From an uncultured Bacteroidia bacterium (GTDB taxonomy: Bacteria > Bacteroidota > Bacteroidia > JANWVE01): 39,036 nt of DNA. Position numbers and translations under genes: made by a program. The notes below the pieces were generated by a model, which ran no database searches, had not been told where the DNA came from, and worked only from the letters and a program-made list of their open reading frames with translations. Shown here piece after piece: positions 1 through 39,036 of this stretch. Numbering within the stretch: the first letter of the stretch is position 1; every line of letters begins with the position of its first letter. The stretch covers positions 1-39,036 of the forward strand of contig CALIZB010000168.1 of assembly GCA_938028625.1 (NCBI GenBank), read 5' to 3'.

Positions 1-414
1 GGTTATGTATGCAAAAAAGCCGAAGCTACATTCAGAGGTAGAAAATACACCGTTTGGTACACTTCTGCTATTCCTGTAAGTGTAGGACCTTGGAAATTAC
101 AAGGTTTGCCTGGGGCAATTCTAGAAGCCAAAAGTGAAGATGGTGAGGTTGCCTTTGAGGTAGAAAGCATTCGCATACCCGCTAACGTAGAAAAAGAACT
201 TTCTTTTACCCAAATACCTGATGGTAAAATGGTAAGCTATCCTGACGAATATCTCAAAGCTATGAAAACAGAATATGAAAGAGCTTCACAAGAAGGTGAT
301 ATTTTTATCTCAACTATAATTGATATGGCAAAAAAAGAAGGCAAAATTCCACAGAATACAAAAGTGGGTAAATCTACTTTATCTCCTATGTTCACCATAG
401 AAAAATATGAATAA
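1..414 (+). CDS. GLPGLI family secreted protein, 3' part
   Basis: The reading frame is open from base 1 to the TAA at 412-414, so the gene starts outside the window and 137 C-terminal residues are visible. The family-defining motif is seen early as GPWKLQGLPGAILEA (about residues 31-45), preceded by TVWYTSAIPVSVGPW, which is typical of GLPGLI-family (porph_ortho) proteins of Bacteroidota. An ATG at 106 lies inside the motif and is not the true start. Members are exported proteins of unknown function that often sit next to a TonB-receptor-like barrel, and that is the case here: the next gene begins 24 bp downstream on the same strand. Family assignment is firm; function is unknown. Confidence 0.85.
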   Translation, partial: GYVCKKAEATFRGRKYTVWYTSAIPVSVGPWKLQGLPGAILEAKSEDGEVAFEVESIRIPANVEKELSFTQIPDGKMVSYPDEYLKAMKTEYERASQEGDIFISTIIDMAKKEGKIPQNTKVGKSTLSPMFTIEKYE

Positions 415-438
415 AAATACTTAATTTTACATAAAAAA

Positions 439-3105
439 ATGCATTTTTACTTTGTTTTCATAACTTTTTTATACATTTCACAATTAGTTTTTGGGCAAAC
501 GTACACAGGTATATTACAGGATACTCTTAAACAACCTATACCTTTTGCTAATGTTATTGCATATCTTCCTGATAAAGACAGTACTACGCTTACTTTTACT
601 CAAACTAACGTACAAGGTAAATTTTCTCTTGCTATTTCTGACACGAATGCAATATTACAATTTGCCTTTATTGGGTATGAAACAGTGAATATACCTATAA
701 AAACCTATGAAAATGGGAGTGTTACCATTCTTAAACCTAAAACTTTTACGGTACAAATTACAGAGATCATAGCCAAACCGCCTATAAAAGAAATTGGAGA
801 TACTTTGGTTTTTAATGCAGATGCTTACCGAAAAGGTAATGAACGTACTGTACAAGATTTAATAAAAAAAATGCCTGGTTTTGAAGTCAATCAGGAAGGA
901 AACATCTCTTTTGGGGGCAAACCTGTAAAAGAAGTACTTGTAGAAGGGGATAAAATAGGTCAAGGAGATTATAGAAACGTTACCCAAAAACTTAATGCCA
1001 AAGTAGTAGAAGACATTTATGTTATCCCTGATTATGCAGAAAACCCTTTACTTGCAGATTTTAATGAAAACACTAGTCTTGCACTTAATCTTACACTCAA
1101 AAACAATTACAAAAACGAATGGCTATTCAGTATAGACGCAGACGGTGGACTTCCTGAACTCTATCAAGGTAAAACAGATATTACAGCTATTCGTACCAGA
1201 ACAAAATTGCTCCTTGATGGTGATTTTAATAATATCGCAGATTATCCTAATACAAATAAATTTTATCCCAAAGACGCTGATTTTACCCCCACTACCATTA
1301 AGCCCATAATGCCTTTTCAACTCTACCAAAACCGTTCTGATATTGAAAACATAATATATGAACGTAACACCGTAAAATCAGCAGGCTTACAACTTACTCA
1401 ACGCTTTAAAAAAGGTTTTATTTTGCAACTCTCTGCTAATTATTATGATATACAACAAAGGTATTTTCAAACTTTGTTTCAAAACTATTTTCTTACAGTT
1501 TATCCCATACTTATTCAAGGTATGCAGTTTCAAGCTAAAAATGAAAGCCAATTTTATACAGGCGCGCAACTGACGTATTTACCCATATCCTTAAAGCACA
1601 GAGCAGTATATCAAGCCCATTTTAGTATGCCTAATATACACACTACTAATTCTTTACTTGGTTTACAAAGCCTTATACAAACAGAAAAATACACTAATCG
1701 CTATCATTATCATTACCTTGAATATGATTACAAATTCAAAAAAAATCATGTTCTCTTATTCAAAACAAAATACAGAAATTTTGATACTCGCTCACAATAC
1801 CAAATCTATCCATTATACAACCTTTATATACCTAATACTAATACATTAGTCAGCTATTTGTATCAAAATTTGTATTTACCTGTACAGAGTTACAGTGCAG
1901 AAGCTATTTATATACAAAAAAGGTTTACGCTTGCTCATGCGTACTTACAAGAACAACAAAATTTGCTGACAACCATAGATAGCTTGCCGAATACTCTAAA
2001 TGCATTACTCAATTATCAAAATAATATGAGTTATAAGTGGCATATTGCGTATTCAGAAATTAAAGCTAAACTCTACCGAAATCCTAAAAATAAAGTTATC
2101 AAATTGCAAGCCTCTGCAAGGTTTATGTACGGATATTTTACCTATCAACAAGATAAAACCCTACCTTATAAAATAAAGCAATCGTTTTGGGTATTACCAA
2201 GTATACAGTATACTACAAGAATAACCAAAAAATTACCGCTTACTTTCATTTACCAATATCAAGTAAATGTACCTAAAATCAATGATTTTCAGTATGCTTA
2301 TACGTTTACCGATTTTAGAACCTTACATAAAGGCATGTCAGAATGGTTTCCTAGTGCATATCATAGTGTAAATCTCAACAGTATGTACCTTAACATTAAC
2401 AAAATAATAAACATATTCAGTTTAGCTTCATACTCTTACACCAAAGGACGTTTTAATACTTTTCTTACCGCAGATACTTTGTATACATTCAGTTCTGTTA
2501 CTAATGATAATAGCGTAAGTCATCAAATAATCGGTTATACAAGTGCTACTAAGTCCTCGTTAAAACTCAAACATAGGTTTAATACAAAAATCAATATCAT
2601 TTCTGTAGTCAGTCCGTCAGATTTTAATGAATTCAAACGCACTGTAACCATACACACATACAGACAAAGCATAGGTATTTCATCTATATTCCGAAAATGG
2701 ATAGAATACGAGCTCTTTTTAGATTATACACTCACACAAAACCGTATGCAATTGCATAATTTTAATCTCAAATTTATCGCTAATAACCACCGTTTGCAAC
2801 CTAATGCTCGTATTATCATTGACTATAAGAATTTTTTAATAAGTTATCATCATTTTTGGGTACAACAGTACATAGGAACAAGGTTAAATCGGCAGTGGCA
2901 ATGGGCAAATGCATATATTAGCTACAATCCTCCTAAATTAGCACACTGGCGTTTTGGCATAAAAGGCTACAATTTGTATGGGCTAAAAAATATCACCGAA
3001 GTACGTTTAGATAATAATTCGCAAGTCATAGAAAATCTTGTTTTGCAACAAAGGATTATTCTCGGTGAAGTATCTTTTTACTTTGATACACGCAGAAAAA
3101 AATAA
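439..3105 (+). CDS. TonB-dependent-receptor-like outer membrane beta-barrel protein
   Basis: 888 residues. An N-terminal signal peptide ends near FGQ (residues 18-20). A carboxypeptidase-regulatory-like beta-sandwich follows at about 21-105 (TGILQDTLKQPIPFANVIAY, then FAFIGYETVNI). A plug-like segment lies at about 115-200 (VQDLIKKMPGFEVNQEGNIS, GGKPVKEVLVEGDKI). The remainder is rich in aromatic and alternating residues, as expected for an outer-membrane barrel. No clear TonB box is visible. It follows the GLPGLI gene by 24 bp, the usual arrangement for this pair, so they probably form one transcript. The substrate cannot be deduced; there is no SusD partner, which argues against a classical polysaccharide utilisation locus. 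Confidence 0.85.
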   Translation: MHFYFVFITFLYISQLVFGQTYTGILQDTLKQPIPFANVIAYLPDKDSTTLTFTQTNVQGKFSLAISDTNAILQFAFIGYETVNIPIKTYENGSVTILKPKTFTVQITEIIAKPPIKEIGDTLVFNADAYRKGNERTVQDLIKKMPGFEVNQEGNISFGGKPVKEVLVEGDKIGQGDYRNVTQKLNAKVVEDIYVIPDYAENPLLADFNENTSLALNLTLKNNYKNEWLFSIDADGGLPELYQGKTDITAIRTRTKLLLDGDFNNIADYPNTNKFYPKDADFTPTTIKPIMPFQLYQNRSDIENIIYERNTVKSAGLQLTQRFKKGFILQLSANYYDIQQRYFQTLFQNYFLTVYPILIQGMQFQAKNESQFYTGAQLTYLPISLKHRAVYQAHFSMPNIHTTNSLLGLQSLIQTEKYTNRYHYHYLEYDYKFKKNHVLLFKTKYRNFDTRSQYQIYPLYNLYIPNTNTLVSYLYQNLYLPVQSYSAEAIYIQKRFTLAHAYLQEQQNLLTTIDSLPNTLNALLNYQNNMSYKWHIAYSEIKAKLYRNPKNKVIKLQASARFMYGYFTYQQDKTLPYKIKQSFWVLPSIQYTTRITKKLPLTFIYQYQVNVPKINDFQYAYTFTDFRTLHKGMSEWFPSAYHSVNLNSMYLNINKIINIFSLASYSYTKGRFNTFLTADTLYTFSSVTNDNSVSHQIIGYTSATKSSLKLKHRFNTKINIISVVSPSDFNEFKRTVTIHTYRQSIGISSIFRKWIEYELFLDYTLTQNRMQLHNFNLKFIANNHRLQPNARIIIDYKNFLISYHHFWVQQYIGTRLNRQWQWANAYISYNPPKLAHWRFGIKGYNLYGLKNITEVRLDNNSQVIENLVLQQRIILGEVSFYFDTRRKK

Positions 3106-3387
3106 ACTAATTTCATTTTGTAAGCATATCAAATACTGATGGCAGGCATGTAATTTATTAGTTATTTGGGCGTGTCCTTCACCCTTCGGCAAGCTCAGGG
3201 TTCAGGTCGGCGTGCTACGGGCTACGCTAGCGCTTCGGTGCTACGCACTGTGCTAACGCACACCCTCCGCATGCCTCACGCAAAGTTTGAATTCACATTG
3301 CTAATTTCACAAACTCAAAAAAAATACTTTTCTCAAGTCAGAGTAAGCATTAAAAGATGTATATTTGCCAATATATTTAGGAGAATT
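3106..3387. other. Intergenic region with GC-rich repeat-like element
   Basis: No gene is supported in these 282 bp. Bases 3167-3285 are strikingly GC-rich against AT-rich neighbours and full of short related words (GTGCTACG, GGCTACGCTAGCG, GCTAACGCAC). A short inverted repeat, AGGCATG at 3144-3150 and CATGCCT at 3270-3276, brackets most of it. The sbcD frame stays open through this segment, but the resulting 74 extra residues are low-complexity and not SbcD-like, so this is not coding. Confidence 0.6.
3167..3285. repeat. Candidate interspersed GC-rich repeat element
   Basis: A 119-bp block of contrasting base composition with internal imperfect hairpins. It contains TTCGGCAAGCTCA (3185-3197), which recurs on the opposite strand at 13662-13674 in another intergenic region, each time near a GGCGTG word. 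Its intergenic position, composition and shared core suggest a REP-like or other interspersed repeat. Copy number in the genome cannot be seen from one window. Confidence 0.5.
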
Positions 3388-4605
3388 ATGCGTTTTTTAC
3401 ACACATCAGACTGGCATCTTGGCATGCGATTATATGGCATGGACAGAAAAGAAGAGCATTCTTATTTTCTCAAATGGTTATTAACTCAAATTCAAACCTT
3501 AAATATAGAAGTATTACTAATCACAGGTGATATTTTTGATACGTCTAACCCACCCCAAGATGCCTTGCAAATGTACTATCAGTTTTTGTCTGAGGTTTCT
3601 AAAATAAAAACATGTAAATCCGCAATAATCATAGGTGGAAACCATGACTCGGCTAATGTACTTAATGCACCCAAAGACTTACTTAAAGCGCTCAATATTC
3701 ATGTCATTGGTTGCAGTACAGGAAACATACAAGATGAAATTATTTTTATCGGAGATAAAAATGCCCCTGATGCCATTGTTTGTGCTGTTCCTTTTCTACG
3801 AGATAAAGACCTTCGTTATTTTGTACCCGGTGAAAGCACAGAAGAGAAAGAACAGCGATTGCGACAAGCTATTGCCTCACACTATCATAGCCTGCATGAA
3901 TATATAAAAAACACTGCGCAGGGAAGTCCCGTTCTTATAGCCACAGGACATCTTTTTGCCGTAGGTAGTACCACGTCAGAGAGCGAAAAAATGATACATG
4001 TAGGCAATCTCGGACAGGTAGAAGCCCAACACTTTCCCGAAGCTTTTCAATACATAGCTCTCGGACACATCCATAGACCGCAGAAAATAGGAAATAAATC
4101 CCATATCCGTTATTCTGGTTCGCCTATACCATTAAGTTTTACAGAAACAGACGATACCAAACAGATTATTATTATAGATGCAGAACCTAATACAACTGCT
4201 AACATAACTTTTGTGCCTATTCCTCAATACAGAAAATTACTGCGCATCAAAGGAGAACTCAATGAAGTAAAGCAAACCTTAAAAGAACTAACTCACGAAA
4301 AACATGAACCTACCCTGTGGGCAGAAGTAACCGTAACTTTGTCCAAACAAGAACTTCAAATCAATAAAGAACTGAAAGAATTAGTCAAAGACAGGAATAT
4401 TCATATACTTGCAGTAAAAGCAGAAAAATTATATGAACCTCAGACCCTTGAAAAACATGCAGAAATTAACATAAATCTTAGTGATTTGACTTTTCATGAG
4501 GTATTTGCAAAAAAGTGTGCGGATATGTCTGCAGACGAGCAGGAGGAATTAAGAATTACTTTTGATGAAGTACTTTCTCTACTTGAAGAGGGCATAAAAT
4601 CGTAA
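3388..4605 (+). CDS. sbcD: Exonuclease SbcD, Mre11-type nuclease subunit
   Basis: 405 residues from the ATG at 3388, chosen because MRFLHTSDWHLG is the conserved SbcD N-terminus and TAGGAG at 3378-3383 is a good ribosome-binding site; upstream in-frame sequence is a GC-rich repeat. Metal-binding phosphodiesterase motifs are present: SDWHLG, GDIFDT, GGNHDS, ATGHLF and ALGHIHRPQ. The C-terminal capping region carries the usual SbcD DLTFHEVF-type segment. With SbcC, the enzyme cleaves hairpins and protein-blocked DNA ends. No sbcC follows; the next gene encodes an unrelated secreted protein, so the partner must lie elsewhere. A TATATTTG element at 3360-3367 could be its promoter. Confidence 0.93.
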   Translation: MRFLHTSDWHLGMRLYGMDRKEEHSYFLKWLLTQIQTLNIEVLLITGDIFDTSNPPQDALQMYYQFLSEVSKIKTCKSAIIIGGNHDSANVLNAPKDLLKALNIHVIGCSTGNIQDEIIFIGDKNAPDAIVCAVPFLRDKDLRYFVPGESTEEKEQRLRQAIASHYHSLHEYIKNTAQGSPVLIATGHLFAVGSTTSESEKMIHVGNLGQVEAQHFPEAFQYIALGHIHRPQKIGNKSHIRYSGSPIPLSFTETDDTKQIIIIDAEPNTTANITFVPIPQYRKLLRIKGELNEVKQTLKELTHEKHEPTLWAEVTVTLSKQELQINKELKELVKDRNIHILAVKAEKLYEPQTLEKHAEININLSDLTFHEVFAKKCADMSADEQEELRITFDEVLSLLEEGIKS

Positions 4606-4647
4606 CGAATTGTATAAGAACAGATTTGTTTTAGCATATTTGCTGTC

Positions 4648-6462
4648 ATGTTTCTGCGTTTTCTTCTCTTATACTGTGTTTTGCTTATAACACAGCCGTC
4701 TTTTGGGCAATTTACTCCTGAAATCAGAAAAGTTATCCAGTACGGATATGAAAGAAAAACTAATATGATATTGCCTTATCTTTCAGATACTAACGAAACC
4801 AAGCGATATTATGCCGTATTACAGTGTGTTTCACTTGCAGATGTTCAGACAGCAGAACCCTTAAAAAAACTTCTTAAAGACCCTTCTTTACGAATCGCTT
4901 GTACTGCGGCATATGCTCTGGGACAGTTCTCACCAGAAACCAAAAATCTTAACTTACTTTCTTTGGCTATTGAGGAAAAAAAAGATACTCTTGCGTATTG
5001 GCTTTGGATAAGCGCAGGAAAATACAAAGAAACACATCAACCACTTTTGTATACTGTTTTGGATACCTTACAAAATCCTCTTCGCTTACAAGGTGTATTG
5101 CAGGCTTTGTTTTACCTTGGCATGCAGGGTATTTATGAGGAAAAAGCAATAGAAAAAGCTATTTTCTGCCTTTCTCATGAAAAAAATTCTGTCCGTTATT
5201 ATGCTTCAAAATATCTAGAACGCATGCCTGCATCTTATTACAAAAATGAAGTAAAACAAACCGTATTCAAACAAGTACAAAAAGAAACGGATATTTATAC
5301 TAAAATTGCACTATTGAATAGCTTGGGCAAGTGTTTACCTGATGATAGCATACAAAAATACCTAAACAAAGTCTGTACAGAAGAAAAAACAGAATATCGT
5401 TACGTAGTAGCCGCATTGCGTGCAGGAGGAATACCCTCTAAAAAACCTGCTATACAAAATGAAAATATACAGCAAGAAATTCTTAACATTGTATTGAATA
5501 AAAATATTCCTGATAGCAACAGCTATCTCAAAAGCTTTAAAGTAAGTTTAGCTAATTCAACAAACACTTACACTGCTTTGAAGTCCAAGTCTCCGTATAT
5601 AGCTTTATCATTATTGCGGTATATGGGCAAATATGTAAGAAATCATGCTTTGATAGCTTCAGAAATGTTAAATGCGCAAAATCCTGCTGTGATACGAACT
5701 ACCGCCGCAGAGCTTTTACTCCAACTTCGGCAAGATGCTTTATTTTACACATTACAACAAGATACTACTCTATTTTTGAGTTATTGTAAGCAAGGATTAC
5801 AAAGTAAAGATGCAGGAATAATAGCCGTAATGACCGAAATGACATCAAAGTTTTACCTTAACCGCATAGAAATGTCCACCCTTGAACAGGCAAAATCACA
5901 GTTGCAACTCCCGCGTGATATTGAAACTTTTCAGGAAATAGAAAAACTCATAGCTCAAAAACAAGGTAAAACCTATCACGTTAGTAAATATTCGCAAAAA
6001 TACTATGCTAACATAGACTGGAATTTGCTCAATACATCAAGACCTGTAGTAGAATTCAAAACGAATAAAGGCTCTTTTACTTTGGAATTATATGCAGATA
6101 TAGCCCCTGCTACGGTAGCGTATTTTTTAACTTTAATCAAAGAAAAGTATTATGAAGGAAAATATTTTCACAGATTAGTACCCAATTTTGTAGTGCAGGG
6201 CGGGTGTCCGCGCGGGGACGGATACGGCAGCACAGACTTACTTATTCGTTCAGAATTCTCTGTATTAGAATATCAAGAAGGTAGCGTAGGTATGGCTTCT
6301 GCGGGCAAAGATACAGAGAGTTGTCAGTTTTTTATTGCGCATATTCCTACTCCACATCTTAACGGCAGATATACCATATTTGGCAGAGTAATTTCAGGCA
6401 TGAACGTAGTGCATACCCTGTCCATAGGTGATAAAATCTCAAAAACCGAGTTTAAAAAATAA
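4648..6462 (+). CDS. Secreted HEAT-repeat protein fused to cyclophilin-type peptidyl-prolyl isomerase
   Basis: 604 residues. A signal peptide ends at about FGQ (residue 21). Residues about 30-450 are alpha-helical HEAT-like repeats (for example LKKLLKDPSLRIACTAAYAL and KAIFCLSHEKNSVRYYASKY). The C-terminal 145 residues form a cyclophilin domain: VVEFKTNKGSFTLELYADIA, FHRLVPNFVVQGG (catalytic Arg, Phe and Gln of the family), then CQFFIAHIPTPHLNGRYTIF. The tryptophan of classical cyclophilins is His here, as in many bacterial homologues. It probably acts in the periplasm on outer-membrane or secreted clients, with the HEAT array as a protein-binding scaffold (inference). It lies 42 bp after sbcD; CATATTTG at 4635-4642 is a near match to the -7 element. 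Confidence 0.9.
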   Translation: MFLRFLLLYCVLLITQPSFGQFTPEIRKVIQYGYERKTNMILPYLSDTNETKRYYAVLQCVSLADVQTAEPLKKLLKDPSLRIACTAAYALGQFSPETKNLNLLSLAIEEKKDTLAYWLWISAGKYKETHQPLLYTVLDTLQNPLRLQGVLQALFYLGMQGIYEEKAIEKAIFCLSHEKNSVRYYASKYLERMPASYYKNEVKQTVFKQVQKETDIYTKIALLNSLGKCLPDDSIQKYLNKVCTEEKTEYRYVVAALRAGGIPSKKPAIQNENIQQEILNIVLNKNIPDSNSYLKSFKVSLANSTNTYTALKSKSPYIALSLLRYMGKYVRNHALIASEMLNAQNPAVIRTTAAELLLQLRQDALFYTLQQDTTLFLSYCKQGLQSKDAGIIAVMTEMTSKFYLNRIEMSTLEQAKSQLQLPRDIETFQEIEKLIAQKQGKTYHVSKYSQKYYANIDWNLLNTSRPVVEFKTNKGSFTLELYADIAPATVAYFLTLIKEKYYEGKYFHRLVPNFVVQGGCPRGDGYGSTDLLIRSEFSVLEYQEGSVGMASAGKDTESCQFFIAHIPTPHLNGRYTIFGRVISGMNVVHTLSIGDKISKTEFKK

Positions 6463-6598
6463 CATTTTGATTTTGAGTGTTTTATAAGAAAATGTGCCTT
6501 AAAATGAACTTTTTTTTAACAGAAAGCGGAAATAAATTTTGATGGATACAAATTTATTGTATAACTTCACAACTCAAAAGGTATAAAGCATATAAAAT
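6463..6598. other. Intergenic spacer
   Basis: AT-rich 136 bp between the HEAT-cyclophilin gene and the coiled-coil protein. I see no convincing terminator or exact -7 element. Confidence 0.4.
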
Positions 6599-7309
6599 AT
6601 GTATAAATCATTTGTTTTGTTTATAGCTCTTCTTGTAACAGTAAATCAACTGTTTGCACAGTTAGATATTAAAGAGGTTGGAGGAACAGTAGACGGCATG
6701 AGTGGAAAATGTTTTCAAGCCACCTGCGCAGGAGGAATTGACGTAGCCCGTGAAGTAGCTTCCAAAAAAGTAAAATCGTATGCTACAAAGTCCAAAAACA
6801 TCACTGAAAAAGATGATGTATATTCTGTAACGAATGTCTCTTCTTCAGATTTATCTGATGATGTAGTAAATTTGTACATCAAATTAGAGGGCGGCAAAGC
6901 TGATGAAACAAAAGTAAGCGTATTCTTAAAAAAAGGCGATGAATTTGTAGACGGAGCAAAATATGCCAAAGAAGCCAGAAATATCCGCTTGTTTTTGAAG
7001 AACTTCAATCAGGAGCTAAAATCTGCACAACTGCGTAAGTTATTGGATATTGAAGAAGGCAAACTCGCTGACCTGACAAAATCCCTTAATGAAACACAGA
7101 ATAAATTAAACGAGCAAAAAACAAGTATTGCCAACAAACAAGCAGAAATTAAACGTCTGCAACAGGAAACAGAACTCAAAATAAAAAATCTTAATGCTGA
7201 AATAGGCACACTACAAAATCAGATAAGTGCTACGGAAAACGAACAAAGCCGCTTGAAAAAAGCTATTGAAGACCAGCAAAAGAAAGTTGATGAATTAAAT
7301 AGTCAATAG
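6599..7309 (+). CDS. Secreted coiled-coil protein of unknown function
   Basis: 236 residues. A signal peptide (MYKSFVLFIALLVTVNQLFA) is followed by a compact domain at about 22-130 that contains two cysteines (GKCFQATCAGG). From about residue 135 to the end it is a continuous heptad-rich coiled coil (repeated LxxxxxxL with Lys, Glu and Gln). I do not recognise the N-terminal domain. A strong hairpin-plus-T-tract terminator lies just downstream, so this gene ends a transcript. It is probably periplasmic, perhaps a structural or tethering protein; that is inference only. Confidence 0.75.
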   Translation: MYKSFVLFIALLVTVNQLFAQLDIKEVGGTVDGMSGKCFQATCAGGIDVAREVASKKVKSYATKSKNITEKDDVYSVTNVSSSDLSDDVVNLYIKLEGGKADETKVSVFLKKGDEFVDGAKYAKEARNIRLFLKNFNQELKSAQLRKLLDIEEGKLADLTKSLNETQNKLNEQKTSIANKQAEIKRLQQETELKIKNLNAEIGTLQNQISATENEQSRLKKAIEDQQKKVDELNSQ

Positions 7310-7332
7310 AACATCCTTATTAAATTTAACTC

Positions 7333-7368
7333 AAAACCTGCTAAAAAACAGCAGGTTTTTCTATTTTT
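7333..7368 (+). terminator. Intrinsic terminator after coiled-coil gene
   Basis: AAAACCTGCT at 7333-7342 pairs with AGCAGGTTTT at 7350-7359 around a short A-rich loop, followed by a T-rich tract. Confidence 0.88.
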
Positions 7369-7469
7369 ATCTTTGCCACACTGAACATCAGTAAGTTATG
7401 TTTTTTTTGATTTTTTGCTTCCATAATCGTATGTTTTAGGTAAAAAAATAAATTTTTTGTTGCAAATTG

Positions 7470-7499
7470 TTTGTATTATAACAAACTTGCTTAACTTTG
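7470..7499 (+). promoter_or_regulatory. Bacteroidota-type promoter for OmpA-like/TPR lipoprotein
   Basis: TTTG at 7470-7473, an 18-bp spacer and TAACTTTG at 7492-7499, a full match to TAnnTTTG. The start codon is at 7549, so the leader would be roughly 45 nt. Confidence 0.75.
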
Positions 7500-7548
7500 C
7501 GGTCAGTAGTTTAAAGTGTATCATTCAAACCTAACTAAAACAACAAGT

Positions 7549-9684
7549 ATGAAAACAAAACATAAATATCTCTTTCTACCATTAGCTGTAGCATTAGGTT
7601 TAGGAACAGCAGGATGCGGTTCTGTAAAAAAAATGCTAAAAGAAGCTAGGAAAAAAGAAAAGGTAAGCTACACTGTACCTGCGGATTCTTTGATGGAAGT
7701 ACACGCAGATACCGTAAGAGCAACCTTTGGAGCATCTCTAATTCCTAAAAAAATCATTAAGAAAAAGCAAACTTATTACATGATTCCTACCCTAAAATAC
7801 GCAAGCGGAAGTAAAACCTTCGACTCTTTGCGTTTCAAATGGTTCAAAGGAATGAACAAAAAGGTTCCTATTAAGAAAGATACTACTCTCGTTTTTGGCT
7901 ATACCCCTGAAATGGAATACAGTACTTTGGAACTTAAAGGCGTAGCTCGCCGTAAGAAAAAACAGGGAGAACAGCCCAAAGACCTTGTTATTGCTTATGG
8001 TATGGTGACCACCTGCTACCTTGGCATTGACAGAGACCAAGTTGTTTTTGCTAAACACAGCTACTCCCCTAAAACCACTACCGAAGAAATAAACAGCGCT
8101 ATGTTCTTTGACCAAGGCAAATACAATGTAAGAAAAGATGAAGATAAATCTGATACCCTCGTCAAGTTTATAAATGATATTAGTGTAAAACGCAAAATTG
8201 TGGGAGTAAAAGTATCTGGTACAGCATCTCCTGAAGGAAAGCAGAGTGAAGTAAACCAACCTCTTTCTGAAAACCGTGCAAAAAGTCTTATCGGCTGGTT
8301 AAAAGATCAGTTCAAAACTATAGGTTATGCCTCCGCACAAGATAGTTCTTTCTTTAATGTATTCAGCCAGCCCGAAGGTCGTGGTGAAGATTGGACTAAC
8401 TTTGAAGCTGGTTACAAAACCGCTAATATCTCTGATGATGATAAAACTGCTATCGAAAATATTCTTAAAGAAGGCGGCGATAAGGACGCTATGCACGACA
8501 AAATTCAGAAACTTAAAGGATACCCTCAGTTAGAAAGATTTTTCTATCCTAAATTACGCCGTAGTGAAGTAACTATCGTTATAGAAAATCTTCCTCCTAA
8601 TGACTATCAGGTTGCAGAAAAAGCTATGAAAGTTAAAAATGGTCAGGCTGATTACTCTATTTTTGAAAAAGAAGAAGGTATGTATGTGCTTACTAACTAC
8701 AAACGCATGATTAAACTCTACGATGCCTGCCAGCAAGATGCTGAACTCAAAAAACTGATGGACGAGAATAATGCTCTTGTAGGTCAAATTGCCGAAGCCG
8801 AAGCAAAATGGAAATCTATCAATGAAGATACTAAACTCAAAGGCGCTGCCAAAGAAAAAGCTCTTAAAGAACAAAATAAAGTAGTGATTGACCTTAAAAA
8901 TAAACTTTTTGACGGCAGTACAAAAGCCTATAACATGCAGAATGCTATTGCCAGCCGCACCGTAGGTACTGATGCAGAACTTACAGACGCTGAAATCAAA
9001 GATTTGTTTGGTTTATACAATCAGCATATCAAAACACATAGCAACGACTGGAGAGCATATAACAACCTTGCTTCCTGGATGCTTAAACTTGCTACTGAAT
9101 CTAACGAACCCGCAGCTGCTAAACAACAAGTATACAGTGCCGCTAAACAACTCCTTGAAAAAGCTGACCAACTTAAAAAAGACGAACCTATGGTTCTTAA
9201 CGGTTTAGGTGTGGTTGCTAAAAACATGAAAGATACCAAACAAGCTATGGATTACTTCAACAAAGCTAAAGGTGCAAGTGGTGAAGTAGCTATGGCCGCT
9301 AATTACAATATGGGAGGTATTTATATCAGAAGTGGTAAATATGACCAGGCTATCGCCGCTTTCAGTGGTGCAGACCCCAAAGTTCGTACAACTAACTACA
9401 ACAAAGGCCTAGCCTGCATCTTGTCCAAAGGTTATGACTCTGCAAGACAATCTCTTGAAGCAGAAAACAACTTACAACCTGATGCTAATGATAAAATTGC
9501 CGCATGGACAAACTATCTTCTTGCTATTAACGCCGCACGTATGAACAACGTTACTGATGTAGCCAAGTACCTTGCCAAAGCTTGTAAAATAGATGCTTCT
9601 TTGAAAGACAAAGCCTCCAAAGACCCTGAATTCCGCCGTAATAATATCCGTAATACTAACGAGTTCAAAGTGGCTATCAACTAA
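7549..9684 (+). CDS. Lipoprotein with OmpA-like domain and C-terminal TPR repeats
   Basis: 711 residues from ATG 7549, chosen because it gives a lipoprotein signal (KYLFLPLAVALGLGTAGC, lipobox cysteine in GTAGC); an in-frame ATG 33 bp upstream would add a polar tail. The central region at about 190-350 resembles an OmpA C-terminal fold (VKVSGTASPEGKQSEVNQPL then SENRAKSLIGWL). A charged, coiled-coil-like part follows at about 390-470, and TPR-like helical pairs from about 490 to 690 (MVLNGLGVVAKNMKDTKQAM, NYNMGGIYIRSGKYDQAIAA). It probably sits in the outer membrane as a peptidoglycan-proximal scaffold (inference). It is flanked by terminators and has its own promoter, so it is likely monocistronic and well expressed. 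Confidence 0.82.
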   Translation: MKTKHKYLFLPLAVALGLGTAGCGSVKKMLKEARKKEKVSYTVPADSLMEVHADTVRATFGASLIPKKIIKKKQTYYMIPTLKYASGSKTFDSLRFKWFKGMNKKVPIKKDTTLVFGYTPEMEYSTLELKGVARRKKKQGEQPKDLVIAYGMVTTCYLGIDRDQVVFAKHSYSPKTTTEEINSAMFFDQGKYNVRKDEDKSDTLVKFINDISVKRKIVGVKVSGTASPEGKQSEVNQPLSENRAKSLIGWLKDQFKTIGYASAQDSSFFNVFSQPEGRGEDWTNFEAGYKTANISDDDKTAIENILKEGGDKDAMHDKIQKLKGYPQLERFFYPKLRRSEVTIVIENLPPNDYQVAEKAMKVKNGQADYSIFEKEEGMYVLTNYKRMIKLYDACQQDAELKKLMDENNALVGQIAEAEAKWKSINEDTKLKGAAKEKALKEQNKVVIDLKNKLFDGSTKAYNMQNAIASRTVGTDAELTDAEIKDLFGLYNQHIKTHSNDWRAYNNLASWMLKLATESNEPAAAKQQVYSAAKQLLEKADQLKKDEPMVLNGLGVVAKNMKDTKQAMDYFNKAKGASGEVAMAANYNMGGIYIRSGKYDQAIAAFSGADPKVRTTNYNKGLACILSKGYDSARQSLEAENNLQPDANDKIAAWTNYLLAINAARMNNVTDVAKYLAKACKIDASLKDKASKDPEFRRNNIRNTNEFKVAIN

Positions 9685-9705
9685 TTTAACACTTATACCA
9701 AACAC

Positions 9706-9738
9706 AAAAACCCTTGTACTAAACTACAAGGGTTTTTT
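9706..9738 (+). terminator. Intrinsic terminator after OmpA-like/TPR gene
   Basis: AAAACCCTTGTA at 9707-9718 pairs with TACAAGGGTTTT at 9725-9736 around a 6-nt loop; T-run on the plus strand. Confidence 0.9.
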
Positions 9739-9767
9739 ATATGTGTTGAAAAATTGTTTAGAAAAAT

Positions 9768-9800
9768 TTTGTTAAATTCAGCTATATTCTCTTATATTTG
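9768..9800 (+). promoter_or_regulatory. Promoter of aroB, overlapping a false TTG start
   Basis: TTTG at 9768-9771, a 21-bp spacer and TATATTTG at 9793-9800. The ATG of aroB is at 9810, only 9 nt after the element, predicting a leader of a few nucleotides at most. Confidence 0.72.
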
Positions 9801-9809
9801 AACCCACTA

Positions 9810-10922
9810 ATGCCAAAAATACTCAAAGCTAATGCCATACACAGCATACAGGCTGACTATCCTATTTACATAGGGATTGAGGCATTATCTTATCTACCCA
9901 ATTTACTCACACAGATACATCCTTCTTTTATTTTAATAATAACAGATGAAAACAGCATAAAACACACTTTACCTATCATAAAACCATATCTGAATGTAAA
10001 ACAAACTATACCCATTCATGTATATACTATTCCCTCAGGTGAAGAACACAAAACATTAGATACATGCCAACAAGTATGGCAATATCTTCTAGAAAATAAC
10101 GCAGATAGAAATACTCTGATTATCAATCTTGGCGGAGGTATGGTTTCAGACCTTGGCGGGCTAGTGGCAGGATTGTATAAAAGAGGTATCTTATTTATCA
10201 ATATCCCAACAACACTATTAGCACAGGTAGACGCCAGCGTTGGCGGTAAAACAGGCGTGAATTTACAGCACAGTAAAAATCAGATTGGGTTGTTTAATTC
10301 CCCCGAAGCTGTAATCATAGACCTTGTTTTTCTTAAATCCCTCTCTATGCGGAATTTCAAATCAGGATACGCTGAAATACTCAAACATGGACTTATTGCA
10401 GACAGAGAGTATTGGAAAGTCTGTAAGGATATTAAAATCACCGAACTGACTACTACTTTACTCACAGATATTATCTACCGCTCCTGCGAAATCAAAAAAA
10501 GTATTGTGGAAGAAGATGCTTATGAAGTAGATATTCGCAAACGGCTGAACTTTGGACATACCGTAGGACACGCATTAGAAAGTATCTATAATGCTACTGA
10601 TGAGCCCCTGACACACGGCGAAGCTATTGCTATCGGTATGCTAATAGAGTCTAAACTCTCTATGGCAATCAGTATGCTCTCTCAGGCAGAATTTGAAGAA
10701 ATAGAAAATACTATTCTAGACTTTGGCTACATCACTAAAATTCTTCCCGTACCTAAATCCCAATTTCTTGAATATCTGTATCAGGATAAAAAAAATCAAA
10801 ACAACCAACTAAAAATCACTTTGTTACAAGGTATAGGCAAAGCCAAAGAAAATATCCCTGTTTCCGAAGAGAAAATTCTTAATGCTTGTATTCCGTATCT
10901 GAACATACTGGAAAACGAATGA
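9810..10922 (+). CDS. aroB: 3-dehydroquinate synthase
   Basis: 370 residues from ATG 9810; the in-frame TTG at 9798 lies inside the -7 promoter element and is rejected. The enzyme converts DAHP to 3-dehydroquinate in the shikimate pathway (NAD- and metal-dependent, cytosolic). Diagnostic motifs: GGGMVSDLGGLVAGLYKRGI, PTTLLAQVDASVGGKTGVN, GYAEILKHG, LNFGHTVGHALE and LTHGEAIAIGM, containing the metal-binding Glu and two His of the family. Length is normal. Its TGA overlaps the next start codon (ATGA at 10919-10922), so the downstream PLP enzyme is probably translationally coupled. Confidence 0.96.
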   Translation: MPKILKANAIHSIQADYPIYIGIEALSYLPNLLTQIHPSFILIITDENSIKHTLPIIKPYLNVKQTIPIHVYTIPSGEEHKTLDTCQQVWQYLLENNADRNTLIINLGGGMVSDLGGLVAGLYKRGILFINIPTTLLAQVDASVGGKTGVNLQHSKNQIGLFNSPEAVIIDLVFLKSLSMRNFKSGYAEILKHGLIADREYWKVCKDIKITELTTTLLTDIIYRSCEIKKSIVEEDAYEVDIRKRLNFGHTVGHALESIYNATDEPLTHGEAIAIGMLIESKLSMAISMLSQAEFEEIENTILDFGYITKILPVPKSQFLEYLYQDKKNQNNQLKITLLQGIGKAKENIPVSEEKILNACIPYLNILENE

Positions 10923-11782
10923 TACCTTGCCAAAAATTACCTTTACCTGATAATCTTTTTCCAAAACAATACAACCTGTACATTCTGCGGGAAGATTTAC
11001 ATCATATTTTTGTATCAGGTAATAAATGGCGAAAACTTAAATATCATATACAGCATATCCAAAATAAGCATTTTCATACCGTTGTTACTTTTGGAGGTGC
11101 TTTTTCCAATCACCTTGTTGCTACGGCTTGTGCAGGGGCAATGTACGGCTTTAAAACTGTGGGTATTGTGCGCGGAGAACCTGTTCAAAACATGGTTCTT
11201 TTTTTATGTAAACAATTCGGTATGGCTTTACACTTTGTATCCCGAACGGCGTATAAAGATAAATATTTGTGCTTTGAACAATACACACAGCAGAAAACAG
11301 GTTATTATTTTATAGATGAAGGCGGTGCAGATGAGATAGGTATTCAAGGGTGTACAGAAATATGGCAAGAAATTCCCCCATACGCTGACCACATATTTTG
11401 CGCCTGCGGTACAGGGACTACTCTTGCAGGATTAGTTAAAGGTAAACCCCATACTCATGCACATACGCATATACATGGTGTTCCTGTATTAAATGCTTTT
11501 GAAAGTATTGAGAATACAGCAAGCAAATACGGTTCAGAATATCATTTTCATACAGAATACACTCTCGGCGGATATGCAAAAACGAATAGAGATTATCTTA
11601 ATGCCTTAACTTTGTTTGCACAGCATACAGGTATTTTATTAGACCCCATATATACAGGAAAAGTATGGTATGCTATTCAGGATTTGGCAAAAAAACAATA
11701 CTTTGCTCAAGATTCAAATCTTCTGCTCATTCATACAGGCGGGCTTACAGGCATTATGGGAATGTGGGAAAAATATCCATAA
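10919..11782 (+). CDS. PLP-dependent ACC deaminase / D-cysteine desulfhydrase family protein
   Basis: 287 residues from ATG 10919, in ATGA overlap with aroB. The PLP-binding lysine is in VSGNKWRKLKYH. The fold-type II signatures VVTFGGAFSNHLVATA and CACGTGTTLAGLVKG (phosphate-binding loop), and HTGGLTGIMGM at the end, match the ACC deaminase/D-cysteine desulfhydrase family. Specificity cannot be set by eye; Bacteroidota members are generally annotated as desulfhydrase/deaminase. An unusual alternating histidine run, five His at residues 178, 180, 182, 184 and 186, follows the phosphate loop. Coupling to aroB may be only operonic convenience. Confidence 0.87.
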   Translation: MIPCQKLPLPDNLFPKQYNLYILREDLHHIFVSGNKWRKLKYHIQHIQNKHFHTVVTFGGAFSNHLVATACAGAMYGFKTVGIVRGEPVQNMVLFLCKQFGMALHFVSRTAYKDKYLCFEQYTQQKTGYYFIDEGGADEIGIQGCTEIWQEIPPYADHIFCACGTGTTLAGLVKGKPHTHAHTHIHGVPVLNAFESIENTASKYGSEYHFHTEYTLGGYAKTNRDYLNALTLFAQHTGILLDPIYTGKVWYAIQDLAKKQYFAQDSNLLLIHTGGLTGIMGMWEKYP

Positions 11783-11794
11783 ATCAACGAATAA

Positions 11795-11827
11795 TTTGTT
11801 ATCTTGTAGTACATTTTAGTAATTTTG
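11795..11827 (+). promoter_or_regulatory. Promoter placed for leaderless transcription of GT4 gene
   Basis: TTTG at 11795-11798, a 21-bp spacer and TAATTTTG at 11820-11827. The GTG start is 4 nt after the element. Confidence 0.65.
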
Positions 11828-11831
11828 TACA

Positions 11832-13055
11832 GTGAAAAAAGTGAAAGTATTGCGTATTTTATCCCGTTTGTGTGTAGGAGGACCCGCAATACATTGCGTA
11901 TTGCTTACACAGCATCTGCCGCAGGACAAGTACGAAAGTATTCTCATTCACGGTGATTTAGATACTGGTGATGCACCTTATCTTTATGACACTTCTTTGC
12001 CGTCAGATATTCGCCTGATTAAAAGCATGAAGCGTGAAGTAGGACTTAAAAATACATGGAAAGAATGGAAGTCTTTACGAGAAGTATATCGCATTATACG
12101 AAAAGAAAAGCCTGATATTGTGCATACCCATACCGCAAAAGCAGGTTTTATAGGCAGATTTGCCGCTTATTTTGCCAAGACACCCATTATTATACACACT
12201 TTTCACGGACATGTATTTCATTCGTATTTTAGTAAATGGAAAACCAAACTGTTTTTGTTTATAGAACGCCGTTTAGCCAAGATTTCTGACGGAATTATTG
12301 CTATTTCAGAACAGCAAAAGCATGAACTCGGAACGGTGTTTAAAGTGTGCAAACCTGAAAAAATTAAAGTTATACCTCTCGGTTTTGATTTAACCCCATT
12401 TTTTACAGATACAGAAAACAAAAGAAAAGATTTCAGAACCCGCTACAAAATCAAAGATGATGAACTTGCTATCGGATTAGTGGGCAGAATGGTTCCCATA
12501 AAAAATCATGCTTTGTTTATTCAGGCTATTGCACGTATTTTGGACAATAAAGAAGTTCAAAGTTCAAAACTGCGGTTTTTCCTCGTAGGAGATGGAGCAG
12601 AACGCAAGAACATAGAAAATTTATGCAATACGCTGAATATCTCTTTCTCTGACGCAAATCAAATAGATTTTATTCCTGCCACAATAACTTTTACGGGTTA
12701 TCAGAACAAAATAGACTGGGTAAATGCAGGATTAGACATTCTTGTACTTACTTCAAAAAATGAAGGTACACCTGTCAGTTTAATTGAAGCGCAGGCTTCA
12801 GGTCTGCCTGTGGTAAGCACACGCGTGGGCGGCGTAGAAAATATTGTCATAGAAAACGAAACCGCTTTACTCTGCCAAAGTGATAATCTAAACGAATTTA
12901 CAGAAAAACTGCTGTATCTCATTCAAAATCCTGAAAAACGTGAAAATATGCGTGGAAAAGGCAGACAAAATGTATTGCCAAAATACCATTATACCCGTTT
13001 AGTTCAAGATATTGACCAATATTATCAGTTGTTATTATATGGAAGAGATATTTGA
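11832..13055 (+). CDS. Glycosyltransferase family 4 protein
   Basis: 407 residues from GTG 11832 (a second in-frame GTG at 11841 is possible). It has a GT-B fold. The N-terminal acceptor domain is shown by LSRLCVGGPAIHC and DIVHTHTAKAGFIGRFAA. The C-terminal donor-binding domain is shown by GLVGRMVPIKNHALFIQA and SKNEGTPVSLIEAQASGLP, which contains the EX7E-type motif of GT4 enzymes. It probably adds a sugar to a lipid-linked or surface glycan (inference); the substrate is unknown. Its end overlaps the next gene by 17 nt. Confidence 0.92.
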   Translation: MKKVKVLRILSRLCVGGPAIHCVLLTQHLPQDKYESILIHGDLDTGDAPYLYDTSLPSDIRLIKSMKREVGLKNTWKEWKSLREVYRIIRKEKPDIVHTHTAKAGFIGRFAAYFAKTPIIIHTFHGHVFHSYFSKWKTKLFLFIERRLAKISDGIIAISEQQKHELGTVFKVCKPEKIKVIPLGFDLTPFFTDTENKRKDFRTRYKIKDDELAIGLVGRMVPIKNHALFIQAIARILDNKEVQSSKLRFFLVGDGAERKNIENLCNTLNISFSDANQIDFIPATITFTGYQNKIDWVNAGLDILVLTSKNEGTPVSLIEAQASGLPVVSTRVGGVENIVIENETALLCQSDNLNEFTEKLLYLIQNPEKRENMRGKGRQNVLPKYHYTRLVQDIDQYYQLLLYGRDI

Positions 13056-13506
13056 TCCCCCTAAAAAAATTAAAATAGGTTGGTTAGAAGAGGTTGACCT
13101 GCCCGAATTTAATATCATAGGTTTAGCCGCTAAAATTGATACAGGCGCGTATACCTCCTCCTTGCACGCTACTAAAATACGCCCTTTCTTTAAAGATGGA
13201 GTTTCTTATGTGCGTTTCTATGCCAATGGTGAGGTAAAATGTATAAAACCTGTACATTCGCAAAGAATGGTAAAAAGTTCTAACGGACATGAAGAGTTAA
13301 GAATTGTAATAGAAACCCTCGTAGTACTCGGAAAACGAAGAATAACCACACAATTCACCCTTACAGACAGAAAAGACATGGACTACAGAGTGCTTCTCGG
13401 CAGAAAGTTTTTGCGAAAACGCTATATTGTAGATGTAGGTCGTACATTCAGGATAAAAAAACTGTGGTTGAAAAAAATGAACAAAAACAAACCCCCTGAG
13501 CAATAA
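13039..13506 (+). CDS. Retropepsin-like RimB / Zn_protease family protein
   Basis: 155 residues from ATG 13039, which overlaps the glycosyltransferase gene by 17 nt. AAKIDTGAYTSSLHA carries the aspartic-protease-like DTGA motif of the family formerly called ATP-dependent zinc proteases (PF05618), and later motifs RVLLGRKFLRKRYIVDVGR match the family end. In other bacteria such proteins often accompany rimK-type ligases and cleave or trim glutamyl/peptide tails; no rimK is in this window. The in-frame ATG at 13012 would add nine residues and lengthen the overlap; the inner start gives the family-like N-terminus. Confidence 0.85.
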   Translation: MEEIFDPPKKIKIGWLEEVDLPEFNIIGLAAKIDTGAYTSSLHATKIRPFFKDGVSYVRFYANGEVKCIKPVHSQRMVKSSNGHEELRIVIETLVVLGKRRITTQFTLTDRKDMDYRVLLGRKFLRKRYIVDVGRTFRIKKLWLKKMNKNKPPEQ

Positions 13507-13723
13507 CCAAATAGACTGACCATGTTACACTAAACATAAAAAGAGAACACAGAGCATACAGATAAACACGGACTGTATAGTCAAAACATGCCGTCTGCCC
13601 AATGACTGAAATCCGAAATCAAGGTCACTTCGGTACGGCTATGATTGGTGAACTTGGTTAGTGAGCTTGCCGAACCACGCCTACTCAATGACCTTATTCC
13701 GTACTGCAACACTACATATCTTT
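13507..13723. repeat. Convergent intergenic region with fragment of the GC-rich repeat
   Basis: 217 bp between convergent genes. TGAGCTTGCCGAA at 13662-13674 is the reverse complement of the 13-mer in the element at 3167-3285, and CACGCC follows at 13676-13681, as GGCGTG precedes it there. The rest (13507-13600) is AT-rich with nothing recognisable. No clear terminator for either flanking gene. Confidence 0.45.
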
Positions 13724-15217
13724 TTAATACACTTTACGATTTTTCTGCCACTTGGAAACTGTATTTTGAACAGGCGGGTTTTCAGGTGTTTTTGTGGAAT
13801 TATGGTTTTTTGTAAGTATATCTGACAAAAGCGCAAGAACTTCTTTTTCGTCTTCGTTAAGCGATTGTTGTAAAAATTCAGGTTTGAAATAATGCTGTAC
13901 AAAGTGGGTATCAAATTTACCTGTACGAAAAGCTTCGTGTTGCATGACAAATTTACAAAAACCTAATGTAGTTTGTACACCTATAATTTGATATTCATCA
14001 ATAGCACGAATCATTTTTTCAATGGCTTCTTCACGGGTAGGTGCGTAAGTAATGAGTTTAGCAATCATAGGGTCATAGTAGATAGGGATTTGCATACCTT
14101 GCTCAAAGCCATCGTCTACACGGATTCCGCTACCCTGTGGGCGCTTGTACACTTGGAGTGTGCCAATATCAGGTAAAAAGTTATTGCAAGGGTCTTCTGC
14201 ATATACACGTATTTCTATACTATGTCCGTTAATTTTAAGGTCATTTTGAGTGAAAGAAAGCGGATTGCCGCGAGCAATGTTAATCTGTTCTTTGACAAGG
14301 TCAATACCTGTAATCATTTCTGTAACGGGGTGTTCTACCTGCAAACGCGTATTCATTTCCAAGAAATAAAAATTCAGGTTTTCATCTAATAAAAACTCTA
14401 CTGTGCCTGCACCCACATAATTTACACTTTTGGCTACATTTACGGCGCATTCTCCCATTGCTTTGCGAATTTCAGGGGTTAAAATAGATGAAGGTGCTTC
14501 TTCTATAACTTTTTGGTGTCTTCTTTGTACAGAGCATTCTCTTTCAAACAAATAGACAATATTACCATGTTTATCTCCGAGTACTTGTATTTCAATATGG
14601 CGGGGTGACGCCACGTATTTTTCAATAAAAACGGCATCATCACCGAAAGCATTAAGGGCTTCGGATTGGGCGCGTTGCATGCTTTCTTCAAATTCTTCTA
14701 TTTTATGTACGATGCGCATGCCTTTACCTCCTCCCCCTGCTGAGGCTTTGATAAGCACAGGAAAACCGATTTCTATGGCTTTTTGTTTAGCTTGTTCTAT
14801 ATCCGTGATAGCTTCTTTTAATCCAGGCACTAAGGGAACATTATATTTGTAAGCGGCTTCTTTGGCGGCAATTTTACTACCCATAATTTCCATGCTTTCA
14901 GGTTCAGGTCCGATAAATATCAAACCTGCATCTTTGACCATTTTAGCAAATTTTGGATTTTCACTCAAAAAGCCGTATCCAGGATGAATACCCTCTGAAC
15001 CGCTTTTCTGGGCAACTTCAATAATTTTTTCTCCCAAGAGATAAGACTGATTAGAAGGTGGCGCACCTATACAGTAGGCCTCATCAGCGTATTTTACATG
15101 TAAAGCTTGTCTATCTGCTTCAGAATACACGGCTACGGTCTGAATGCCCATTTCCCTGCATGTGCGCATAATACGCAAGGCAATTTCTCCTCTGTTAGCT
15201 ACAAGAATTTTTTTCAT
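13724..15217 (-). CDS. accC: Acetyl/propionyl-CoA carboxylase biotin carboxylase subunit
   Basis: 497 residues starting MKKILVANRGEIALRIMRTC. ATP-grasp biotin carboxylase with the glycine-rich loop KASAGGGGKGMRIV, FERECSVQRRHQKVIEEAPS, and catalytic FLEMNTRLQVEHPVTE. It carboxylates biotin on BCCP using bicarbonate and ATP, in the first step of fatty-acid synthesis or in propionyl-CoA carboxylation. It is about 50 residues longer than E. coli AccC; the tail (SDILTKNHNSTKTPENPPVQ) is poorly structured, as seen in PccA-like homologues. No BCCP or carboxyltransferase gene is adjacent, so the acetyl versus propionyl role is open. A near-consensus -7 (TATTTTTA, 15229-15222) is 4 nt upstream of its ATG. 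Confidence 0.93.
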   Translation of the reverse strand: MKKILVANRGEIALRIMRTCREMGIQTVAVYSEADRQALHVKYADEAYCIGAPPSNQSYLLGEKIIEVAQKSGSEGIHPGYGFLSENPKFAKMVKDAGLIFIGPEPESMEIMGSKIAAKEAAYKYNVPLVPGLKEAITDIEQAKQKAIEIGFPVLIKASAGGGGKGMRIVHKIEEFEESMQRAQSEALNAFGDDAVFIEKYVASPRHIEIQVLGDKHGNIVYLFERECSVQRRHQKVIEEAPSSILTPEIRKAMGECAVNVAKSVNYVGAGTVEFLLDENLNFYFLEMNTRLQVEHPVTEMITGIDLVKEQINIARGNPLSFTQNDLKINGHSIEIRVYAEDPCNNFLPDIGTLQVYKRPQGSGIRVDDGFEQGMQIPIYYDPMIAKLITYAPTREEAIEKMIRAIDEYQIIGVQTTLGFCKFVMQHEAFRTGKFDTHFVQHYFKPEFLQQSLNEDEKEVLALLSDILTKNHNSTKTPENPPVQNTVSKWQKNRKVY

Positions 15218-15227
15218 GGGCTAAAAA

Positions 15228-15246
15228 TACAAAAATCATTTTTGTA
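15228..15246. promoter_or_regulatory. Perfect palindrome in divergent accC / DUF1294-panB promoter region
   Basis: TACAAAAATCATTTTTGTA: 9-bp arms around one base. It overlaps the -33 box (TTTG 15241-15244) of the rightward promoter and abuts the presumed -7 of accC, so a bound protein could affect both. Candidate operator; no regulator can be named. Confidence 0.5.
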
Positions 15247-15270
15247 CATGTTAATAATTTTCTAACTTTG
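15241..15270 (+). promoter_or_regulatory. Promoter of DUF1294-panB
   Basis: TTTG at 15241-15244, an 18-bp spacer and TAACTTTG at 15263-15270; start codon at 15289. The TTG at 15268 is part of this element, not a start. Confidence 0.72.
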
Positions 15271-15288
15271 TTCATCTATTACATTTCT

Positions 15289-15564
15289 ATGAATTTACCA
15301 ATGCTATTTTTAGCTTATGGGCTGGTTGTCAACCTAATTACTTTTTTGGCTTTTGCATGGGATAAACGCCGTGCAGAAAACAATAAACGTAGAATTCCTG
15401 AGAAACAACTACATACGCTTACTTTAATTGGAGGTAGTATAGGGGCTTGGTTTGCTATTTTTCGTTTGCGGCATAAAAACCGTAAGTTCTCATTTTTAAT
15501 CATTACTATTTTGATTAGTATAGTACACCTTGGGCTAATTTATGTGTTTTTCTCCAAATTTTAA
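15289..15564 (+). CDS. DUF1294 family small membrane protein
   Basis: 91 residues from ATG 15289. The first hydrophobic helix is at about 3-25; the family motif follows (FAWDKRRAENNKRRIPEKQL, then LTLIGGSIGAWFAIFRLRHK and NRKFSF); a second helix is at about 68-88. DUF1294 proteins are small inner-membrane proteins of unknown function. It ends 3 bp before panB, so the two are co-transcribed. Confidence 0.88.
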   Translation: MNLPMLFLAYGLVVNLITFLAFAWDKRRAENNKRRIPEKQLHTLTLIGGSIGAWFAIFRLRHKNRKFSFLIITILISIVHLGLIYVFFSKF

Positions 15565-15567
15565 TAT

Positions 15568-16383
15568 ATGTCTATCAATAAGGAAATTAAACGTGTAACC
15601 ACGTACACGCTTCAAGAGATGAAACGGACAGGTATTCCTATTTCTATGCTTACCGCTTATGACTATTCTATGGCAAAGATATTAGATAGCACAGGAATAG
15701 ATGTTTTGTTAGTAGGTGACTCAGCATCCAATGTAATGGCAGGACACGAAACAACTTTGCCTATTACGCTTGACCAAATGATTTATCATGCGTCTTCGGT
15801 AATTAGAGCTATTAAACGCGCATTAGTAGTAGTAGATTTGCCATTTGGAAGCTATCAAGGTAATTCTAAAGAAGCACTTAATTCGGCTATCCGTGTGATG
15901 AAAGAATCAGGGGCGCATGCCATAAAATTAGAAGGCGGGCGTTCTATCAAAGAATCTATAGAAAGGATTTTAAGTGCGGGAATACCTGTTATGGGACATT
16001 TAGGACTTACACCACAATCTATTTACAAATTTGGCACGTATGAAGTTCGTGCAAGAGAAGAAGAAGAAGCCAAAATGCTTTTAGAAGATGCCATTTTGTT
16101 AGAAGAAACAGGTTGTTTTGCTATTGTATTAGAAAAAATACCGAGTGAGTTAGCGAAAAAAGTGCATGAACAAGTAAATATCCCACTTATTGGTATAGGT
16201 GCAGGCAAACACGTTGACGGACAGGTACTCGTAACGCATGACATGCTGGGTATTAACAAAGACTTTGCACCGCGTTTTTTACGCAGGTATTTAGACGCAT
16301 ACACACTCATTCATGATGCTGTAAAACAGTATATTGATGACGTCAAAAGCAGAGATTTTCCAAACGACAAGGAGTCGTATTAA
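15568..16383 (+). CDS. panB: 3-methyl-2-oxobutanoate hydroxymethyltransferase
   Basis: 271 residues, standard length. The enzyme transfers a hydroxymethyl group from methylene-tetrahydrofolate to 2-oxoisovalerate, making ketopantoate for pantothenate and CoA. Motifs: [40 protein letters not shown] (Mg-binding Asp), [17 protein letters not shown] and [11 protein letters not shown]. It lies 3 bp after the DUF1294 gene in the same transcript. No panC or panD nearby; coaD, a later CoA step, lies 14 kb away. Confidence 0.96.
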
Positions 16384-16461
16384 AAGTTCATGTAAAGTAT
16401 CTCAATAATTACAGTTTTCTGTAAAAACAAATACTTCACAACACTATAATTATGTACTAAT

Positions 16462-16493
16462 GAAAAATACGACACTTTTGGCGAGTGTCGTAT
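16462..16493 (-). terminator. Intrinsic terminator for the Met-rich small protein gene
   Basis: ATACGACACT at 16467-16476 pairs with AGTGTCGTAT at 16484-16493. Read on the minus strand, the stem is followed by a T5 run (16466-16462); on the plus strand there is no T-run, so it serves the leftward gene. Confidence 0.75.
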
Positions 16494-16555
16494 CTAAAGA
16501 TTTTGAGAAAGACGTTATTTAATGATTAGCTTGGCAAAGCCTTTTTGGAAAAAAA

Positions 16556-16819
16556 TTATTTCTCTTTGTTTTGAGTATTGGCTTTTTCCATTTGTTTATT
16601 GATAAGTGCCGCCATTTTCTGCATCATCTCAATGTTATTTTTGGTCATAGCGTCCATCTGCGCGCTGAGTATTTCAGCCATTTTTTTATTTGTTTGCATA
16701 GCTAATTCCATTTGGTGATTTAAGTTTTCCACCATAGTGCGCATAGCCTCCATAGAAATCTGGGAGGAGTCCTGTAAATTTTTGCGCATTTGTTCTGCAT
16801 CAAATTTATTATTTTCCAT
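16556..16819 (-). CDS. Small Met-rich amphipathic helical protein, phasin-like in appearance
   Basis: 87 residues, almost entirely helical, with about 13 Met and regularly spaced hydrophobic positions (EAMRTMVENLNHQMELAMQT, QMDAMTKNNIEMMQKMAALI). No signal peptide, no Cys. Its gene status is supported by an exact TATATTTG 7 nt before the ATG and a minus-strand terminator downstream. It resembles small phasin-like or coiled-coil scaffold proteins, but I do not recognise the family and no polyhydroxyalkanoate genes are near. Confidence 0.75.
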   Translation of the reverse strand: MENNKFDAEQMRKNLQDSSQISMEAMRTMVENLNHQMELAMQTNKKMAEILSAQMDAMTKNNIEMMQKMAALINKQMEKANTQNKEK

Positions 16820-16826
16820 AGGTTTG

Positions 16827-16834
16827 CAAATATA
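16827..16834 (-). promoter_or_regulatory. -7 element of Met-rich small protein gene
   Basis: TATATTTG read on the minus strand, 7 nt before the ATG at 16819. No clear -33 box. Confidence 0.55.
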
Positions 16835-16863
16835 TGGTTTTTTCTGATAAAATGCGTGATAAA

Positions 16864-16894
16864 TTGGAATATTTTATGCTATTCGTTATTTTTG
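16864..16894 (+). promoter_or_regulatory. Promoter of RNase H gene
   Basis: TTG at 16864-16866, a 20-bp spacer and TATTTTTG at 16887-16894; ATG 9 nt downstream. Confidence 0.6.
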
Positions 16895-16903
16895 TGTTCA
16901 TGA

Positions 16904-17527
16904 ATGGCTAAAAAACGCAAGTATTACGTAGTTTGGGAAGGTTTTGCTTCTGGAATAGTTGATTCTTGGGAAAAATGTATTCCCTTGGTACAGGGGTACA
17001 AAAATGCGAAATACAAATCTTTTATGTCTTTACAAGATGCCAAAATCGCTTTTCAGTTAGGCTGGGAGTATTTTTATACAGCCAAACAGCAAAATGAAAT
17101 CAGAATTTTACCTGAAAAAGTTTTTGATAATGCTATTTGTGTAGATGCGGCTTGCTCGGGTAATCCAGGCATAATGGAATATAGGGGCGTAGAACCTTAC
17201 ACAAAAACAGAATTGTTCAGAAAAAAATTTGAAATAGGAACTAATAATATCGGAGAATTTTTGGCTATTGTGCATGGATTAGCGTTTATTGAAAAGTATA
17301 ATATGCCCATTGATACCATATATTCAGATTCTGAAATTGCTATTGAATGGGTATCTCAAAAAACAGTTCGTACAAAATTAGTAAGGGATATAAATACAGA
17401 GCCTTTGTGGGAAGTAATAGACAGAGCATTAGAATGGTTATACACACATATTTACGCAACAGTTGTCAAAAAGTGGGAAACAGAATTATGGGGAGAAAAT
17501 CCTGCGGATTTTGGGAGAAAAAAGTAA
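16904..17527 (+). CDS. Ribonuclease H with N-terminal viroplasmin-like domain
   Basis: 207 residues. An N-terminal caulimovirus-VI/viroplasmin RNA-binding domain (KYYVVWEGFASGIVDSWEKC, then SFMSLQDAKIAF) is followed by an RNase H domain. The carboxylate tetrad is visible: D81 (VDAACSGNPG), E118 (NIGEFLA), D142 (YSDSEIAIEW) and D202 (NPADFGRK). It cleaves RNA in RNA-DNA hybrids, with roles in R-loop and primer removal. The RNase H core is short and lacks a classical basic handle. It appears monocistronic, with a promoter 10 nt upstream. Confidence 0.92.
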   Translation: MAKKRKYYVVWEGFASGIVDSWEKCIPLVQGYKNAKYKSFMSLQDAKIAFQLGWEYFYTAKQQNEIRILPEKVFDNAICVDAACSGNPGIMEYRGVEPYTKTELFRKKFEIGTNNIGEFLAIVHGLAFIEKYNMPIDTIYSDSEIAIEWVSQKTVRTKLVRDINTEPLWEVIDRALEWLYTHIYATVVKKWETELWGENPADFGRKK

Positions 17528-17592
17528 ATTTTGGTTTTACTAAAAAACAGAATTGAAAATCAGCATATTATATTTTTTGTTACATAAAAGTG

Positions 17593-17622
17593 TTGCATAT
17601 TTGAAAACCGTTATTATTTTTG
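17593..17622 (+). promoter_or_regulatory. Promoter of citrate synthase gene
   Basis: TTG at 17593-17595, a 19-bp spacer and TATTTTTG at 17615-17622. ATG at 17642, giving a leader of about 16 nt. Confidence 0.62.
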
Positions 17623-17641
17623 AAACCATAAATAAAGTACT

Positions 17642-18817
17642 ATGGTAAAATTACCTGAAGGGGTTACGCTTCCCGAAGGCGTAGAAATAAAAGAAGGATT
17701 AGAGGGCGTTTTTACCTCAGTTTCTCGTATCTGTAAAGTAGATGGACAAAATGGTATTCTTATTTACAGTGGCTACAACATCAATGATTTAGCTAGAGAC
17801 GCAGATTACGAAGAAACCATGTATTTATTATTTCATGATAAACTCCCTAACCGCAAAGAGTATGATGAGTTTGTAGCAAAACTTCGTAGTATGCGCGAGG
17901 TACCGCAACCTGTATTGGATTATCTTAAAAAGTTAAATAAAAAAATCAGTCCTATGCATGCTTTGCGTACTGCCGTTTCTATGCTTGCAGATTTTGATGA
18001 CTTATCTGATGATTTGAGCTATGATAACTGCTATCGTATTACGCTGAGTTTGAATGCTAAAATGTCCACTTTAGTAGCGGCTATTGCAAGAATTAGACAA
18101 GGACTAGAACCCATTGCACCCACTAAACATCTTAATGAAGCGGCTAACTTCTTATACATGCTTCGCGGAGTTGAACCAGGGCCAAAAGAAACTGAAGCTA
18201 TTGATATGTGTTTAATTTTGCACGCAGAACATGGATTAAATGCTTCTACTTTTACTGCCAAAGCCTGTGCTTCTTCCCAAGCCGATTTTTATTCTGCTAT
18301 CACAGCCGCCATTGGTTCTTTGAAAGGTCCGTTACATGGTGGCGCGAATACAGAAGTAATGGAAATGCTTTTAGAAATCGGTTCTATAGAAAATGTAGAA
18401 CCATTTATTATGAACAGGCTTCAAAATAAACAAAAAATCTTTGGCTTCGGACATCGTGTATACAAAACGATTGACCCCCGCGCAGAACACCTGAAAAATC
18501 TTTCCAAAGCACTCGCAGAAGAAGTGGGCAATTTGAAATGGTACGAAATGTCCCTTAAAATTCAAGAAATTATGCGTCGCGAAATGGACATGAAAGGTAA
18601 GCCTATTTATCCTAATGTAGACTTCTTTTCTGCATCGGCTTATTACACTATGGGAATAGAACTAGAAATGTATACACCTATTTTTGCATTGAGTAGAATG
18701 TCGGGATGGTGCGCACATTTATTAGAACAATTAAATGACAACCGTCTGATACGCCCACGTTTGTACTATGTAGGTAAAATGAACCTTCCTTATATCCCGT
18801 TAGACCAAAGAGAATAA
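17642..18817 (+). CDS. gltA: Citrate synthase
   Basis: 391 residues. It condenses oxaloacetate and acetyl-CoA to citrate at the entry of the TCA cycle. Family signatures: LILHAEHGLNASTFTAK (catalytic-region His), LKGPLHGGANTEVMEMLLEI, FGFGHRVYKTIDPRAEHL (oxaloacetate-binding His/Arg) and YPNVDFFSASAYYTMGIE (catalytic Asp). The N-terminus carries a proline- and glycine-rich lead (KLPEGVTLPEGVEIKEGLEG). A 2-methylcitrate synthase role is not excluded, but there is no prp context. A strong terminator follows immediately. Confidence 0.94.
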   Translation: MVKLPEGVTLPEGVEIKEGLEGVFTSVSRICKVDGQNGILIYSGYNINDLARDADYEETMYLLFHDKLPNRKEYDEFVAKLRSMREVPQPVLDYLKKLNKKISPMHALRTAVSMLADFDDLSDDLSYDNCYRITLSLNAKMSTLVAAIARIRQGLEPIAPTKHLNEAANFLYMLRGVEPGPKETEAIDMCLILHAEHGLNASTFTAKACASSQADFYSAITAAIGSLKGPLHGGANTEVMEMLLEIGSIENVEPFIMNRLQNKQKIFGFGHRVYKTIDPRAEHLKNLSKALAEEVGNLKWYEMSLKIQEIMRREMDMKGKPIYPNVDFFSASAYYTMGIELEMYTPIFALSRMSGWCAHLLEQLNDNRLIRPRLYYVGKMNLPYIPLDQRE

Positions 18818-18840
18818 CAGGACATATTTCTATATATCTA

Positions 18841-18873
18841 CCTGACAGGTTTTAAGAACCTGTCAGGTTTTTT
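18841..18873 (+). terminator. Intrinsic terminator of gltA
   Basis: CCTGACAGGTT at 18841-18851 pairs with AACCTGTCAGG at 18857-18867, then T6. The T-run is on the plus strand, so it belongs to gltA, although it also abuts the stop of the leftward DUF486 gene. Confidence 0.92.
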
Positions 18874-19240
18874 ATGACCTAAACATAAAGTATACCGCAC
18901 CAATCAAAAAAACGAAGGCAATGAAATGATTGTAGTTAAATTGTTCTTTCTTAAAAACGAGAACCGTGAATATAACAAAAACAAACAAGTGAATAACTTC
19001 TTGCAATACTTTAAGTTCAATTAAAGAAAATACCCCTCCTTTTTCTTTGTATCCTAATCGGTTAGCGGGTACTTGAAAACAGTATTCAAAAAAAGCAAGT
19101 CCCCAGCTTATCAGAATTACGCTCCATAATTCAAGGTCTTTTAAGAATTTGTATTGAGTAAATTTAAGATGCCCGTACCACGCAAACATCATAAAAATAT
19201 TAGAGAGAAGCAGTAGAATAATGGTATAAATAGCTTTCAT
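18872..19240 (-). CDS. DUF486 (DMT-like) small membrane protein
   Basis: 122 residues from ATG at 19240 (MKAIYTIILLLL); the longer frame from 19291 would add a polar 17-residue N-terminus and was not chosen. Four hydrophobic helices. The motif FMMFAWYGHLKF and the segment ILISWGLAFFEYCFQVPANR, then LGYKEKGGVFSLIELKVLQE, are diagnostic of the DUF486/DMT family. Transport substrate unknown. It lies just downstream of tRNA-Pro on the same strand and may be read through from the tRNA promoter. Confidence 0.88.
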   Translation of the reverse strand: MKAIYTIILLLLSNIFMMFAWYGHLKFTQYKFLKDLELWSVILISWGLAFFEYCFQVPANRLGYKEKGGVFSLIELKVLQEVIHLFVFVIFTVLVFKKEQFNYNHFIAFVFLIGAVYFMFRS

Positions 19241-19307
19241 CGTGCAAAAATGAATAATTACATCAAAAAAGTTGCCTGTTTTTTCAGACAACTTTCTATA
19301 TTTTTAG

Positions 19308-19381
19308 TCGGGATGGCGGGATTTGAACCCACGACCTCTTGCACCCCAAGCAAGTGCGCTACCGGGCTGCGCCACATCCCG
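19308..19381 (-). tRNA. tRNA-Pro (anticodon GGG)
   Basis: The minus strand reads as a full cloverleaf of 73 nt plus discriminator A: acceptor CGGGATG/CATCCCG, D arm GCGC-AGCCCGGTA-GCGC, anticodon stem CTTGC/GCAAG with loop TTGGGGT (anticodon GGG, decoding CCC/CCU), and T arm GTGGG-TTCGAAT-CCCGC. The 3' CCA is not encoded. A very good promoter lies 18 nt upstream. Confidence 0.96.
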
Positions 19382-19399
19382 TACCTTTAATTTGGACTG

Positions 19400-19430
19400 C
19401 AAAAATACAACAAAAAATAAAATTGTCAAA
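19400..19430 (-). promoter_or_regulatory. Promoter of tRNA-Pro
   Basis: On the minus strand TTTG (19430-19427), a 19-bp spacer and TATTTTTG (19407-19400), 18 nt before the mature 5' end. Confidence 0.75.
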
Positions 19431-19447
19431 ATTTTATTTGCTTTTTG

Positions 19448-19867
19448 TCAGCGGCAATATGTTTCAAATGCACCGATAAGATTATCGGCTATTACTTGTG
19501 CAAGCTGTCCTTCAATATGTCTTCTTTCTATAACATGCACTAATTTACCGTCTTTGAAGAGATACATAGAGGGCGAGGAGGGCAATACGTCAGTTAAGTA
19601 TTCTCTTGCTTTTTCTGTGGCGGCTTTATCTTGTCCTGCAAAAACTGTTACTAATTTATCGGGTTTTACTTTGGTGTGTTGTAAAGCATGCTTTACAGCG
19701 GGTCTTGCACTTCCTGCGGCACAGCCACAAACAGAATTTATGACAAGAAACACTGTTCCCTGTTTTTGGTCAAGCAGTTGTTCTACCTGTTCGGGGGTTA
19801 ATAGTTCTTCAAAACCTGCGTCTACAAGTTCCTGACGCATGGGTTGTACTAATCTTGGGTCATACAT
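19448..19867 (-). CDS. BrxA/BrxB family bacilliredoxin
   Basis: 139 residues. Thioredoxin-like protein of the YphP/YqiW family with the characteristic CGC active site at C47-G48-C49 (NSVCGCAAGSARPAV). In Bacillus these proteins remove bacillithiol from oxidised protein thiols; in Bacteroidota, several of which make bacillithiol, the same role is likely (inference). MYDPRLVQPMRQELVDAGFE is the typical N-terminus. A TAATTTTG element (19909-19902) lies about 34 nt upstream. Confidence 0.93.
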   Translation of the reverse strand: MYDPRLVQPMRQELVDAGFEELLTPEQVEQLLDQKQGTVFLVINSVCGCAAGSARPAVKHALQHTKVKPDKLVTVFAGQDKAATEKAREYLTDVLPSSPSMYLFKDGKLVHVIERRHIEGQLAQVIADNLIGAFETYCR

Positions 19868-19941
19868 AGTTTTTACCTTATAATTTATGAAACTTAAAAA
19901 GCAAAATTACGGAAAAAAGTTTCTTGATTATTAAAAAGGAA

Positions 19942-20025
19942 AACAGGGCGTCACACCGCTCAACCTCGTATGGTTGCTGTCTTTCGACCCTGGCCTTGTT
20001 ACAAAGGAGCTGGTTGCGCCCTGTT
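19942..20025 (-). ncRNA. ffs: Bacterial small SRP RNA (4.5S-like)
   Basis: Minus-strand RNA closed by AACAGGGCG/CGCCCTGTT. The apical hairpin matches SRP domain IV: GG-CCAGG-GTC-GAAA-GAC-AGCAA-CC, i.e. the conserved internal loop with CAGG on one side and AGCA on the other, capped by a GNRA tetraloop on a GTC/GAC helix. This part binds Ffh. The outer stem is followed on the minus strand by TTTTCCTTTTT, a likely terminator. A TATCTTTG -7 element (20070-20063) lies upstream; the real 5' end may extend to about 20057, including a GAAAGT/ACTTTC hairpin. Confidence 0.82.
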
Positions 20026-20062
20026 CTTGATACTGAAAGTATTTACTTTCAATAATGGATTG

Positions 20063-20094
20063 CAAAGATACAATTATTTATATGCAAAATGCAA
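20063..20094 (-). promoter_or_regulatory. Promoter of SRP RNA
   Basis: TTG (20094-20092), a 21-bp spacer and TATCTTTG (20070-20063) on the minus strand. Confidence 0.6.
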
Positions 20095-20260
20095 GCACAA
20101 TTTTATACAGCATTCATAATGAGCATATTATTTTTTTGATTTAGGAATTATTCATCATCAATTATCCATTAATAAAGTGCTTTGCGTAAGAGTTTTGAGG
20201 CACAAATTTTTAAAGAACACAAAAAAAATCATTTTTTTATAGCAGTAATAAAAATTTATC

Positions 20261-20268
20261 TATATTTG
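20261..20268 (+). promoter_or_regulatory. -7 element of the alpha ribosomal operon
   Basis: TATATTTG 23 nt before the rpmJ ATG. The -33 area (about 20232-20238) is T-rich but lacks a clean TTTG. It is the only candidate promoter for rpmJ-rplQ and lies about 190 bp from the divergent SRP RNA promoter. Confidence 0.6.
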
Positions 20269-20291
20269 CAGTCCCAAAGTAAAAAGCAAGT

Positions 20292-20408
20292 ATGAAAGTT
20301 CGTTCAGCAATTAAAAAACGCAGTGAAGATTGTAAAATCGTAAAGCGCAAAGGCAAACTGTATGTTATTAACAAAAAAAATCCCCGTTATAAACAAAGAC
20401 AAGGTTAA
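20292..20408 (+). CDS. rpmJ: 50S ribosomal protein L36
   Basis: 38 residues, [20 protein letters not shown] then [18 protein letters not shown]. Clear L36. Of the zinc-binding Cys-Cys-Cys-His set of other bacteria only one Cys (C14) remains; the others are Ser, Asn and Tyr, the usual zinc-less form in Bacteroidota. First gene of the alpha operon, 6 bp before rpsM. Confidence 0.95.
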
Positions 20409-20414
20409 AAGAAT

Positions 20415-20798
20415 ATGGCACGTATAGCAGGAATTGATTTACCAAAAAACAAGCGAGGTGAAATCGGCTTGACCTACATCTATGGAATAGGTCGCTCCAC
20501 CGCAAGAAAAATTTTATCAGAATTAGGTATCCATTTTGACAAAAAAGTGTCTGAGTGGACTGATGAAGAGCAAAGCAAAATCCGCGAGTATATCGTTAAC
20601 AACTTTAAAGTTGAGGGCGAACTGCGCGGGGAAGTACAACTGAACATTAAGCGTTTAATGGATATAGGCTGTTACAGAGGTATACGTCATCGTAAAGGTT
20701 TACCAGTTAGAGGACAACGTACCCGCACTAATGCCAGAACCAGAAAAGGAAGAAAGAAAACTGTTGCAGGAAAGAAAAAAGCCACAGCTAAAAAATAA
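20415..20798 (+). CDS. rpsM: 30S ribosomal protein S13
   Basis: 127 residues. Begins [20 protein letters not shown] and carries the helix-two-turn-helix [14 protein letters not shown] and C-terminal [20 protein letters not shown]. Binds the head of the small subunit and contacts P-site tRNA. Normal length; 8 bp before rpsK. Confidence 0.98.
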
Positions 20799-20806
20799 TT
20801 TAAGGT

Positions 20807-21199
20807 ATGAGCAAATCGACAAAAGACAAAGCAAAAAAACGAGTTGTAAAAGTAGAAGCCGAGGGACAAGTACACATACAGGCTTCTTTCAACAACATCA
20901 TTGTTTCTGTTACAAACATGAACGGAGATGTAATTTCATGGTCATCAGCAGGCAAAATGAACTTCAGAGGTTCTAAAAAAAATACGCCTTATGCTGCCCA
21001 AGTAGCTACAACAGAATGTGTTAAGGTTGCCTATGAATTAGGATTACGTAAAGTAGACGTATTTGTTAAAGGACCTGGTTCAGGCAGAGAAGCGGCTATC
21101 CGCGCTGTACAAAGTGCAGGCTTAGAAGTAAATATGATTTATGATGTTACCCCCATTCCGCATAATGGTTGCAGACCTCCTAAAAAACGTAGAGTATAA
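20807..21199 (+). CDS. rpsK: 30S ribosomal protein S11
   Basis: 130 residues. [40 protein letters not shown] and the C-terminal [16 protein letters not shown] identify S11, part of the platform near the mRNA exit. Normal length and position in the operon. Confidence 0.98.
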
Positions 21200-21225
21200 T
21201 TTTAATTTTTTAATCGTATTGTAAT

Positions 21226-21831
21226 ATGGCAAGATATACAGGACCCGTTTCTAAAATAGCAAGACGTTTCAAAGATTCTATCTTTGGTCCAGATAAAAGT
21301 TTAGAGAGAAGAAATTACGCACCTGGTCAGCATGGGCGTACCAGAAAGGCAAAAACCTCCGAATATGCGGCACAGTTAGCCGAAAAGCAAAAAGCAAAGT
21401 ATACCTACGGAGTACTGGAAAGACAGTTCCGTAATCTGTATAAAAAGGCTTCCCGTAAAAAAGGTATTAAAGGCGAAAACTTGCTCAAACTTTTAGAAGC
21501 AAGATTAGACAATACTTTGTACCGTATGGGTTTTGCCCCTACTCGTAGAGCGGCACGTCAATTGGTTACACACAAGCACGTATGCGTGAACGGTGAAGTG
21601 GTAAATATTCCTTCATACAGCCTTGTACCTGGTGACACCATAGAAATCAGAGAAAAAAGCAAAGCACTAGAAGTTATCAATACTACCATTAAACAGTCAG
21701 GAAGCAAACGTTTTCCTTGGTTAGATGTAGATAAAGCTAACTATAAAGGAACATTCCTTGTGTATCCTGAACGTGCAGATATTCCTGAAAAAATTAACGA
21801 ACAACTTATTGTTGAATTGTATTCAAAATAA
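21226..21831 (+). CDS. rpsD: 30S ribosomal protein S4
   Basis: 201 residues. Primary 16S rRNA-binding protein starting [15 protein letters not shown], with S4 RNA-binding domain [20 protein letters not shown] then [14 protein letters not shown]. The usual N-terminal zinc-type cysteines are absent, which is common. S4 represses the alpha operon in E. coli; whether it does so here is unknown, but an unusual hairpin set follows the gene. Confidence 0.97.
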
Positions 21832-21841
21832 AGTATATATT

Positions 21842-21875
21842 GTTTTGGATTTCCAAAACGTTTTGGCAAATTTGC
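21842..21875 (+). promoter_or_regulatory. Mutually exclusive hairpins between rpsD and rpoA
   Basis: GTTTTGG (21842-21848), ATTT, CCAAAAC (21853-21859), then a second GTTTTGG (21860-21866): the middle arm can pair with either flank. GCAAATTTGC (21866-21875), a perfect 10-bp palindrome, follows. No T-run suggests anything other than an RNA switch, processing site or protein site. The spacer is 71 bp, longer than the other gaps in the operon. Confidence 0.45.
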
Positions 21876-21902
21876 AGTCTATTTAAAACTTATTAAAAAA
21901 AT

Positions 21903-22895
21903 ATGGGAATATTTGATAATTTTCAAATTCCTCAAAACGTGGTTATGGAAAAAGCAAATGACTTTGAAGGTCGTTTTACTTTTGAACCACTGGAAAAAGG
22001 ATATGGTATCACTATTGGTAATGCGCTGCGCAGAGTTTTGCTTTCCTCTTTGGAAGGGTATGCTTTTACCTCTGTACGTATATCCGGCGTAGAACATGAA
22101 TTTGCTTCTCTCCCCGGTGTAGTACAGGACGTAACAGAAATTATTCTTAACCTCAAAGGTATTCGCTTAAAATCTCTTACCCAGACCAATGAAAAAATAG
22201 TAGTTAAAGTAAAAAACCAGGCTACTTTTACAGGAAAAGATATTGCCAAAGCAACTTCTGCTTTTGAAGTACTTAACCCAGACCACCTTATCTGTGAAAT
22301 GGACCCTGGTGTAGCTTCTTTTGATATAGAACTTACTGTAGAAAAAGGCAGAGGATACGTACCCGCAGAAGAAAATAAAAAAGGCGAACAGATTATAGGC
22401 GTTATTCCTATTGACTCTATTCATACTCCTATTAAAAACGTAAAATACGAAGTAGAAAATACCCGCGTAGAACAAAAAACGGACTATGAAAAACTCATTC
22501 TGGAAATTACCACAGATGGTTCTATACACCCCGAAGAAACCTTAAAGCAAGCCGCACATATTCTTATTAGACACTTTATGCTCTTTTCTGACCAGAATAT
22601 CCAGTTGTACACAGAACGCCCTGAAGTTAAGAAAGAAGTTGATGAAACCTATCACCAGATGCGAAAACTCCTCAAAACTAATCTTTCTGACTTGGATTTG
22701 TCTGTCCGTGCCTACAACTGCTTAAAAGCTGCAGACATAAAAACATTAGGAGACCTTGTACAGTATGACATCAATGACATGCTTAAATTCCGCAACTTCG
22801 GTAAAAAATCCCTTCATGAACTTGAAGAACTGATTGCTGAAAAAGGCTTGAATTTTGGCATGGATGTATCCAAATATAAACTTGACGAAGACTAA
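21903..22895 (+). CDS. rpoA: DNA-directed RNA polymerase subunit alpha
   Basis: 330 residues. N-terminal assembly domain ([20 protein letters not shown]) and C-terminal domain with two helix-hairpin-helix motifs ([40 protein letters not shown]). The Arg of alpha-CTD that contacts UP elements is retained in SVRAYNCL. Normal length. Confidence 0.98.
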
Positions 22896-22921
22896 CGAAA
22901 ATTTAAAAAAAAGAAATTATT

Positions 22922-23377
22922 ATGAGACATGGAAATAAAATCAATGCTCTGGGACGCACCCGCGCTCACCGAAGCGCTATGCTGAGCAATATGGCATCTT
23001 CTTTAATTATCTCTAAACGCATTACCACTACTTTAGCCAAAGCCAAAGAACTGCGTAAGTATTTAGAACCTTTGGTTACAAAAGCCAAAGAAGATACCAC
23101 ACATTCCCGCAGAATTGTATTCAGCTATTTGCAAAACAAATACAGTGTAAAAGAGCTATTCAGCGTTATTGGACCTAAAATCATGAACCGTCCCGGAGGC
23201 TATCTCCGTATCCTTAAAATGGGATTCCGTGCAGGAGATAAAGCAGATATGGCTATGATAGAATTTGTAGACTTCAATGACCTTGTAGACAGCACGCTTA
23301 AAGAAGCCAAAGCCGAAAAACCTGCAACCAAAAAAACCCGCCGCAAAAAGAAAAAAGTGGCTGCCGCAGGGGCATAA
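22922..23377 (+). CDS. rplQ: 50S ribosomal protein L17
   Basis: 151 residues. [20 protein letters not shown] is the L17 N-terminus, and [20 protein letters not shown] is the conserved C-terminal part. The Lys/Arg/Ala-rich tail of about 25 residues is an extension usual in Bacteroidota. Last gene of the operon, followed by a terminator. Confidence 0.97.
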
Positions 23378-23413
23378 TAAAACGCAAAATTTGTACATTA
23401 ACTATTCACATAC

Positions 23414-23450
23414 AAAGCTATACTCCCAAAAAGTATAGCTTTTTTTATTT
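23414..23450 (+). terminator. Intrinsic terminator of the alpha operon
   Basis: AAAGCTATACT at 23414-23424 pairs with AGTATAGCTTT at 23432-23442, followed by T-rich sequence. Confidence 0.93.
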
Positions 23451-23564
23451 TCAGAAAGCTATATACAGAAAATACAAAACCAACAACATTATTTTTTATA
23501 TGGGAAAAGTACAAAGTCTCATAGAAAATGCGATAAAAAACAATCTGATATTACATGAATAATT

Positions 23565-23596
23565 TTTGGGTTTATATAACATTATTTCTATTTTTG
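23565..23596 (+). promoter_or_regulatory. Promoter placed for leaderless transcription of the flavoprotein gene
   Basis: TTTG at 23565-23568, a 20-bp spacer and TATTTTTG at 23589-23596, 4 nt before the ATG at 23601. Confidence 0.7.
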
Positions 23597-23600
23597 AGCA

Positions 23601-25088
23601 ATGGAACAGTACGATATTTGTGTGATAGGCGGAGGTCCCGCAGGATACGCGGCGGCTATGCGCGGCTTGGACTTTGGCAAAAAAGTTATTCTTATTGAAA
23701 AAAAACATCTCGGCGGTGCAGGTCTGCACCACGGGGCATTGTCCTCCAAAACCTTCTGGGAACTCTCCCAAGATGTTATCAATGCCAAACGGCAAGACAG
23801 AGGATTTCATAGTCAAGGTTTAACTTTGGAATACCCTGAAATAGTACAGATTGTACAGCAAGCCGTACGCGAAAAACGCCAACAAATGATTGAACAGGTG
23901 GAATTTTTACAAAAAAATGCTCAATGTGGTAGTCTGCGTTTTGTCAAAGGTTTTGCCTCTTTCATAACCAATAAAATGATACAAATTGAAAAGTCCGAAG
24001 GTAACACAGAAACTATTTATGCAGAACACACTGTTATTGCCACAGGTAGTACACCTCGTAGATTACCTGACATTCCTATTGATGAGGAAGTCATTGTTAC
24101 CAGTGATGCTATTGATACTTTTGACCATTTTCCTAAAAGTCTGGTTATTCTGGGGGCAGGGGTTATTGGCTGTGAGTTTGCCACTATTTTTTCCAATTTC
24201 GGACAAACTAAAGTATTTCTTATTGACCGCGCGCCGCGTATTTTACCCTTTGAGGACGGTGATATCGCTGATGTAGTAGCTTCTAATTTAGAAGCTAACG
24301 GAGTAACTGTTCACAAAGGCGCAAAGCTCAAATCTATGCGCAGAGTAGATAATGAAGTAGAATACATACTAACTTATGATGACGGTAGAGAAGAAACACA
24401 CAGAGTAGAAAAAGCGCTTGTCTCCGTAGGTAGAGTACCTAATTTTGAAGGTCTGGGATTAGAAAAAATTGGTATTCAACTCAACGATAGGGGCGCAATA
24501 CAAGATGATGACACGCAAACAAATATCACTAATGTGTACGCCGTAGGAGATACCACAGCGGATATTGCTCTGGTAAACGTAGCCGAAATTGAAGGCAGAC
24601 ATGCCGTAGAAAAAATGTACAGCAATCCTAAACCGCTGATATATGAAAATATTTCTGCTATCATGTTCCTTAACCCTGAGGTCGCATCTGTGGGAGTAAA
24701 CGAACAGACTTTACAGCAAAAAGGTATTCCTTATCGTGTAGCGCGCATGGATTATAGCTTAATTAACCGTGCTATTGCTATGCGAAAATTACAAGGATTC
24801 TTCAAAATTATTGTTAGTGATGATGATAAAATGAAAATTCTTGGTATGCGAGCTATGGGCGCACATGCTTCCAGCACGATTCAAGCGGTTTCTTTACTTA
24901 TTCATTTAGGAAAAGGTGTAGAAGAACTTGCAGAACTTACACATCCGCACCCATCTATTACGGAAGGAGTTCAGGAATGCGCGAGAATGCTTTTAGGTAA
25001 ATCTATTTGTAAGCCGAGTGCTTTTGCAAGTAAATTAAGATGCCACAGAGTGGTTAATAATGTATGTGAAATGCTGTATGCCAACTGA
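23601..25088 (+). CDS. Lipoamide-dehydrogenase-like NAD(P)/FAD oxidoreductase lacking the redox disulfide
   Basis: 495 residues. FAD Rossmann motif IGGGPAGYAAAM (9-20), NAD-binding motif VILGAGVIGCEFATIF, second FAD motif TNVYAVGDTT and the C-terminal dimer-interface His-Glu pair in LTHPHPSITEGVQ. The usual CxxxxC active site is replaced: GGAGLHHGALSSK (38-50) has G41 and A46 where lipoamide dehydrogenase has cysteines. Disulfide exchange is therefore impossible at that site; a hydride-transfer role like soluble transhydrogenase (which also lacks one Cys) or another acceptor is more likely. Convergent with rmlA, whose end is 17 bp away. Confidence 0.88.
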   Translation: MEQYDICVIGGGPAGYAAAMRGLDFGKKVILIEKKHLGGAGLHHGALSSKTFWELSQDVINAKRQDRGFHSQGLTLEYPEIVQIVQQAVREKRQQMIEQVEFLQKNAQCGSLRFVKGFASFITNKMIQIEKSEGNTETIYAEHTVIATGSTPRRLPDIPIDEEVIVTSDAIDTFDHFPKSLVILGAGVIGCEFATIFSNFGQTKVFLIDRAPRILPFEDGDIADVVASNLEANGVTVHKGAKLKSMRRVDNEVEYILTYDDGREETHRVEKALVSVGRVPNFEGLGLEKIGIQLNDRGAIQDDDTQTNITNVYAVGDTTADIALVNVAEIEGRHAVEKMYSNPKPLIYENISAIMFLNPEVASVGVNEQTLQQKGIPYRVARMDYSLINRAIAMRKLQGFFKIIVSDDDKMKILGMRAMGAHASSTIQAVSLLIHLGKGVEELAELTHPHPSITEGVQECARMLLGKSICKPSAFASKLRCHRVVNNVCEMLYAN

Positions 25089-25105
25089 CAGAGAACCTGT
25101 AAGAA

Positions 25106-25975
25106 TTACCTGTTTTCTTTTAATACATTGAGCAGATACTGCCCGTACCCTGATTTGGTAAGGGGTTGGGCTAATTTTTCCAACTGTTCTGCTGAGATAA
25201 ATCCCATACGGTAAGCAATCTCTTCTATACAACCAATTTTTAATCCTTGTCTTTCCTCAATGGTTTGTACAAAAGCCCCTGCCTGCATCAGTGAAGTGAA
25301 TGTACCTGTATCTAACCAAGCTGTTCCTCTGCCAAATTTCATTACTTTGAGTTGTTTTCTTTCTAAATACACACGATTAACATCTGTAATTTCATACTCG
25401 CCACGTGCAGAAGGCTGTAAATTTTTGGCAATTTCTATCACTTGGTTATCATAGAAGTAAATGCCAGGTACAGCATAATTAGATTTTGGTTGTTTAGGTT
25501 TTTCCTCAATAGAAAGCACATTACCTTCTTTATCAAAATCTACTACACCGTAGCGCTCTGGGTCAGATACGTGATAGGCAAATATAATTCCACCTCTGGG
25601 GTCTTTACATTGTTGCAAAAGCGAACCTAACCCTGTGCTATAAAAGATATTATCACCTAATATGAGCGCGGCACTATCTGAACCAATAAATTGCTCACCA
25701 ATAGTAAAGGCTTGGGCTAAACCTTTGGGTTCAGGCTGTTGAGCATAACTGAAACTTAATCCAAGATTGCTTCCGTCACCAAATAAACGCTTAAAATGCG
25801 GTAGATCTGTGGGTGTGGAGATTATCAAAACTTCGCGTATACCCGCCATCATGAGTGTAGAAAGCGGATAGTAAATCATAGGCTTATCATACACAGGCAT
25901 AAGCTGCTTACTGATAACCAAAGTTAAAGGGTGCAATCTTGTTCCTGCACCACCTGCTAAAATAATTCCTTTCAT
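25106..25975 (-). CDS. rmlA: Glucose-1-phosphate thymidylyltransferase
   Basis: 289 residues. It makes dTDP-glucose from glucose-1-phosphate and dTTP, first step to dTDP-rhamnose and other deoxysugars. Signature [20 protein letters not shown] with [20 protein letters not shown]; also [13 protein letters not shown] and [16 protein letters not shown]. Normal length. Its ATG overlaps the kup stop (ATGA on the minus strand, 25975-25972), so it depends on kup translation. rmlB, rmlC and rmlD are not in the window. Confidence 0.96.
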
Positions 25976-27927
25976 AGTCTTCGTTTTAAATTAGGATAAA
26001 AATCTTGTGCTTGGGGTACTACCAAAGGTACTTTTTCTACAACCAAAGAAGAAGTATCTAAACCAAAAGATTTACCTTCGGAAATACTCAAATAATGCGA
26101 TAGAACAAAATAAGCACGCATCACAAAACGTTCTAACGAAGTAAGTATTTTCTCATCAGGCAAATAGCGTTCTAGTACTACAAACTTAAAATCCCCGGCT
26201 ACATAATCTTTCAAAGAATGATACCTGCTCATGATATTTACCTCATCATTTTTTTGGAGTTCTTCTACTACTTTACGAAATAGAATATTGATGCGTTGCT
26301 CTACCCTGAAACCAAGATAAAAGGTAACCCTGTACACGTCATCTTCAATGAGTTTTTCTACCTTGTATTCTGTTGTATAAGGTGTATCTAACACTTCTAC
26401 ATGAATAATCCAGTAGAGGTCTGCCCGTTTGGGTTGGCGTTGCAGAATGGAATATGTGATTTTCTTTTCTATCACCTCAGCGCTTGGCGCTGCACTCATA
26501 TACACAAGATTGGTAGAATATTTGGCAATGGTAAAATCGCTGCTTAGGTCCCTGAGTTTTAGGAGAATAGGCTCAAAAGGTTCAAATTCTGTAAATTTAT
26601 CTTTGATAATACGCGCTTTATACCAAATCCACATGATAAAAAATAACGCTCCGCTGATAAGTAAAGTAATCCAGCCGCCTTCGCTGAATTTAAGCAAGTT
26701 TGCCGCAAGAAATGAAAATTCTATGGCAAGATAAACCAGTAACAGTGTAAGCACAAAAGGTAACTTCCACCGGTGCAGATACAAGTACTGAGAGAGCAAT
26801 AAAGTAGTCATTAACATAGTGAGCGTAATAGAAAGTCCGTAAGCGGCTTCCATATTTCCTGATTCTTTGAAGTGTAATACAACAAACACACAACCCAACC
26901 ATAATAACCAATTCATCACACCGATATACATTTGTCCGCGGGCTTCTGTAGGATAATTTACTTTCATTTTGGGCCACAGATTTAGTTTCATGGCTTCACT
27001 GACTAATGTAAATGTTCCGCTAATCAATGCCTGACTGGCAATAATAGCCGCTAAAGTTGCAATACCAATTCCAAAAGGCAAAAAACTACGGGGCATAATC
27101 TCATAAAAAGGATTACGGTTATTAAGCAGATGCCCTAATTCTCCTTCATTCAATAACCATGCACCTTGTCCAAAATAGTTGATAAGCAAGCAAGATTTTA
27201 CGAATATCCAAGAAACACGAATATTCGGTCTGCCACAATGCCCTAAATCGCTGTATAAGGCTTCTGCCCCTGTGGTACAAAGAAATACTGCACCAAGCAA
27301 CCAAAATCCTTTCGGATATACAAACAGCAGGTCAAAGGCATACTTTGGATTGAGTGCAAAAAAAATATCCAAATGGCTGCCTATCTGTGTAAAACCGAGT
27401 ATAGCCAGCATAGAAAACCATACTATCATGGCAGGTCCGAATATTTTGCCTACGGCATTTGTGCCAAACTGCTGTATAATAAACAGAGCGGTGATAATAG
27501 CAATTACAATAGGAATAGTAGGAATATCAGGATTAACAACTTGCAAACCTTCAATAGCACTGGATACTGAAATAGGCGGCGTAATAATGCTATCTGCTAA
27601 TAATGCACATGCTCCAAACATAGCAGGTATCACTGCCCATTTAGAACGTTTACGTACCAAAGCATACAAACTTAAAATGCCGCCTTCACCATTGTTATCT
27701 GCTCTTAGCGTAAGAATAACATACTTTATAGTAGTTTGCAAAGTTAATGTCCAGAAAATACAACTTAATGCGCCTAAAACCAACTCTTTTTGAATAGGCT
27801 TATCACCAACTATCGCTTTAAGCACATACAGAGGGCTTGTTCCTATATCTCCGAAAATAATACCTATGGTAATCAGAAGCCCTGCCAAAGACAGTTTCTG
27901 TACGTGATGATGCGTGCCGTTTTCCAT
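25972..27927 (-). CDS. kup: Kup/HAK/KUP-type potassium transporter
   Basis: 651 residues. Inner-membrane K+ uptake protein. [20 protein letters not shown] at the first helix is the family hallmark; about 12 hydrophobic helices follow, then a cytoplasmic C-terminal domain of about 180 residues. Promoter-like TACTTTTG (27945-27938) lies 10 nt before the ATG. The gene is followed, with overlap, by rmlA. Confidence 0.94.
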
Positions 27928-27937
27928 AAATAACAGA

Positions 27938-27945
27938 CAAAAGTA
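27938..27945 (-). promoter_or_regulatory. -7 element of kup-rmlA
   Basis: TACTTTTG on the minus strand, 10 nt before the kup ATG; no clean -33 box, so moderate support. Confidence 0.5.
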
Positions 27946-27970
27946 ATCATTTTTGGAATATGAAATGTAT

Positions 27971-28627
27971 TCAGGACAATTTTGCTTCTCTTGTAAAATC
28001 AGGAGAGAAATATAAGGTTCTCAATGATGTAAAAGGATTTATAGCAATTTGGTCTATGGGCATCTGACGAAGCATAGCAAATAAACGTGTGCCATTGGTT
28101 CGTAAGATATAGCGTTCTTTATCAGGTTCAGGTTCAGGTAAGTGCGGATAGTTCAGAAACTCCTCTGCCAAATCCTCACTGGTAAAAACCGCAGGCATAA
28201 AAAAATATTCCTTACTTGGGGTAAGCAACCATTGTGTATGGGTATAATGTTCATCAGCGTCAAAAACAAAGTAAAAATGCGCGTACTGATACAAATACTT
28301 CATTTCTAATTCCTTAAAATGTGGATATTTTGCATATAAAAACTGTTCAAAATCTAATATTGCGGTATAGTCATACAAAAGCGTGATGGCTTCCTGATTA
28401 AGTAAAGTATGTTCAATTTGTATACTTTTTATCTGTTCTGGCAGGTGCTTAATGAGTTCTTTTCCGTGAACAGCGGTATCTGTATAGTGAGGAAAAGTAA
28501 GTTTAATGGACATATCCTGCATTTCTTGAATATTCCATTCGTGAAAGAGTATATTGCGTATAAGTGTATGGAGAGTACAAGTTCCATGCTGATAGGCATC
28601 AAGGTAAAAATGAATGGAATTATTCAT
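27971..28627 (-). CDS. SseB-like domain protein, function unknown
   Basis: 218 residues, soluble, no signal peptide. The C-terminal half (FFMPAVFTSEDLAEEFLNYP, then MLRQMPIDQIAINPFTSL) has the pattern of an SseB N-terminal-type domain, which begins with FTS and ends with a NPF motif. The N-terminal 100 residues are not recognised. Its start overlaps the end of the upstream hydrolase gene by 8 nt, so it is the third gene of a lipoprotein-hydrolase-SseB operon. Confidence 0.7.
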   Translation of the reverse strand: MNNSIHFYLDAYQHGTCTLHTLIRNILFHEWNIQEMQDMSIKLTFPHYTDTAVHGKELIKHLPEQIKSIQIEHTLLNQEAITLLYDYTAILDFEQFLYAKYPHFKELEMKYLYQYAHFYFVFDADEHYTHTQWLLTPSKEYFFMPAVFTSEDLAEEFLNYPHLPEPEPDKERYILRTNGTRLFAMLRQMPIDQIAINPFTSLRTLYFSPDFTREAKLS

Positions 28628-29447
28628 GGTCTTGCTTAATCCACAAGGGTTTTACTTTCATAAAATCTTTGATAGCAGAGTAGCACGCATCAGGGTTTTC
28701 AAACATACCGAGATGTGCCGCATCTTGAATAACGTGCGTGTACGCATAAAGAGGTGAGGTAAGAACATCTTGCAAACTGGTTACAGGAATAATACTATCT
28801 TTTTTGCCAAGAATAAACAAGACAGGCACAGGTGTTCCCATAAGGGTTTCTACGGTACTTTTTCTATCTCTCATGGCTTCCAGAGCGGCAATCATTCCAT
28901 TATGGTGAATAGAAAACATCATATCAAAAACTTCATCTTGTTTGATTTTACCTATTTTGTTCCAACCTTCTTCATCAGTAAGTTTGCTCATTTGAAGTTC
29001 AATAAATTGTGCTTTTCTACCTTCTTTTAGAATGGTAATCATACGGTTACGGCTGTTTTTCTTTTCCTCATCATCAGGGTAAGGAGTAGAGTGAAATAAA
29101 CCTAATCCTGAAAGATAATCAGGATAGCGTTTAAGCATGTTCAGGGCTACATAACCGCCCATGGAATGTCCTATTACAGTAGCGCATATATGGTTAAGGT
29201 GTTCTAACAAAACCACTACTCTGTCTGCCATATCATCAATAGTAAAGTAAGTATTGTCAGGAATATCTGCATCGGGAGTATGGCCTAGTAAGTCCATAGC
29301 AATAACCTGATGACTGACAGCAAGCCTTTCTGCAAAATCTTCCCATATTCCTGCATGTTCACAGAAACCATGTAAAAGTACTATGGGTTCACCAGAGTTA
29401 CCCAAAGTAAAATATCTTATTCCCTGGTAATCTTTATATTGTATCAT
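28620..29447 (-). CDS. Alpha/beta hydrolase
   Basis: 275 residues, no signal peptide. Oxyanion-region HGFCEHAGIWEDF, nucleophile elbow GHSMGG with S95, acid in LGKKDSIIPV and catalytic His in DAAHLGMFENP complete the triad. Substrate unknown; the family includes esterases, lipases and C-C hydrolases. It sits 6 bp after the lipoprotein gene and overlaps the SseB-like gene. Confidence 0.9.
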   Translation of the reverse strand: MIQYKDYQGIRYFTLGNSGEPIVLLHGFCEHAGIWEDFAERLAVSHQVIAMDLLGHTPDADIPDNTYFTIDDMADRVVVLLEHLNHICATVIGHSMGGYVALNMLKRYPDYLSGLGLFHSTPYPDDEEKKNSRNRMITILKEGRKAQFIELQMSKLTDEEGWNKIGKIKQDEVFDMMFSIHHNGMIAALEAMRDRKSTVETLMGTPVPVLFILGKKDSIIPVTSLQDVLTSPLYAYTHVIQDAAHLGMFENPDACYSAIKDFMKVKPLWIKQDHE

Positions 29448-29453
29448 AGTTGT

Positions 29454-29882
29454 TTAGTCAGTACATTTTTGTTTATGCCATTTAGCTTCTTTGTTTTTGG
29501 TACACTTCCATACCTTGCCTATCCATTCCACATACCAAAAACCGTTTTTTTTGACAAACCTTGTGCATGCGTGTTCTGCCCATACACGGGGGTTTTCTAA
29601 ACCTACGTCTGTAATATGATATTCCAAGATATTTTCGCTTATTCGTGTAATTTCAGGAGTTCGGGAGGTGTATTTATTATTTTTGAGTGTAAATAAAGCT
29701 ACTTCCTCTAATTCTTCATCTTTGTAAGGATTGGATTTGAGTTTTTTTATTTCAGCGGTGTTAAAATCTGTAATAATCAAATAGTCAGATTTGCGGAGTT
29801 TTTTGGGGTCATTAGATTTTGAGCAACCTGTTCCATAAAGTGTGAGTACAATGAGCAGTAAGTATGGATACGTGTATCTCAT
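29454..29882 (-). CDS. Small lipoprotein of unknown function
   Basis: 142 residues. Signal peptide with lipobox LYGTGC then SKSNDPKK. The mature part has four Cys in the second half (HACTRFVKK, VWKCTKNKEA, KQKCTD among them) that could form disulfides. I do not recognise the family. First gene of the leftward operon, with a promoter set for leaderless transcription and back-to-back with coaD (55 bp apart). Confidence 0.78.
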   Translation of the reverse strand: MRYTYPYLLLIVLTLYGTGCSKSNDPKKLRKSDYLIITDFNTAEIKKLKSNPYKDEELEEVALFTLKNNKYTSRTPEITRISENILEYHITDVGLENPRVWAEHACTRFVKKNGFWYVEWIGKVWKCTKNKEAKWHKQKCTD

Positions 29883-29886
29883 AACG

Positions 29887-29916
29887 CAAAGCTACAAAAG
29901 TTTTTCTACTCATCAA
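29887..29916 (-). promoter_or_regulatory. Promoter of lipoprotein-hydrolase-SseB operon, leaderless geometry
   Basis: On the minus strand TTG (29916-29914), a 19-bp spacer and TAGCTTTG (29894-29887), 4 nt before the ATG at 29882. Confidence 0.68.
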
Positions 29917-29925
29917 GAGAATTTT

Positions 29926-29933
29926 TATTTTTG
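29926..29933 (+). promoter_or_regulatory. -7 element of coaD, leaderless geometry
   Basis: TATTTTTG 4 nt before the coaD ATG (29938). No clean -33 box. It is divergent from the lipoprotein promoter, so both fit into 55 bp. Confidence 0.58.
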
Positions 29934-29937
29934 AAGT

Positions 29938-30402
29938 ATGAAGATAGCGTTATTTTCAGGTAGTTTTGACCCTTTTACTTTGGGACACTATGAAATTGTC
30001 AATAGAGGACTACAATTATTTGACAAAATTGTAATAGGTATTGGTATAAATGCCGAGAAAAAAACCATGTTTGATACAGAAAAACGTTTGTTTTTTATTC
30101 AGGAAACTTATAAAAACGAAAGCAGGGTAGAAGCAAGAACCTATTCTAATCTTACCATTCAGTTTGCAAACGAAATAGGGGCTTGTGCTATTTTGCGAGG
30201 ACTACGCAACAGTATAGATTTGGAATATGAAAAAACCATAGCTTTAGCTAATCGTCACCAAAATCCTGATATAGAAACGGTATTTTTACTTAGTCTTCCT
30301 GAATATTCTTTTATCAGTTCTACGGTAGTGCGGGAAATGATAAAATACAAAGGAAATATACAAGGCTTAGTACCTGACGTTTTAATTAAGTACTTGATAT
30401 AA
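29938..30402 (+). CDS. coaD: Phosphopantetheine adenylyltransferase
   Basis: 154 residues. It adenylates 4'-phosphopantetheine to dephospho-CoA. FSGSFDPFTLGHYEIVNRGL includes the nucleotidyltransferase TxGH motif; RGLRNSIDLEYE and the end motif FISSTVVREMIKYKG (ISSTxxR) are diagnostic. Length normal. Monocistronic as far as can be seen. Confidence 0.96.
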   Translation: MKIALFSGSFDPFTLGHYEIVNRGLQLFDKIVIGIGINAEKKTMFDTEKRLFFIQETYKNESRVEARTYSNLTIQFANEIGACAILRGLRNSIDLEYEKTIALANRHQNPDIETVFLLSLPEYSFISSTVVREMIKYKGNIQGLVPDVLIKYLI

Positions 30403-30428
30403 CACTGTTTTTAAGAGCTTTGTGTCTG

Positions 30429-30913
30429 TTAAGTAAGTAATTTGAACAAACTCTCCATGCTTTTTTCTTGTGTTCTGATAGATATTACTACATAATCTTT
30501 TTCTACACAGCGTTCAAATACATGTTTAGAAGTTTCTTTTGCATTGCTTGTATAAAATATGTCTTTTGGTAAAAGGTCATTCTGTAAATATTTAATGTCA
30601 GCTTTTGTCCAAAAATTAAAACTCATTAAACCCATTGTTCGGTTATCAAACCAGTTGCCTTCTCTGTCCTGAATTTGTAATGTCCACTTATATGCTTTTT
30701 ATATGCTTTGCCATTCTCAGCATTGTCAAAGTACCAATGAAAATTTCCGAAATGGAAAGTATTTTCTCGTTAATCTGTCTGCAATGAAATGTCAAAGTTT
30801 TTGTTGTTACAGCAAAACATTTAGAGTTCGCTGTCATTTTTCCTGTCTAATTTAATGACAGGGCACTTGTTAAGTTTCTCAACTACTCTGTCTAATATAT
30901 TTTGTTCTGTCAT
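30429..30913 (-). pseudogene. Decayed gene with frameshifts, including an 11-bp tandem duplication
   Basis: On the minus strand a start-like MTEQNILDRVVEKLNKCPVI (ATG at 30913) stops at ...KNDSEL. Reading continues in other frames: KCFAVTTKTLTFHCRQ, then HFGNFHWYFDNAENGKAYK, then WTLQIQDREGNWFDNRTMG, running into a 68-residue open tail that ends at 30429. The last frameshift coincides with a perfect tandem copy of an 11-mer (TTATATGCTTT twice, 30688-30709). I do not recognise the family. Only the last 68 codons are open from an ATG, so this is best read as a remnant rather than a small gene. Confidence 0.55.
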
Positions 30914-31031
30914 TAGTTTGCTGTAGTTCTTTAGAGTGCCCTAAATATTTTTTGGCTTTGTGTTCCGGGCTTTTTAGCACTGCATCAACAACGTTTTTCT
31001 TAACGCGGCGGCATTACAAAATTATTATGAA
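30914..31031. other. Intergenic remnant region
   Basis: On the minus strand a short open stretch (VVDAVLKSPEHKAKKYLGHS) precedes the decayed gene, without a start codon or match I recognise. It may be debris of a second gene; no functional feature is supported. Confidence 0.3.
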
Positions 31032-31766
31032 CTACCGCTTAATCTGTACGAGGGAAAGATTGCGCTCATATACATCTAAAGTGCCTCCGTTTGTACCTAC
31101 ACAGTTTCCGTATAATTCCAGACGATAGTAATAGGTAATGCCTGCAGTTAAGTTCATATCTGCGTATGTAACCGATGCGCTGGTATTAAAACCCAAAGTT
31201 CCACTTCCAAGACCATTTGGAAAACGAAGCCCGCAAATACCACTGCCATACGTACATATTGTAGAACCTACGGTAAATCCTGGGTCCTCCGCTCTACGAA
31301 GCACTAAAAAGTATCCTGCCAGACTTAATGAACCCGTGAAAGTTGTATTATTCACAATTCTTGCAAATCCTGTTACTAATACCCCACTATTATTTATGCC
31401 ATTTCCGTCTTGAATAGTAACTGAAATAGTAGTACCATTGATGGGCACTGCAGATGCATTATAAGCAATTGCTTGAACTGTATTTGCGGTGCTTCCCTGA
31501 ATCTCCTGATTTATGAAGTCTCCTACAAAACGCACATCTCCAACTACATGTAGACGGTGCGCAGGCGTAGCTGTCCCTATACCTGTATTGCCTTCAATAA
31601 TTACTCCATCAGTAGGTGCGGCAGTACCTACATAACCACTACCCACAGAGAAATTTCCATTAACGCTCAATTTACTCACAGGCGTAGCTATACCCACACC
31701 CACATTCTGAGCATATACAAAAACAAGAGCAAAGGCAAATAGAAATAGAAATATATGTTTTTTCAT
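31032..31766 (-). CDS. Secreted protein with NVGIGT/tail-fibre-like repeats
   Basis: 244 residues. Signal peptide MKKHIFLFLFAFALVFVYAQ, then two repeats of the type NVGVGIATPVSKLSVNG and GIGTATPAHRLHVVGDVRF, common in Bacteroidota exported proteins that resemble phage tail-fibre heads. The rest is a beta-rich domain with cysteine pairs (STICTYGSGICGLRF, NCVGTNG). Function unknown; surface structure or adhesin-like is inference. No typical T9SS C-terminal signal is recognisable. It is divergent from the TPR-CHAT gene. Confidence 0.8.
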   Translation of the reverse strand: MKKHIFLFLFAFALVFVYAQNVGVGIATPVSKLSVNGNFSVGSGYVGTAAPTDGVIIEGNTGIGTATPAHRLHVVGDVRFVGDFINQEIQGSTANTVQAIAYNASAVPINGTTISVTIQDGNGINNSGVLVTGFARIVNNTTFTGSLSLAGYFLVLRRAEDPGFTVGSTICTYGSGICGLRFPNGLGSGTLGFNTSASVTYADMNLTAGITYYYRLELYGNCVGTNGGTLDVYERNLSLVQIKR

Positions 31767-31862
31767 AATTAAAGTAAGTAATAGAATATAAATAGTTTTT
31801 GCAAGTTAAAAATAAAAATGGATTTTGTCAAGAAAAAATAAAAAAATCTTGTATTTATTTTG

Positions 31863-31870
31863 TTACTTTG
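31863..31870 (+). promoter_or_regulatory. Near-match -7 element of TPR-CHAT gene
   Basis: TTACTTTG (7 of 8 to TAnnTTTG), 4 nt before the ATG at 31875. No -33 box at normal spacing. Confidence 0.4.
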
Positions 31871-31874
31871 TAGT

Positions 31875-34778
31875 ATGAAACCATTAAAAATCAATCTTTT
31901 GCTTGTTTTAACTCTGTGCATCTCTCTGAATGCTCATGCACAAATTGGAAATTTGCTTAAAGATAAAATGAAAGAAAAAATAGACCAAAAAAAGGACAAT
32001 ATTGTACAGGAAGGTAAAGATAAGGTAAAAAATAAAAAGAGCGAACTTGTAGAAAATTTATTCAATACCAAAAAAGAATTTGACCCATCAGAATTGAACT
32101 ATGCGATTTCATTGAGTGATAATGCTGTACCTTTTGAAGCAGAAGAACGTTTTGGCAGAGCAAAAGATGTCTTGAAAACGGCTACCTATAAAACCGCTAC
32201 TGACCAAGAATATACTGCGTTAGACCGTGCTAAAAACCTTAAAGAAACAGGTGAGATGCTATATGGTTCTAATCGTTTAAAGAGTGCTGAACTTGTATTT
32301 TTGCAAGCTAAACAAATTATAGAAAACAACTCTCTTACCCAAGAACAAATTTATTCTGACGTTTTAGCTAACTTGGGTTTAGTGTACCATACAGCAGGTA
32401 GGTATTATGAAGCAGACAGTGTTTCTAAAAAAGCCGCCGAGCTTAGAAAACAAAAGTTTGGTGAAAAACACCTTTCTTATGCCGCTTCTTTGAATAATCT
32501 TGCCGCTTTATACAAAGAGAAAGGTGAATACACACAGTCAGAAAAATATATTGACCAGTGTATACAGATATATCAGACCTCACCGCAAAAGGACAGCATT
32601 CCGTATGCCATTGCACTGAATAATAAAGCTATTTTATTTCAAACCATAGGCAGAGCAAAAGATGCAGAACCCTTACAAAATAAAGCCCTAGACCTCGTAC
32701 AAGATAAATATGGGGGTAAGTCTAACGTGTACTTGCGCATGTTAGGAAATTTGGCTATTATGTACCAAGATTTAGAACGTTATGACGAAGCAGAGAAAGT
32801 GTACAAAAAAGCCATTACGATAAGAGAGAAAAAACTCGGTAGCAAACACCCTGACGTAGCCCGACTAAAACATAATCTTGCAGGTTTGTATGTTATCACA
32901 AAAAAATATGACCTCGTAGAACAAAACCTTAAAGATGCCGCAAATATTTACAAAGAAAAGTTTGGCGAAAATCACCCTTCTTATGCCAATGTTATTGAAG
33001 ATTTAGGTAATTTTTATGTGTTTCAAGAAAAGTATAATGAAGCAGAACCTTTGCTTACACAAGCGCTTTCTATTCGTGAAAATACCCTCAGCGAAAATCA
33101 CCCTGACGTAGCTAGTGCTATGGAAAGTTTAGCCATTTTGTATTGGAAAAAACAACAATTTACCCAAGCAAATACCCATTACCATAATGCATTAAAAAAG
33201 TACTTGATGCAAATTGCTACTCAATTCCCTGCTATGAGCGAACATGAAAAAACCGTATTCTGGAACTTAATACAGCCCAAATTTGAGCGTTTCTACAACT
33301 ATGTCCTGCAAGCAAGCCCAAAAGACCCATCTTTGCTTACTGATATGTATAACGCACAGCTAATTACCAAAGCACTTTTACTCAACACTACCTCTAAGAT
33401 AAAGCAAGCCATTCTCAATAGCAATAACCCTAACCTTATCGCGTTATACAATAAATACCTTGCTCAAAAAGAATATCTCACCCGAATATACACAATGAGC
33501 AAAGCCGAATTAGCAGAGCAAAAAATCAATGTAGATTCGCTTGAAAAAGCTACTAATGCCACAGAAAAACAACTCTCTGAACAGTCTCAATTTTTTAACG
33601 AAAATCTTAACCAAAAAATTATCAAAACAACGCATATACAAGAAAATCTCAAAGAAAATGAAGCCGCTATTGAAATATTCAGAATACGATATTACCACAA
33701 AACTTTCTCCGAAGACAGTGTACTGTATACCGCTTTAATCCTCAAAAAAAATTCTTCCTACCCTGAAAAAGTTATTTTACAACACGGAACTCAATTAGAA
33801 ACTACTTTTGCAGGCTACTATCGCAAAGCAATAAAAGCAAAATTAGAAGATGAAGAGTCTTTTAACGCATATTGGAAACCTATACACGAGAAACTAAAAG
33901 GTAAAACGCATATTTACGCATCTTTGGACGGTGTTTACAATCAAATCAGTTTGAATGGTTTACGTATCAGCAAAGGCAAATACCTTATAGATGAATATGA
34001 TATCAGTATAGTAACTAATACCAAAGAAATTATAGAAATTTCACGCCGAAAGCCTCATAAACCTAATTATGTGTCTATGATTGGCTATCCTGACTATCAA
34101 ATGAACGCTAATGTAGCTAAACCTACCATTAAAGATTTACCTGGTACAAAAGCAGAAATTGAAGCTATTCAAAAACTTCTCTCTACTAAAAATTGTAAAA
34201 CAGAAATTTATTTACAACAGAACGCAAAAGAAGAGGTCATCAAAAAATTAAACCAACCTGACGTATTACATATTGCCACTCATGGTTTCTTTTTAGCTAA
34301 CATAAACAAAAATAAAGAAAAAGTGTTCGGTATAGAAGCCGATAAAGCTAGAGAAATGCCAATGCTTCGCTCAGGTTTGATGTTTGCAGGAGCAGAAGCT
34401 ACCGTACAGAACATAAAATCCGCAGAAATATCCACAGAAAATAATGGCATTTTTACAGCTTATGAAGCCATGAACCTTAACCTTGATAATACCCAATTAG
34501 TAGTTCTCAGCGCTTGCGAAACAGGATTAGGGGAAGTAAAATCAGGTGAGGGCGTGTACGGATTACAACGCGCTTTTCAAATTGCAGGTACAGAAACCCT
34601 TATCATGAGTTTGTGGAAAGTAGCTGACGAACAAACCCAAGAACTTATGACCCTGTTCTACCAAAAATGGTTAAATTCAAATAACAAACACCTATCTTTT
34701 ATTGAAGCACAAAAAGAACTCAAAAAGAAATATCCTGAACCTTATTTTTGGGCGGCATTTGTATTAGTAGGTGAGTGA
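31875..34778 (+). CDS. Exported TPR-repeat CHAT-domain protease homologue
   Basis: 967 residues from ATG 31875 (the TTG at 31860 belongs to the promoter region). Signal peptide LLLVLTLCISLNAHAQ, a Lys/Glu-rich linker at about 25-60, then about seven kinesin-light-chain-like TPRs at about 130-440 (YAASLNNLAALYKEKGEYTQ, HPDVARLKHNLAGLYVITKK, HPSYANVIEDLGNFYVFQEK). A helical linker leads to a CHAT domain at about 640-967. The catalytic dyad of the caspase-like fold is visible: H803 in HIATHGFF and C881 in LSACETGLGE. The pattern is that of HetF/CHAT proteins, but the protein is exported to the periplasm. Substrate and trigger are unknown. It stands alone upstream of kdnA. Confidence 0.9.
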   Translation: MKPLKINLLLVLTLCISLNAHAQIGNLLKDKMKEKIDQKKDNIVQEGKDKVKNKKSELVENLFNTKKEFDPSELNYAISLSDNAVPFEAEERFGRAKDVLKTATYKTATDQEYTALDRAKNLKETGEMLYGSNRLKSAELVFLQAKQIIENNSLTQEQIYSDVLANLGLVYHTAGRYYEADSVSKKAAELRKQKFGEKHLSYAASLNNLAALYKEKGEYTQSEKYIDQCIQIYQTSPQKDSIPYAIALNNKAILFQTIGRAKDAEPLQNKALDLVQDKYGGKSNVYLRMLGNLAIMYQDLERYDEAEKVYKKAITIREKKLGSKHPDVARLKHNLAGLYVITKKYDLVEQNLKDAANIYKEKFGENHPSYANVIEDLGNFYVFQEKYNEAEPLLTQALSIRENTLSENHPDVASAMESLAILYWKKQQFTQANTHYHNALKKYLMQIATQFPAMSEHEKTVFWNLIQPKFERFYNYVLQASPKDPSLLTDMYNAQLITKALLLNTTSKIKQAILNSNNPNLIALYNKYLAQKEYLTRIYTMSKAELAEQKINVDSLEKATNATEKQLSEQSQFFNENLNQKIIKTTHIQENLKENEAAIEIFRIRYYHKTFSEDSVLYTALILKKNSSYPEKVILQHGTQLETTFAGYYRKAIKAKLEDEESFNAYWKPIHEKLKGKTHIYASLDGVYNQISLNGLRISKGKYLIDEYDISIVTNTKEIIEISRRKPHKPNYVSMIGYPDYQMNANVAKPTIKDLPGTKAEIEAIQKLLSTKNCKTEIYLQQNAKEEVIKKLNQPDVLHIATHGFFLANINKNKEKVFGIEADKAREMPMLRSGLMFAGAEATVQNIKSAEISTENNGIFTAYEAMNLNLDNTQLVVLSACETGLGEVKSGEGVYGLQRAFQIAGTETLIMSLWKVADEQTQELMTLFYQKWLNSNNKHLSFIEAQKELKKKYPEPYFWAAFVLVGE

Positions 34779-34844
34779 ATTTCAAAAAACTTTTGCTTAA
34801 CATCGCGATAAATACTTAATTTGCAGTAAAATTTTAATTTACCT

Positions 34845-36056
34845 ATGCCAGGAACGGAAAAATTTGGAAAAGATGAACTCAATGAAGTCATGAGCGTAAT
34901 GGAAACAGGTATTTTATTTCGTTACAATCATGAAGCCCAAAGAAATAATATCTGGAAAGCCAAAGACTTTGAAAATGAAGTAAAAAAAATTACAGGTGCA
35001 AAATACGCATTAGCGGTAAGCAGTGGTTCTACGGCTATTTTAGCCGCATTAGTAGCATCGGGAATAGGTTATGGTGATGAAGTTATTGTACCCCCATTTA
35101 CGTACATAGCTACCATAGAAGCTGTTTTACTCGTTGGGGCTATTCCTGTATTCGCTGAAATAGATGAAACATTGTGTTTAAGTGCCGAAGGTATAGAAAA
35201 GGCCATTACTCACAGAACCAAAGCCGTATGCCTTGTACACATGTGCGGAGGTATGGCAAATATGGGTACTATTCTACCTGTACTACAAAAACATAATCTC
35301 GTTTTAGTAGAAGACGCAGGACAGGCTTTTGGTGCATCCTATAAAGGTACTCACACAGGACTATTTGGCAAAGCAGGCAGTTATTCTTTTGATTTCTTCA
35401 AAATTGCTACCGCAGGCGAAGGAGGAGTATTCGTTACTAATGACGAACATACTTACAAAATGGCAGAATATTTCTGCGACCATGGGCACACTCATGAAGG
35501 TAACAACAGAGGCATGGAAGCACACCCTATTGTAGGATTTAATTTCAGAATAAGCGAACTGCATGCCGCCGTAGGACTTGCCCAAACCCGAAGAGTGCCT
35601 GAAATTAAACAGACCAACCAAAAAAACAAAACTTTTTTACAAACCAAAATTCAATCCGAAGTTCCCGAAATACAGTTTAGTACCGTTCTTGACCCGCAAG
35701 GCGACTCTGCTACGTTTATGAACATGCTTATGCCTTCAACTGAACTTGCAAAAAATATGGTTCAAGAACTTAATAACGCAGGTATCGGCGGATTTAACTA
35801 CTGGTTTACCAACATGTACCATTTTATCAATCAATGGGAACATGTAAAACAACTCAAATTCCCGAATAAAATGGCTATTCATTATCAAAATATCCCGCAA
35901 GACTATAATGCCCTTCAATTACCTAAATCCCAAGAAGTAATAGGTAGATTGATTTCTTTTGGTATCCGCTGTACATGGACAGAGGAAGAACTTGACCAAC
36001 TTGCAAAAAATATCATAGCTTGCACAAAAAAAGTTCTTTCTAAAACTACTGTATAA
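34845..36056 (+). CDS. kdnA: 8-amino-3,8-dideoxy-manno-octulosonate (Kdo8N) aminotransferase
   Basis: 403 residues. DegT/AryC1-type PLP enzyme very like Shewanella KdnA throughout: MPGTEKFGKDELNEVMSVME, FRYNHEAQRN, AVSSGSTAIL, GDEVIVPPFTYIATIEAVLL, FAEIDETLCLSAEGIE, LVHMCGGMA, and SFDFFKIATAGEGGVF with PLP lysine K186, then HPIVGFNFRISELHAAVGLA. KdnA aminates the 8-oxo intermediate of Kdo made by KdnB. It precedes kdnB by 10 bp, so the pair is an operon. Generic sugar aminotransferase is the alternative, but the partner makes Kdo8N most likely. Confidence 0.87.
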   Translation: MPGTEKFGKDELNEVMSVMETGILFRYNHEAQRNNIWKAKDFENEVKKITGAKYALAVSSGSTAILAALVASGIGYGDEVIVPPFTYIATIEAVLLVGAIPVFAEIDETLCLSAEGIEKAITHRTKAVCLVHMCGGMANMGTILPVLQKHNLVLVEDAGQAFGASYKGTHTGLFGKAGSYSFDFFKIATAGEGGVFVTNDEHTYKMAEYFCDHGHTHEGNNRGMEAHPIVGFNFRISELHAAVGLAQTRRVPEIKQTNQKNKTFLQTKIQSEVPEIQFSTVLDPQGDSATFMNMLMPSTELAKNMVQELNNAGIGGFNYWFTNMYHFINQWEHVKQLKFPNKMAIHYQNIPQDYNALQLPKSQEVIGRLISFGIRCTWTEEELDQLAKNIIACTKKVLSKTTV

Positions 36057-36066
36057 CTCTATAAAT

Positions 36067-37146
36067 ATGTACAAGAATTTTAAGAACATAGAAAAAATTG
36101 TATTTGGCAGGGGAGCTTTTTCTCAACTCGGAGAAATTATAGAACCTATTAGAACGCAAAACAATCGTTATTTTGTCTATATTGTAGATAATTATTTCAA
36201 AGACAAAACTCTTGCCCAAAAACTGCAAAATCTGCCCGAAGATTTAGTCTATTTTATTGACGTAGACCCTTATGAACCTACTACCGAACAAGTAGACACG
36301 TTACGCGATGATATTCTGACTAAAAGAGGCTTGCCTTCCGGTGTAATTGGCATAGGTGGAGGTAGCATAATGGATATTGCCAAAGCCGTTTCGCTTATGC
36401 TTACTAATTCTGGTTCCTCGGTATTATATCAAGGTTTGAACTTGATAAAAAATCCAGGCGTGTATCATCTCGGCATTCCGACTATTTCAGGTACAGGGGC
36501 AGAAGTAAGCATGACTGCTGTACTCACAGGACCTGAAAAAAAACTTGGCTTAAAATGCGAATATACGGTATTTAATCAAGTTATCCTTGACCCTGAACTT
36601 ACTGCAACCGTTCCTATAGACAAGTGGTTTTATACAGGTATGGATACGTATATCCATTGCATAGAAAGTGAACAAGGTATTAACAAAAACGCATTTAGTA
36701 GCGCTTATGCGCAGCAAGCTATACAACTTTGTGAAGAGGTTTATCTCAATGAAAAATCAGGTAAAACTCCTGAAAATGACGATAAACTCATGGTAGCTTC
36801 GCTTATGGGTGCTTTAAGTCTTACGTATAGTGAAGTAGGTGTTTGCCATGCTATTAGTTATGGTTTATCTAAAATACTCGGGTATAAACATTGTTTTGCT
36901 AATTGTATTATTTTCCAACATTTAGAAGATATTTATCCCGAAGGTGTAAAAAAATTCAAAACAATGGTAGAAAAAAACCAAATTCAATTACCGCAAGGAT
37001 TAAGTAAAGAATGGAACGAAGATACTATCACTGCTATGGCAACCGTTTCATATAATCTACCTTTCATGTGGCGTCATGCTTTTGGAGAAAACTATCAAAA
37101 TATTGCTACATTAGAGTATATTAAAAATTTGTTCCGTAGATTGTAG
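36067..37146 (+). CDS. kdnB: 3-deoxy-manno-octulosonate 8-oxidase (Kdo 8-dehydrogenase)
   Basis: 359 residues. Iron-type (group III) alcohol dehydrogenase fold. FGRGAF, GVIGIGGGSIMDIAKAVSLM (nucleotide loop), TISGTGAEVSMTAVLTGPEK, and metal ligands in MDTYIHCIE, GVCHAISYGL and GYKHCFANC. It resembles Shewanella KdnB from the FKNIEKIVFGRG start to the FRRL end. KdnB oxidises the C8 hydroxyl of Kdo; KdnA then aminates it, giving 8-amino-Kdo for lipid A-linked core. No kdsA/kdsB in the window. Confidence 0.87.
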   Translation: MYKNFKNIEKIVFGRGAFSQLGEIIEPIRTQNNRYFVYIVDNYFKDKTLAQKLQNLPEDLVYFIDVDPYEPTTEQVDTLRDDILTKRGLPSGVIGIGGGSIMDIAKAVSLMLTNSGSSVLYQGLNLIKNPGVYHLGIPTISGTGAEVSMTAVLTGPEKKLGLKCEYTVFNQVILDPELTATVPIDKWFYTGMDTYIHCIESEQGINKNAFSSAYAQQAIQLCEEVYLNEKSGKTPENDDKLMVASLMGALSLTYSEVGVCHAISYGLSKILGYKHCFANCIIFQHLEDIYPEGVKKFKTMVEKNQIQLPQGLSKEWNEDTITAMATVSYNLPFMWRHAFGENYQNIATLEYIKNLFRRL

Positions 37147-37288
37147 AATAAAAGATTAGAGGTAAAGCAAGTTTTTTAATCTTCAACAGAGAAATAGGTG
37201 TTTTTTACACCATCTACACAGATAGCTACTAATGCATGTCTTATTTGCTTAGCGGTTTATATCAAGAACATTAAAGTAGTATAACACT
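37147..37288. other. Convergent intergenic region
   Basis: 142 bp between kdnB and the leftward DUF6029-like gene. A weak hairpin TTAAAGT/ACTTTAA (37271-37277, 37286-37292) overlaps the stop of the latter; no confident terminator. Confidence 0.35.
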
Positions 37289-38941
37289 TTAAAATGTGCT
37301 AGTAATAGATATAGAAAGCCCATTTGCGGCAGGAACATTCCTACATACACCCCCTACGCAAAATATACCTGCTCTTTGCCTTCCATAGCTTAATGTAATA
37401 CGGTTACCGCCTTTTATATAACCTACAATTACATTAGGATAATGCAAACGTTTTTTTACATCTTTATTGCCGTAGTTATATTGGTCCAATACAGCAAAAA
37501 ACCAATTTGGTGAGCGAGTATATTCTAATAGAGCTACTGCCCAACTTCCCTCATCTTGCTTAGTATCTAAAATTTGGCTTTCAAAACGAATGGCATTTGC
37601 ATCATTAAACTTATAGGCCATTTCTAATACACCCATATTCGCATAAATAGTTCCATATCCTGCAAGCCCCTGAATGATGTCCTTATTATAAACAAAGTAA
37701 AGATAAGAAACAGTAGTTTTGAATTTTTTAGAAAATCTACGAGTGATTTCTACGTTAAAATCTCTAAAATAAACGGTTTTACCTACTTTTAAGAATTCAG
37801 ATTTATAGCCATCTCCATTGGTTAGGGCAATGGTATCCAAATTATTTACTCCTGAATAATTGATAAGAATTTCCGTACCAAGAGGTCCGCCGAGTTTTGA
37901 ACCTTTTTTGAGTTTGTAGATGCATTCTGCTTGAAATGCCATTTCGCCGTTTGGTTGTGTAGCATAAGGATAGATTGTAGCAGGGAGCATATAAGTATGT
38001 TGCCGAGTTAAAGCAGGTAAATAATTAATAAGCAAGTTATTGCCTGTGGCTGTTCTATCGGAACGAAAACTCATATCATCAATACGTTTAGCACTTAATG
38101 TAATTCCTAATCCTTTCTGTGCATAACCAAGAGATACAAGTAAAGCCTCACCAGGTTTGTAGATATATCCATTTACAGCTTGTGGGTCATTGACTTTATA
38201 AACGTATTCTGCATCAAAAGAGAATTTTTTATACTGCAAACGCATTCTTCCTGCACCTGCGGCTACATTCTGCGGTAGAATATAGGTTGGGTCTTCATCT
38301 TTTTGAAATTTGCTTACCCAACTTCCACCAAAAGTAACTTTTAATGGCATTTCTGATAATTTTTCAGTTAAATTATTGACAATTACTTCACCATCAACCC
38401 CTCTAACTATTCCAGGTCCTTGGGTAAAGAAAAATCTTTGTGTACCGAATATACCTTTGAGTGTAACTCCCTTGTATGGCATTATACGTACGCGCATACC
38501 GTCCATAACGTTGTCATATCCTAATCCACGTTCTTCATAAGCTCTGAATATCATGCCACTGCCAAATTGTTCATAATAATTGCCAATAGTAATTTCAAGA
38601 TTATCATTGAGATAATTCACATACCGATATGGGATACCATTGCCATTATAACGGGGGTCAAAACCTTGTAAGGCTTTTTGATAGGTTTCATATCTAAAAC
38701 CTGCGGAAAAATGCCCTCGCGTATAATTGATATTCCCAAAACCTTGTGCGCGTAGCTTTTCAGGTACATTTGGCGCCCCAATAGCAGAATCTATTTTGTA
38801 ATACTGTGCATCTACCTGAAAATTGCCGTGTATTTCTCCCAAAGAAGATTTTATTTCTTGTATCTCGTCCGTTTGTGCAATAAGCAAATAAGGTAAAAAA
38901 GCACCTAAAAAATAAAGTATAAGCGACTTGTATGTATTCAT
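37289..38941 (-). CDS. DUF6029-like outer membrane protein
   Basis: 550 residues from ATG at 38941 (a longer frame from 39001 has a poor, aromatic lead that overlaps the promoter). Signal peptide MNTYKSLILYFLGAFLPYLL then IAQ. Body rich in alternating aromatic/polar strands (GHFSAGFRYETYQKALQGFD, YLNDNLEITIGNYYEQFGSG, AYEERGLGYDNVMDGMRVRI), ending in a beta-strand with terminal Phe (ISITSTF), as in outer-membrane barrels. The GNYYEQFGSG...EERGLGYDN region is typical of DUF6029 proteins of Bacteroidota. Function unknown. Confidence 0.82.
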   Translation of the reverse strand: MNTYKSLILYFLGAFLPYLLIAQTDEIQEIKSSLGEIHGNFQVDAQYYKIDSAIGAPNVPEKLRAQGFGNINYTRGHFSAGFRYETYQKALQGFDPRYNGNGIPYRYVNYLNDNLEITIGNYYEQFGSGMIFRAYEERGLGYDNVMDGMRVRIMPYKGVTLKGIFGTQRFFFTQGPGIVRGVDGEVIVNNLTEKLSEMPLKVTFGGSWVSKFQKDEDPTYILPQNVAAGAGRMRLQYKKFSFDAEYVYKVNDPQAVNGYIYKPGEALLVSLGYAQKGLGITLSAKRIDDMSFRSDRTATGNNLLINYLPALTRQHTYMLPATIYPYATQPNGEMAFQAECIYKLKKGSKLGGPLGTEILINYSGVNNLDTIALTNGDGYKSEFLKVGKTVYFRDFNVEITRRFSKKFKTTVSYLYFVYNKDIIQGLAGYGTIYANMGVLEMAYKFNDANAIRFESQILDTKQDEGSWAVALLEYTRSPNWFFAVLDQYNYGNKDVKKRLHYPNVIVGYIKGGNRITLSYGRQRAGIFCVGGVCRNVPAANGLSISITSTF

Positions 38942-38960
38942 AATGAATAATAAAGGTTTA

Positions 38961-38991
38961 CAAAAATACAAGCTAACCTCGCTTGTACAAA
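38961..38991 (-). promoter_or_regulatory. Promoter of DUF6029-like gene
   Basis: On the minus strand TTTG (38991-38988), a 19-bp spacer and TATTTTTG (38968-38961), 19 nt before the ATG at 38941. Confidence 0.73.
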
Positions 38992-39036
38992 AAAATATCA
39001 TAAAAACTTTATTGTTGCTGTAATGTAAAAGTTAAT

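Follow-up and report, generated by a model that had tools for sequence, protein, structure and literature searches.

The closest described system to the locus studied here is the kdnA-kdnB pair of Shewanella, whose products convert Kdo to 8-amino-3,8-dideoxy-Kdo (Kdo8N). In that genus kdsB presumably adjoins the pair, the modification alters core LPS charge and antibiotic resistance, and mutants are reportedly more sensitive to polymyxin and bile. The C8 carbon of Shewanella Kdo8N resonates near 44 ppm. Kdo8N is 1 Da lighter than Kdo. The excerpts available of two papers describe Kdo8N as a Shewanella hallmark or as unique to Shewanella (PMC6357163, PMC3210612), and other excerpts mention a Leptospira strain with an annotated kdnB and a Pseudoalteromonas strain with an annotated amino-Kdo cytidylyltransferase. 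In the open-licence literature, no report was seen that linked Kdo8N to Bacteroidota or to the specificity of KdsB.

The window, by which we mean the whole 39,036-nucleotide stretch analysed, comes from an uncultured Bacteroidia bacterium and carries two intact open reading frames on the forward strand, kdnA (34845-36056, 403 aa), encoding a putative PLP-dependent 8-amino-Kdo transaminase, and kdnB (36067-37146, 359 aa), encoding a putative iron-dependent Kdo 8-oxidase, separated by a gap of 10 bp (36057-36066). Using phmmer, the top solved structure for KdnA was 5k8b (E 1.5e-120, 406 bits, residues 1-390, 47% identity), and those for KdnB were 3rf7 (399 bits) and 5k8c (390 bits, 51% identity); we take 5k8b and 5k8c to be KdnA and KdnB of Shewanella oneidensis, and 3rf7 to be a KdnB homolog. 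The KdnA alignment is gapless from the MPG start to the PLP lysine K186 (codon 35400-35402). KdnB keeps all four residues that, from the iron-ADH family, we presume to be its iron ligands, namely D193 (36643-36645), H197 (36655-36657), H261 (36847-36849) and H275 (36889-36891), a span of 36643-36891 in which these residues are invariant with 5k8c. The next solved relatives were perosamine synthase for KdnA (163 bits) and a methanol dehydrogenase for KdnB (90 bits), giving bit-score leads of more than 240 and of about 300, respectively. Pfam placed the proteins in DegT_DnrJ_EryC1 and Fe-ADH, whilst NCBIfam returned no match over cut-off for either and none named KdnA or KdnB. The initial annotation, which had proposed full-length homologs of the Shewanella pair with the lysine, the iron ligands, the short gap and the order kdnA-kdnB, is thus borne out, and the closest characterized relatives are KdnA and KdnB rather than other aminotransferases or dehydrogenases. 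Neither flanking gene is a Kdo gene: a TPR-CHAT protein gene (31860-34778, same strand) ends 66 bp upstream of kdnA, and a DUF6029 gene lies downstream of kdnB on the opposite strand.

We next consider the Kdo genes KdsA, KdsB and WaaA, which were looked for in the draft genome from which the window derives (2.90 Mb, 170 contigs, 99% complete). One protein exceeded the KdsB family cut-off (TIGR00466, 222 bits, contig C51:15997-16698), KdsA was found above cut-off on contig C135 (342 bits), and WaaA was found at C51:41097-41618. With all three present, most of the steps that precede and follow the pair are accounted for, at dispersed positions in the genome; the kdnA-kdnB genes, on contig C168, are unlinked to any of them, and kdsB, as had been noted from the window, does not adjoin the pair. 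On these grounds, together with the gene-order and KdsB comparisons below, we predict, with a probability of roughly 0.87, that kdnA-kdnB convert Kdo to Kdo8N, which would be fed through a retuned KdsB into LPS. KdnB would oxidize Kdo at its C8 hydroxyl, and KdnA would transaminate the resulting aldehyde to give Kdo8N; the sole KdsB found in the genome would then form CMP-Kdo8N, and WaaA would move the sugar onto lipid A. If the amino sugar is made, KdsB must accept it.

Two congeners were available, as the family and order draws near this genome came to three genomes in total. KdnA was absent from both (G001 and G002). WaaA (PF04413) was not found in either draft, nor KdsB in G002, so these drafts may miss genes. 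G001, which lacks KdnA, has two diverged KdsB copies (loci L088 and L114). Horizontal transfer of kdnAB into the genus was considered by comparing KdnA with KdsB identity, but the data were too slight to decide: at a KdsB identity of 45-50%, KdnA of this genome shares 67.6% identity with its relatives and the relatives share 61.9% among themselves.

Gene order was compared in the best 80 of at least 547 loci with KdnA relatives, obtained from one scan of genome contigs; a Bacteroidota taxon is given in 79 of these 80 records, the remaining one reading only 'bacterium'. As flanks extended to at most 4 kb, all neighbor counts are lower bounds. Of the 80 loci, 61 also had KdnB, and 51 of these had kdnB following kdnA by less than 200 bp on the same strand. 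The KdsA of this genome matched a gene in at least 42 of the 80 (>250 bits); in 38 the KdsA gene began no more than 250 bp downstream of kdnB, in the same orientation. Chryseolinea serpens (locus L068) is one species in which kdsA follows kdnA-kdnB. Other neighbors were WaaA (at least 15 loci), a transaldolase/CBS protein (at least 21), a KdsC-like protein (at least 13) and full-length KdsB (at least three, plus three KdsB cut by the locus end). Neighbors were clustered and one representative of each cluster was named with NCBIfam and Pfam. The KdsA representative lay above its cut-off, that of the WaaA relatives above the Pfam kdotransferase cut-off and below the NCBIfam one, and the KdsC-like HAD representative below cut-off. 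The fullest order seen was waaA, kdnA, kdnB, kdsA, transaldolase/CBS, kdsC-like, kdsB, with most loci missing parts of it. In a draw of 296 genomes across the phylum, 15 of the 22 genomes with KdnB had kdsB no more than 5 kb from kdnB, including one with consecutive kdnA-kdsB-kdnB (G198); in genomes of several Mb, such linkage would hardly ever arise if genes were placed at random.

Two further families accompany these loci. A fusion of fructose-6-phosphate aldolase/transaldolase with a KdsD-like CBS part was found near kdnA in 21 of the 80 loci (for example L050, 7246-8256), and in five of the 296 phylum genomes, four of them with KdnA; this genome encodes one at C109:9540-10547. The fusion may supply arabinose-5-phosphate instead of KdsD. 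A family of about 150 aa was seen near kdnA in 23 loci (for example L038, 1737-2195), and its representative had no Pfam or NCBIfam match.

In the phylum draw, KdnA was found in 19 genomes (threshold E 1e-70) and KdnB in 22 (E 1e-60), all 19 lying within the 22. The three genomes with KdnB and no KdnA at these thresholds were G120, G147 and G171. G120 (locus L167) has a kdsB-HAD-kdnB cluster in which KdnB is 42% identical and KdsB lacks the glutamate described below, so that this KdnB relative may have a different role. No KdnA relative was detected in the viral contigs and plasmids scanned.

Turning to KdsB, a variant preferring Kdo8N had been suggested as something to look for elsewhere in the genome, and a candidate was found there. 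KdsB of this genome is about 40% identical to E. coli KdsB and shares its family (TIGR00466), but carries a glutamate, E142, at the position of E. coli A141 (site A); at the position of E. coli G233 (site B) it stays glycine. E. coli KdsB and five solved KdsB sequences lack this glutamate, the five having T/A/A/A/V at site A and G/G/G/G/G at site B. Shewanella KdsB presumably has glutamate at site B. In a first comparison, glutamate was present in 19/19 KdsB proteins of genomes with KdnA (site A in 5, site B in 14) and in 0/46 from genomes without it. The comparison was repeated with 50 KdsB from 49 further KdnA-positive genomes and with 60 further KdnA-negative genomes. The new positives came from 50 of the 80 loci, KdsB being missing from one of the genomes. 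In the joint alignment, all 69 KdsB rows from KdnA-positive genomes had glutamate, 54 of them at site A and 15 at site B. Among KdnA-negative rows it occurred at neither site in any of 107, comprising E. coli and 106 Bacteroidota rows from 106 of the 196 drawn genomes having KdsB and lacking both KdnA and KdnB, taken in part from the higher-scoring matches listed. It was also absent from five ambiguous rows (KdsB of the KdnB-only genomes G120, G147 and G171, and the two G001 copies). Three of the 50 new rows had shown a site-A gap beside a glutamate in the first alignment, owing to a one-residue deletion, and the glutamate fell on site A in the joint alignment. Cysteine occupied site B in 48 of the 54 site-A proteins, KdsB of this genome keeping its glycine there. 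Among 1209 residue features, taken singly or paired, glutamate at A or B was the only perfect classifier. One genome, G336 (loci L212 and L225), has two KdsB copies, one with glutamate at site A and the other at site B. KdsB thus appears, from these alignments, to be retuned to match kdnAB in every examined genome carrying the pair, and KdsB of this genome, which bears the kdnAB-linked signature, may prefer Kdo8N.

Site B is two residues ahead of the conserved aspartate in the (V/I)DTPED motif, which is probably equivalent to Aquifex D219, given as a ligand of the catalytic Mg in the portion available of PMC3149649. Site A is 16 residues ahead of the arginine of the FSR motif, just before the strand leading to it, and an excerpt of PMC7717453 assigns this motif to substrate binding. 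The Kdo contacts described in the excerpts (Gln98, the FSR motif, and D95 and D219 of Aquifex) include neither site. A KdsB fold prediction had a mean pLDDT of 41.8 and was unusable, with neither glutamate placed beside C8, and we make no structural claim from it. The glutamate, near the Kdo pocket at residue 142 here and at the G233 position elsewhere, would probably pair with the C8 ammonium of Kdo8N.

The destination of the sugar could differ from that proposed above, if Kdo8N served a capsule or other glycan, or if modification were partial and the main LPS Kdo were plain. We consider this unlikely. KdsB of this genome has at site B the glycine common in genomes lacking KdnA, some KdsB may take both sugars, and G336 shows that one genome can hold a copy of each KdsB class; against this, the one KdsB over the family cut-off in this genome is itself glutamate-bearing, and waaA, encoding the lipid A Kdo transferase, lies beside the pair in 15 of the 80 loci. 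Delivery of Kdo8N to lipid A through WaaA is the reading that we retain.

To weigh the glutamate against descent, we used a KdsB tree of 181 rows, a quick LG+G4 tree built with the site columns left out and with several long branches flagged. Genomes with KdnAB cluster on this tree, which has 9 changes of kdnAB state, so that the genome counts above overstate the number of independent events. Among independent pairs differing in kdnAB, the glutamate differed likewise in 8/8 (sign test p = 0.0078). The closest contrast lies within the genus itself, where KdsB of this genome groups with both G001 copies (support 99), sharing 73% identity with the closer of them, and has Glu142 where both of those have threonine. 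That the glutamate reflects lineage drift, independent of substrate, could be argued from the clustering and from the quick tree with its flagged branches, but is improbable given the agreement of every contrast, the glutamate being confined to KdsB of this genome within its well-supported group, and the holding of a signature drawn from 19 + 46 proteins on 50 + 60 new ones. Very improbable is a sister function of the pair on some other ulosonate or nucleotide sugar (a nonulosonate or O-antigen sugar), for which the wide substrate range of DegT and iron-ADH proteins, the separation of the pair from Kdo genes in this genome and the modest identity to Shewanella could be cited, but under which the large score gap to every other solved member of both families and the linkage of kdsA, kdsB and waaA to the pair in relatives would be unexpected, and the KdsB substitution would have no reason to follow kdnAB.

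Support for the modified Kdo that the initial annotation had read from the window thus comes from sequence, from gene order and from coevolution, and Kdo8N is predicted to be present in the LPS of this organism. If made, it would add a positive charge beside lipid A, and an effect on LPS charge or antibiotic resistance in this organism might follow. We also think it fairly probable that CMP-Kdo synthetases have been converted to the use of Kdo8N repeatedly, through one glutamate at either site, and that this glutamate marks amino-Kdo lipid A. Repeated conversion of this kind would allow sequence to reveal which Gram-negatives link lipid A through amino-Kdo, and the builders so marked would include many Bacteroidota for which we found no report. 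The KdsB glutamate would then offer a specificity switch that can be put to the test in an enzyme of LPS synthesis, and would flag modified Kdo from sequence. With the pathway in 19/296 sampled Bacteroidota genomes, it would, if true, be an inner-core modification that crosses phyla.

Compared with known systems, the pair shares with Shewanella KdnA and KdnB its full length, its catalytic residues, the pairing of its genes and an identity of 47% and 51%. It differs in its Bacteroidota host, in the order kdnA-kdnB and in having kdsB on a separate contig; in other loci of this phylum kdsA or kdsB joins it. The DegT sugar aminotransferases, perosamine synthase among them, share the fold family and the PLP lysine of KdnA, but the perosamine synthase match is 240 bits weaker than that of 5k8b and is limited to residues 41-256. 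As judged from these comparisons, another phylum most likely has the Shewanella pathway here, in different gene orders and with KdsB adapted in sequence in no fewer than two ways.
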